DNA of 47,388 nt from contig WTHB01000021.1 in assembly GCA_011523305.1 (NCBI GenBank), positions 1 through 47,388 of the forward strand. Direction: 5' to 3'. The stretch's first letter is position 1. Each line of letters begins with the position of its first letter. Positions 1 through 47,388 of this stretch are shown piece after piece. Position numbers and translations under genes: made by a program. Origin of the DNA: Planctomycetaceae bacterium (lineage in GTDB: Bacteria; Planctomycetota; Planctomycetia; Pirellulales; UBA1268). The notes under the pieces were generated by a model. The model saw nothing but the letters and a program-made list of their open reading frames with translations, searched no databases and was not told the DNA's origin.

Positions 1-113
1 CGCTCAAACACCCCGTCGGTTACACAAGCATGCAGATGCACATGCCGGTTGAGCGCCGAGCCAAAAAACGTTTCCTTTCGCAGCAGATTGGTGATAGGGT
101 GACAAAGTCTCCA
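1..113 (-). pseudogene. IS91-family (HUH/Y2) transposase, internal fragment running off the left edge
   Basis: Translating the minus strand from about base 113 down to base 1 gives an open stretch of 37 codons containing GSALNRHVHLHACVTDGVF. This matches the catalytic HUH region of IS91-type rolling-circle transposases, which read roughly GSALNLHVHLH..DGVF. The H-V-H-L-H residues are the metal-binding HUH motif. No start codon is visible, and upstream the frame merges into the 5' region of the next gene, so the left part of a transposase (zinc domain) is missing here. The C-terminal part, if present, lies outside the window. It is not in the ORF track because it is short and has no start. It is the same family as the pieces at 3288-4112 and 7511-7780. 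Confidence 0.72.
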
Positions 114-203
114 TAGGCGTCCTAAGGCACGACAATGCGGGATTCCGGTCTGGCGGGAAACGTCACCTCACACGTTCTGGCTCTTGTCAAAGGTTGGTTT
201 CCG

Positions 204-2804
204 ATGGCCTCTCTGTTTCGCGGGATTTTTACCCGTCCTGTTGCCTCTCAACGTCGTCGGCCGAGGGTGGCTGGTCCTGCGATGCCGCTTGAGCGACTCG
301 AGCCGCGGCTGGCGTTGGCTGGCGACACGTTCTCCCGGCCGATGCTTGAGCGTGCTGCCACACTGGTGATGGATGCGTCGTTCGGCCCCAACCCCGTGGT
401 AATGACTAAGTCGCAGGTGATTGGGAACGATATAAAGAGTTTTGTGATTGCGCATGTGCCCGAAGGGTCGGTGGTTGAGAAGTGGGATGTCGCGACGGAA
501 ACTTGGATTGACGTCTCCACGAAACCCACCAACAGCAATCCGCAGGAGTTGATGCGGCTGCTTGGTACCCGGTTGATCCAGCAAGGCGACAAGATCCAGT
601 GGCGGCCGAAGCCTGGCTTTGAAAACGCGGTTCAGCAGGCCTTCCAGATGATCAACTGGGATGACGGCAGTGACCTGCCTGGAGTATCTGAGGATGCGCC
701 GAGTGCTGTCCGAAATCTGTCTGTCGGCGGAGTCGAACAAGACGGCGCTGCGTACATCTCGGTGGCGTGGGAGTCACCTTTGGTCGGTGCGGCATCGTCG
801 TACGCCGTGACGACGTCATATGTAACGCTCGGCGGTGAAACTCAGACGACCACAACCGTAACTCAGCAGTTGTCGTTCCAGCAGTTGCTGGAAAATATTG
901 CAACGCTCTACTCCTTCACGGTCACCGCGTCAAATGCCGAGGGGACGAGCAGTCCTGAAAGCATTGAATACAACCCGGCCACCGCAATGCCATCGGAACC
1001 ACTCGCTCTCGCAATTGCGCCTGGGCCTGGGGATGATGAGTTCACGATGTCATGGCAAACGCCTGCCTATGCTGGTCCTTCGGGTTCATCAATTGATTAC
1101 TACGAGGTGACAAACTGGCAGACCGGTGAAAAGCAAAACCTTCCCGCAGGTGCCAATTCTGTAATTTTCACTGGGATCGAGCCGCGTTCCGCCTCGCTGT
1201 TTACGGTGCGGGCATACAACACCAACCCAATCGCAGGGGGTGGCCTCCTTGCTCAAATCGCCGTTGATGAATATGGCCAGCGTGTTCCGTTGCCGCCGAG
1301 TAATCCCTTCATGGGAATCGAGGGTCTGTCGACGATGCATGCCAATGCAGCTTCGTCGGACGTAACAGTCTTTCCGGGCCCTGGCACAGAACCATCAACT
1401 TTTTATGCCAACCCAAACCTAAATGCGGCGATGCCTTCAATACTCATGACCGAAAATGGGGCATTGGTGTGCGTCGGTGTTGGAACCCAAATTACTGATG
1501 CCAAGACGCCGATCGTGATGCTGATTTCACCCACGACATTGAACGTGCTTGATCGGGTCCCGCTCGTAAAGCCAGAAAATGCTGAGGGTGATCTTGCTGG
1601 CGGCGTCTACAACTTCATCGATTACCAAAACCGTCTCGTCGTCGTTGACGCGGAGGGCAATATGCGGTGGTTTTCCAACTCATACGATGCGGGGAGCGAC
1701 CAAGGGCATTTAATTCAAGTTGGGCAGATTAATATTTCTGACGTCAGCGGCCAGAACCTCGATCTTGTGGTTGGTCTTGTGCCAGACTACGAAGGCCGTA
1801 TCTGGTTTGCGACCGAAGGCTCCATCAACGAGTTAAGCCCCTTTCAAACGAGCGGTGCTGTTTCCCCAATGGTTGGCTACTATGACCCCCGGACGAACAA
1901 TGTTGAAACGATGGTTGTGCCACAAAATCCGGGCACAATCCCCGCGATGATTGCTAACAGCATTTCCTCGTCACCGGCTGGAGTGGCTGTGGCAACAACG
2001 CAGGAGTTGTTTCTTTTCAAGGCTTCTGAGACCGACGGTTCGATTGAGATAGCCTGGAGCCAGCAATACCTCAACGGAAACGTTCGCAAACCCGGCCAGC
2101 TCAGTCCAGGAACGGGTTCAACGCCGGTCTTTTTCGGCCCATCGTCGGGGTATGAGTATTTGGTAATTACAGACAACGGTGTAGCACCGGGTGGCAACAC
2201 GATTCCAGCTGAAAATGTGGTTGTGTACGACGTGGCAAGTGGTTTGGAGGTTAGTCAGGCTCCTTTTCTCTATTCCAATAATTCCGGCACTGAAAATGCT
2301 CCCATCGCTGTTGGGGAACGCATTATTATTCCGAGCACCTACGGCTACTGGTATCCGCCGCCCTCTGAAACCACGCCAGCAGTTCCTGAATACGCGTCTT
2401 TCGTTGGTGGAATTCAAGGGATGATTTTGGATTCGGAGGAAGCTCTTCAATGGGAGTGGGAGAGCAGATGGCCGGACCAAGGTCAGATAGTGCCCTCATC
2501 AGCTCTGCCAAGGCTTTCCATGGCGGACGGTCTGCTCTACACGATCATGGTTGAGTGGTACGTGCCTGATGAACGACGACACCAATCGTCGGCGACTTAC
2601 AGTTGGGTCGTAATAGACTCGAATACAGGTGTTGTTGAGAATACTGGTGGGCCAGTCGGGACAAATACGTGGGGCGGGCAATTCCCAACAACGGCTATTA
2701 AGTCAAGTTATTCGTGGAATACACTGCAAATGACAGGTGTAATTAGTCCGAGCGGGGTGTTGTATCAGGGTACTGCCCAGGGGCTGTACAGGCTCGGGCC
2801 GTAA
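204..2804 (+). CDS. Secreted planctomycete surface protein: LEPR-type N-terminus, two fibronectin-III domains, propeller-like C-terminus
   Basis: The ORF opens at 135, but I prefer the ATG at 204 (MASLFRGIFTRP...), which has an AAAGG about 11 bases upstream and places the basic stretch RRRPR and the motif PLERLEPRLALAGD near the N-terminus. That LEPR motif is typical of large exported planctomycete proteins. Two fibronectin type III-like domains follow, beginning near 'PSAVRNLSVGG' and 'MPSEPLALAIAP'. The C-terminal ~480 residues hold repeated short beta-rich units (e.g. 'LLYTIMVEW', 'GVLYQGTAQGLYRLGP') resembling a PQQ/WD-type propeller. No enzymatic motif is seen, so the role is probably cell-surface or extracellular. 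GC content looks clearly lower than in the repair and PKS genes, and the gene is flanked by transposase fragments, so recent acquisition is possible. Confidence 0.75.
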   Translation: MASLFRGIFTRPVASQRRRPRVAGPAMPLERLEPRLALAGDTFSRPMLERAATLVMDASFGPNPVVMTKSQVIGNDIKSFVIAHVPEGSVVEKWDVATETWIDVSTKPTNSNPQELMRLLGTRLIQQGDKIQWRPKPGFENAVQQAFQMINWDDGSDLPGVSEDAPSAVRNLSVGGVEQDGAAYISVAWESPLVGAASSYAVTTSYVTLGGETQTTTTVTQQLSFQQLLENIATLYSFTVTASNAEGTSSPESIEYNPATAMPSEPLALAIAPGPGDDEFTMSWQTPAYAGPSGSSIDYYEVTNWQTGEKQNLPAGANSVIFTGIEPRSASLFTVRAYNTNPIAGGGLLAQIAVDEYGQRVPLPPSNPFMGIEGLSTMHANAASSDVTVFPGPGTEPSTFYANPNLNAAMPSILMTENGALVCVGVGTQITDAKTPIVMLISPTTLNVLDRVPLVKPENAEGDLAGGVYNFIDYQNRLVVVDAEGNMRWFSNSYDAGSDQGHLIQVGQINISDVSGQNLDLVVGLVPDYEGRIWFATEGSINELSPFQTSGAVSPMVGYYDPRTNNVETMVVPQNPGTIPAMIANSISSSPAGVAVATTQELFLFKASETDGSIEIAWSQQYLNGNVRKPGQLSPGTGSTPVFFGPSSGYEYLVITDNGVAPGGNTIPAENVVVYDVASGLEVSQAPFLYSNNSGTENAPIAVGERIIIPSTYGYWYPPPSETTPAVPEYASFVGGIQGMILDSEEALQWEWESRWPDQGQIVPSSALPRLSMADGLLYTIMVEWYVPDERRHQSSATYSWVVIDSNTGVVENTGGPVGTNTWGGQFPTTAIKSSYSWNTLQMTGVISPSGVLYQGTAQGLYRLGP

Positions 2805-2841
2805 CAGATGCTTGGAGTTGCGGCTTGTTGTTGGCGGTGAG

Positions 2842-3075
2842 TTACGGCCTGCCGTCTGCTGCGGGTTCTTTTCCCGTTACAAGGGCGTGGGCCTGGCGGG
2901 CGAATCGTCTGCCGAGAATCACATAGCCGTCTTTGGTGTAGTGCACATCGTTCCGCATCTCTCCAAAGGATAGGACGGTCAACGGCACTTTCGCAAGCAT
3001 CGCGTCCACCAGGAGAAGCCCCACAGCGTTGCTCCGCTCCTCAGGCGGGCGAAGGAGATCGCTCATGACCCACAA
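2842..3075 (-). pseudogene. Chimeric remnant: short IS91-like piece joined to the C-terminus of an SGNH/GDSL-type esterase
   Basis: The 77-residue ORF has two unlike parts. Its centre, VDAMLAKVPLTVLSF, is encoded by a 41-bp stretch identical to one in the transposase N-terminal fragment at 7511-7551. Its C-terminal ~40 residues (NDVHYTKDGYVILGRRFARQ) resemble the last block of SGNH/GDSL carbohydrate esterases, in which a D-x-H supplies the catalytic Asp and His. Nothing upstream looks like the rest of an esterase (no GDS block). It reads as debris from a rearrangement. The 3076-3287 stretch beyond it shows no convincing gene. Confidence 0.5.
2966..3006. repeat. 41-bp perfect direct repeat, copy 1
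   Basis: The sequence beginning aaggataggacggtcaacgg is identical over 41 bases to 7511-7551 and in the same orientation. Identity stops sharply at both ends in both copies. In copy 2 it encodes part of the transposase zinc-domain region. In copy 1 it sits inside the chimeric remnant ORF. Confidence 0.9.
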
Positions 3076-3287
3076 GACGACGAGAAAACAAAGCTGAAAA
3101 GCCGGCTTGCCAGCAGAATTCTGCCCGCCGCTTAGACCGCTTTTGAATCGCCTTCAGTGTGGCAGCGCGATCGTGCGTCACGAAGCAAGAGCACCCGCCG
3201 TCAGCGGCGATGAATGTCGGTCATGGGCAGGTCGTTGGACAAAGCTTGATGAAGACTGTGGTCACCATCAGCCTGCACCAGGTCATC

Positions 3288-4112
3288 CTAATCGACGGTT
3301 GGTCCTCGAGCCGGTGGCACAGGGGGCGGCACCAGTGGTTCACCGAGGTGCGTCAGAATCTGTCGAATCGTCACAGGATTAGCGATGAAATTGACCAGCC
3401 GGATGTCGCCACCACAATTCGGGCACGCCAGCGAAAACGCTTCTCCCACTCGGGCTAGCAACTTCGCCCAGGCGATCCGTGAGGTGTCGTGGGAACACGC
3501 CTTTTCATCGGTGCTGTCGGCTCTGTCAGTAAGTTCTCCCTGATTGCCGATCGCCATGGCGGTCACGGCTGGCCGCAACGGGTGATTCGGTGCAAACACC
3601 CCGTGATAGCGATGCCGGTGTTTTCGGGGCGGCGGAATGAGTGCTGCTAGACGATCCAGAAACTCAAACGGTGTCAGCTCCACCACCCCAGTTACACCGG
3701 GCCGCATTGACTTCCGTGCACGGCCCGGCCCGACCCAGTCACCCCGCTTGTGCCGGGGCAGGGTGTAGCGAACCCGCTCAGGCTGGTCGCCCCGGCTTGC
3801 CACGACCGAAAGCCGCTCCAGCGCAAACGCCGGCCGGGCGCAGTATCGCAACAGGTGTTCAAGACTCCGGAAATGCACCGGCACATCTCGGTCAGCGGGT
3901 GAGATGCGAACACTCGCATCGACTGAAAACCCGCTGTGCTGCCAGGCGAGCATGTCGGCGGCTGCCTTACGACTGAGAAACCTCTTCCTGCGGAACCACC
4001 GCACCAGTCGCCGCCTTACCCGCTGGGTGACAGTTGCCAGGTCTGATGCTGACAGCGGCCGGGCCGAATGAGAGAAATGGACACCCTCGACCGCTGTCGG
4101 GGAGGTCATGGC
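3288..4112 (-). pseudogene. IS91-family transposase, C-terminal half
   Basis: The ORF (3288-4124, TTG start) aligns by eye with the region after the HUH motif of IS91-type transposases. It has EGVHFSHSARPLSASDLATV, then an arginine-rich helix RVRRRLVRWFRRKRFL, the LEHLLRYCARPAF block with a conserved Tyr, VELTPFEFLDRLAALIPPPRKHRHRYHGVFAPNHPLRP in segments, and a late zinc-type CPNCGG. The N-terminal ~180 residues (zinc domain and HUH motif) are absent, and an in-frame stop lies just upstream of the TTG, so it cannot encode an active enzyme. The break falls about 45 bases downstream of the type III PKS stop codon. The matching N-terminal domain is found 3.4 kb away on the same strand at 7511-7780. 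Confidence 0.85.
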
Positions 4113-4156
4113 TGATCTGCTCAACCCGGTGCTCTATGAAACCCCATAGCCGTCCA

Positions 4157-5296
4157 TTAGGGCTGGCTGACCAACAGGGCCAGTTCAGCGGTCAGGCCAG
4201 GGCCAAAGGCCATCGCGACGCAAGTCTCAGGTGATGCCGTTGCAGTGAAGCGGTTGGCCATGGAGTAACCACCGACGAACAACTGCTCAAGGATAAACAG
4301 GATCGTGCCGCTTGACATGTTGCCGTGTTCGGCAAGAACTGCCCTAGATATGGCTAGGTGGTTTGGCGCAAGGTCAAGTGCGGTCTCCACGGCTGACAGC
4401 ACACGGGGGCCACCGGGGTGGACCGCCCAGTGATCAACGTCGCTGAGACTGAGGCTGTGCGGGGCCAACAGTTCGTCAACCAGAGCCGGCAGCGGTGCGG
4501 CTATGGTGCCGGGCACCTCAGCCGACAGGGTCATCTCAAAGCCATGGTCACCGATCGTCCAGCCCATCTGACTGGCTGAGTCGGCCAGAATGGCAGAGCG
4601 TTGATCGATCAGTGTCCAATGGCGATCTGTCGGCTGGCCAGGTAAGCCCCTGCCAACTACCGCAGCCGCCCCGTCGGCGAAGATGCTGTTGGCAACAATC
4701 TGTTCGGCCTCACGGCCGTATTGAAAGTGCAGGCTGCAGAGTTCGACGCAGACGACCAGCACCACGGCAGCCGGATCAGCACTACCAAAGGCCGACGCCA
4801 CCCGCAGGGCATTGAAAGCCCCGTGGCAGCCCATGAAGCCGACGTGTGTTCGGGCCACGGTGGCAGGCAGGCCGAGTGTTTCGATCAGGGCCAGATCGAC
4901 TCCAGGAGCAGCGAAGCCCGTACACGAACAGGTGACGAGATGGGTCACCTCAGCCGGGCTTACGTTGCTCGCTGCTAACGCCCGTTCCACCGCTGTTGCC
5001 GCCAAGCCGGGCGCCTCACGGCAGTAGCGATCCATGCGGGCCGCCGTGGATGGACCCGCGTCGTCACTGTCACGGGCTGGCGGAAAAAAGCTTTGGGCGA
5101 AGGCCGCGTCACCGGGGTCTTCCAGCAACACCGAGCCACGATGGGCGATGCGTGTCTGGCGATAGACCGCCGACAGCGTTCGTTCACGCCGGGCGGCTGA
5201 GCCGACAAGCGTGCCAGCCAGTACAGCGGCGTCTTGCTGGGCAATCTGTCGCGGCGGTGCAGCGGTACCAATACCGAGGATGCGAAAGTTCATCAT
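4157..5296 (-). CDS. Type III polyketide synthase (chalcone/stilbene synthase family)
   Basis: This homodimeric ketosynthase condenses malonyl-CoA onto an acyl-CoA starter and cyclises the chain without an acyl carrier protein. The Cys-His-Asn triad is visible: Cys in THVGFMGCHGAFNAL (about residue 157), His in WAVHPGGPRVL and Asn in EHGNMSSGTILF. Length from the ATG ATG at 5296/5293 (MMNFRILGIGTAAPP) is ~378 residues, normal for the family. The ORF track start at 5422 adds 42 residues without family resemblance. Neither start has a good ribosome-binding site, so the choice rests on homology. It is the last gene of a minus-strand operon with an FAD oxidoreductase and a methyltransferase. The three-enzyme set resembles the Streptomyces srsA-srsB-srsC type of phenolic-lipid operon. 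The starter unit and product cannot be read from sequence. Confidence 0.93.
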   Translation of the reverse strand: MMNFRILGIGTAAPPRQIAQQDAAVLAGTLVGSAARRERTLSAVYRQTRIAHRGSVLLEDPGDAAFAQSFFPPARDSDDAGPSTAARMDRYCREAPGLAATAVERALAASNVSPAEVTHLVTCSCTGFAAPGVDLALIETLGLPATVARTHVGFMGCHGAFNALRVASAFGSADPAAVVLVVCVELCSLHFQYGREAEQIVANSIFADGAAAVVGRGLPGQPTDRHWTLIDQRSAILADSASQMGWTIGDHGFEMTLSAEVPGTIAAPLPALVDELLAPHSLSLSDVDHWAVHPGGPRVLSAVETALDLAPNHLAISRAVLAEHGNMSSGTILFILEQLFVGGYSMANRFTATASPETCVAMAFGPGLTAELALLVSQP

Positions 5297-5458
5297 CAGA
5301 GTTTGACAGATGCACGCGGCGGCGGCGATGGCCACGGTTTGGCAACGTGGTTTTGGGTCGGTACTGTCCTCTATTTCTTTTCCAGCCTTCCCGATACCAG
5401 CGGCCTGGGGGCAGGTTGTCATGGGACACGCAGCGAGTGGTTCACCGACAGGCCGGCA

Positions 5459-6691
5459 TTATTCAGTGCCCGTGCAGAGGCGAGCAACTCGGCCGGCGAG
5501 GTCAGGAAACCAGGCGGCTGCCCGAACGGCAGCGGCCACCAGCAGCGGGTGCCGCAGGGCGATCGCAACGCCGCGGCAACGACGATGCCGTTGGGCAAAG
5601 CTCTGCCGATGCCGTTGCCGATAGCTGGCCGCCGCCGTTGCTGGCGGCAGCAACTGACCATCTCGGCCAACAAGTGATTCGGTGAGAAGGCGGGCGGCAT
5701 GGAGGGCCCAGCCGATGCCCTCGCCGGTGAAGGGCTCGACATAACCGGTGGCGTCACCCACGCGATACATCAAGTTGCTGGCCGGATCGATGGGTGCCGT
5801 TTGGTGGGTCAACGGGGGTGTCGCCCGAATTGTGGCGGCGGTGATCGCCGCTGGGCTGATGACTCTCCCCGTCGCTCCCTCGGCCTCGGCGAGCAGGTGG
5901 GTCAGTGCAGCAGCTGGTGAACCGGCAGCCGCGACGGCAGTGGGGGCAACCGCTGCTGCCAGGTCGATACGACCATCTTCCAGTTGAACCAGCCCACAAT
6001 AGCCAGCCCGTGCCACCGCCATGATGAGCCGCCCAGCCTGCATGCTACCGCTGTCGCCTGGCAGCGTTGTGCCGAGCCCGATCAGGTTGTACGGCGGTCG
6101 CCTCCGCAGGGCTGTACGGCTGCCAGTCGGTGCAATGGTGCGGACTGCTTCGGCGAGGCCGCCAGCGATGATGAGCCGCTGCGTTGTGAGCGTCTGTTCC
6201 TGTCCTCCGGCTGCAGCAGCGACGACCTCGACACCCGTCGAATTGGGCCTGGCAGAAAGCACGCGGGTTTCCGGCAGCCAGGCAGTGCCGGCGGCAATTG
6301 CCTGGCGGATGATCGCCGGGTCAAGGGTTTCGCGTGACTGCACGGCACCGACGGGGAGTGACAGACAGGCGGTTCGGCCGCCGGCAATCAGCTGGACGTG
6401 GTTGAGCGGCAGCCTGACGGCTGAAATTGTGTCTTCGGCAGCCAGGCCCAGCCGCCGGAGTTCATCCACCGCCAACGGTGACAGGCAGCAGCCGCAGACC
6501 TTGGGCCGCGGGAACCGATCGCGATCAATCAGCAGCACCCGCAGATTGGCCTCCGCAAGTTGCGTCGCGGTGGCTGCCCCAGCGGGCCCGGCCCCGATGA
6601 TGATGACATCCCAAGTGGCCCCGGCCACATCAGCGGCAGTGATCGTGGCCGGCAGTGGCGTCGCTACTCGCAGGAAGGTGTCACAGGTCAT
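5459..6691 (-). CDS. FAD-dependent oxidoreductase, geranylgeranyl-reductase-like
   Basis: The N-terminal Rossmann fold VIIIGAGPAGAATATQLAE binds FAD and is followed by the acidic strand end LLIDRD. PKVCGCCLSPLAVDELRRLGL is the conserved second block of the geranylgeranyl reductase/halogenase-like flavoprotein group. GDATGYVEPFTGEGIGWALHAA is the C-terminal FAD-binding GD motif. At 410 residues it is a normal, full-length member. Its ATG overlaps the methyltransferase stop (ATGA), indicating coupled translation, and it precedes the type III PKS. In such operons the flavoprotein usually hydroxylates or oxidises the polyketide. Whether this one oxidises or reduces is not decided by the motifs. 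Confidence 0.88.
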   Translation of the reverse strand: MTCDTFLRVATPLPATITAADVAGATWDVIIIGAGPAGAATATQLAEANLRVLLIDRDRFPRPKVCGCCLSPLAVDELRRLGLAAEDTISAVRLPLNHVQLIAGGRTACLSLPVGAVQSRETLDPAIIRQAIAAGTAWLPETRVLSARPNSTGVEVVAAAAGGQEQTLTTQRLIIAGGLAEAVRTIAPTGSRTALRRRPPYNLIGLGTTLPGDSGSMQAGRLIMAVARAGYCGLVQLEDGRIDLAAAVAPTAVAAAGSPAAALTHLLAEAEGATGRVISPAAITAATIRATPPLTHQTAPIDPASNLMYRVGDATGYVEPFTGEGIGWALHAARLLTESLVGRDGQLLPPATAAASYRQRHRQSFAQRHRRCRGVAIALRHPLLVAAAVRAAAWFPDLAGRVARLCTGTE

Positions 6692-7419
6692 GCAGGCCGT
6701 TCCCAGCTGACGCAGGCCCGCTCGGGCCAGGTGCGGTCGATCTCGGCGTGTGGCAGACCGGCTGCAGTAAGCAGCTGTCGGTATTCCTCAGTCGTGCGAG
6801 CCGCCTTGACCGACAGCGGTCCGTCGACACGGGCCACCCGCGAGCGGGCGAGGAAGGTGGTGCCCAGCCGGGCGAGCAGCAGTCCTAGCTGGCTGCGAAG
6901 CAGATCGGAGAAGACACCGCCGGTTCCTGCAGCGCTGGTCATCGACTGGAGCAGGCCGGTGGCTTCGGCGTCGTTGAGGTGATGCAGAAACAGGGAATGA
7001 ATCGCCACGTCACAGTCGGGGCAGCCGTCGCCCAGCGCATCAGCCTGGCGAAAGTGAAGGCTGGTGGAACCGCTGTCACCGGCATGCTGCTGGTGGGCCC
7101 AAGCGATCGCCCGCTCGCTGATGTCGATGCCGACAACCTCCACCCGCCGGGCAAGCCTGGCCCCGAGCTGCCGGGCAATGGCAGCCGTGAGATTGCCCCC
7201 ACCACAGGCGATGTCAATGATTCGGACAGCCGGACCACCGGCTGGTGTGGAGCTGGCCTCCAACAGTCTGACGATTCGCCGAGTCAGCTGGGCCGCTGTT
7301 TGTGAGATCCAATTGATGCGGGCAAGGGCAACCAACGCCCGACGATGTTCGGCCTCGTTGAGGGTCGGGTCATCCATTTGTTCGGGCGGGCGGTCCGTCA
7401 GCGGTGGCAGTGATCGCAT
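6688..7419 (-). CDS. SAM-dependent class I methyltransferase of the PKS operon
   Basis: Motif I for S-adenosylmethionine binding is seen as VRIIDIACGGGNLTAAIA, followed by VVGIDISERAIAWA (motif II with the ribose-binding Asp) and DVAIHSLFLHHL (motif IV). The ORF track extends to 7578, but the first ~50 residues are read through transposase-derived sequence (LADAMLAKVPLTVLSF) and are not part of the enzyme. The ATG at 7419 (MRSLPPLTDRP) or 7377 (MDDPTLNEAEH) fits better. Neither has a strong Shine-Dalgarno. It is the first gene of the operon, and its stop codon overlaps the FAD oxidoreductase start. Presumably it O- or C-methylates the polyketide. Its promoter would lie between 7420 and the transposase fragment. 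Confidence 0.85.
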   Translation of the reverse strand: MRSLPPLTDRPPEQMDDPTLNEAEHRRALVALARINWISQTAAQLTRRIVRLLEASSTPAGGPAVRIIDIACGGGNLTAAIARQLGARLARRVEVVGIDISERAIAWAHQQHAGDSGSTSLHFRQADALGDGCPDCDVAIHSLFLHHLNDAEATGLLQSMTSAAGTGGVFSDLLRSQLGLLLARLGTTFLARSRVARVDGPLSVKAARTTEEYRQLLTAAGLPHAEIDRTWPERACVSWERPA

Positions 7420-7510
7420 GAAAAATCGCTGAGGGTGAAAGACAAACCGGCACGGTACCGTATTCTGGCAGCGAAGCGGCACAGAACTACTTCCCGCGGA
7501 GAAGTCGGTG

Positions 7511-7551
7511 AAGGATAGGACGGTCAACGGCACTTTCGCAAGCATCGCGTC
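7511..7551. repeat. 41-bp perfect direct repeat, copy 2
   Basis: Identical to 2966-3006. Here it forms the low-coordinate end of the transposase N-terminal fragment. The transposase resemblance ends where the repeat ends (7511), the same base at which copy 1 is cut (2966). Confidence 0.9.
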
Positions 7552-7780
7552 GGCCAGACGCGCCGCCGTCTGGGTCATTTGCCGACCGGTGCAGGACGGG
7601 CAGACCCCGCGGACCTTGCACGAAAAACGCTACCAGAAAGCTGTGGCCGCAGCTTGTGCACTTCGCCCGCGCAAATGCAAAACAGAGCACCCCGCAGGTC
7701 AGGTAGCGGCGGAACTCCTTTTCAACATGATGCCGAGGCTTAGGGCGGTCAGTGATCTCTTCTATGCCGCTGAGCAGCCG
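7511..7780 (-). pseudogene. IS91-family transposase, N-terminal zinc domain, frameshifted
   Basis: Read on the minus strand, HVEKEFRRYLTCGVLCFAFA and then CTSCGHSFLVAF belong to the frame of the 7487-7837 ORF. After a run of five T (7623-7627 as A on plus) the match continues one frame over as SCKVRGVCPSCTGRQMTQTA and LADAMLAKVP. Together these give the two CxxC pairs of the zinc-binding N-terminal domain found in IS91-type transposases (typical text: FARVRC..CGH..LVAFSCKGRGFCPSC). A single extra T explains the frame break. The rest of the transposase is missing downstream, replaced by the methyltransferase-PKS operon. The fragment is dead as a gene. Confidence 0.85.
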
Positions 7781-7817
7781 GCTGCGCCGGGCAGCTGAGC
7801 ATTTGGGGCCAGCGGCG

Positions 7818-9269
7818 TCACGCCAGAATGCCCTCAACCACGTGGCCGTGGACGTCGGTCAGCCGGTAGCGGCGGCCCTGGAACTTGTAGATGAGCCGTT
7901 CATGATCGATGCCGAGTAGGCGCAATAGCGTGGCGTGGAAGTCGTGCACGTGGACGCCGTCCTTAGCGACGTTGTAACCATACTCGCAGGTCTCACCCCA
8001 GGTGACACCGGGCTTGATACCGCCACCAGCCATCCAACTCGTAAAGCAGCGAGGATGATGATCACGGCCGAAGTCAGCCCCCGGCCGGTAGATTCCTTGG
8101 CAATAGTTGGTGCGACCAAACTCACCGCCCCAGATCACCAGCGTTTCATCAAGCATGCCCCGGTCGGCGAGGTCTTGGACAAGGGCGGCTGCTGGCTGGT
8201 CGGTCTCCTGGCACTGATGCTTGATCTTCCCTTTGAGGCCGCCGTGGTTGTCCCAACCCTGGTGATAAAGCTGGATGAATCGCACGCCCCGTTCGGCAAG
8301 CCGGCGGGCGAGCAGACAGTTGGCGGCAAAACTGCCGGCGTCCTTGGTGTCGGGACCGTAGCGGTCGAGCACATGCTCGGGCTCGTCAGAAAAGTCAGTC
8401 GCATCCGGCACACTGGCCTGCATCCGGTAGGCCATTTCGTAGTTGGCAATCCGGGCGGCAATCTCGGCATCCGGTGTGCCCGCAAACTGATGCTCGTGCA
8501 ATTGCCGTAGGCCGTCGAGCATCCGACGGCGGCTTTCGGCTGAGACGCCGGGCGGATTGTTGACGTAGAGCACCGGGTCAGCACCCGAACGGAACCGTAC
8601 CGCCTGATGCCGTGAGGGCAGAAAGCCAGCCCCCCAGAGATGGCTCTGCAGCGGTTGGCCACTCTTGTTCTTGGTGATCAGGACGACAAAGGCGGGCAGG
8701 TCATCAGACTCGCGGCCGAGGCCATAGTCGAGCCAGGCGCCGATGCTTGGCCGACCGGGAATCTGCGAGCCACTCTGCATGAAGGTGACGCCTGGGCCAT
8801 GATTGATGCTTTCGGTGAACATCGTCTTGACGAAGCAGAGCCGGTCGGCCACGCCCGCTGTGTGGGGCAGCAAGTCGCTGATCCAGGCGCCGCTCTCCCC
8901 GTGCTGAGCAAACTGAAACGGCGAGCCGACCAGCGGGATTGAACTTTGGTTCCCGGACATGCCGGTGAGCCGCTGGCCACCGCGAACGCTCTCAGGCAAT
9001 TGCTCGCCGGTTCGCTCACGCAGCAGTGGCTTGTGGTCGAACAGGTCGAGCTGCGACGGTCCACCTGACTGAAACAGATAGATCACTCGCTTGGCCTTCG
9101 GGGCATGATGCAGTGTCTTGAGCACCCCGGGGGTGCTGGCCGCCTGGGCGTTGCTCCCGAGCATCTCAGCCAGGGCCAAACCACCGAGGCCCATGCCGAA
9201 ACTGCCAAGCCACTGCCGACGGCTCAGGACTGGTGCCGCGGGGTGAGGTGTTGTCTGTTGCTGCGTCAT
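7818..9269 (-). CDS. DUF1501 family protein, Tat-exported
   Basis: The N-terminus carries a twin-arginine signal, SRRQWLGSFGMGLGGLALAEML (SRRQWLG with a hydrophobic helix and AQA cleavage site). The mature part has the DUF1501 hallmarks: VIYLFQSGGPSQLDLFDHKP near the start, SINHGPGVTFMQSGS in the middle, VRFIQLYHQGWDNHGGLKG, and LVIWGGEFGRTNYCQG near the C-terminus. DUF1501 proteins are alkaline-phosphatase/sulfatase-fold proteins of unknown activity, greatly expanded in planctomycetes. The start ATG overlaps the stop of the upstream cytochrome/PSD1 gene by ATGA, the usual pairing in this phylum. Full length at 483 residues. The downstream side borders the transposase fragment. Confidence 0.93.
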   Translation of the reverse strand: MTQQQTTPHPAAPVLSRRQWLGSFGMGLGGLALAEMLGSNAQAASTPGVLKTLHHAPKAKRVIYLFQSGGPSQLDLFDHKPLLRERTGEQLPESVRGGQRLTGMSGNQSSIPLVGSPFQFAQHGESGAWISDLLPHTAGVADRLCFVKTMFTESINHGPGVTFMQSGSQIPGRPSIGAWLDYGLGRESDDLPAFVVLITKNKSGQPLQSHLWGAGFLPSRHQAVRFRSGADPVLYVNNPPGVSAESRRRMLDGLRQLHEHQFAGTPDAEIAARIANYEMAYRMQASVPDATDFSDEPEHVLDRYGPDTKDAGSFAANCLLARRLAERGVRFIQLYHQGWDNHGGLKGKIKHQCQETDQPAAALVQDLADRGMLDETLVIWGGEFGRTNYCQGIYRPGADFGRDHHPRCFTSWMAGGGIKPGVTWGETCEYGYNVAKDGVHVHDFHATLLRLLGIDHERLIYKFQGRRYRLTDVHGHVVEGILA

Positions 9270-12200
9270 TGCTTCACCACACTTTCGTCATGGGCCAGCA
9301 GCCCGGAGAGAACCGCTGCAAGGGCCGCCGTCTCGACGTCTGGAAGTTCCTTGTTCGGCGGCTGTTGGCCGATCGCCAGCAGTTTTGTGGCTTCGTCAGG
9401 ATGGGCCGTGTACCAGGCTGTCTGCTCGGTCACCATCCGGTTGAGAATCTGCCGCTCTTCTTCGTCTGGCCGCCGGCTGGTTAGCCGGTAAAACCCGTCG
9501 GTGACGGCCGCAGTTGCATCGCCGGCGTACTCGGCGAGCAGACTTTCGGCCAGCACCCGAGCGGCCTCGACAAACTGCGGTCCGTTTAACAAAACCAAGG
9601 CATGCAGAGGCGTGTTGGTGGTGTCACGTTTGGCGACACAGACGACACGGTTGGGCATGTCAAAAGCCTCAAGGACCGGTGCCGGGCCGGTTCGTCGCCA
9701 ATAGGTGTAGAGGCTGCGGCGGTAGAGGGCTGACCCCGTTCCGGCCTTTTCCGGCTTGAACGAGTCGACGATGTCATATGGCTTCACTGGCGGGCCGCCC
9801 TGCTGTTCTACCAGCAGGCCACAGGCAGCCAGGATTCCGTCGCGGATCATCTCGGCTGGCAGCCGATGCCGCGGGCCGCGGGCCAGCCAGGCATTGCGCG
9901 GGTCATCGGCCATGGTGCTGGCGTCAGCGATGCTCTGCTGGCGGTAGACCCTGGAGGTCATGATGAACTTCAGCAGCGCCTTCACGTCCCAGCCAAATCC
10001 ATCCTTAGCCCTGGGATGTGAAAACTTCCAGGCGAGCAGGTCGAGCAATTCAGGATATTCCGGTGGCGTCGCCTGGCTGCCAAGGTCCTCTGTGCTGCGA
10101 ACGAGGCCCTGACCAAACAATGCTTGCCAGAAGCGGTTGACGGTCACCCGAGCCAATAATGGATGGTCGGCGTCAATCAGCCAGCGGGCCAGGCCAAGCC
10201 GATTGCGGGGCTGGTCGGCCGGGAAGAGAGGCAGCACCGCCGGCGTGGCAGGGCTGACCGGTTCACCCCGTTTGTCGTAGTCGCCTCGGTTGAGCACGTA
10301 GGCCTGCTTTGGCTCGGCCAACTCTCGCATCACCATGATTTCCGGCGGCTTTTCGGCCAGGTCATCGCGGGTCCGGCGGGCGTCTTCGAGGGCCTGCCGC
10401 TTGTCGGCGGCATCGTCATCGTAGGCAGCGGCGAAAAAGCCGACGATCGCTTCGGTATCACGGCCAGCGGCCAGGGTATCGCCGAGGGTGCCAGGGGCGA
10501 AGCAGTCACGGACCTCCAGCAGTGACAGGGCCCGGTCAAAGACGCGGAAGTCATCGACAAGGCCGTCCTTCAGGCCATGGTCCCGCATCCGTTCGCCAAT
10601 CGTGATCGTGTCGCCTCCACCGCCGGTGATTTCGCGGGTGAGGTTGTCACGAATGACCTCGGTGGCCGCGGGGTGGCCGTTGACGAAGATGTTCAATCCG
10701 CCAGCGTGGCCAGAGCCATCACTGCTGACGGCGACGTGCACCCACTCATTTGTTGACAGGGGCTCCGTGACGCGAACGCTGACGGCGTCCCCCGGCCAGA
10801 AGTGGATCAGCGACCACCGCAGGTGGCCCTTGTCGACGAGCAGTTCGTAGCCCCGGCTGCCAGCGTCGGTCCAGGCCTTGGAGCGGTGAAAGACGACGGC
10901 CCGATCGTAGGCCTCGGGCACCTGCAGCCAGAGCGATACGCTGAACGGCTCGCTGCGGCGGAAGTTGCCGACCGGGGTGGTCACCGGATGGTCACCGGTC
11001 AGCTTGACCGCCTGGCCGCTGTGGCCGGCAACCAGTGTGTTGGCGGCTGGTGCACTGGCGGCATGGTCGGCCGGTTTTTCAGTGTCAGGAGCCCTTGTTG
11101 TGTTGGCGTCGGCCCGCTCATCTTCGACAGCAGCTGGTGGCGGATCGAGCAGGCTCGAAAACCTGCCATCCTTCCGGCGGGAGTCGAAAGTGTAGCGGAC
11201 CAGTTCACCTGGCAGACGATGACCGGCTTCCGCGCGGAGCGATTCGGGTTTTGCCGCTTTGTCGGCAAGCCAGGCGGCCACTCGGTCGCGGGCTGCTGCT
11301 TCGGCCGTATGCAGTTCGGCGACGGCTTCGCTGATTGCCTCCTCAGCCCGAGCCAGGCGAGTTCGTGTTGCGTCATCGAGAAGTCGTAGTTTGGGAGTTG
11401 GAACGGAACGGGTCATGAACGAATAGAGCCCTGCCTCGTCGACATCATCAAAAAAGGCAAAGAGCGAATAGAACTCTTTCTGCGCGAGCGGGTCGAACTT
11501 GTGGTCGTGACAGCGGCAGCATTCGAGGGTGAGCCCGAGAAACGCGGTGCCAAAGGTGGTGACGCGGTCATTGACATAATTGACCCGATACTCCTCCTCA
11601 ACCGAACCACCTTCGTTTTCTTGCTGATGGAGTCTGTTGAAGGCAGTTGCAAGGATTTGTTCATCCGTTGCACCCGGCAGGAGATCGCCGGCCAGTTGCC
11701 AGAGGGTGAACTGGTCCCAGGGCATGTTCGTGTTGAAGGCGTCAATCACCCAGTCCCGCCAGGGCCACATGCTGGGCCTGGGGCGATCGACCTGAAAGCC
11801 GTAGCTGTCGGAATAGCGGGCTAGGTCCAGCCAGTCAGCTGCCATCCGCTCGCCGTAGCGGGGGCTGGCCAACAGCCGGTCGAGCAGCTCTCCATAGGCG
11901 TCGGCCGCTGGATCGGCGAGGAACGACTCGACCTCAGCCGATGTTGGTGGCAGGCCGGTCAGATCAAAACTCACGCGGCGAATCAGGGTGGTTCGATCAG
12001 CGTCCGGCTGGAGGCTGAGGCCGCGTTCAGCGACCCGATGACCGACGAGGGCGTCGATTGGGTGGATGCCGGCCGACACGGGAGCAGGCCTGGTCGGCGG
12101 CATAAATGCCCAATGGGGTTCGAAGGCGGCGCCCTCGGTGATCCAGCGTTTGAGCAGGTCGACCTGCTCACCAGAGAGCTGACCGATCTTCGCCCATGGC

Positions 12201-12529
12201 GGTGGCATCACCGAGTCGGGATCGTCCGAGATGATCCGGGCGATCAGTTCGCTCTCGGCAATCTTCTGCGGGACGATCGCCCGCAGGCCACTGTCGAGTT
12301 CCGCCGTGGCAGCCATCTCTTGATCAAGCCTGAGCCCGGCTTCGCGATTGCTGCTGTCAGGGCCGTGGCAGGCAAAGCAGTTTTCCGACAGGATTGGCCG
12401 GATGTGTTCATTGAACGAAAGCCGCGCCGGGGTGGGGGGCGAATCTGGCGTCCCGGCAGCCGCTGGAAGCGGCACGACGGCAAGCAGCCAGAAGAGTGTT
12501 TGAGCGACAAGACGAAGTCTGGGAACCAT
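9266..12529 (-). CDS. Planctomycete cytochrome-type PSCyt1-PSCyt2(DUF1549)-LamG-PSD1(DUF1553) protein
   Basis: After a signal peptide (LFWLLAVVPLPAAAG) comes a PSCyt1 domain with a c-type haem site, ENCFACHGPDS. Next is DUF1549/PSCyt2 (LIRRVSFDLTGLPPTSAEVE, YGERMAADWLDLARYSDSYG, CCRCHDHKFDPLAQKEFYSL). A LamG/concanavalin-like insertion follows (about residues 500-690: SGQAVKLTGDHPV, EPFSVSLWLQVPE, DGLVDDFRVFDRALS). DUF1553/PSD1 closes it (PRNRLGLARWLIDADHPLLARVTVNRFW). The TTG at 12553 is the track start, but the ATG at 12529 has AAGGA upstream and begins the signal peptide more naturally. These exported proteins pair with DUF1501 proteins. Electron transfer or polysaccharide-related functions have been proposed, none proven. 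It is translationally coupled to the DUF1501 gene. Confidence 0.92.
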   Translation of the reverse strand: MVPRLRLVAQTLFWLLAVVPLPAAAGTPDSPPTPARLSFNEHIRPILSENCFACHGPDSSNREAGLRLDQEMAATAELDSGLRAIVPQKIAESELIARIISDDPDSVMPPPWAKIGQLSGEQVDLLKRWITEGAAFEPHWAFMPPTRPAPVSAGIHPIDALVGHRVAERGLSLQPDADRTTLIRRVSFDLTGLPPTSAEVESFLADPAADAYGELLDRLLASPRYGERMAADWLDLARYSDSYGFQVDRPRPSMWPWRDWVIDAFNTNMPWDQFTLWQLAGDLLPGATDEQILATAFNRLHQQENEGGSVEEEYRVNYVNDRVTTFGTAFLGLTLECCRCHDHKFDPLAQKEFYSLFAFFDDVDEAGLYSFMTRSVPTPKLRLLDDATRTRLARAEEAISEAVAELHTAEAAARDRVAAWLADKAAKPESLRAEAGHRLPGELVRYTFDSRRKDGRFSSLLDPPPAAVEDERADANTTRAPDTEKPADHAASAPAANTLVAGHSGQAVKLTGDHPVTTPVGNFRRSEPFSVSLWLQVPEAYDRAVVFHRSKAWTDAGSRGYELLVDKGHLRWSLIHFWPGDAVSVRVTEPLSTNEWVHVAVSSDGSGHAGGLNIFVNGHPAATEVIRDNLTREITGGGGDTITIGERMRDHGLKDGLVDDFRVFDRALSLLEVRDCFAPGTLGDTLAAGRDTEAIVGFFAAAYDDDAADKRQALEDARRTRDDLAEKPPEIMVMRELAEPKQAYVLNRGDYDKRGEPVSPATPAVLPLFPADQPRNRLGLARWLIDADHPLLARVTVNRFWQALFGQGLVRSTEDLGSQATPPEYPELLDLLAWKFSHPRAKDGFGWDVKALLKFIMTSRVYRQQSIADASTMADDPRNAWLARGPRHRLPAEMIRDGILAACGLLVEQQGGPPVKPYDIVDSFKPEKAGTGSALYRRSLYTYWRRTGPAPVLEAFDMPNRVVCVAKRDTTNTPLHALVLLNGPQFVEAARVLAESLLAEYAGDATAAVTDGFYRLTSRRPDEEERQILNRMVTEQTAWYTAHPDEATKLLAIGQQPPNKELPDVETAALAAVLSGLLAHDESVVKQ

Positions 12530-12636
12530 TGGGGCAAGATCCTTGCGGGACAAGTCCGGTAAGGTCCCCGCGTCACCAATTCGAAAGCCGCTGGGCCACC
12601 TCGTCGCGGACCAGCAATGGTCGATCAGCGGGTTAG

Positions 12637-12661
12637 CAGGCCGTCGCGTTCGGACGGCCTG
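12637..12661. repeat. Inverted repeat / hairpin in the divergent intergenic region
   Basis: Arms caggccgtc and gacggcctg (9 bp, perfect) enclose the loop gcgttcg. There is no T-run on either side, so it is not a clear terminator. It could be an operator or leader structure. Confidence 0.5.
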
Positions 12662-12892
12662 AGTGTCATTCGCCGTGCGTGCTTGCCGAACGACAATAAA
12701 TCATGTTGTGCAGCACCGTTTCATTATATTGTGAGCAGTCCTGACGGGAAACCATCGGCACGAGCACGATGGGCGTCCACCAAAGGGGCCGGGGAAAGAT
12801 CAGAGGCAGATTCGGATCCACGAGGCCAACCCGCCGCGGCGGCCTTGTCGACAGGAGCATTAGCGAACTGGCGCGGGGCTGAAGCGTTCGTC

Positions 12893-12900
12893 GGGAGGTG
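12893..12900 (+). promoter_or_regulatory. Strong Shine-Dalgarno of the EF-hand esterase
   Basis: GGGAGGTG five bases before the ATG at 12906 fixes this start. Confidence 0.8.
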
Positions 12901-12905
12901 AAGCG

Positions 12906-14045
12906 ATGGCTTACAGGCGGTGGGTGTGGCAGGCGTGTTGGTTTTGGGTGGTGGCTGGCGGGAGTGTCGGGCTGCTTCAGGCCGCGCAGGCCCCCGCGGC
13001 AGCCACCGGAAACTTTCCGGTATGGGATCGCAATGGCGATGGGGTGCTGACCCGCGACGAAGTGCCCCCCGGTCCCCGCCGGCTGTTTGAGCGGGTTGAT
13101 ACCAACGGTGATGGTCAGATCACACCTGAAGAACATCGGGCAGGCGGTCGGCAGCCATCAAGCCGGCCGGCCGCGGGCCGTCAGACCGAGCAGGCGAAGG
13201 AGTTGCAACGCCACACCATCAGGCAGACCTGGTCACAGGAGCCCACGGGCTACGACCGGGAGTACGTGGTGCGGCAGCCTGCCGAGCAGAGTGACCGCTG
13301 GCCCATTACCTTTCTGCTGCATGGCAACGGCGGTGTGGCAGACCGAACGATTGGCCGATGGCCAACGCATCTGCCGGGCCATCTGCTTGTTGCCCCCCAG
13401 GGCTACGAGCGGAGTTGGAATGTCTCGACGGAACGCTCCAAGGCACCGGATGTAGCCTTTCTGGGTGCCGTGCTCGACGACGTGGTGCGTCGCTACCCTC
13501 GAGCCGATCGGACGCAGGTTTCTGTCATCGGCTCTTCTAACGGGGCGGGCATGGTCTATCGCCTGCTGATCGAAGGCGACCAAGCAGTGCCGATGCAGGC
13601 GGCGGTTGGCCTGGTCTCTTCCATGACGACAGGGCAGTTTCACGAACAGCGTTTCTGGAAGCGTACTGACGAAACGACCGATCGCTACGACACGCCGGTT
13701 GTTCCTGCCCAGGGCCGTCGCATCCTGACCATACATGGCACTGCCGACACGGTTGTGCCCTATGCCGGTGGTCGTGGTCCGGGTGGCATCCATCTGTCAG
13801 CCCAGCAGACGGCCTATGCCTGGGCAGCCCACCAGGGATACCGGGCTGCCCAAATTTCCAACGACCAGGGCACGCCCTGCGGTGACGGGCTGGTCCGGTA
13901 CGACTATCCAGAGGTGGGCGTGCGCCACATTAAGGTGCTTGAGGGCCGCCATGGGTTTGGGCCCCGGCAGCCAGCCGTGCAGGCCCTCGTCGCGGCCTGG
14001 ATTCAGACCGCCGCTACTGATGCTGGCCCCAAGCCGCGGCCCTGA
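12906..14045 (+). CDS. Secreted alpha/beta-hydrolase (feruloyl esterase/PHB-depolymerase-like) with two EF-hands
   Basis: A signal peptide (residues ~1-29, ending in LLQAAQA) is followed by two calcium-binding EF-hand loops, DRNGDGVLTRDE (41-52) and DTNGDGQITPEE (65-76). An esterase domain comes next. Its nucleophile elbow is GSSNG with Ser211, the oxyanion region is FLLHGNGG, the acid is Asp281 in HGTADTVVPY and the base is His349 in EGRHGFG. The arrangement fits the LpqC/poly(3-hydroxybutyrate) depolymerase-type family (COG3509), whose members cleave feruloyl, acetyl or polyester bonds outside the cell. The substrate is unknown. A strong ribosome-binding site precedes the ATG. The next gene on the same strand starts 105 bases downstream. 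Confidence 0.88.
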   Translation: MAYRRWVWQACWFWVVAGGSVGLLQAAQAPAAATGNFPVWDRNGDGVLTRDEVPPGPRRLFERVDTNGDGQITPEEHRAGGRQPSSRPAAGRQTEQAKELQRHTIRQTWSQEPTGYDREYVVRQPAEQSDRWPITFLLHGNGGVADRTIGRWPTHLPGHLLVAPQGYERSWNVSTERSKAPDVAFLGAVLDDVVRRYPRADRTQVSVIGSSNGAGMVYRLLIEGDQAVPMQAAVGLVSSMTTGQFHEQRFWKRTDETTDRYDTPVVPAQGRRILTIHGTADTVVPYAGGRGPGGIHLSAQQTAYAWAAHQGYRAAQISNDQGTPCGDGLVRYDYPEVGVRHIKVLEGRHGFGPRQPAVQALVAAWIQTAATDAGPKPRP

Positions 14046-14135
14046 GCGAGTCCCCCTTGGGTACGACCGGCGGCTTGGACGGATCCTCTGAACTGTGGGA
14101 GACTCTGAATCGAACAACGCAACCGAATGAAATGT

Positions 14136-14142
14136 GAAGGAG
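14136..14142 (+). promoter_or_regulatory. Shine-Dalgarno deciding the NHL-protein start
   Basis: GAAGGAG lies 8 bases before the ATG at 14151 and inside the longer ORF that begins at 14127, so it favours 14151 as the true start. Confidence 0.7.
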
Positions 14143-14150
14143 TGCTGCTG

Positions 14151-15164
14151 ATGGTCTGTCGAATTGGTTCCCTCGGTCTGCTGGCCATGATGCTGGGGTC
14201 GTCCGTAGCGGCCGTTGAGCCGGTCCGGATGGGCTGCGGCCTGATGACTTTCGATACGGTTCCGGGGTGGGGACTTGATGCTGTGGGAAAATCTCAGATC
14301 GGCCCGACCCATGGCAGTGTTGTCATCGACAGCAAGGGGCATATCTACACCAGTTCGAACCTCGGCATCTTTGTCTTCACGCCCGACGGCACGCTGGTGC
14401 GACGGCATTTAGGTGGCGACTACACCAGCCTGCATGACATGGAGATTCGGAATGAAGAGGGCCACGACTATATCTACGGCGCTCGCAATGCTGCTGGCGA
14501 AGGCATCAAGATCGACGCCGAGACCGGGGCTGTTGTTTTCAAACTCGGCATTCCGACTGAGGAAGCGTGCGGCGTGAAGATCACCAAATGGTCGCCCACG
14601 GCGATCACAGTTGCCCCAAGCGGCGAGATCTATCTCTCGGACGGCTATGCAAGCAACCGGATCTTCCGGTTCAGTCCTGACGGCACATACCTGTCGCACT
14701 TTGGCACGAAGGGAAATGGCCTCAAAGAGTTCAATACCGCCCACGGCATGACCCTCGACACCCGCTACGACCCGCCCCGGCTGTTGATTTGCGACCGCAA
14801 TCATCAGCCGAAGGGGCGGCTGTTGCACTACGACCTGGACGGGAACTACATCGAGGAGGTGATCACCGGCCTTGGCATGCCGACGGCCGTGGCAATTCAG
14901 GGCGACTATGTCTCGGTGCCCGACCTGCACGGGCGACTGGTGATCCTCGACAAGAGCAACACCATCATGGCGGTGCTCGGCCACAACCCCGACCCCAAGA
15001 CCCGGGGCAGTTTCAAGGTGCCGCAGGAGCAGTGGAAGGAAGGCATCTTCAGTGGCACCCATGGCTCCTTCTGGGATGCTGACGGCAACCTCTATGTCCA
15101 AGACTGGAACGTCTCGGGCCGAATTATGAAACTGGTTCGCGTGCCGGTGGCCGCAGGGCCGTGA
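14151..15164 (+). CDS. Secreted NHL-type six-bladed beta-propeller protein
   Basis: With the start at 14151 the product begins MVCRIGSLGLLAMMLGSSVAA, a clear signal peptide with a short cleavage region. The mature ~315 residues repeat a pattern of propeller blades: GSVVIDSKGHIYTSSNLGIFVFTPDG, ITVAPSGEIYLSDGYASNRIFRFSPDG, and a final GSFWDADGNLYVQDWNVSGRI. These are NHL/peptidyl-amidoglycolate-lyase-like blades, which bind proteins or glycans or occasionally catalyse lyase reactions. No catalytic assignment is possible. The single internal repeat type and exported location suggest a binding or surface role. recC begins 58 bases downstream on the same strand but is functionally unrelated. Confidence 0.83.
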   Translation: MVCRIGSLGLLAMMLGSSVAAVEPVRMGCGLMTFDTVPGWGLDAVGKSQIGPTHGSVVIDSKGHIYTSSNLGIFVFTPDGTLVRRHLGGDYTSLHDMEIRNEEGHDYIYGARNAAGEGIKIDAETGAVVFKLGIPTEEACGVKITKWSPTAITVAPSGEIYLSDGYASNRIFRFSPDGTYLSHFGTKGNGLKEFNTAHGMTLDTRYDPPRLLICDRNHQPKGRLLHYDLDGNYIEEVITGLGMPTAVAIQGDYVSVPDLHGRLVILDKSNTIMAVLGHNPDPKTRGSFKVPQEQWKEGIFSGTHGSFWDADGNLYVQDWNVSGRIMKLVRVPVAAGP

Positions 15165-15222
15165 CCGCTGGCGGCAGTCCGTTTTCTTCCAGCCGTTGCC
15201 AGCCTGAGTCTCACCGCCACCT

Positions 15223-18200
15223 ATGCCGCTGACTGTCACGTATGTGCGGAGTCTGGACGAGATCGTCGATCATGCGGTCGACTTTCTCGGTCAGCCCACG
15301 GATCTGTTCACCACCCAGCACATTGTGCTGCCGACGGTCGGGGCTCGTGCCTGGCTCGCTTCCGAATTGGTGCGGCGGCTGGGGGTGACAACCGCGGATG
15401 CGGGTGATGGCATCGTGGCGGGCGTCGCCTTTTCATTCCCTGGCTCGATTGCCCGACTGGCCTTGCCGGGGCGATATGACGAAGACCCCTGGGCCGTTAA
15501 TCGGCTCACCTTTGCGGTGCTTGATGTGCTCGTGCAGCGGCCCCAGTATCAGTCGCTCTGTCGTCGTGCTGGCGGACCGCTGCTGGCTGCGCGGCGGATT
15601 GCTGACCGGTTCGACCATTATCATTTTCGTCGGCCCGGCATGATCCTGGCCTGGGAGGCAGGGCAGCCGACCCTGGCGGCGACAGCCACCGATGAGCCGG
15701 CCACGGCCGAGGCTGCGGCACCGGCCTTGGCGACTGCGGATCGCTGGCAGTTTGAGATCTGGCAGGCGGTGCGGGCGGCGCTTGGGGAGCCCAGTCCACC
15801 CGCCCGAGAACGGCAGGCCGCCGGCCCGGTGCCCGAGGGCGTGCTCGTTGCCGGCTTGCAGGGGCTGTCCCAGCATCAGATTGAACTGCTCACGGGGCTG
15901 GCTGAACGAACGGGTGCCAGCGGGAAGCGGTGCGATGTGCGGGTGGTGCTGGTCCATCCAAGCCCGCCGCTTGCCGAGCGGTGGGCTGCCCTCGCTCCTC
16001 CGCATTCCCCAGGACGGCCGCCGGTTCGGGGCGGCTTTGACCAGGCAGAGGATGTCGACCCGATGGTGTCCGCCTGGCTGCGGGGCACCTTAGAAGCCCA
16101 GTGGCTTCTCGCCTCTCAAGGGATCTGCCCGGTTCACCCACCTGCGGCAACCGCGACGCCGTCCGACGTCCAGCCATCCCTCCTTGCTCGGCTCAAGCAA
16201 ACGGTCTCGAGTGACCTGCTCCCAACCGTTGCAACGGTTGATCCCGCCGATGACTCCGTCCGAATCCATCGCTGTCATGACCTCGGTCGGCAGGCGGAAG
16301 TGCTCTATGACGCCATCCTGCACGCGTTTCGGGAACACCCCGACCTGGCCCCACACGAGATCGCGATTGTCAGCCCACAGATTGCCACGTTGGCATCCCA
16401 TCTTGAGGCGGTGTTCACTCGGCGCGTTGAGGGTGACAACGGCAGTGTCGAACTGCCGTTGCTGGTCGCCGACCGGGGCATTCGTGAGGTCAGTGGTGGG
16501 GCTGAACTCCTTGCTGCCGTGTTGCAGGTCGTGGGGTCACGGTGCAGCGTCGAGGACATGCTGGCAGTGGCCACGCATCCGCTGGTGCAGGCCCACTTTG
16601 GCTGCGATGACCAAGACGTTGAAGTCTGGCAACGGTGCATTGACCGCACCCGGATCCGTTGGGGACTCGATGGCCCCCGGCGGGGCCGTGACGGACTCGA
16701 TCAGCCAGAATTGGCGGCCCACACCTGGTGGCTTGGACTCGAGCGGATGCTGCTGGGGGCGACCATTCCCGATGGGTTCCCCGAACCGGTGCTCGGTGGC
16801 GTGGTGCCTCTTACCGGGATCGACACGGCCGATCTCGAGGCGGTTGCTCCGCTCGTCACCATCGTGGGCATCATCGATGAACTCGACCAGGCAGTGGCTG
16901 AGGATCGTCCGGTTGCGGAGTGGTGCGACCGACTCGAAGTGGCCCTGCTGCGGCTGGCCGGTGATGAGTCAGACGCCTTGGAGGCGGCTCTCCGCGAAAT
17001 TGATGGGTTGCGGCAGCCGGCGACTCCGGTGCCGGTGCCGTTTTACGATGTGAAGACAATCCTGGCTGGCATGCTGGCTGCAGCTGTGGGACGGCAGCCC
17101 TTGCGAACCGGTGCGATAACGGCCACGTCAATGATTCCCTTGCGGGGAGTGCCCTTTCGGGTGATCTGCCTGGCCGGCTTTGATGAAGCGGCGGTCGCGC
17201 CGCAGGACGGCGACAGCGATGACCTGGTTGAGCGGCAGCGGCTTCTTGGGGATGCCGACCCGCGACTCGACATTCGCCGGAGCCTCCTCGACTGTCTCTT
17301 GGCTGCCGGTGACCAGTTGATCATCACCTGCACCGGTATGAGTGTGGCCACCAACGCCACGCTGCCGTTGGTCACACCGCTGGCAGAGTTTGTGGAGTTT
17401 GTGGACCGACATGGGGTTCCGCCACTTCAGCGCAACGGAGAGACGTACAGCGGCATCGAGGTGTTCCATCCCCGGCACGCCTGCAGCCGAAAGAATTTTC
17501 TGCGCGGGGCAGTGCGGCCCGACACACCCTGGAGCCATGACAAAGCGGCCCGACAGACCGCCATTGTTTTGGGTGCCGAGCCCGCCCGCTGCCCACCGGC
17601 GACAACGGTGGTCCCCCCGCGGACCCTGATCGAACTGAAAAGCCTGGCCTCCTTTCTGGCTGACCCGCTCTGGCCGTATGTCCGGGAGACGCTCTCAATC
17701 AATCCCTGGCGAGTGGCACTTGAGCCCACTCCGGCAACGCTACCGCTGGAGTTGTCACGGTGGGAGCAGCGCGACCTGCGGGAGGACTTCCTCCGGCAGC
17801 GGCTGGCAACAGCCGCACCGGAGCGATTGGAGCGAGAATGGGTGCAGGCCGTGCAGGCCGATGGAGAAGTGCCGATCTGGGGATACGGCGATACCGCCAT
17901 CGCTGAGATCGTCGGATTCTCTGCTGCAGTGGTCGACCAGGCCGTCGCGCTGGGCATGCCACTCGATCAGCGAGTTGATGACATCCTGCGGATCGATCTG
18001 GAGGGAATCCAACTGGTCGGACACCTCGAACGCTCCCTGGTGGATCAGGCCACGCTGGTGCTGTTGCGGCCAGAAGCGATGCAGTCAAGTCAGTTCAGCC
18101 GTCCCAAATACCTGGCGGTCGTCCAGTTGCTGATGGCGGCGGCCGCTGGGATGCCGATCGACAAGGCGGTGGTGCTCAGTCAGCACGAGAAGTGGTCGCC

Positions 18201-18588
18201 GGGGGCGGTCGATTCCAAAGGCAAACCACTGAAGGCGGTGCAGCAACGGGTCGTCGCGCTCGAGTCAAGCATTGACCGGGCAACAGCCCAACGACTGCTG
18301 ACCCAGTTGACACAACTCTATCAGCGGGCCGCAACCGAGCCGTTCGGCCAATTCGGTAAGACGGCGGAGGATCTGCTGCACGATCGCACCAAAGCAAACG
18401 AGACCTTTGCTGGGTTTGTTGGGTTTGCGGGCCATGCAGGCAGCCTCGAGGTGGTGGTGCACGGCCTGCAGCCTCGATTCGAAGACGTCTTTCACGATCG
18501 TGAGAAGATGCTTGCCTTCTTTGAACCCTACCTCGGACTGACCACGGTCTCGTACGTTCGCCCTCGCTACATCTATCAGCCTCGATGA
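15223..18588 (+). CDS. recC: Exodeoxyribonuclease V subunit RecC
   Basis: RecC is the structural subunit of the RecBCD helicase-nuclease. It splits the strands and scans for Chi. At 1121 residues it is almost the same length as the Escherichia coli protein. Recognisable blocks include the N-terminal TQHIVLPTVGARAWLASEL (helicase-like domain 1A), a middle region with RTRIRWGLDGPRRGRDG, and PLRGVPFRVICLAGFDE, which corresponds to the RecC 'PMRSIPFRVVCLLGM' block. As in other RecC proteins, no intact Walker A is seen. The ATG at 15223 has only a poor ribosome-binding site. The stop overlaps the recB start (ATGA), so RecC and RecB are made in a fixed ratio. Confidence 0.95.
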   Translation: MPLTVTYVRSLDEIVDHAVDFLGQPTDLFTTQHIVLPTVGARAWLASELVRRLGVTTADAGDGIVAGVAFSFPGSIARLALPGRYDEDPWAVNRLTFAVLDVLVQRPQYQSLCRRAGGPLLAARRIADRFDHYHFRRPGMILAWEAGQPTLAATATDEPATAEAAAPALATADRWQFEIWQAVRAALGEPSPPARERQAAGPVPEGVLVAGLQGLSQHQIELLTGLAERTGASGKRCDVRVVLVHPSPPLAERWAALAPPHSPGRPPVRGGFDQAEDVDPMVSAWLRGTLEAQWLLASQGICPVHPPAATATPSDVQPSLLARLKQTVSSDLLPTVATVDPADDSVRIHRCHDLGRQAEVLYDAILHAFREHPDLAPHEIAIVSPQIATLASHLEAVFTRRVEGDNGSVELPLLVADRGIREVSGGAELLAAVLQVVGSRCSVEDMLAVATHPLVQAHFGCDDQDVEVWQRCIDRTRIRWGLDGPRRGRDGLDQPELAAHTWWLGLERMLLGATIPDGFPEPVLGGVVPLTGIDTADLEAVAPLVTIVGIIDELDQAVAEDRPVAEWCDRLEVALLRLAGDESDALEAALREIDGLRQPATPVPVPFYDVKTILAGMLAAAVGRQPLRTGAITATSMIPLRGVPFRVICLAGFDEAAVAPQDGDSDDLVERQRLLGDADPRLDIRRSLLDCLLAAGDQLIITCTGMSVATNATLPLVTPLAEFVEFVDRHGVPPLQRNGETYSGIEVFHPRHACSRKNFLRGAVRPDTPWSHDKAARQTAIVLGAEPARCPPATTVVPPRTLIELKSLASFLADPLWPYVRETLSINPWRVALEPTPATLPLELSRWEQRDLREDFLRQRLATAAPERLEREWVQAVQADGEVPIWGYGDTAIAEIVGFSAAVVDQAVALGMPLDQRVDDILRIDLEGIQLVGHLERSLVDQATLVLLRPEAMQSSQFSRPKYLAVVQLLMAAAAGMPIDKAVVLSQHEKWSPGAVDSKGKPLKAVQQRVVALESSIDRATAQRLLTQLTQLYQRAATEPFGQFGKTAEDLLHDRTKANETFAGFVGFAGHAGSLEVVVHGLQPRFEDVFHDREKMLAFFEPYLGLTTVSYVRPRYIYQPR

Positions 18589-21500
18589 ACCTCGATCTTG
18601 CCCACGACCGAATCGATACCGGCCTCGTTGTGGAGGCGAGTGCCGGAACAGGCAAAACCTATTCCGTGGCAGCGCTTGTCACGCGGGAACTAGGTCTCCA
18701 GGAGGACCTGCGGATTGGGCAAATCCTAATCACCACCTTCACGCGGAATGCGGCCGCGGAATTGCGGCATCGTGTCCGCAAGCGACTGCTTGACACAGCG
18801 GCCGCGTTACGGGGAGGGCCGGTCGAGGCGACCGATGCGATCGCGGTCCTGCTCGCAACCGGAGGAGATGACCAGCGTCAGGTGCGGCGGCGCCGGCTTG
18901 AGCGGGCGTTGGTCGAATTTGACACGGCCACCATTTCGACCATCCACGGGGTCTGCAGCCGGGTGCTCCGGGCAGCCGGCATCGATCTTGCCGGTCTGGC
19001 GGATCCGGACGACACCGAGCGAATCGTTGCCGAGGTAGTCAATGATGCCGTCGTTGCTGCCGCCGCCGCAGGGACGCAGTGGGATGAGCCGCGGGTGCGT
19101 GATCTGGTGACGGTGCTGTTGAGCGATCCGTTCATTGAACCGTGGCATGATGAATTAGCAGATGATCCGGAGACACGGGCCCGCCTGGCGGCACTTGGGC
19201 CGCTGCTCACCGCATGTGTCGAGCGGGTTCACGCGGCGCTGGCCACAACGCCCGACCCAAATGATCTGCTCAGGCAGGCACATCAGTTGCTGGTCGATCC
19301 CGAGCGGGCAGGGCTCCGCAAGCTGCTCGCTCGGCGGTTTCAGCTCGCGATTGTCGATGAAGCCCAGGACACCGATCGCCTCCAGTGGGATTTTTTCCGG
19401 CGGCTGTTCCCCGGCATCGATGGTCGCCCGTTGGTGAGCGTCGGTGATCCGAAGCAGGCGATCTATGGGTTTCGTGGGGCTGACGTTCGGGCCTACGTCG
19501 ATTTTGCGAGTCGGGCTAAACACCATCGCACCCTGACAATCAACCGGCGGTCCGACCAGCCACTCCTGGACCAGCTCAACGCAGCCTTCGCCGGTGCCGA
19601 CTTCGGACAGGGGATCAGCTATCTCGATGTTGCTGCCCCCGCAACGCGGCAGGCCTCCTGTCTGACTGGGATCGACGCGAGTGTTGAGTTCATCGATATC
19701 GGTGAGACAGCCAACCAGCAAGGACTTGTTACGCCAGCAGTTGGAGCAGTGCTCCGGCTGTTGGGGCAGGGAGCGCTAACGCCACCTGGCTGCTCTCAGG
19801 CCCGGCCGGTCCTGCCGAAGGATATCTGCGTGCTCGTCCGAACGAGCCGGGTGGGCCAGCAGATTGAACAGCGGCTGGCCCAAAGCGGCGTGCCAGCGGT
19901 CAGTGGCGGCACGATCAGTGTGATGGCCAGTGACATGGCCCTCGATGTTCGGCTGCTGCTTGAGGCAATGGAGCGACCAGCCAGCACTGGCCGCGTCCGC
20001 CGGGCGGCGGCCACCCGGTTCTTTGGCTACTCGTTGGCCGAAACGGGGCTGCTTGATGAGACCAGGCTTCATGCGGTGCAAGAGCGGCTGATGCAGCTGA
20101 CGGCGATTCTCCAGAAACAGGGGCTGGCTGCGTTGGGGGTAGCGATTGAAGCGGACGAGGCAATGATGGCACGGATCGTTGCCGGTCGCAGCGGGGAGCG
20201 GCAGGTGACTGATTTTCTCCACATCATGGAGGTCCTCGACGCAACCGGTCCGCAGCGGGGCTGCACACCTCAGCAGGCTGTCGAGGCGTTTCACCAGCTG
20301 GAGGCCAAGAACCCCTTGCATGAGTTGGTCAGCCGCCGGGTCGAGAGTGACGCCGCTGCGGTGACCATTCTCACCATGCATGCAGCCAAAGGGCTGCAGT
20401 TTCCCTGTGTCGTGGTGGCTGATCTGTGGAAGCCGGCAGAGGCGAAGCAGCGGGGGCAAGCGCGACCGGCGGTCTTTTATGCCGAGGATGGGCGGAGGTA
20501 TGTCGACCTTGGGCATGCGGTCTCCCAGCCGTCAGGCCATGCCCGGCAGCGGCAGCAGGCGGCGGAGAATGAGGAGGCGCGGCGGCTGCTTTATGTGGCC
20601 GCGACTCGGGCAGAGCACTATCTCGGCATCGTGGTGCCCAGCCATGATTCGCCGAGCATTCTCCATGAGACCATCACATTGCCGGAAGGTCTGCTTCCTG
20701 CCGACCAGTTGCCGCAGCGACTCATCCGTAGCCTGCCGCTGGAGGCGGATGCTGACCAATCGCTCGACCTGGCGGCACTGCCGACGGTTGGGCGAACCGA
20801 GCGGCGGATGTCCTTTACAGGCCTGGTCGCTCTTCGGGGCCGAGACGATCCGTATGCACCCGAAGGCGGCGGCTATGACGAGCCGGTGCAGCCGGGCACC
20901 AGTCAGCCCACCGGCCCGGGTGCGATTGACACCAGCGAGCATGCTGTGATCGACCTGCCGGCCGGGGTGGCAGTCGGCCGGATTGTTCACGAGGTGTTTG
21001 AGCGAGTCGATCCGACGGCGGAGCCCCTTGAGGATGAGGTGCGGCGGGTGGTCCAGCAGCGGGCGGTGACAGGCCGGTTGAAGCATGCCCAGGAGAATCT
21101 TGTTGCCATGGTCTGTGAAACCCTGCGGACCCCGCTGGGAGGACCATTCGGATCGCTCACCCTGGCTGCGGTGCCACCTGCCCAGCGGCTGCCTGAGTTG
21201 GACTTTGAAATGGGACTGGCCAGCCTGACTGCTGGAGTGCGGGCGCGATCGATTGGCCGCCTGCTGACGGAGTTCCTGCCTGCGGATGACGTGCTGGCAG
21301 GCTATGCCGCCACGCTTGCCGGGCCCGCCTTCGATCTGCCTGTTGGTGGTCTCCTGACCGGGTCGATCGATGCGCTGCTCGGTCTGCCGGAGAGTCAGCC
21401 CGAGCAGCCGAGGCTGGCGATCTGTGACTACAAGAGCAATCGGCTGCATGCCAGCGGAGCGACTGATCCACTGCAGGCGTATACACCAGATCGGCTCGTG

Positions 21501-21773
21501 GCGGCGATGGCTGAGCATCACTATCCGCTGCAGGCATTGCTGTATGGCACGGCGGTCACCCGCCTGCTGCGGTGGCGGCTGCCGGCCGTCGATCCCGATG
21601 ACTGTCTCGTCGGTGTTGTCTATGCCTTCATCCGGGGCATGAAAGGTCCGACGACGCCCCACGATGCCAGTGGACAGCGGTGTGGTGTCTTCGTCTGGAA
21701 GCCCCCCCGTGGCCTCTGGCGTGCGTTGAGCGATCTGCTGGTACACCGGCGATTCGAGGAGGTCTCTGCATGA
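18585..21773 (+). CDS. recB: Exodeoxyribonuclease V subunit RecB (helicase-nuclease)
   Basis: RecB is the 3'-5' UvrD-type helicase and the only nuclease of RecBCD. Motifs in order are Walker A EASAGTGKT (residues 17-25), motif Ia ILITTFTRNAAAELRHR, Walker B IVDEAQDTDRLQWDFF, motif III VSVGDPKQAIYGFRGAD, motif V TILTMHAAKGLQFPCVVV, and motif VI RRLLYVAATRAEHYLGI. The C-terminal nuclease domain has the catalytic DYK at 948-950 (AICDYKSNRL). At 1062 residues it is about 10% shorter than the E. coli enzyme but complete. The start overlaps recC, and the stop overlaps recD. The gene order C-B-D without ptrA is usual outside enterobacteria. Confidence 0.97.
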   Translation: MNLDLAHDRIDTGLVVEASAGTGKTYSVAALVTRELGLQEDLRIGQILITTFTRNAAAELRHRVRKRLLDTAAALRGGPVEATDAIAVLLATGGDDQRQVRRRRLERALVEFDTATISTIHGVCSRVLRAAGIDLAGLADPDDTERIVAEVVNDAVVAAAAAGTQWDEPRVRDLVTVLLSDPFIEPWHDELADDPETRARLAALGPLLTACVERVHAALATTPDPNDLLRQAHQLLVDPERAGLRKLLARRFQLAIVDEAQDTDRLQWDFFRRLFPGIDGRPLVSVGDPKQAIYGFRGADVRAYVDFASRAKHHRTLTINRRSDQPLLDQLNAAFAGADFGQGISYLDVAAPATRQASCLTGIDASVEFIDIGETANQQGLVTPAVGAVLRLLGQGALTPPGCSQARPVLPKDICVLVRTSRVGQQIEQRLAQSGVPAVSGGTISVMASDMALDVRLLLEAMERPASTGRVRRAAATRFFGYSLAETGLLDETRLHAVQERLMQLTAILQKQGLAALGVAIEADEAMMARIVAGRSGERQVTDFLHIMEVLDATGPQRGCTPQQAVEAFHQLEAKNPLHELVSRRVESDAAAVTILTMHAAKGLQFPCVVVADLWKPAEAKQRGQARPAVFYAEDGRRYVDLGHAVSQPSGHARQRQQAAENEEARRLLYVAATRAEHYLGIVVPSHDSPSILHETITLPEGLLPADQLPQRLIRSLPLEADADQSLDLAALPTVGRTERRMSFTGLVALRGRDDPYAPEGGGYDEPVQPGTSQPTGPGAIDTSEHAVIDLPAGVAVGRIVHEVFERVDPTAEPLEDEVRRVVQQRAVTGRLKHAQENLVAMVCETLRTPLGGPFGSLTLAAVPPAQRLPELDFEMGLASLTAGVRARSIGRLLTEFLPADDVLAGYAATLAGPAFDLPVGGLLTGSIDALLGLPESQPEQPRLAICDYKSNRLHASGATDPLQAYTPDRLVAAMAEHHYPLQALLYGTAVTRLLRWRLPAVDPDDCLVGVVYAFIRGMKGPTTPHDASGQRCGVFVWKPPRGLWRALSDLLVHRRFEEVSA
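21756..21762 (+). promoter_or_regulatory. Shine-Dalgarno of recD inside the recB 3' end
   Basis: GAGGAGG lies 7 bases before the ATG at 21770, fixing the recD start 90 bases downstream of the ORF-track start (21680). Confidence 0.8.
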
Positions 21774-23443
21774 CGCCTCCTGCGATCCTTCACGACTATC
21801 GTCGGGCCGGAGCGATCGGTCGCGATGATATCTCGACGGCTGCTGTCATGGTGACGTTGGCTGATCGGGAGGGTGGCCAGGAGCCAGACCTGCTCGGCTG
21901 GCTGGGCCTCTGTCTCGCCCTCCGCACGGTCCGCGATGGTCATACCTGTGTCGATTGTGACCGGATCGGCGACTGGGCTGCGGGTCTCCAGTTGACGGGC
22001 GGAGCGCCACTGGCCTGGCCGCAGCAGGCAGCGGACTGGCTGGCAGCCCTGCGGGCGATTCCCACCCTCGTTGGTCAGCCGGGAGACCGCCGGCCATTCA
22101 TTCTCGACGGACACCGGCTCTATCTGGGTCGTTCCCTCGCCGAGGAGCAGACCATTGCCGCAACGCTCATGCAGGAACGCTGCAAACGGGTGCGGATTCT
22201 GCTGGGCGGCCCGGGAACCGGGAAGACGACCAAGGTCGCCCGCGATCTCGTTGAGCGTCTCACCCAGTTGCCTTCAGGCCAGCGGCCTCCCCGGCTGGCC
22301 CTCACCGCACCAACCGGCAAGGCGGCCTCGCGGATGACCGATGTCTTGCGGTCCCGGTGCCTCGAGACCGGGGCCCCGGCTGACGTGGTGGCCGCCGTCA
22401 CGGCCGAGCCGGCCCGGACCGTGCACAAACTGCTCGGCTTCAACCCGGCTGCCAAGCAGCCCTTCACCTACCATGCAGGCAATCGGCTGCCCCACGATCT
22501 CGTTATTGTCGATGAAGCCTCGATGCTTTCCAGTTCGCTGATGCATCATCTGCTGGTGGCTCTCGCCCCCGACGCTGAGATTCTTTTGGTGGGTGATCCA
22601 GACCAACTCGCCAGCGTTGCTGCCGGCACCGTGCTGGGTGATCTGGCGGTCTTTCGGGATGACCGGTTTGCCGCCCACCCTCTGCACGGACGCATTGAAA
22701 CCCTGACGATCAACCATCGAGCCAAATATGCCCCGGGGATCGTGGCCCTGGCCGATGCGATTCGTCGTGGTGATGCCGCAGCCAGTTTCGCGGTGTTGGA
22801 GAGCCGGGCGGCCGATGTCACCTGGGTCGATCCGACCCAGAGTCAGGCACTCGAAACGGTCACCGCCTTGGTTGTCGCGCAGGCGGACCGGCTGCGCGAG
22901 GTTGCGGAGAAGGGGGATGCCGATGCGGTGCTCACTGCCCACGCGGAGTTGCAGGTACTCTGCGGCCATCGCGAAGGGTCGCTGGGGGTTGCCGGCTGGA
23001 ATGCCCGGATTGAACAGCGGCTTGGTGTTGCCGCAGCCCTGCCTTGGTACGCCGGCCGTCCGGTCATGGTCACCCGCAACAGTCGGTCACTCGCCCTGTT
23101 CAATGGGGATGTCGGGGTGACGGTGCCGGTTGCCGGGCAGGCATCACGACTTGAGGCGATCTTCGGTCAGCCGGGGCAGACGGTGCGGGTGCCGGTCTCA
23201 CGGTTGGAGGATGTGGCGACCGTGCATGCCCTCACGATTCACAAGAGCCAGGGGTCGGAGTACGAGCATGCAGTGGTGGTGCTACCGGAGCGGCCCAGCC
23301 GCATCGTGACCAGAGAGTTGCTTTACACCGGGATCACCCGAGCCCGAAGCCGGGTGACGGTGGTCGGAAGCCGCGATGTCATTGAGGCCGCCATTGAAAA
23401 ACCGATTCGGCGGGCGACCGGGCTGGCCGAACGCATGGGCTGA
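21770..23443 (+). CDS. recD: Exodeoxyribonuclease V subunit RecD
   Basis: RecD is the 5'-3' SF1B helicase of RecBCD. Starting at MTPPAILHDYRRAG gives 557 residues, close to the family norm. The N-terminal region (ILDGHRLYLGRSLAEEQTIA) matches RecD. Helicase motifs are Walker A RILLGGPGTGKTTKVA (~residue 145), TAPTGKAASRM, Walker B VIVDEASML, LLVGDPDQLASVAAG, and the C-terminal TVHALTIHKSQGSEYEHAVV and LLYTGITRARSRVTVVGS. The ATGA overlap with recB and a strong internal ribosome-binding site show that it is the third gene of one transcript. Only 34 bases separate its stop from the end of the convergent SbcC-like gene, and I see no strong hairpin there. Confidence 0.95.
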   Translation: MTPPAILHDYRRAGAIGRDDISTAAVMVTLADREGGQEPDLLGWLGLCLALRTVRDGHTCVDCDRIGDWAAGLQLTGGAPLAWPQQAADWLAALRAIPTLVGQPGDRRPFILDGHRLYLGRSLAEEQTIAATLMQERCKRVRILLGGPGTGKTTKVARDLVERLTQLPSGQRPPRLALTAPTGKAASRMTDVLRSRCLETGAPADVVAAVTAEPARTVHKLLGFNPAAKQPFTYHAGNRLPHDLVIVDEASMLSSSLMHHLLVALAPDAEILLVGDPDQLASVAAGTVLGDLAVFRDDRFAAHPLHGRIETLTINHRAKYAPGIVALADAIRRGDAAASFAVLESRAADVTWVDPTQSQALETVTALVVAQADRLREVAEKGDADAVLTAHAELQVLCGHREGSLGVAGWNARIEQRLGVAAALPWYAGRPVMVTRNSRSLALFNGDVGVTVPVAGQASRLEAIFGQPGQTVRVPVSRLEDVATVHALTIHKSQGSEYEHAVVVLPERPSRIVTRELLYTGITRARSRVTVVGSRDVIEAAIEKPIRRATGLAERMG

Positions 23444-23477
23444 GGCTGGCACCTTGTTGTGGTGGTCGGGTGGCGGT

Positions 23478-25919
23478 TCAGTCAGAGCCTGTGGCCTGAA
23501 TCTGAGGTGAGGGCTGAAGCAGGGTGGCCTGATGCTCATGGCAGGTGAAGAAGAGCACCTGATGCCGCTGGGCGAAGGCCTGGAGGAGGGCGACTGCCTC
23601 GCTGACGCGATCTGCGTCGAAGTGCACCAGCGGATCATCCAGCATGATGAACCCATCCGCAACGCCGAGATAGCGTTCCGCGAGGGCCAGCCGCACGGCG
23701 AGGGCAAGAGCCCCGCCTGCTCCCTGGGAGAGCCGCTCCGGCGGCAGGCTGACAGCCCCGCGGGTGATGCGGGCCGGCAGGGTGCCGGTGAAGTCGAGCG
23801 AGGTTGTCTCAGCGGTGATGCCGCTGAACAGTTCGGTGACCCGCTCGCCGAAGGTCTCGAGGATCGTGTCGGTATTGGCCTGGGCTGTGACCTGCCCGAG
23901 GACGTCAGCAATCCGCTCGTAGCAGCGGCCCGTTTCCCGCACTCGCTCAAAGGTGCGTTCGGCGGCCTCCGCCTGTTCGGCAACATCTTCGCTGCGGCGT
24001 TCCCCCAGGCTTGCCTCGAGGCTGGCCCGCTCCGCTGCCAGGGCTGCCCGGGGTTCGCGACTGCTGTTCAGGCGTTGTTGGGCCGCATCGAGGCTGGCGA
24101 TGACCGCCTCAGCGGTCTCAAAGCCCTCCGGGAGGGATGGCAAAGCCGCCACGGCTGCAGTTGCCTCGCGCAGGTGCTGTTGCGCGGTGAGGACTGCCAG
24201 ACCGAGCTGTTCCAGTGTGTTGTGGGCCGCCTGGTACTCCTCCAGCGTCTTCCGCTGACTGGCCGCTTCATGGTCACCTCGCGACATCGTCTGGCGGAGG
24301 CTTTCGAGTTCGGCTTCAAGCGTGGCAATGTTTCGGGTGGGTGGCAGTGTCGTGATGCTGGCGACCGCAGCCTCCCACTGGTCGAGTGTGCGGTCCTGCA
24401 GCAGGGCGTTGAATGTTTGTTCTCTGGTGCTGGCCTCACGGGTGAGGGCTGCATGCTGGGCGGCCTGATTTCGTGCCGCAGCGGCGCTGGGCATTCCACA
24501 GCCGCTGAGTGTCGTGGCAAGTTCTTCCCGGGCCGTTTTGAGTTCAGTGAACAATGCCGACAGGTCGGCTCCTCCACTGTCGACCGTGAGCCTCAGGTCC
24601 CCTGTCTCCAGTTGCACCCGGCCGGCGGCTGTGCCCTCAGTCGGTTCGGTGGTGAGGGGCAGGGACTCCGTCGGCTCTGTTCCCCGGGTCAGCTGGACCG
24701 TCGCCGGTGCCGTCGGTTCGATCTGCCAGCGGAGTTCCCGGGCAGCCAACTGGGTTTCAATGCGGGTGATCACCTCCTCGATGCGATTGATGGCCGCCAG
24801 GCTTTCAGCATCGGGATGCGGCTGGGCAGCGGCAGCCCGGCAAGCTGTTTCGTGGTCGGCCTTGGCTTTAAGGATCGCCTGGTGACTCGCCAGGAGACCC
24901 GCCGCCTGCTCACGCCGGCGGGCGGTGCTGAGTTCCTCGCGGAGTTTGGTGTCGGTATCGATCAGCTGTGTCCGGCGGGCCTGCCAGGCCGAGGCTGCCG
25001 CATCGACAACGGGCCAGGTGGCAAAGGCTTTTTGTAGTCGGGCAGCCTCAGCCTCGAGCCGCGGGACCCGTTCATCGAGCGTCTTCCGTTCAGCGAGGTG
25101 GCTCCGGAGTCCACCGAACCGTTCCAGCAGCGATTCATCGGTCTGGTTTTGGGAAGCCAGTGCCGCCAGTTCGGTCGTCACTCGGTCAATGTCCTGTTCG
25201 ACCGCCAGAATCTGTCGCTGCTCTTCCACCAACCGCTGCCAGGCATACCAGGCCGCCAGAATCTCACCGACGCCCTGTTTCCACTCGTTCCCAACACCCT
25301 TTTCCTGACAATTCTGCCGCTGCGGCCGCTGCCGCTGATCATCCCAGCGGTTGAACAGCCGTTTGAGCCGCTCGCGAAGGGCCAGTTCAAGCTGCTGCTG
25401 GTCAACTTCACCAGCCGCGGCGGCTCCGGCCTGGGCCAGACTGCGGATGTCCCGGAGTGCACTCGCATTGGCTTCGAGCGCGGCAAGGGTGCGTTCCAGT
25501 TCGTCATGGCCGGTCACCAGAACATGGCGAAACGTGGCCTCGTTGTGGCCGAGCAGGTCGGCGAGCATCGTGGCGATCCGCTCTGGATTGGCCAGCGTTA
25601 CACCGGTCGCTGAGGTCAGGCTGACGGTTGCACCTGCCCCCCAGGTTTTGCTGAGGGTGTAGTGCGTGCCGCCATGCTCGAACTCGAGGGTGACGCTGGC
25701 GTGATCACCGCCAGGAAGCGGGAACCAGCAGGCGAGGGTGTCCCGCAGCCGCGCCGGTGTCAGGCCGCTGGGCGTGAACAGAGCGTGGCAGATGGCCTGT
25801 CGGAGCGTCGATTTGCCGGTTTCATTCGGGCCACTCACCACCGCGACTGGGGTGGCAAGATCCCAGGTGGTGTCCTGAAACCGGCCGAACGGATGCAGCC
25901 TGGCAGCGAGCAGCCTCAT
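23478..25919 (-). CDS. SMC-type ATPase of the SbcC/YhaN group, without a visible zinc hook
   Basis: The N-terminal half-site has FGRFQDTTWDL and Walker A GPNETGKST (30-38). The C-terminal half-site has the signature LSQGAGGALALAVRLALAE and Walker B GFIMLDDPLVHFD followed by a His switch, FFTCHEHQATLL. Between them lie ~550 residues rich in Ala/Glu/Gln/Arg, a long antiparallel coiled coil. At 813 residues it is shorter than E. coli SbcC (~1050), and no CxxC hook motif appears at the coil apex. This looks more like Bacillus YhaN than classical SbcC/Rad50. Its ATG overlaps the stop of the upstream nuclease gene (ATGA), so the two form a complex that probably processes DNA ends. It faces recCBD tail-to-tail. 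Confidence 0.87.
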   Translation of the reverse strand: MRLLAARLHPFGRFQDTTWDLATPVAVVSGPNETGKSTLRQAICHALFTPSGLTPARLRDTLACWFPLPGGDHASVTLEFEHGGTHYTLSKTWGAGATVSLTSATGVTLANPERIATMLADLLGHNEATFRHVLVTGHDELERTLAALEANASALRDIRSLAQAGAAAAGEVDQQQLELALRERLKRLFNRWDDQRQRPQRQNCQEKGVGNEWKQGVGEILAAWYAWQRLVEEQRQILAVEQDIDRVTTELAALASQNQTDESLLERFGGLRSHLAERKTLDERVPRLEAEAARLQKAFATWPVVDAAASAWQARRTQLIDTDTKLREELSTARRREQAAGLLASHQAILKAKADHETACRAAAAQPHPDAESLAAINRIEEVITRIETQLAARELRWQIEPTAPATVQLTRGTEPTESLPLTTEPTEGTAAGRVQLETGDLRLTVDSGGADLSALFTELKTAREELATTLSGCGMPSAAAARNQAAQHAALTREASTREQTFNALLQDRTLDQWEAAVASITTLPPTRNIATLEAELESLRQTMSRGDHEAASQRKTLEEYQAAHNTLEQLGLAVLTAQQHLREATAAVAALPSLPEGFETAEAVIASLDAAQQRLNSSREPRAALAAERASLEASLGERRSEDVAEQAEAAERTFERVRETGRCYERIADVLGQVTAQANTDTILETFGERVTELFSGITAETTSLDFTGTLPARITRGAVSLPPERLSQGAGGALALAVRLALAERYLGVADGFIMLDDPLVHFDADRVSEAVALLQAFAQRHQVLFFTCHEHQATLLQPSPQIQATGSD

Positions 25920-27043
25920 GACCGGGTGACCTCCTGAATGAGGTCATGGGCCAGCGTGACGGCATCCGGATGATCCGCATCATCAAGGAGGGCCGTGAGC
26001 AACTGCTCGGCCAACCCCCCGCTGGCATAGGTGGCGGCAATCCGCGCCTGGTCGATCTGCTCGTGCAGGTCGAGGTCGACGGTGAAGGAGAGAAATGGGG
26101 GCCGCAGTCGGTCGAGGGTGGCCTCCAGGGTTTGTCGGTCAGCAGCGGCGAGTCGGCCGGTCAGGTGCAGATCGAGGACGGTCGTCGCTGTATCACAGGC
26201 AGCGCAGGTGGCTTCCAGGCGGTCAATGTCGGCGGTTCCTGTCAGCGTTTCGTGGAGCCGTACAAACCGGATCGTGCCTGGCGTCAACTGTTCGTACCGC
26301 TCGACGCGGTTGCCGGCGCACTCGATCAGCCAGGCCGACCCACCGTGACGGCAGCGGACCGAGTCGGGGGTGTGGATGCCGGCCATGAAGAAGGGTGAGT
26401 TCGTGCCGGTTGGGGTGGTGGGAAACGGAACATGAATGTGCCCCAGCAGCCATGTGGCCAGGCCGGCCTGTTCGAGTGCGGCTGCATCCATCGTGAAGTA
26501 GCGGTCGGCGGCATCGAGCCCGAGACCGGTTACATTGCCATGGGCGATGCCGATGCGGAGGGCCGCTGCATCCTGGTCGGCCGTGGTCACCCAGCCAGTC
26601 GTCGGCTCTTGGCCGGTTTTGGAGGGGCAGGGACAGGGGAAAAAGTCGACCGGCTGACCAGCCACTTCGTACCGACGGACAGCCGGGCTGGAAAGCAGCT
26701 CGATCGTCGACGTGGCGTCGGTTGCCTTGCGGAATCGCTTCCAGACTTCGGTGTCGGCGTCACCGAAGAAGTCATGGTTGCCTGGCAAGACGAGGACAGC
26801 AGTCCCAGCAAAGCCCTGCAGGATCGTGGCAGTTCGCTCGACATCCGCCGCCTTGACTCGGGTGGAGTCGAACAGATCACCAGCCACCACGAAGAAGTCA
26901 GCCTGCCGGTCATTCGCCGTTTGGATGAGCCGAGCCAGGGCGGTAAATCGTTCCTCGATCAGTGCTGTCCGGGCAGCCTCATCATACGGACGAAACGGCA
27001 GGCCGATGTGGTTGTCGCCGGTGTGGACGATGCGGATGGGCAT
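25916..27043 (-). CDS. Metallophosphoesterase nuclease, SbcD/YhaO-like
   Basis: The calcineurin-like nuclease motifs are all present: HTGDNHIG (Asp10, His12), VAGDLFDS (Asp56), LPGNHDFFG (Asn89, His90, Asp91), IGIAHGNVTG, and LLGHIHVPFP. These bind two Mn2+ ions and cut DNA strands or hairpins at ends in Mre11/SbcD relatives. At 375 residues it is of normal length for SbcD/YhaO. It overlaps the downstream ATPase gene by four bases and lies 43 bases downstream of the aminotransferase gene on the same strand, possibly in one transcript. Together with RecBCD it gives this locus two independent double-strand end-processing machines. Confidence 0.9.
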   Translation of the reverse strand: MPIRIVHTGDNHIGLPFRPYDEAARTALIEERFTALARLIQTANDRQADFFVVAGDLFDSTRVKAADVERTATILQGFAGTAVLVLPGNHDFFGDADTEVWKRFRKATDATSTIELLSSPAVRRYEVAGQPVDFFPCPCPSKTGQEPTTGWVTTADQDAAALRIGIAHGNVTGLGLDAADRYFTMDAAALEQAGLATWLLGHIHVPFPTTPTGTNSPFFMAGIHTPDSVRCRHGGSAWLIECAGNRVERYEQLTPGTIRFVRLHETLTGTADIDRLEATCAACDTATTVLDLHLTGRLAAADRQTLEATLDRLRPPFLSFTVDLDLHEQIDQARIAATYASGGLAEQLLTALLDDADHPDAVTLAHDLIQEVTRS

Positions 27044-27086
27044 GGTACGGAATCGTCCTGAGCGCGGGGCCTTGCCGGGAAGGGGC

Positions 27087-28349
27087 CTACGAGAACTTCA
27101 GCCGGGCTCCTGCCAGACGCCGGTGGAGTTCGGCCATCAGGTCGTCTTCGGCTGCCTCATCCTCGGCCTCGTAGGTGACGGAGAACCGGGTGAAGGCACC
27201 GCAGTCGTCCCAGGGCACCGTCGAGATAGAGAGTTCTTTGATCAGGAACTGCCCCGCCTCCGAGGCGTTGGCGAAGGCGAGGTCGCCTGCACCCGTGGGG
27301 CTCTTGGTGTAGAGGAAGTAGGTGCCGCCGGGCATTTCACACTCGAATCCGACCGCTCGCAGCACGCCGACGAGTTTTTCTAGCCGGCGGCGGTACTTCT
27401 CCCGGACTTGGCGGGGAATCTCCGGGTCGGCGAGCGCCGCAGCCGCGGCCTTTTGGATGGCGATGAACTGGCCCGAATCGCTGTTGTCCTTCACATCCGC
27501 GAAGGCCTGCACTAGTTTTTCGTGGCCGCAGACCCAGCCGAGCCGCCAGCCGATCATGTGGAAGCCCTTTGACATGGAATGGACCTCAACGCCCACTTCC
27601 TTGGCGCCGGGAATGGACAGGAACGACAGCGGCTCATCGTCATAGGAGAGCATCATGTGGGCGGCGTCCTGCACCACGATGATCCGGTTGGCCTTGGCGA
27701 ACGCGACCACCTTTTCATAGAAGGCCCGCGTCGCCGTCTTGCCGGTGGGGCTGTTGGGATAGCAGAGCACCAGCAGCTTCGTTCGGGCGAGGACGTCGGC
27801 CGGAATGCCATCGAGATCGGGGAAGTAGTCATGTTCCGGCACCAGGGGCAGTTTGTGGACCTCGCCACCGAACCAGCGGGTGGCGGTGCCGGCAACCGGA
27901 TAGCCGGGTACCGTCATCAGGGTGATATCACCCGGATTGATGAAGGCGGCCGGCAGCATCGCATAGGCCGTCTTCGAGCCGATGCAGTGGTTGACCTCTT
28001 TGGCGGGATCGAGCGCGATGCCGAACTCCCGCTGCATGAAGCCGGCGACCGCTTCCTTGAATTCGGTGATGCCGTTGTCGGCATAGCCGCGGTTCTCCGG
28101 CCGATCGATCTCCCGGCGCATCACGGCCCGAACGCTTTCCGGAGCCATTTCATCGTTCTCGCCAATGCCAAAGTCGAGCATGGCTCGCTCAGGGTGGTCA
28201 GCGAGGGCTTGCCGCTTGGCCCGTTTGATCAGTTCGAACTTGTAGATCTCGGTGCCTTTGCCGTAGCCAGCTCCGCCGATGCGTTCGGCAAAGCGATCCT
28301 GAAACCAAGGGTCGGTCGATTCGGGAGTGGCAGGGGTGGCAGTCGACAT
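27087..28349 (-). CDS. dapL: LL-diaminopimelate aminotransferase-like PLP enzyme
   Basis: A fold-type I aminotransferase of 420 residues. The N-terminal LDFGIGENDEMAPESV, HCIGSKTAYAMLPAAFINPG, PGYPVAGTATRWFGGE, LCYPNSPTGKTATRAFYEKV and the PLP-lysine motif SMSKGFHMIGWRLGW match the DapL/aspartate aminotransferase group. DapL converts tetrahydrodipicolinate directly to LL-diaminopimelate for lysine and peptidoglycan, a route used in several PVC-superphylum lineages. The start has AAAGGA five bases upstream. The IGSK and GIGE blocks support DapL, but a related aminotransferase of other specificity is possible. It heads the minus-strand group that continues into the SbcD/SbcC-like pair. Confidence 0.72.
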   Translation of the reverse strand: MSTATPATPESTDPWFQDRFAERIGGAGYGKGTEIYKFELIKRAKRQALADHPERAMLDFGIGENDEMAPESVRAVMRREIDRPENRGYADNGITEFKEAVAGFMQREFGIALDPAKEVNHCIGSKTAYAMLPAAFINPGDITLMTVPGYPVAGTATRWFGGEVHKLPLVPEHDYFPDLDGIPADVLARTKLLVLCYPNSPTGKTATRAFYEKVVAFAKANRIIVVQDAAHMMLSYDDEPLSFLSIPGAKEVGVEVHSMSKGFHMIGWRLGWVCGHEKLVQAFADVKDNSDSGQFIAIQKAAAAALADPEIPRQVREKYRRRLEKLVGVLRAVGFECEMPGGTYFLYTKSPTGAGDLAFANASEAGQFLIKELSISTVPWDDCGAFTRFSVTYEAEDEAAEDDLMAELHRRLAGARLKFS

Positions 28350-28544
28350 GGGATCCTTTCTGGAGGGCAGCGTTCACCTGGGGCGGAGGGCAAGCGACCG
28401 CTGGTGCGGTAGCCCCACCTGCTCGAAGATAAAAGGTTCGACCGACAAATCCAAGCAGTGCCGCCGGCGGAGCGGTGCGAAGCCGACTTTGGGATGCAGC
28501 GTCACCGGCAATCACGCTAAAATGGTCAAAGGAGGAATCAGTCC

Positions 28545-28682
28545 ATGCGTACCTCAATTGTTCCCGTCGTCGTTCTGCGGTTCTGGCAGCCTGTCGCGGC
28601 CTCTGATTATGGGCCGCTCGATGGAGACTTTGACCCCTTCGATGATGACGAGGCGGTCGACGACCTGGTCACGTTTGAATGA
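28545..28682 (+). CDS. Small acidic hypothetical protein (45 aa), not in the ORF track
   Basis: An ATG at 28545 is preceded by AAAGGAGG (28528-28535) at 9 bases, one of the best ribosome-binding sites in the window. It opens 45 codons to a TGA at 28680-28682. The product starts with a hydrophobic stretch (SIVPVVVLRFWQP) and ends very acidic (DGDFDPFDDDEAVDDLVTFE). I recognise no family. It is divergent from dapL and convergent with the universal stress protein gene, and no longer gene competes for this stretch. The acidic tail suggests binding to a basic protein or a metal, but this is speculation. Confidence 0.45.
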   Translation: MRTSIVPVVVLRFWQPVAASDYGPLDGDFDPFDDDEAVDDLVTFE

Positions 28683-28766
28683 CCGGTTTGCCCGTGACGT
28701 GAAGAATTGCCGACGGGCTGAACAACTGGTGATGAGCCTGAGCCTGCGGCTGCGGTCGCTCAGCGG

Positions 28767-29204
28767 TTACTCTGCATCCGGACGGCGTAACACCAGCACC
28801 CGGCAGGGAGCATGCCGGAGGACCCGTTCCGCCACACTACCAAGAAACAGCCGCTTGACGCCGTGGTAGCCGTGGGAGGGAACGATGATCAGGTCAGCCT
28901 GCTGCCGCTGGGCGTAGTCAGCGATCTCAAGGCCCGGCGTACCGATGCACACGGCCAACTGGGCCGCAGATGCTCTATGCTTCTGGGCAAGCTCGGTCAG
29001 GGCTTTCGTGACCGCTGCGGTGCGGGTTGCGTCGGTAAGGTCACCGAGGAGGACACCGGGTGACATCGTCTCTAGCGGCAGCATGACGTGGATCAGGTGG
29101 ATCTGAGACGGATCCTCGGCCACGTCAAGGGCTGCCGCGATGGCCTCGGCAGAGGCGGGCGAAAAATCGATCGGCACAATGACCGTGGAGGCAGACAGCG
29201 GCAT
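28767..29204 (-). CDS. Universal stress protein (UspA domain)
   Basis: The best start is the ATG at 29204 (MPLSASTVIVPIDFSPAS), giving 145 residues, the usual single-domain length. The 41-residue extension in the ORF track overlaps the symporter gene and has no Usp resemblance. Motifs are IVPIDFS at the N-terminus, ADLIIVPSHGYHGVKRLFLGSVAERVLRHAPCRVLVLR at the C-terminus (in segments), and the G-x-x-G...GS nucleotide-binding loop. It binds ATP or responds to stress in other bacteria. It follows the AGCS symporter on the same strand with a 31-base gap, so they may be co-transcribed. Confidence 0.88.
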   Translation of the reverse strand: MPLSASTVIVPIDFSPASAEAIAAALDVAEDPSQIHLIHVMLPLETMSPGVLLGDLTDATRTAAVTKALTELAQKHRASAAQLAVCIGTPGLEIADYAQRQQADLIIVPSHGYHGVKRLFLGSVAERVLRHAPCRVLVLRRPDAE

Positions 29205-29235
29205 GGGGAAGACTCGTTGGCAGGGATAGGGGGAA

Positions 29236-30786
29236 TCAGGCGTAGGTGGTGAACTCGTTGTTTCGGTAGCGGGTCCAGTAGTCGGTGAGCAGGGCTTTGA
29301 CCCGAGGGGCGAGAATGACGCCGCCAATGATGTTGGGGAAGGCCATCGACAGAATCATCAGGTCGGAAAAGCTGATGACATTCTCCAGGGATGAGATGGC
29401 CCCCAGCACGATGAACCCGAGGAAGAGCATGCGGTAGACAATCACAGCCCGACGGCTTGCTCCAAAGATGTACTGCCAGGCCTTTTCGCCGTAGTACGAC
29501 CAGCTGATCATGGTCGAGTAGGCAAACAGAAAGACGGAGATGTTGAGCACAACTGGAAACCAGTTGATGGTGTCAGCGAAGGCCCAGCGAGTCATTTCAA
29601 CACCCTCCCCCGCAGCAGGATTGTTGTACGCACCACTGACGATGACCACGAGCGCCGTCATCGTGCAGATGACGACGGTGTCGATGAAGGGGCCGAGCAT
29701 GGCGACCATGCCTTCACGGACCGGTTCATCGGTCTTGGCGGCGGCATGGGCGATGGCGGCCGAGCCGACGCCGGCTTCGTTGGAGAAGACTGCGCGGCGA
29801 ATGCCCTGCACGAGCACCCCGATGAACCCGCCAAACGCCGCTTCAGGAGAGATGCACGACCGGATGATCAAGGCGGCTGCGGCCGGTAACTGCTGGGCGT
29901 GCATCACCAGAATGATCAGCCCAGCAGCGACATAGATGCCGCACATCAGTGGAATGATTTTCTCGGTGACCTGACCGATGCGTTTGATGCCGCCGATAAT
30001 GACCAAGCCAACGAGGAAGGCGAGGATGCTGCCAAAGATCCAGTCGAGACCGGCGACATCGCCGACCATCCCGCGGATGGCCGAGGTGGCCTGATTGGCC
30101 TGAAACATGTTGCCGCCACCGAAGGAGCCACCGATGCAGAAGATGGCGAACACCAGCCCGAACATCTTGGCGAGCAGGAAGGGGAACCCCTTCTGCTGGA
30201 GGCCGATCTCGAGGTAGTACATCGGCCCACCGTCAACAGTGCCGTCGGGGTGGACCTTGCGGTAGACCTGGGCGAGGGTGCATTCATTGAACTTGGCGGT
30301 CATCCCGAGCAGTCCGATCAGCATCATCCACACCACCGCCCCCGGCCCACCGGTCTGGATGGCGACGGCGACGCCGGCGATGTTTCCCAAGCCGACAGTC
30401 GCGCTGAGGGCCGATGTAAGTGCCTGGAAGTGAGAGATCTCGCCGGGATCGTTTGGGTTGTCATAGCGGCCGCGGGTGATGTCGATGGCATGCTTGAAGC
30501 CCCGAATGTTCAGCCAGCCGTGATAGAAGGTGAAAAACAACGAGCCACAGAGCAGGATCAGCACAATCAGTGGAATGGGGATGGCAGGCAGGGGCTCCCA
30601 GAAGAGCACCCTGGCCATGGCGTCGACGACAGTGCCGAATTGGGCATCGATGGTTTCGGCAAGCGACTGCTTTGCCGCAGCGGCGGCGGGCGGAGACTCG
30701 GCCGCACTGGCTGGTGGCAGGAAAGCCACCAGGCTGATAAGAGACAGCACCATGAATGAGGTCAGGCGGGTGCGGGCTTGATGCAT
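29236..30786 (-). CDS. AGCS family alanine/glycine:sodium symporter
   Basis: The start at 30786 (MHQARTRLTSFMVLSLISLVAF) gives 516 residues with a signal-like first segment (ending PPASAAES) and about ten further membrane helices. These include IPLIVLILLCGSLFFTFYHGW, AVVWMMLIGLLGMTAKF, AGLIILVMHAQQ and the C-terminal FLGFIVLGAISSLENVI. AGCS signatures are seen: ALSATVGLGNIAGVAVAIQTGGPGAVVW in segments, and FGGFIGVLVQGIRRAVFSNEAGVGSAAIAHAAA. These carriers import alanine or glycine with Na+ in the inner membrane. The ORF-track N-terminal extension (MQPPQPPP) is rejected. The gene is divergent from the photolyase across a 219-base gap. Confidence 0.92.
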   Translation of the reverse strand: MHQARTRLTSFMVLSLISLVAFLPPASAAESPPAAAAAKQSLAETIDAQFGTVVDAMARVLFWEPLPAIPIPLIVLILLCGSLFFTFYHGWLNIRGFKHAIDITRGRYDNPNDPGEISHFQALTSALSATVGLGNIAGVAVAIQTGGPGAVVWMMLIGLLGMTAKFNECTLAQVYRKVHPDGTVDGGPMYYLEIGLQQKGFPFLLAKMFGLVFAIFCIGGSFGGGNMFQANQATSAIRGMVGDVAGLDWIFGSILAFLVGLVIIGGIKRIGQVTEKIIPLMCGIYVAAGLIILVMHAQQLPAAAALIIRSCISPEAAFGGFIGVLVQGIRRAVFSNEAGVGSAAIAHAAAKTDEPVREGMVAMLGPFIDTVVICTMTALVVIVSGAYNNPAAGEGVEMTRWAFADTINWFPVVLNISVFLFAYSTMISWSYYGEKAWQYIFGASRRAVIVYRMLFLGFIVLGAISSLENVISFSDLMILSMAFPNIIGGVILAPRVKALLTDYWTRYRNNEFTTYA

Positions 30787-31005
30787 CGTGGCTCGATTTC
30801 CGGAGAAAAATGGTGGAACCCCCCCAGGGAGAATACGCGGTGCGGCGGCTGGTTGCCAATTGCAAGGAGGACTCCGCGCGGCGACAGGGCTGGTCGGGGA
30901 AGCCGGTGGTGGCTGCGGCGGCTGCACGGCGAGGCAGGCCGACTGGTGGGAGGCGGTCTACAGTGGACCCGAGAGAGCCCGATTTTCAGACATGGTGGAG
31001 ATGAG

Positions 31006-32667
31006 ATGGCAGTGAGACGTCCCCCGCTTTGCGTCTGGCTGAAACGCGATCTGCGTGTGCAGGACCATGCCGCCCTGGCCGCTGCCACGGAGCAGGCAGG
31101 CGGGGCTGCTGTGCTGGCAGTCTTTCTTTACGAGCCGGAGCTTCTCGCCCAGCCAGAGTGGAGCCCCCGTCACACCGCCTTCCAACGTGAGTGCCTGGTT
31201 GAGCTCGTTCCGGCGTTGGCGAAACGGGGTATTCATCTGATTACCCGCCACGGTGAGGCGGTGGCGATGCTTGGGCAACTGCGGCGCGAGACTGGCTTCG
31301 ACAGCCTGTTCGCGCACGAAGAGACCGGGACGGGGGTGAGCTATGCCCGTGATCGCCGTGTCCGCCGTTGGGCCCGCGCGGCGGGGGTGCGGTTCATTGA
31401 ATTGCCGCAGGCGGGCGTGGTGCGACGGTTGGCCTCGCGGAACGGCTGGAATCGTCAGTGGGAAGCACACGCGGCGGCCCCTCAGGCTGTGGTGAGGCCA
31501 CAGGGCCGGGAAGCTACCAGTAGCCTGGTGCGGCTGCCGACGGCAGGCCTGCTGGGACCAGAGGAGCTTGGGCAGGAGTCTGATCGATCAGAGCGTCAGG
31601 GTGGAGGCGAGGAAGTGGCTGCCACGGTGCTCACCGATTTTTTGGGCCGTCGCGGGCGAGCCTATGCGGGTGGGATTTCGTCACCGCTGACAGCGGCAAC
31701 CGCCTGCTCACGGCTGTCACCGCACCTGGCGTTCGGTTCGCTTTCGATCCGGCAGGTATGGCAGGCCAGTGAGGCGCGGCGGCTGGAGGTGAAGGCTGCC
31801 GTGGCGACGGCCACCCTGCCCCGTGAGCGGTTTGCCTTGCGTGCCTGGCGGCGGAGTCTCGCGGCGATGCAGTCACGGTTGCACTGGCACTGCCACTTTA
31901 TGCAGAAACTGGAAGATCAGCCGGCCATCGAACAGACCAATATGTGGCGGGCGGCCGACGGGCTACGCGAAGAGACATTCTCAGAAGATCGGTTTACGGC
32001 CTGGAAGGCTGGCCGCACCGGCTACCCGCTCGTCGATGCCTGCATGCGGAGCCTGCAGGCAACAGGCTGGCTAAACTTTCGGATGCGGGCCCTGCTGGTC
32101 TCGTTTGCCAGTTACTCACTCTGGCTTCACTGGCGGCCGACGGGTCTGCATCTGGCCCAGTTGTTCCTCGATTTTGAGCCGGGGATTCACTGGTCGCAGA
32201 TGCAGATGCAAAGTGGCACGACCGGGATCAACACGCTCCGGATCTACAACCCTGACAAACAGGCCATCGAACAAGACCCCAACGGTGTGTTCATCCGCCG
32301 CTGGCTCCCGGAACTCACTGCCGTGCCGGATGAGCATATTCATCAGCCGTGGACCATGCCGTCAGCGGTGCAGCAGGCGGCAGGCTGCCTGATCGGACGC
32401 GACTACCCAGCACCGATCGTGGACCACATTGCGGCCCTGCGGGAGGCGAAGGCACGATTTACAGCCCTCCGGCAGGATCCGGCTGCGCGGGTTGAGGCTC
32501 AGGGCGTTGCCCTGCGGCATGGAAGTCGCCGGGACCGTCGGGGTGCGATGCAGCAGGATTCGGAACGGCGGCAGCGAGGTGGTCGAGCCAGCCGTCACCG
32601 CAGGCGGGCAGCCCAGGATGGCCAGAAGACGTTCACATTCCTCGCTGAAGAACCAGAGGGGGCATGA
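31006..32667 (+). CDS. Photolyase/cryptochrome-family flavoprotein
   Basis: The ATG at 31006 (MAVRRPPLCVWLKRDLRVQDHAAL) is preceded by GGTGGAGATGAG. It starts the photolyase domain correctly, whereas the ORF-track start adds 76 unrelated residues. The N-terminal alpha/beta antenna domain (residues ~1-130) is followed by the FAD-binding helical domain: ISSPLTAATACSRLSPHLAFGSLS, SRLHWHCHFMQKLEDQPAIE, AGRTGYPLVDACMRSLQATGWLNFRMRALLVSF and LRIYNPDKQAIEQDPNG, in segments. It repairs UV dimers by blue light or senses light. The SRLHWHCHF..KLED block marks a bacterial subfamily distinct from E. coli PhrB. It ends in a ~50-residue Arg-rich tail (SRRDRRGAMQQDSERRQRGG). The stop overlaps the DUF2256 gene. 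Confidence 0.92.
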   Translation: MAVRRPPLCVWLKRDLRVQDHAALAAATEQAGGAAVLAVFLYEPELLAQPEWSPRHTAFQRECLVELVPALAKRGIHLITRHGEAVAMLGQLRRETGFDSLFAHEETGTGVSYARDRRVRRWARAAGVRFIELPQAGVVRRLASRNGWNRQWEAHAAAPQAVVRPQGREATSSLVRLPTAGLLGPEELGQESDRSERQGGGEEVAATVLTDFLGRRGRAYAGGISSPLTAATACSRLSPHLAFGSLSIRQVWQASEARRLEVKAAVATATLPRERFALRAWRRSLAAMQSRLHWHCHFMQKLEDQPAIEQTNMWRAADGLREETFSEDRFTAWKAGRTGYPLVDACMRSLQATGWLNFRMRALLVSFASYSLWLHWRPTGLHLAQLFLDFEPGIHWSQMQMQSGTTGINTLRIYNPDKQAIEQDPNGVFIRRWLPELTAVPDEHIHQPWTMPSAVQQAAGCLIGRDYPAPIVDHIAALREAKARFTALRQDPAARVEAQGVALRHGSRRDRRGAMQQDSERRQRGGRASRHRRRAAQDGQKTFTFLAEEPEGA

Positions 32668-32816
32668 TGGGGAAACGGCCAGTGCCGACGAAAGTCTGCA
32701 GCGTCTGTGGCAGACCATTTGCGTGGCGGAAAAAGTGGGCCCGCTGTTGGGAGCAGGTCCGCTTCTGTTCGCAGCGTTGCCGCCGGACGGCCCGCTCGGC
32801 AGAAGCAGCGCGATAA
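32664..32816 (+). CDS. DUF2256 small zinc-ribbon protein, coupled to the photolyase
   Basis: It is too short for the ORF track. The frame starts at ATGATG (32664/32667), overlapping the photolyase TGA, and runs to TAA at 32814-32816, giving 49 or 50 residues: GKRPVPTKVCSVCGRPFAWRKKWARC... ending RFCSQRCRR. The spacing of CxxC, C and CxxxC cysteines and the FAWRKKWARCWE core match DUF2256, a ~45-60-residue family frequently encoded next to photolyase/cryptochrome genes. It probably binds zinc. Its function is unknown. The overlap implies translation together with the photolyase. Confidence 0.9.
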   Translation: MMGKRPVPTKVCSVCGRPFAWRKKWARCWEQVRFCSQRCRRTARSAEAAR

Positions 32817-32878
32817 GCCGGCGGCTGGTGACCGGTTGACGAGCGAATCGCCAATCCCCCCAGTCCACCGAAATGGCC

Positions 32879-32900
32879 GCCAAAACCCCCTGGTTTTGGC
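32879..32900. terminator. Hairpin after the photolyase-DUF2256 pair
   Basis: CCAAAACC and GGTTTTGG (8 bp, extended to 9 by G-C) enclose the loop CCCT, 63 bases downstream of the DUF2256 stop. No U-tract follows, so it is at best a weak terminator. Alternatively it acts in the leader of the acp gene cluster. The rest of 32817-33008 shows no gene. Confidence 0.4.
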
Positions 32901-33008
32901 CTTCGCCCATTCCGGGTCTTTCGCTAATGTCCCCTGTCCAGCAGCGGTCCCGGCCCCATCGCGGTCGCCTGCCGCGTGTTCCCCCGCACCTTGAGGAGCT
33001 CTTCCATC

Positions 33009-33278
33009 ATGGAACGCAGCCAGTTGTCGGCGATTGTTCTCGACTTGCTCGAGAAAGAAACCGGCGAAACCTATGACGCACTGGACGAGTCAACCACCCT
33101 CACAGAGGGCCTCGGCCTCGATTCACTCGATATGGCTGGACTTGTCCTCCACATCGAAAGCCACTTTGGCATTCAGATCGAAACCGAGTTGCTTGATCAG
33201 ATCAAAACCGTCGGTCAGATGCTCGACACCTTGGAAGAAAAACTGGCTGCAAAGGCGAGCGAGAAGAAGGCCGCCTGA
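33009..33278 (+). CDS. Acyl carrier protein
   Basis: 89 residues beginning MERSQLSAIVLDLLEKETG. The phosphopantetheine attachment site is Ser39 in GLGLDSLDMAGLVLHIE. Acidic helix II and the C-terminal QIKTVGQMLDTLEEKL are typical of type II carrier proteins, with an extra Ala/Lys-rich tail. The ATG at 33009 has GAGGAG 11 bases upstream. The ORF-track start at 32976 adds 11 residues of no value. It is followed within 90 bases by two ketosynthase-type genes, so it is likely dedicated to them and is not the housekeeping fatty-acid ACP, which normally sits next to fabF/fabD. Confidence 0.92.
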   Translation: MERSQLSAIVLDLLEKETGETYDALDESTTLTEGLGLDSLDMAGLVLHIESHFGIQIETELLDQIKTVGQMLDTLEEKLAAKASEKKAA

Positions 33279-33363
33279 ACAATGTGTTGATCCTCCGCCC
33301 CAGTGGCGCTGGCGGTTCAGCCTGTGCCAGCGGGCTCTGCCCAGTTGCTGATTGGTCCTGGTC

Positions 33364-34191
33364 ATGTCCCTCTCTCCTGCCGCCGCCGTTGCACCCTTGG
33401 GTGCCTGCGTGATTCGAGGGGCCGCTGTCGTCACCGCCCGGCTGACGGAGATTCCACTCCTGGCGCGGCAGCCTGCCCCTGCGGGGGCACCAGCACTGCC
33501 AGCCCGCTTTCTCCGCCATGCCGATGAACAGACTGTGGTTGGACTCCAGGCTGTGCTCAGGACGCTGGGAGCTGGTGATCCTGCCCACCCGCGTGATCTC
33601 ACTGGCGACGCCGTCGTTGCTGCCAGCTGCCGGGCAGGCCAACTGACCGCTGCCCGCACGATGGTTGGCCTTGAGCGACAGGGTCCGGTTGGCGTCACCC
33701 CCCATGTCGTGCCGCAGTGCTCGTTGCATTCACTTGCCTCGGCAGTCAGTGTCGCGTTGGGCATGCACGGCCCCAACATCGGCGTGGCCGGTGGACCGGC
33801 TGCCATCCGTGAGGGGCTCATGGCAGCCTCCACTCTGGCGATGACGCTGACCGCACCGGCCGCCATTTGGCTGATCGTAACCGGCTGGGATGATCAGCCC
33901 TGTCTCGATGATGAGGCCACGCCACAGACCGATCCAACCTGTCGAAGCCTCGCCCTCTGCCTCCAGGCAATCCCCCACGGAAGCACGCTGCCGCGGGAGA
34001 TGCCGCATCTCGTCATGACGCAGAATCCCCAGCATGCAACCGAAGACCGTCCCTTCTGGGAGCACTGCGAACGGTTGACCCAGGGACGGACAACGGCGGT
34101 TGACTGCGGCCGGGGGCTGCATGCGGTCCTGCAGCCTGGGATCAACGGGTTTGGGGTTCAGCCTCCTTCGCACAGACAGGAGGCAGCCTGA
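33364..34191 (+). CDS. Short ketosynthase-like protein without catalytic residues (KSbeta/chain-length-factor-like)
   Basis: 275 residues starting MSLSPAAAVAPLGACVIRG. The middle resembles the N-terminal half of a thiolase-fold ketosynthase: TPHVVPQCSLHSLASAVSVALGMHGPNIGVAGGPAAIREGLMAAS, in segments, where the nucleophile position of a ketosynthase (..TACSSS..) reads GVAGGPAA, with no Cys. The C-terminal half carrying the two catalytic His is reduced, and only a final INGFGVQPPS recalls the family's NSFGFGG end. This pattern fits an inactive partner such as a chain-length factor. It starts 86 bases after acp and ends TGATG, overlapping the start of the complete ketosynthase by one base. I am unsure of its exact family. 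Confidence 0.6.
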   Translation: MSLSPAAAVAPLGACVIRGAAVVTARLTEIPLLARQPAPAGAPALPARFLRHADEQTVVGLQAVLRTLGAGDPAHPRDLTGDAVVAASCRAGQLTAARTMVGLERQGPVGVTPHVVPQCSLHSLASAVSVALGMHGPNIGVAGGPAAIREGLMAASTLAMTLTAPAAIWLIVTGWDDQPCLDDEATPQTDPTCRSLALCLQAIPHGSTLPREMPHLVMTQNPQHATEDRPFWEHCERLTQGRTTAVDCGRGLHAVLQPGINGFGVQPPSHRQEAA

Positions 34192-35432
34192 TGGCAGACC
34201 AGCATCCGCCTGTCGTGATTACTGGCATTGGCGCGGCCACCCCGCTGGGAAATTCGTTTATGAGCATTGCGGACGCCCTGATGGCAGGACGCTCTGGAGT
34301 CAGCCGCTACGATGCCACCACCTTTGGTCGCCCCCAAGAGTATCCTGCTGCAGTCGTCAGCAACGTTGCCAGTCCACCGGCGGAAGCCACCACACTTGCC
34401 CAGGGAGCCTTCAGCAGACTCAGTCGTCTGGAGCAGTTGGCCATCAGTCCGGCGGCCTGGGCACTGCATGATGCCGGGCTGACACCCGCTGCGGCCGGAG
34501 GGTACCCGCCGAACCGCATCGGCGTGGTGGCAGGAATTGGGGCTGAGCAGTTGAAGCACTGGGAGCAGGACTACCTGCAGGGCTCCCGGGATGTCTTCGC
34601 CCCAGCGGCGACTCCAACGCTCGTCCAACGGCTGGCCGCAACCCTCGGCGTGACCGGGCCCACCACCACGGTTGCCGCCGCATGTGCCTCCAGTGGCTAT
34701 GCAATCGGCCTGGCCCGGTCCTGGCTGGAAGCTGGCTGGGTCGATGCCTGTGTCGTCGGTGGGTGCGACATCCTCAGTCCCACCGCGTTGGCCGCCTTCC
34801 ACAACCTCCGGGCGCTCTCCCGTCGTGAGGATGATCCTGCGGCAGCCTCGCGGCCCTTCGATGCGGACCGGGACGGCTTTGTCATGGGTGAGGGAGGCGT
34901 GTTTTTCGTGTTGGAACGCCGGGCTGATGCCGACCGACGTGGTCAGGCGTGCTATGGCGAAGTGGCCGGGGTCGGCATGACGAGTGACGCCAGTCACATG
35001 GTCAGCCCCTGCAGCAACCCTACCCAGGCTAGTCGGGCGATCACCCAGGCACTCGGCGATGCCGGCCTGAGCCCCGCTGCCGTTGACTACATCAACGCTC
35101 ATGCCGCCGGGACACCGGTCGGTGATGCGGCGGAGGCTGCTGCCATCCGCGCAGCCCTCGGTGATGCGGCCACGGACGTCCCTGTCAGTTCAACCAAAAG
35201 CATGTCGGGGCATCTGATCAGCGCGGCGGCGGCCTTTGAGGCGCTGGCATGCTTGGCGGCGTTTGAGCGGAACTGCCTGCCGCCAACCATCAATCTCGAC
35301 CAACCTGGCGAGGGCTGTGATGTGCACCATGTCGCCAACCAGTCCCGGCCTGCACAGGTAAACGTTGCCGCCAGCAATTCCTTTGGCTTTGGCGGGGCCA
35401 ATCTCTGCCTTGTCCTCAAGCGGGCAGCCTAA
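34191..35432 (+). CDS. Beta-ketoacyl-ACP synthase (KAS I/II type)
   Basis: 413 residues, full length. VVITGIGAATPLG opens the thiolase fold. The catalytic residues are Cys165 (VAAACASSGYAIG), His304 (INAHAAGTPVGD), Lys336 and His341 (STKSMSGHLISAA). The C-terminal ASNSFGFGGANLCLVL is diagnostic. It elongates acyl-ACP by decarboxylative condensation with malonyl-ACP. It directly follows, with a one-base overlap, an incomplete ketosynthase-like gene, as KSalpha follows or precedes KSbeta in type II systems. It probably acts with the ACP encoded just upstream in a specialised lipid or polyketide pathway. No reductase, dehydratase or acyltransferase is encoded nearby, so those would be borrowed from fatty-acid synthesis. 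Confidence 0.93.
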   Translation: MADQHPPVVITGIGAATPLGNSFMSIADALMAGRSGVSRYDATTFGRPQEYPAAVVSNVASPPAEATTLAQGAFSRLSRLEQLAISPAAWALHDAGLTPAAAGGYPPNRIGVVAGIGAEQLKHWEQDYLQGSRDVFAPAATPTLVQRLAATLGVTGPTTTVAAACASSGYAIGLARSWLEAGWVDACVVGGCDILSPTALAAFHNLRALSRREDDPAAASRPFDADRDGFVMGEGGVFFVLERRADADRRGQACYGEVAGVGMTSDASHMVSPCSNPTQASRAITQALGDAGLSPAAVDYINAHAAGTPVGDAAEAAAIRAALGDAATDVPVSSTKSMSGHLISAAAAFEALACLAAFERNCLPPTINLDQPGEGCDVHHVANQSRPAQVNVAASNSFGFGGANLCLVLKRAA

Positions 35433-35489
35433 TTCTCGTCCCGTTCCGTTCGCTCACCCTTCAGTCACGTTTCTTTTCCTTGGAGTTCC

Positions 35490-36137
35490 ATGATGTCCAA
35501 CAGTTCGAACACCTCGCCTTCCCGCATCACCCTGCCGCACCTCGGTGCCGCGACCGACAGCCTGCTGGCCACACTCGTTGCCAGGTGGCACGAGGTTGAG
35601 CCGGCACACGCAGAGACCGAGCTCACGGGAAAGATCTGCGACCTGCATCGGTTCAACTTCTTGCTGTGGCACGAGGAGGACATTGCCCGCTCCCCCGAGG
35701 TCACTGATACCAGAATTGCCGCCGTCAAACGGGCCATCGACGGTTACAACCAGGCCCGCAACGACGCCATTGAAAAAGTTGACGATTGGCTGATTGCGGA
35801 ACTGGCCCGCCGCGGTGTGACTGCAGCCGCTGATGCTCCGGCCGCTACCGAGACGCCGGGCGCGGCGATCGACCGGCTTTCGATTCTGGAACTCCGCCGG
35901 TATCACATGCGGGAACAACTCGAGCGGGATGATGCGACCCAGGAGCACCGTGAGAAGGTCGCTGCCAAGATGGTCATCCTTGATCAGCAGCGGGATCATC
36001 TGATCACTGCTCTGGATCGGCTGGTCGAAGAAATCTTCGCTGGTCAACGGCCGCTGCGAGTCTTCCGGCAGATGAAGATGTACAACGACCCGACGATGAA
36101 TCCTTACCTGTACAAGGCGGCGAAGACAGCGGCCTGA
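35490..36137 (+). CDS. DUF4254 family protein
   Basis: 215 residues with the DUF4254 features: KICDLHRFNFLLWHEEDIARSPEV, then IAAVKRAIDGYNQARNDAIEKVDDWL, then TPGAAIDRLSILELRRYHMREQLE, and a C-terminal FAGQRPLRVFRQMKMYNDPTMNPYLY. The protein is mostly helical and charged, with no signal peptide or membrane span, so it is cytoplasmic. The family has no established function and often neighbours cell-surface glycan or lipid genes. It lies 57 bases after the ketosynthase and ends at the strong terminator at 36175-36207, so it is probably the last gene of the ACP-ketosynthase transcript. TTGGAG precedes the double ATG at 35490/35493. Confidence 0.87.
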   Translation: MMSNSSNTSPSRITLPHLGAATDSLLATLVARWHEVEPAHAETELTGKICDLHRFNFLLWHEEDIARSPEVTDTRIAAVKRAIDGYNQARNDAIEKVDDWLIAELARRGVTAAADAPAATETPGAAIDRLSILELRRYHMREQLERDDATQEHREKVAAKMVILDQQRDHLITALDRLVEEIFAGQRPLRVFRQMKMYNDPTMNPYLYKAAKTAA

Positions 36138-36145
36138 TCAGGCCG
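36130..36145. repeat. Perfect 16-base palindrome across the DUF4254 stop codon
   Basis: cggcctgatcaggccg is self-complementary and contains the TGA stop. It could bind a dimeric regulator or be chance in GC-rich DNA. Confidence 0.5.
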
Positions 36146-36174
36146 TCCTGCCGCCCAGCGTGTGCTTTCAATCG

Positions 36175-36207
36175 CGGCCCGCAGTGGTGTTTCATCACTG
36201 CGGGCCG
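36175..36207 (+). terminator. Intrinsic terminator after the ACP-ketosynthase-DUF4254 genes
   Basis: Arms cggcccgcagtggtg and catcactgcgggccg form a 15-bp stem with a single G-U pair and a TTT loop, followed by TGTTCGTTTCG. It lies 38 bases beyond the DUF4254 stop and before the sulfatase genes, separating two transcription units. Confidence 0.8.
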
Positions 36208-36335
36208 TGTTCGTTTCGTGGTGGCTGTGGCCCTGTGGGTGGCCGTGAAAGCCACCGCCACCGTGTAAGACACACAGATTCGGTACATTCCTCCGGAGCA
36301 CCCTTCTGCTTTTAAGGTTTCGGGAGACTGCTGCG

Positions 36336-37943
36336 ATGGCATGTCGTCTGCTCCATGTTCTTTCGGTTTGGCTGCTTTGCAGTCTCGTGGTGCCGGTCCT
36401 CGGCCGGGCGGCTGAAACGCCGAATATCTTGTTTCTGTTCGCGGACGACTGGGGCCGCTACGCCTCGCTGCTTGCCGAAGTCGACGGACCGGGGGGCATC
36501 AACGACGTCGTCCAGACCCCGAACTTCGATGCGATCACCCGCCGTGGCGTCTTCTTTCGCAACGCCCACGTCAGCGCGCCGTCCTGCACCCCCTGCCGCA
36601 GTAGCCTGCTGACCGGCCGGCACTTCTGGCAGACCGGAAGCGGCTCAATTCTGGTTGGCGCCGTCTACGATGACACGATTCCGAGCTTTCCGCCGCTGCT
36701 TCGCGACGCCGGCTATTTTCTCGGCTACTCCCACAAGGTCTGGAGCCCCGGCCGGCCGGTCAACGCGCCCTATGCCAAGCAGGACAGCTTCCAGCGACAC
36801 GGCGGCCGGATCAATCAGTTCTCGCAGCAGGTGACGAAGATGGTGGCCGCCGGTAGGCCCCGCGAGCCGGCCAAACAAGAAATTCTTGAGGCTGTCCGCG
36901 GCAACTTCCGCGACCTGCTCACCGCGCGGCCTGACGCATCGCCGTTCTGTTACTGGTTCGGCCCGACCAACGTCCACCGCCAGTGGATCAAGGGCAGCGG
37001 CCAGGCCCTCTGGGGCATCGACCCCGACACCCTCCAAGGCAAGCTGCCCGCCTTTCTGCCCGATGTGCCCGAAGTCCGCGAGGACCTCGCCGACTACTTC
37101 GGGGAGATCGCCGCCTGGGATGCCGCCATCGGGGTGCTGCTGGATGAACTCGACCAGGCGGGCCTCGCCGACAACACCCTGATCGTCATCAGCGGCGACC
37201 ATGGGGCTCCCGGCTTTCCGCACGGCAAGTGCAACCTCTATGACTTCGGCACGGGTGTCTGCCTGTCGGTCACCGGCCCCGGTGTTCACGGCGGCCGGGT
37301 GGTCGACGACATGGTCAGCCTCATCGATCTGGCCCCGACCTTCCTGGAGGCCGCCGGCGTCACTCCTCCGGAGACGATGACCGGCCGCTCGCTCTGGCCA
37401 ATCCTGCGGTCAGAAAAGAGCGGCCTGGTCGACCCGACCCGTGACTGCGTCTACACCGGGAGGGAGCGGCATGTCGAGAATGCCCGGGCCGACTTCACGC
37501 CGTACCCGCAGCGTGCGATTCGCACCCAGAACCATGCGCTGATCCTCAATTTTTGCCCGGACCGCTGGCCGCTGGGCGATCCATACCGGCTTGAGGATGG
37601 ACCCGAGCCGACGGTCAGGGAACTCGAAAACAATACCCGCGTCACCCTGCCGGACGAGGATGCCGGGCCGACCAAGGCCTGGCTGGTCGGGGCCCGGAAG
37701 ACCGAGCCGTGGCGGGACCACTTTGCCAAGGTCTATGGCAAGCGTCCCCGAGTGGAACTCTATGACCTGCGGAACGACCCAGATGAAATGCAGAACATTG
37801 CCGAGGATCCGGCGCACCAGAGCCGTCGCCATCAGCTTGAGCAACGGCTGCTTGCCGAACTGGAGCGAACCGGTGACCCGCGGCTGATCGACAACGGCCG
37901 CTTCTATGAAACACCGCCGATGGCCGGGCCGGTGAGCCAGTAA
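36336..37943 (+). CDS. Secreted sulfatase (N-sulfoglucosamine sulfohydrolase-like)
   Basis: Signal peptide residues 1-26 (LLCSLVVPVLGRAAE), then a type I sulfatase. NILFLFADDWG holds the metal Asp37/Asp38. The formylglycine motif C-x-P-x-R is SCTPCRSSLLTGR with Cys84. NTLIVISGDHGAPGFPHGK supplies further metal and substrate ligands. The C-terminal VELYDLRNDPDEMQNIAEDP is the usual sulfatase ending. At 535 residues it is full length. The layout resembles heparan N-sulfatase/SGSH-type enzymes of planctomycetes. The substrate is probably a sulfated polysaccharide. GGGAGA precedes the ATG. The next sulfatase starts 15 bases after its stop, so the two are co-transcribed. Activity needs a formylglycine-generating or anaerobic sulfatase-maturating enzyme, which is not in this window. 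Confidence 0.93.
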   Translation: MACRLLHVLSVWLLCSLVVPVLGRAAETPNILFLFADDWGRYASLLAEVDGPGGINDVVQTPNFDAITRRGVFFRNAHVSAPSCTPCRSSLLTGRHFWQTGSGSILVGAVYDDTIPSFPPLLRDAGYFLGYSHKVWSPGRPVNAPYAKQDSFQRHGGRINQFSQQVTKMVAAGRPREPAKQEILEAVRGNFRDLLTARPDASPFCYWFGPTNVHRQWIKGSGQALWGIDPDTLQGKLPAFLPDVPEVREDLADYFGEIAAWDAAIGVLLDELDQAGLADNTLIVISGDHGAPGFPHGKCNLYDFGTGVCLSVTGPGVHGGRVVDDMVSLIDLAPTFLEAAGVTPPETMTGRSLWPILRSEKSGLVDPTRDCVYTGRERHVENARADFTPYPQRAIRTQNHALILNFCPDRWPLGDPYRLEDGPEPTVRELENNTRVTLPDEDAGPTKAWLVGARKTEPWRDHFAKVYGKRPRVELYDLRNDPDEMQNIAEDPAHQSRRHQLEQRLLAELERTGDPRLIDNGRFYETPPMAGPVSQ

Positions 37944-37958
37944 CACCAGGATTGCCAG

Positions 37959-39461
37959 ATGCTGCGAGTCGTCTTTTTTTTGATCGGGATGGTCCTGGCC
38001 GTCACAGCCCGGGCTGCCGAGCCGCCCAACGTGCTCTTCATCGCCATCGATGATCAGAACGATTGGATCGGCCATCTCGGTGGGCACCCGTTGGCCAAGA
38101 CTCCGCATCTTGATGCCCTTGCCGCTCGGGGCACCAGCTTCACCAATGCCCACTGCCAGGCACCGCTGTGCAATCCCTCTCGGACGAGCCTGATGCTCGG
38201 TCTGCGGCCCACCACCACGGGTATCTATGGCCTGGCGCCGTGGTTTCGCACGATTCCTCAGTGGGCTGACCGGGTCAGCCTGCCGCAGCACTTTGCCCAG
38301 CATGGCTACCTGACGGCTGCGACGGGCAAGATCTATCACGGCGGCACGGGGCCCCGCCGCCGGCCCAAGGCAGCCGCGGACAGCCGGCCGCCGGAGTTTG
38401 AGATCACTGGAACCTTTGGTGGCGTCGGTAGTAGGCCGCCGAAGAAACTCACCCCGCCCGCGCCGATGGGGAACCATCCCGCGATGGACTGGGGCGTCTG
38501 GCCTCCCGATAATGACGACACGAAAAAAGGTGACTACCAGGTTGCTAGTTGGACGGTTGAGCAGATCAGAAATGCGCCGAAGGATCGCCCCTTCTTTCTG
38601 GCTGCCGGCTTCTTTCTGCCGCACGTTCCCTGCTATGCCACGCAGCAGTGGTTCGATCTCTACCCTGGTGACGACTCGGTGCTTCCGCCCTTTCTGGCAG
38701 ATGACCGCGATGACACACCGCGATTCTCCTGGTACCTACACTGGTCGCTGCCCGAGCCGCGGCTGCGCTGGCTTCGGGAGAACAAGCAGTGGCAAAATCT
38801 CGTTCGCAGTTACCTCGCCTGCACCAGTTTTGTGGATGCCCAGATCGGCCGGCTGCTGAACGCCTTGGAGGAAGCCGGCCTGGCAGACAACACGATCGTG
38901 GTGGTCTGGGGCGACCACGGCTGGCATCTGGGTGAAAAAGCGATCACCGGCAAGAACACGCTGTGGGATCGGGGCACGAAGGTCCCGCTGATTTTTGCCG
39001 GACCGGGTGTGACAGCCGGGCAGCAGTGTAGCCAGCCGGCGGAACTGCTCGACATCTACCCCACACTCATCGATCTGGCCGGCCTACCGGCTCGCGTAGA
39101 CCTTGAGGGCAGCAGCCTGGTTCCACAGTTGACGAACGCAGCCGCCCCACGAGCTCGCCCTGCACTCACCAGCCACAACCAGGGTAACCATGCGGTTCGC
39201 AGTGAACGCTGGCGGTATATCCAGTATGCCGATGGCACCGAAGAACTGTACGACATGGAGGCCGATCCCCACGAGTGGCAGAACTTGGCTGGTGATCCTG
39301 GGCAGGCGGCCGTGCTGGCGGCTCACCGGCGCTGGCTGCCGACCATTGACCGTCCGCCTGCCCCGGGTAGCGCCCACCGTGTGCTCACCTATGACCCAGC
39401 CACCGATGAGGCAATCTGGGAGGGCACGACAGTCCGGCGAGCGGATACGATTCCGCAGTAA
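37959..39461 (+). CDS. Secreted sulfatase (iduronate-2-sulfatase-like)
   Basis: Signal peptide MLRVVFFLIGMVLAVTARA, then NVLFIAIDDQNDWIG with the metal Asp pair. The formylglycine motif is LCNPSRTSLMLGLRP (Cys71). NTIVVVWGDHGWHLGEK and NTLWDRGTKVPLIFAGPG are typical of the iduronate-2-sulfatase-like subfamily. The C-terminal ELYDMEADPHEWQNLAGDP closes the domain. At 500 residues it is complete. It differs clearly in sequence from the upstream sulfatase, so the pair probably removes different sulfate groups from one polymer. The signal peptide is encoded through a run of eight T (37974-37981). It ends 31 bases from the convergent protease-fusion gene. Confidence 0.93.
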   Translation: MLRVVFFLIGMVLAVTARAAEPPNVLFIAIDDQNDWIGHLGGHPLAKTPHLDALAARGTSFTNAHCQAPLCNPSRTSLMLGLRPTTTGIYGLAPWFRTIPQWADRVSLPQHFAQHGYLTAATGKIYHGGTGPRRRPKAAADSRPPEFEITGTFGGVGSRPPKKLTPPAPMGNHPAMDWGVWPPDNDDTKKGDYQVASWTVEQIRNAPKDRPFFLAAGFFLPHVPCYATQQWFDLYPGDDSVLPPFLADDRDDTPRFSWYLHWSLPEPRLRWLRENKQWQNLVRSYLACTSFVDAQIGRLLNALEEAGLADNTIVVVWGDHGWHLGEKAITGKNTLWDRGTKVPLIFAGPGVTAGQQCSQPAELLDIYPTLIDLAGLPARVDLEGSSLVPQLTNAAAPRARPALTSHNQGNHAVRSERWRYIQYADGTEELYDMEADPHEWQNLAGDPGQAAVLAAHRRWLPTIDRPPAPGSAHRVLTYDPATDEAIWEGTTVRRADTIPQ

Positions 39462-39492
39462 CAGCGGGCAGGCCGGTACTCGTTGCTCCAGC

Positions 39493-41721
39493 TCAGCGGT
39501 CGGCCTCAAGGGTCGTGAGCAACCGTTGCACCCGATCGAGATCGACACCTGCCGGCTGGCGGGTGACCAGCCAGCGGCCATCAGTCAGGGCAATCTCCGG
39601 GCGATTGAGCCGGTGGGCGGTGAGCATCCGCAGCAGCCGACTGCGGGCGGACTCCGGATCGATCGTCAGCATCGCATCGAGGTAGCGAAGCATGGCGGAG
39701 GTATCTTCGTCCCGGGCGGCGATCGCCAGCAGGTTATTGAGCATCCGGGTAACAATTGCCTGCCCGCCGGCCACCTCCAGATGTTGCTCGGTAAGTTCTT
39801 CACCGGTGGTTTCGGCCAGCCGCTGGGCAAGTTCGGCACGGGAAAGCCGCCTGCCCCGGTCAAAGACATCGATCCATTCAGGCGTGCCCTGACGAGGCTC
39901 AAACCGGACGAGGAAATGCCCCGGGAAACCGATGCCGTGCACGGTCACGCCCAGTCGCTTTGCCAGTTCCATGTAGACCACTGACAGCGTGATCGGAATG
40001 CCTTCCCGGTCATCGAGGACTTCATTGATGTAGCTGTTGGACGGATTGTGATAGTCCCCCCGACTTCCGTGGAAGCCGAGTTCAGAGAACAGGACCTGGT
40101 CGAGCATGGCGATCCGCTCATGGTCAGCGGCCTGGTCCGGCAGCCGTGTCGCAATGGCTTCCGCCAGCCGGTCGACTTCGGCACGGGCTGTCCCACTGTC
40201 GAGTTCAGGGTTGTCGAGCCGCGCGATGAGTACTGCGCCCCAAAAGAGGTCGCCCTGTGGTCCAGTCTTGGTGGTCCAGTTCGCCAACTGATCAAGGATC
40301 TGGCGGTGGTGCACCTCACCGGCCAGTTTCCGCAGGCGAGCCGAGCGGCGGTCGAGTTTCACCGCCTCAAGTTCAAGGGCGGTCAGAGCGTCTGGGCCCA
40401 AGTCACCGAGTTGCTCCAGAATTGCTGGCGGGGCCGGGCCAACCGGTTGCAGGCCATTCGTCGCCGTGCTCACTTCGGTCAGCACCGCTGCATCTGGCTG
40501 GAGTGTTGGCACCTGCAGTCCCGCCACAAAGCCCCGGAAGTTCGCTTCTGTTCCCCGGAAACTGGCCAGCCCCACCTGGCCGTCTCGGAAGCGATGGTCT
40601 GCCGAGACAATCACCTCTTCGTCATTGACGTAGCAGCGGATTTCCTCGGCCTCAACACGCACCCGCAGGTGATTCCACTCTCCCGGGCGATAGGCCGGTG
40701 CCGCGACCTCTGCCAGCACCTTCCAGGTGAAGACGTTGGGACCATTGAACCGAGTCAGCCGCAGCTGGCCGTCGCTGGGGTAAAAGCCGTAGTGCCGATC
40801 ATTGCCATCGGCAGCAAATACTAGCCCCGCTGCCCCGGACTCATCGTCAAGCCGAAGCCGCACGGCTACCTCATACGGGATCGGAGGGGGCGGCTCGGTG
40901 GCCAGGCAGAGGCTTCGGCCACCAAAGCCCTCGCCGGAACCAGCAACTGACAGCCGACCCGCCCGCTGTCGCCAGTCACCGCCACCAACTGTTGTCCATG
41001 CCGTTGGGTCGAGGCTACCGATGGTCAGCCACTGCTCCATCACCACTGGGTTCGGCTTGTCGAGTAAGTCCTGCAGCCGAGCAGCCGCCACGGCAAAGCC
41101 CAGATTGCGGGTCACCAATGATTTCAGCGTCAGGATCCCATGGACCTGCCCCGTGCGGTCGAGGAGTGGCCCGCCACTGTTTCCAGCCTCAATCGGAATG
41201 GCCACCTGAATCATCTCGACGCCATCCAGATTCCGCTGGCCAGACACGCGCCCGGTGACCACACTTCGCTCCAGGCCGTGTGGGTTTCCGATCGCCACGA
41301 CCTCTTGGCCATCGACCAGCGTGTGGCCGTCGGCCAACGGCAGCGGCTGCAGGCCGTCGGCATCAATGCGAAGCACAGCTAGGTCGGCACCGCGATCGGA
41401 TGCATGCACCGCAGTCACGGGAAATGAACGGCCATCGACCAGCTCAACGGAGATTGGCCGGGCCTCACCGATCACGTGCAAATTGGTAGCGATCAGCCCC
41501 TGGGCCGCAACGACAAAGCCGGTTCCCAGCCCGCTGTCGCGGGCACTCCTGCCGGTGTGACGAATCATCACCACGGATGGTTTGACAGCTGCCACCAACT
41601 GCTCAACCGTCGGTGGCGATGCTGGCTGGCTGGAGTTGTCCTCCGCCAGTCCTAGTGCCGTGAGGCCCCAGAGCAGCAGGACGAGGGCGATTCCCGTGGC
41701 ATGCCGATACGTCTTCCCCAT
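39493..41721 (-). CDS. Exported trypsin-like serine protease fused to a LamG-type domain and a SirB1-like (transglutaminase-fold) domain
   Basis: After a signal peptide (IALVLLLWGLTALGLAED) comes an HtrA/S1C-type protease with the triad His82 (LIATNLHVIG), Asp113 (RGADLAVLRI) and Ser182 (IEAGNSGGPLLD). Residues ~230-400 look like a concanavalin/LamG-type or DUF1080-type glycan-binding domain (SGAAGLVFAADGNDRHYGFY, PGEWNHLRVRVEAEEIRCYVND). Residues ~450-640 match SirB1 (NPSNSYINEVLDDREGIPITLSVVYMELAKRLG, GIGFPGHFLVRF), followed by a TPR-like tail. SirB1 domains have a transglutaminase-like fold, mostly without proven activity. No PDZ domain is visible. AGGAGGAG precedes the start. The three-part architecture is unusual. 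The role is likely periplasmic or extracellular. Confidence 0.88.
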   Translation of the reverse strand: MGKTYRHATGIALVLLLWGLTALGLAEDNSSQPASPPTVEQLVAAVKPSVVMIRHTGRSARDSGLGTGFVVAAQGLIATNLHVIGEARPISVELVDGRSFPVTAVHASDRGADLAVLRIDADGLQPLPLADGHTLVDGQEVVAIGNPHGLERSVVTGRVSGQRNLDGVEMIQVAIPIEAGNSGGPLLDRTGQVHGILTLKSLVTRNLGFAVAAARLQDLLDKPNPVVMEQWLTIGSLDPTAWTTVGGGDWRQRAGRLSVAGSGEGFGGRSLCLATEPPPPIPYEVAVRLRLDDESGAAGLVFAADGNDRHYGFYPSDGQLRLTRFNGPNVFTWKVLAEVAAPAYRPGEWNHLRVRVEAEEIRCYVNDEEVIVSADHRFRDGQVGLASFRGTEANFRGFVAGLQVPTLQPDAAVLTEVSTATNGLQPVGPAPPAILEQLGDLGPDALTALELEAVKLDRRSARLRKLAGEVHHRQILDQLANWTTKTGPQGDLFWGAVLIARLDNPELDSGTARAEVDRLAEAIATRLPDQAADHERIAMLDQVLFSELGFHGSRGDYHNPSNSYINEVLDDREGIPITLSVVYMELAKRLGVTVHGIGFPGHFLVRFEPRQGTPEWIDVFDRGRRLSRAELAQRLAETTGEELTEQHLEVAGGQAIVTRMLNNLLAIAARDEDTSAMLRYLDAMLTIDPESARSRLLRMLTAHRLNRPEIALTDGRWLVTRQPAGVDLDRVQRLLTTLEADR

Positions 41722-41728
41722 CAGCTCT

Positions 41729-41734
41729 CCTCCT
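41729..41734 (-). promoter_or_regulatory. Shine-Dalgarno of the protease fusion
   Basis: AGGAGG (minus strand) lies 7 bases before the ATG at 41721 and confirms that start. Confidence 0.8.
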
Positions 41735-41774
41735 GATTCACCTGTCGAGGAACCCTTCTGCGTTGCGACGCCGT

Positions 41775-41780
41775 ATCATA
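41775..41780 (-). promoter_or_regulatory. Possible -10 element upstream of the protease fusion
   Basis: TATGAT on the minus strand lies ~54 bases before the start codon. The nearest -35-like hexamer (TTGCCG) is 20 bases further upstream, longer than the usual 17, so this is only a candidate. Confidence 0.3.
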
Positions 41781-41839
41781 CCTGACTCAGGCGTCCGTTC
41801 CGGCAAGACAAGGACATGCAAAAGAATAGGGTAGGCTTG

Positions 41840-41865
41840 TTCTCCGCAGGGTTAGTTGCGGAGAA
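41840..41865 (-). terminator. Hairpin overlapping the stop codon of the giant DUF11 gene
   Basis: Arms ttctccgca and tgcggagaa (9 bp, perfect) enclose 8 bases containing the TAA stop of the DUF11 gene. A TATTCTTTTG stretch follows ~12 bases later on the minus transcript. It is probably a terminator or a 3'-end stabiliser. Confidence 0.5.
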
Positions 41866-44800
41866 TGCCGACTCGCAGCGGCGGATAACTGACCGTTGAT
41901 TGCGGCAGAATTGATGAAGCCGTCCCTGACGTTGACTGGCTCTTCTGGACGCCGTTGTCAGTGCCGAGCAGTCCCTGCACATTGAAGATGGCCGTGTCAT
42001 CAATGGCAGCACTGAAGACCTGGGCAAGGTTACTGCCATACGCCTGGAAAAAAGCCTCTCGTGTGGACCCGGTGCCGGAGTAGGTCTCCACCAAAGAGCC
42101 GCCACGGGCTCCCGACGAGACAAGAATCTTGTCAGCGGCACCGAGTGTGCTTGAGGGCAGACGAGCGATGGAAGTACCCGCCTTTGAGCCACCGAGCGGC
42201 TGGAAACTGTTGAAGGAAACGGGAGTAGTCGGCTGGGCGTTGTAGCCGAGGACAGCAGCCGTGACCCCAGCACCAGTCCCGACGAAGAGTTCCTTGATGC
42301 CATCGGGGCTGGCTGAGGTCTGGGTGGTGCCAGAAAACGTGCCCACGTCGGCGGTGTCGATGAACACTCCGCTTTGATAGGTAGAACCAAAGGGCTGAAT
42401 CTGCCGAACGGGGCTGGACGCCACCGGTGTTGCAGCACCGGGCGTCACAGTGAAGACGTTGACCGTGCCACCGCGATTCTGGGCGGCGACGATTTCAATC
42501 GCCCCAGCAGCGGTCACCGAACCGGCTGCAATCTCGATACCTCCGGCATACCCCGGCCCGAAGGGGAAGAAACTGTAGGCTGGCAATGGTGCCCCAGTCT
42601 CACTGAAGACCCGCACCTCACCCGGCCGACCCGGCCCAGGCGCCGTGATGATTTCAGGGATGCCGTCACCAGTGACATCCGCGCCGTAGACCCGCACGCC
42701 ACCGCGGAAACTCGGCTCATACGCAAAGAATGGCGTAATCCGGTCAGCACCGGTGTCGGGGTCAATGACCCGCACGAACGGGCCTGTCTCACAGCCGACA
42801 TCAGTCCCAACAATCACGCCACGGGGCGGTACGACAACAGCCTGCTGGGCAGTGTTATTCGACAGGTCTGGGTCCCAGGTGCCCGATGTCACCGTGGCCG
42901 TGTTCAAGACATTCCCGCCGCTGTTGCCAGTGGTCACCAGCACGGTAATCACTAACTCTGGTCGATCTGCGGTCGTCACGGTGCCGATGTCCCAGATGCC
43001 GGTGCTGGCATCGTAGGTGCCGGCTGTGGCCGTGTAGGAATCGAAAGTGACTCCAGCCGGCAGTTGGTCGGTGACCTGGACGTTCGATGCCGTGTCGGCT
43101 CCAAGGTTTGCCACCTGTACGGTGTACTGAAACGTCGTGCCGATTTGAGGCGTGAGGCTGCTGGCTGTCTTGTAGATTGACAGGTCAGCCTCCAAAGGAG
43201 AAACAGTCGCCGTGTCGGTGTTGTTCCCGGGGTTTGGGTCGACTGTCGTAGACGTGGCTCTGGCTGAATTCACCGAGTCAGAAACATGTCCTGAGCCACC
43301 CGCCGGCGGCAGGACCGTTGCCGTAATGGTGAGTGTTTGGGCATTCGCGCTGCCCGGGTCAACCGTGCCAACCGTCCAGATGCCGGTGCTGTCGTTGTAG
43401 TCGCCTACGGGGCTGGCCGAGACAAATTGCAGCCCGGCTGGCAGTTGGTCGGCGACCTGCACATTCTGAGCAGCGGTAGGCCCAAGATTTTCCAGCGTCA
43501 GCGTGAAGACGACATCACTATTCACCTCTGGTCGCAACACATCGACCGACTTACTCAACACGAGATCAGCCTGCTGCGGGTCGGTCGGTGTCCGAGCTTG
43601 ATTGTTGCCGCTGTTGGGGTCCCAGACATCACTATGTGTGATGGTGACCGTGTTGTAGGCGACACTCGCCGAGGTGGCGCGGGCGATAATCACCAGCACT
43701 TCTGACCGCCCTGGTGCAATGCTTGGGATGGTCCAGGTGCCGCCAGTTCCGGGCGTATTCTCGACCCATCGCGTCGTCGTGTTGGTGTTGGTTGGGGTGA
43801 CCCGGAGCACATCAATGTTATTGGGGAAGGCTTCGATCACCTCGACGTTGGTTGCAGTCTCTTTTCCCTTATTGGTCAGCGTCACTGTATAGGTGAACGT
43901 ATCCCCGACATTTGGCTGGACATTGCTTGTCGTCTTGGTGACAGCCAGATCGGTGTATTTCGGCTGTTCTGTCACCTGGCTCTGGTTGTTGTTCGGATTG
44001 GGATCGTGCTCGTCGACTTTCGTCACGGCAGCCCGATTCGTCTGAGACGGCGGAATCGTGTCGACAGGTGGCGCAAGAACGCGGGCGTCGATCGTGAGCG
44101 TTTGCTGGGAACCTGCTCCCACGCCAATTCCACCGATTGCCCATACTCCGCTGCCGACGTCGAAATTCCCCTGGCTGGCAATCGGAGTCCCGACGATCTG
44201 AAGGCCCGACGTCGGGAATGAATCGGTCACCTCAACGTTGTTGGCAATATCGGGCCCATCGTTTCGGACCGTTACGACGAACTGAATCAAGTCACCGACA
44301 TTTGGGGAAGCGTTATTGACCGTCTTTGTCACGACTAAGTCAGCTTCGCGCGTGATAACCTTTGCCTTGCTGCTATTGTTTGTCAGATCAGGATCAAATT
44401 GATCGGGTGGATGAGACGTGCTAACTGCCGCCGTGTTTTCAAACGTTCCTGAGGCCGAAACCGTTGCGGTGACTTTGAGCGTTTGCGCGTGAGTAGGCCC
44501 CACATCGATGTCACCAACACTCCAGATACCTGTTCCTGGATCGTATGCCTGCGACGTGGCCGACAGATACGAGAGTCCCGCCGGAAGAAGATCATCAATG
44601 AATACATTCGTTGCCTGGTCGGCGCCCAGATTTTCGACCGTGATCGTGAAGACGACGTCGCTGCCAACATTCGGCGCAGGATTGTCAACAGACTTTGTTA
44701 CCTTGAGATCCGCGAACAGGGGGGTCTCTGTCGCTTGCGCTGAGTTATTTGATGGGTCGGGGTCGTACTGATTGGCTGTCTTGATAAACGCTGTGTTGGT

Positions 44801-47388
44801 TTGTGATTGCGGATTTCCCGCAGCTGGGGCAAGCACGATGACGTCAAGCGACAGCGTGGCTGGCACACCTACGTTGATCGTGCCAATGTCCCAGATTCCT
44901 GTCCCAGCGTTGAACGTGCCGAAGTTGGCCTGCGGAGTGCCGGTGATCTGCAGTTCAGGCAGAAGCCGCAAGGTGTCTTCAAGCGTTACGCCAGTGGCAG
45001 CGTCTCCGCCGTTGTTAGTGACGGTGATCGTATAAGTGATCGTGTCTCCGACGTTTGGCGTCGGATCACTGACCTGCTTGGTCACCTCAAGGTCTGCGTA
45101 CTGCGGCGTCTCGTCAACCGAGTCAGTGTTGTTGGTCGGATCAGGGTCGTATTCCCGCCCAGAAATTGTCGCCGTATTGGTCACCGTCTGAGGGACGCCT
45201 GCGGGGTTTGGCGCGTCGATAGTCGCGTCAAAGACAAGAATTGGGAAGTCGGAGGTTTGAATCAGGCCAACATCCCATATCAGTTTGCGGGCTGTGGCAT
45301 CGTACGAGACGGTTCCTTGGCTTGGATTTGTGCCGAGGCCCGACGTTGGGCCGACATATGTAACGCCAGTAGGAATAATGTCCTCAACCTGAACGTTCGT
45401 GGCATCATCGGGGCCGAAGTTTGCTGCCCCAATCGCAAACTGGATTGTGTCACCCACGTTTGGCGTGCTGTCACTTACGACCTTGAAGACTGCAAGATCG
45501 GTTTGCAGGGGGGTGACGGTCGCAGTGCCCTCGTTGTTCGTTGTGTCTGTCTCGGTGGTCGTCGTTGTGACCTCGGCAGTATTCACGATTGGTGTGATCG
45601 GCCCCGAGAGCGGCGTGTCGACTGTCGCGACCACCTTCAAAGGCGTCTGTCCGAGCGGGAAATTGTTGCCGAGGGACCACGTGACGGTTCGCGTACCCTG
45701 ATCGTAAGTGCCGCCATTGTCCGCTGAAACAAAGGTGGTTCCGGGCGGAATCGTGTCGGTGACAACGACCGCCTGCGCAAGGCTCGGACCAGTATTGTCA
45801 ATCGTGATTGTGTAGGTGAGCGTATCGCCCACGTTCGGCCTGTTCTGGTCGACCGTCTTACTTAGGATCAGGTCGGTCTCTTGAGGATTGGTTGGGGTTT
45901 TTGCTGTGTTGTTGCGGTTATTGGGGTCCCAGACATCGTTGTGGGTGATCGTGACGACATTGAAGTCGTTAAACGTACTATGTGAAAGTGCGGTAACTTC
46001 GATCGTCAGCACCAAGGGATTGGTCACAGTGGCGGTAAGGGGCACTGTGCCGACATCCCAAATCCATGTACGGCCGCTTGGGTCCGAGGAATCCTGAGTG
46101 AAGGTGGTTCCCGGAGGTGCCACGATTTGTGTCGGGGTGGTCGATACATTGGCGGGCAAGAGATCCGTCACCTTGACACCCGTCGCTTCTGACGTGCCCA
46201 GATTGAATAAGCTCACGGTGTAGGTGACGTTGTCCGTTGCGTTTGGCGCGGGGTTGCTCGTCGTCTTCTTGATGCCAAGGTCGGCATGCAAAGGCCGCAC
46301 AGTTACCTCGGCACGGTTGTTGGCCGTGGAGGTTTCAGGCTCGACAACATTTCTCACCTCTGCCCGGTTGATTTGGTCTGCGGCGATCGTATTGACCGTT
46401 GGCGCGAGCACCTCAGCCGGCAACTGCAAGGTGGCAGACGCACCGCTGGCCAGCGTGCCGACATCCCAAATGCCGGTCCCGGCGGCAAAGGTTCCCTGCG
46501 AGGGCACCACACCAGCCACATCGAGCAGGAGTCCGGGTGTCAGAATCGTGTCGGTCAGTTGCACGCCAGTGGCGGTGCTGGGGCCGTTGTTCGTCACCGT
46601 GACGATAAAGTTCACCGTATCGCCGACATTTGGTGCTGGCACATCAACTGTTTTCGTGACGGCCAGATCAACCGTGTTGACTGCCACGGTCGCGGTGCCT
46701 GTAGCAACATAGTTGTTGAGCTGGCCGACATTTGTCAGCCCGGAACCGGTTCGCTCGAAGGAATTGGGGTTGTTGGGCGTGATCTGGCCGGGGTTGCCTC
46801 TCAGGCTTGTCCACCGTACCTCGTCGGTGTTGACGATTTTCTGATTGGCAGTGAACGGCCCCTGCAGTGTCCCGGTGATCGTCAGGGTGATCGTGCGACC
46901 GGACGGGTTCTTCTCAAGGTCAAAAGGCACGGTCGTGGAGAGCGTGCTACCAACCAGTTGGAAGTTGCTCGCGGTAACGATGCCAGTTGTGTCGACAACT
47001 GAGGCGAGATTGGGCGAGGCAATCTCTGGCGGGAGGAGATCGTCCACCGTCACGTCGAAGGCATCTGTTTGGCTTGTGGGATCTTGCTCAACGACAATCG
47101 TGTAGGTCACCGGGTCGCCGGGATTTCCACCCAAGCCACCAACAGTCGCGGTCTTTGTTGTGGAAAGCTTTGGTTCGATGACCCTCAATTGGTGGTCATT
47201 ACCTGTGACACGCTGATTTTGATCCCACCGCAGTTGGGCCCGATTATTCAGTCGCGTATTACGGATGTTACTGCCGACGTTCAGGGCCACGGTTTCAATC
47301 AGCATCTGAAACGTTTCTGCAGTCGTGCTGTCCGTGTCTGTATTGACGATGTCACCGAGATTCCAAGCTGCCCGCCGACCCTGACTGG
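41852..47388 (-). CDS. Giant DUF11-repeat surface protein with a C-terminal FG-GAP-like region; 5' end beyond the window
   Basis: The ORF track begins at an internal Met (47305), but the frame stays open to the last base. It reads WNLGDIVNTDTDSTTAETFQ before that Met, continuing the same type of repeat, so the true start lies outside. At least ten full DUF11 units of ~125-140 residues follow, each opening with a variant of ADLxVTKTVxxxxPNVGD and closing with DPNxxNNTAxxTxxP, plus a partial one (EPKLSTTKTATVGG). The last ~325 residues differ. Segments such as FFAYEPSFRGGVRVYGADVTGDGIPEIITAPGPGRPGEVRVF and GAIEIVAAQNRGGTVNVF are FG-GAP/VCBS-like, often Ca2+-binding propellers. It is presumably an exported adhesin or envelope stalk protein. 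GC looks lower than in neighbouring housekeeping genes. Confidence 0.88.
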   Translation of the reverse strand, partial: SQGRRAAWNLGDIVNTDTDSTTAETFQMLIETVALNVGSNIRNTRLNNRAQLRWDQNQRVTGNDHQLRVIEPKLSTTKTATVGGLGGNPGDPVTYTIVVEQDPTSQTDAFDVTVDDLLPPEIASPNLASVVDTTGIVTASNFQLVGSTLSTTVPFDLEKNPSGRTITLTITGTLQGPFTANQKIVNTDEVRWTSLRGNPGQITPNNPNSFERTGSGLTNVGQLNNYVATGTATVAVNTVDLAVTKTVDVPAPNVGDTVNFIVTVTNNGPSTATGVQLTDTILTPGLLLDVAGVVPSQGTFAAGTGIWDVGTLASGASATLQLPAEVLAPTVNTIAADQINRAEVRNVVEPETSTANNRAEVTVRPLHADLGIKKTTSNPAPNATDNVTYTVSLFNLGTSEATGVKVTDLLPANVSTTPTQIVAPPGTTFTQDSSDPSGRTWIWDVGTVPLTATVTNPLVLTIEVTALSHSTFNDFNVVTITHNDVWDPNNRNNTAKTPTNPQETDLILSKTVDQNRPNVGDTLTYTITIDNTGPSLAQAVVVTDTIPPGTTFVSADNGGTYDQGTRTVTWSLGNNFPLGQTPLKVVATVDTPLSGPITPIVNTAEVTTTTTETDTTNNEGTATVTPLQTDLAVFKVVSDSTPNVGDTIQFAIGAANFGPDDATNVQVEDIIPTGVTYVGPTSGLGTNPSQGTVSYDATARKLIWDVGLIQTSDFPILVFDATIDAPNPAGVPQTVTNTATISGREYDPDPTNNTDSVDETPQYADLEVTKQVSDPTPNVGDTITYTITVTNNGGDAATGVTLEDTLRLLPELQITGTPQANFGTFNAGTGIWDIGTINVGVPATLSLDVIVLAPAAGNPQSQTNTAFIKTANQYDPDPSNNSAQATETPLFADLKVTKSVDNPAPNVGSDVVFTITVENLGADQATNVFIDDLLPAGLSYLSATSQAYDPGTGIWSVGDIDVGPTHAQTLKVTATVSASGTFENTAAVSTSHPPDQFDPDLTNNSSKAKVITREADLVVTKTVNNASPNVGDLIQFVVTVRNDGPDIANNVEVTDSFPTSGLQIVGTPIASQGNFDVGSGVWAIGGIGVGAGSQQTLTIDARVLAPPVDTIPPSQTNRAAVTKVDEHDPNPNNNQSQVTEQPKYTDLAVTKTTSNVQPNVGDTFTYTVTLTNKGKETATNVEVIEAFPNNIDVLRVTPTNTNTTTRWVENTPGTGGTWTIPSIAPGRSEVLVIIARATSASVAYNTVTITHSDVWDPNSGNNQARTPTDPQQADLVLSKSVDVLRPEVNSDVVFTLTLENLGPTAAQNVQVADQLPAGLQFVSASPVGDYNDSTGIWTVGTVDPGSANAQTLTITATVLPPAGGSGHVSDSVNSARATSTTVDPNPGNNTDTATVSPLEADLSIYKTASSLTPQIGTTFQYTVQVANLGADTASNVQVTDQLPAGVTFDSYTATAGTYDASTGIWDIGTVTTADRPELVITVLVTTGNSGGNVLNTATVTSGTWDPDLSNNTAQQAVVVPPRGVIVGTDVGCETGPFVRVIDPDTGADRITPFFAYEPSFRGGVRVYGADVTGDGIPEIITAPGPGRPGEVRVFSETGAPLPAYSFFPFGPGYAGGIEIAAGSVTAAGAIEIVAAQNRGGTVNVFTVTPGAATPVASSPVRQIQPFGSTYQSGVFIDTADVGTFSGTTQTSASPDGIKELFVGTGAGVTAAVLGYNAQPTTPVSFNSFQPLGGSKAGTSIARLPSSTLGAADKILVSSGARGGSLVETYSGTGSTREAFFQAYGSNLAQVFSAAIDDTAIFNVQGLLGTDNGVQKSQSTSGTASSILPQSTVSYPPLRVGILRN
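42840..47175 (-). repeat. Tandem array of DUF11-encoding repeats
   Basis: Unit starts (codons for the ADL/TDL of each repeat) fall near 46672, 46287, 45880, 45505, 45100, 44716, 44348, 43960, 43575 and 43193. This is a period of roughly 370-420 bases. A diverged first unit begins near 47170. The units are similar in protein but diverged in DNA, so the array is old rather than freshly duplicated. Confidence 0.8.

Follow-up and report, generated by a model that had tools for sequence, protein, structure and literature searches.

A 47,388-nt contig of a Planctomycetaceae bacterium (hereafter the window) carries a methyltransferase-FAD oxidoreductase-type III PKS operon between two decayed IS91-like copies that share the same 3′ end. 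The old locus of the operon in the same genome no longer contains it, the operon's gene trees are vertical, and it now lies at a synteny breakpoint. The order of these parts suggests, without proving it, that an IS91-like element moved the operon; we infer both the transposition route and its direction. The explanation that we prefer, with slightly under an even chance of being correct, is that the native operon was moved by one-ended rolling-circle transposition.

Operon and flanking transposase pieces all lie on the minus strand. The sequence-only reading had described this arrangement as an operon between two transposase pieces, and its coordinates, strand and order were borne out by Pfam matches and by mapping onto L050, an intact relative transposase of 527 aa. 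The features are as follows, the 5′ boundaries of the IS copies being approximate.

2842..2965, minus strand: C-terminal tail of an SGNH/acetylesterase-like gene, directly next to the IS 3′ end (identified by eye, without a Pfam match)
2966..3287, minus strand: 3′ untranslated part and 3′ terminus of the left IS91-like copy, the last 47 nt being direct repeat copy 1
3210..4066, minus strand: C-terminal transposase part of the left IS91-like copy, residues 231-525, with a stop at 3288 and without the HUH motif; 5′-truncated
4157..5422, minus strand: type III PKS, third operon gene (Pfam)
5459..6691, minus strand: FAD-dependent oxidoreductase (FAD), operon gene 2 (Pfam)
6688..7422, minus strand: SAM methyltransferase (MT), operon gene 1 (Pfam); 90 bp separate its ATG from the IS 3′ end
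7511..7557, minus strand: 3′ terminus (oriIS side) of the right remnant, direct repeat copy 2, 96% identical to 2966-3012 and with an end base common to other copies
7549..7770 (start approximate), minus strand: zinc-binding part of the right IS91-like remnant, residues ~52-120, frameshifted and 5′-truncated
7818..9269, minus strand: native DUF1501 gene at the right edge, 79-93% identical to congeneric orthologues

All three gene families, in identical order, make up the planctomycete alkylresorcinol operon described previously (hidABC-like; PMC10896814), from which the window operon differs in being displaced and IS-bracketed. Judged from its sequence, it probably makes phenolic lipids. Its GC and GC3 are near those of the neighbouring genes. 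The true PKS start is likely near 5295, relatives aligning from residue ~43. Without a frame break, the MT open frame (6688-7578, minus strand) extends upstream across the IS 3′ end, and a longer fusion product is possible.

Domain analysis assigned the left piece (3288-4124, minus strand) to Y2_Tnp (PF04986; E 5e-14, over the Pfam cut-off). The right piece (7487-7837, minus strand) matches Zn_Tnp_IS91 (PF14319; E 6e-4) below the cut-off because of a frameshift, and its zinc domain aligns clearly with intact relatives. On L050, the left piece covers residues 231-525 (about 4064-3210, with a premature stop at 3288), and the right piece covers residues 52-120 in two frames (about 7759-7549). Residues 121-230 occur in neither, in agreement with the earlier estimate that about 100 residues including the HUH motif are missing between the pieces. 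Intact relatives possess this motif (HHVHLH at residues 200-205 of L050), and neither window piece provides it within a complete transposase. By these alignments, both window copies are dead IS91-like remnants rather than functional members of the family.

In the right remnant, the zinc part (residues LAD) joins the element 3′ end directly at a CTGG..GAC microhomology, where intact relatives read LADHVIPPVPVRQW. This direct passage from zinc domain into 3′ end marks the right piece as an internal-deletion remnant with its own 3′ end. A second zinc-end fusion of this kind was not found in the genome, and a MITE-like family for the right remnant was rejected on that ground.

The shared terminus is a 47-nt direct repeat (2966-3012 and 7511-7557; 96% identical, two mismatches). 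A genome search with 2960-4130 returned many partial copies that stop at, or within ~1 base of, the same point, on contigs including C136, C100, C186, C8, C35, C139, C75, C193 and C2; intact elements from other genera stop at the same end base. This common end point indicates that the repeat is the 3′ end of the element, a conserved oriIS-type end lying 3′ of the transposase gene, and consequently that the left element reaches down to 2966.

Since each piece is followed by its own 3′ end, the pieces appear to derive from at least two element copies and not from one split gene. Insertion of the operon into a single transposase gene, which the sequence-only reading favoured, would explain the order, the common strand and the non-overlapping residues; the two element 3′ ends, one of them directly behind the zinc part, rule it out for practical purposes unless the 47-nt end arrived with the operon, and leave it a negligible probability. 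The two different decayed copies that the same reading had allowed for are what the termini point to, and carriage by elements of the IS91-like family, the other half of its interpretation, fits much better: the operon is absent from the ancestral locus in the same genome, and a further locus (L132) shows the same bracket.

With up to 3 mismatches allowed, the 3.49 Mb contain only nine such ends, against 0 in the control. By simple arithmetic, ~0.05 same-strand pairs this close would be expected anywhere under uniform placement, a figure that fragment clustering weakens. The pairing of 3′ ends around the operon is not due to chance. The nine best 3′ ends in the genome lie on eight contigs and all on the minus strand, which is odd if contig orientation is arbitrary.

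Ends of the oriIS side lie at 2966 and 7511, and no terIS was identified; the 5′ ends of intact relatives vary in alignment, and both window copies are 5′-truncated. A DNA hairpin of the oriIS type at the element 3′ end was not significant. IS91 uses GTTC/CTTG as its tetranucleotide target next to the ori end. Most element ends here are followed by CTT with a variable fourth base, which could belong to element or target, and the full list of CTATC-like ends in the genome is noisy.

Comparison with related genera places the operon within a conserved block, FIST-c10-MT-FAD-PKS-GlgE, extended to aldolase-ARD-HAD-FIST-c10-MT-FAD-PKS-GlgE in other congeners and several other genera. In other congeners (L027:6664-9044, L029:6252-8632, L030, L033), FAD and PKS are separated by two opposite-strand genes, one for a CitMHS/ArsB-like transporter and the other lacking a Pfam match. 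In the genome of the window (G000), FIST and GlgE stand 6.4 kb apart on contig C94, separated by c10, a GDSL hydrolase, DUF1553 and DUF1501; no operon gene, IS sequence or IS scar was found in this interval. The GDSL-DUF1553-DUF1501 cassette occupies the operon's place between c10 and GlgE (L101:7897-13440). Sister species G004 has the same replacement (L222:8285-13715), so the operon left before G000 and G004 split. In G007, neither PKS nor DUF1501 adjoins GlgE.

Phylogenetic trees of PKS, FAD and MT placed G000 beside its own genus (100/99 support), and the GlgE tree is compatible with them. PKS identity is higher to genus g9 (67%, against 57-58%), which hinted at horizontal transfer from another genus; the trees of all three operon genes reject such a transfer. 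Because these genes branch with their own genus, distant transfer of the operon is unlikely. Taken with the operon-less block on C94, the genus-native trees indicate that the operon has moved from its ancestral FIST-GlgE locus.

The site now occupied by the operon has a genus-native DUF1553-DUF1501 pair followed by genes other than those found downstream of it in relatives, which marks the site as a synteny breakpoint. An empty-site comparison, as proposed earlier, yielded none for this locus, where other congeners carry MFS/TRAP-like transporter genes after the same DUF1501. The earlier reading had also named, as evidence against itself, the same operon and context in relatives free of transposase fragments; relatives keep the operon elsewhere. 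A donor, a circle or a clean empty site was not seen among the compared genomes, which are nearly all draft assemblies and mostly MAGs. Beyond the left edge, an fn3-domain protein (135-2804, plus strand) has a GC of 0.545 against ~0.63-0.65 around it and is possibly of foreign origin.

Among ~100 PKS loci searched for IS traces, the bracket recurred only in L132 (VGYP01000099.1), a contig from an unrelated planctomycete, with a single end in G018. L132 begins with an IS transposase C-terminus and 3′ end (1-261), followed after 198 bp by MT, FAD, PKS and an IS N-terminal fragment. Its operon groups near genus g7, apart from that of the window (89/93 support, with a long-branch warning), and is apparently a second, independent case of an IS-bracketed operon. 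The IS91 N-terminal fragment at L132:3722-3850 adjoins, in fused form, a stretch that by eye resembles part of an IS3-type integrase. In G018, c10-MT has an IS end upstream, yet GlgE still follows the operon. Within the family, the operon's context has changed several times, with traces of this IS in only two such cases; other operons outside the FIST-GlgE block showed no trace of it, so IS involvement is not general.

IS91 elements have their ori end on the 3′ side of the transposase; when ter fails or is lost, adjacent DNA is taken along as far as a surrogate end (PMC9676059, PMC5714925). By one-ended transposition, the ter-less (5′-truncated) left copy would have carried the operon, starting at its 3′ end (2966) and reading through the truncated transposase and then through the operon upstream of it, while functional transposase was provided in trans. 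The operon does lie on the upstream side of this ter-less copy, where DNA is expected to be carried along. The mobile segment would have landed beside an older copy (3′ end at 7511), whose presence there would account for the second 3′ end in direct orientation, and the far boundary may have been set by the end of the older copy or by a nearby surrogate sequence.

One-ended transposition has been the explanation for the metaldehyde genes (PMC9676059), which have 45-bp fragments of IS91 ends on their upstream side and an IS91 lacking ter on the downstream side; the window likewise has its cargo between a 3′ end and a 5′-truncated same-strand copy. ISCR1 has its cargo on the oriIS side, with blaCTX-M-9 94 bp from the end (PMC6218425), against 90 bp for the cargo ATG in the window. 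Y2/zinc transposase relatives and the conserved 3′ end are further likenesses to the IS91/ISCR family. Unlike the cargo of those systems, that of the window is a resident chromosomal secondary-metabolite operon, apparently moved within its lineage, and both copies are decayed. A further difference from ISCR systems concerns the outward promoter at the oriIS end that would drive the cargo: a scan confined to sigma-70-like promoters detected none at 7380-7830.

The IS pieces might instead have acted simply as repeats between which ectopic recombination or translocation took place, without a rolling circle. Many co-oriented, decayed copies in the genome, the 96% identity of right and left ends and the breakpoint at the present site are consistent with this, but it would need an IS remnant at the ancestral C94 locus, where there is none, and the two ends now have no more than 47 bp in common; we consider it unlikely. 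Slightly less probable again is that the operon moved by other means and that the intergenic gaps were only afterwards invaded by IS91-like elements, which then decayed. IS fragments are indeed common and clustered (five in C136, for example), other relocated operons bear no trace of this IS, and the G018 end lies near an operon that retained its old neighbours. Such accumulation sits poorly with fragments within ~100 bp on both sides, on one strand, at a moved operon, and with the same bracket in L132. A broader proposal, that the two direct 3′ ends form a 4.5-kb translocatable unit, a circle with the operon, that repeatedly moves chromosomal metabolite operons in freshwater planctomycetes, would have rolling-circle replication start at one 3′ end and stop at the other, releasing the operon circle; we regard it as improbable.

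Loss of the operon in the G000/G004 ancestor, followed by its return to G000 from a close relative on an IS91-like vehicle, would fit the replaced locus common to G004 and the lack of a PKS match in G004 and G007, weak evidence given that both genomes are incomplete. In all three operon trees G000 falls beside its own genus, GlgE gives a compatible tree and operon GC is native, all of which make this course quite improbable. A draft contig with a direct repeat at both edges also invites suspicion that it was misassembled at these 47 nt. At that length the repeat falls below common assembly word sizes, its copies differ by two mismatches, the operon is absent at C94 regardless, and L132 has the same order; we give an artefact very little credence. 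One-ended transposition itself has to contend with the decay of both IS copies, an ancestral C94 site without an IS scar, and the placement of L132 at only 89/93 with its long-branch warning.

Most known cases of cargo movement by IS91/ISCR elements concern resistance and catabolic genes. In the present case, the relocated DNA appears to be a resident operon for lipid biosynthesis that stayed within its own lineage, and the vacated locus and the new IS-bracketed locus are both readable in one genome. This offers a test of how planctomycete biosynthetic operons change neighbourhood without distant horizontal transfer.
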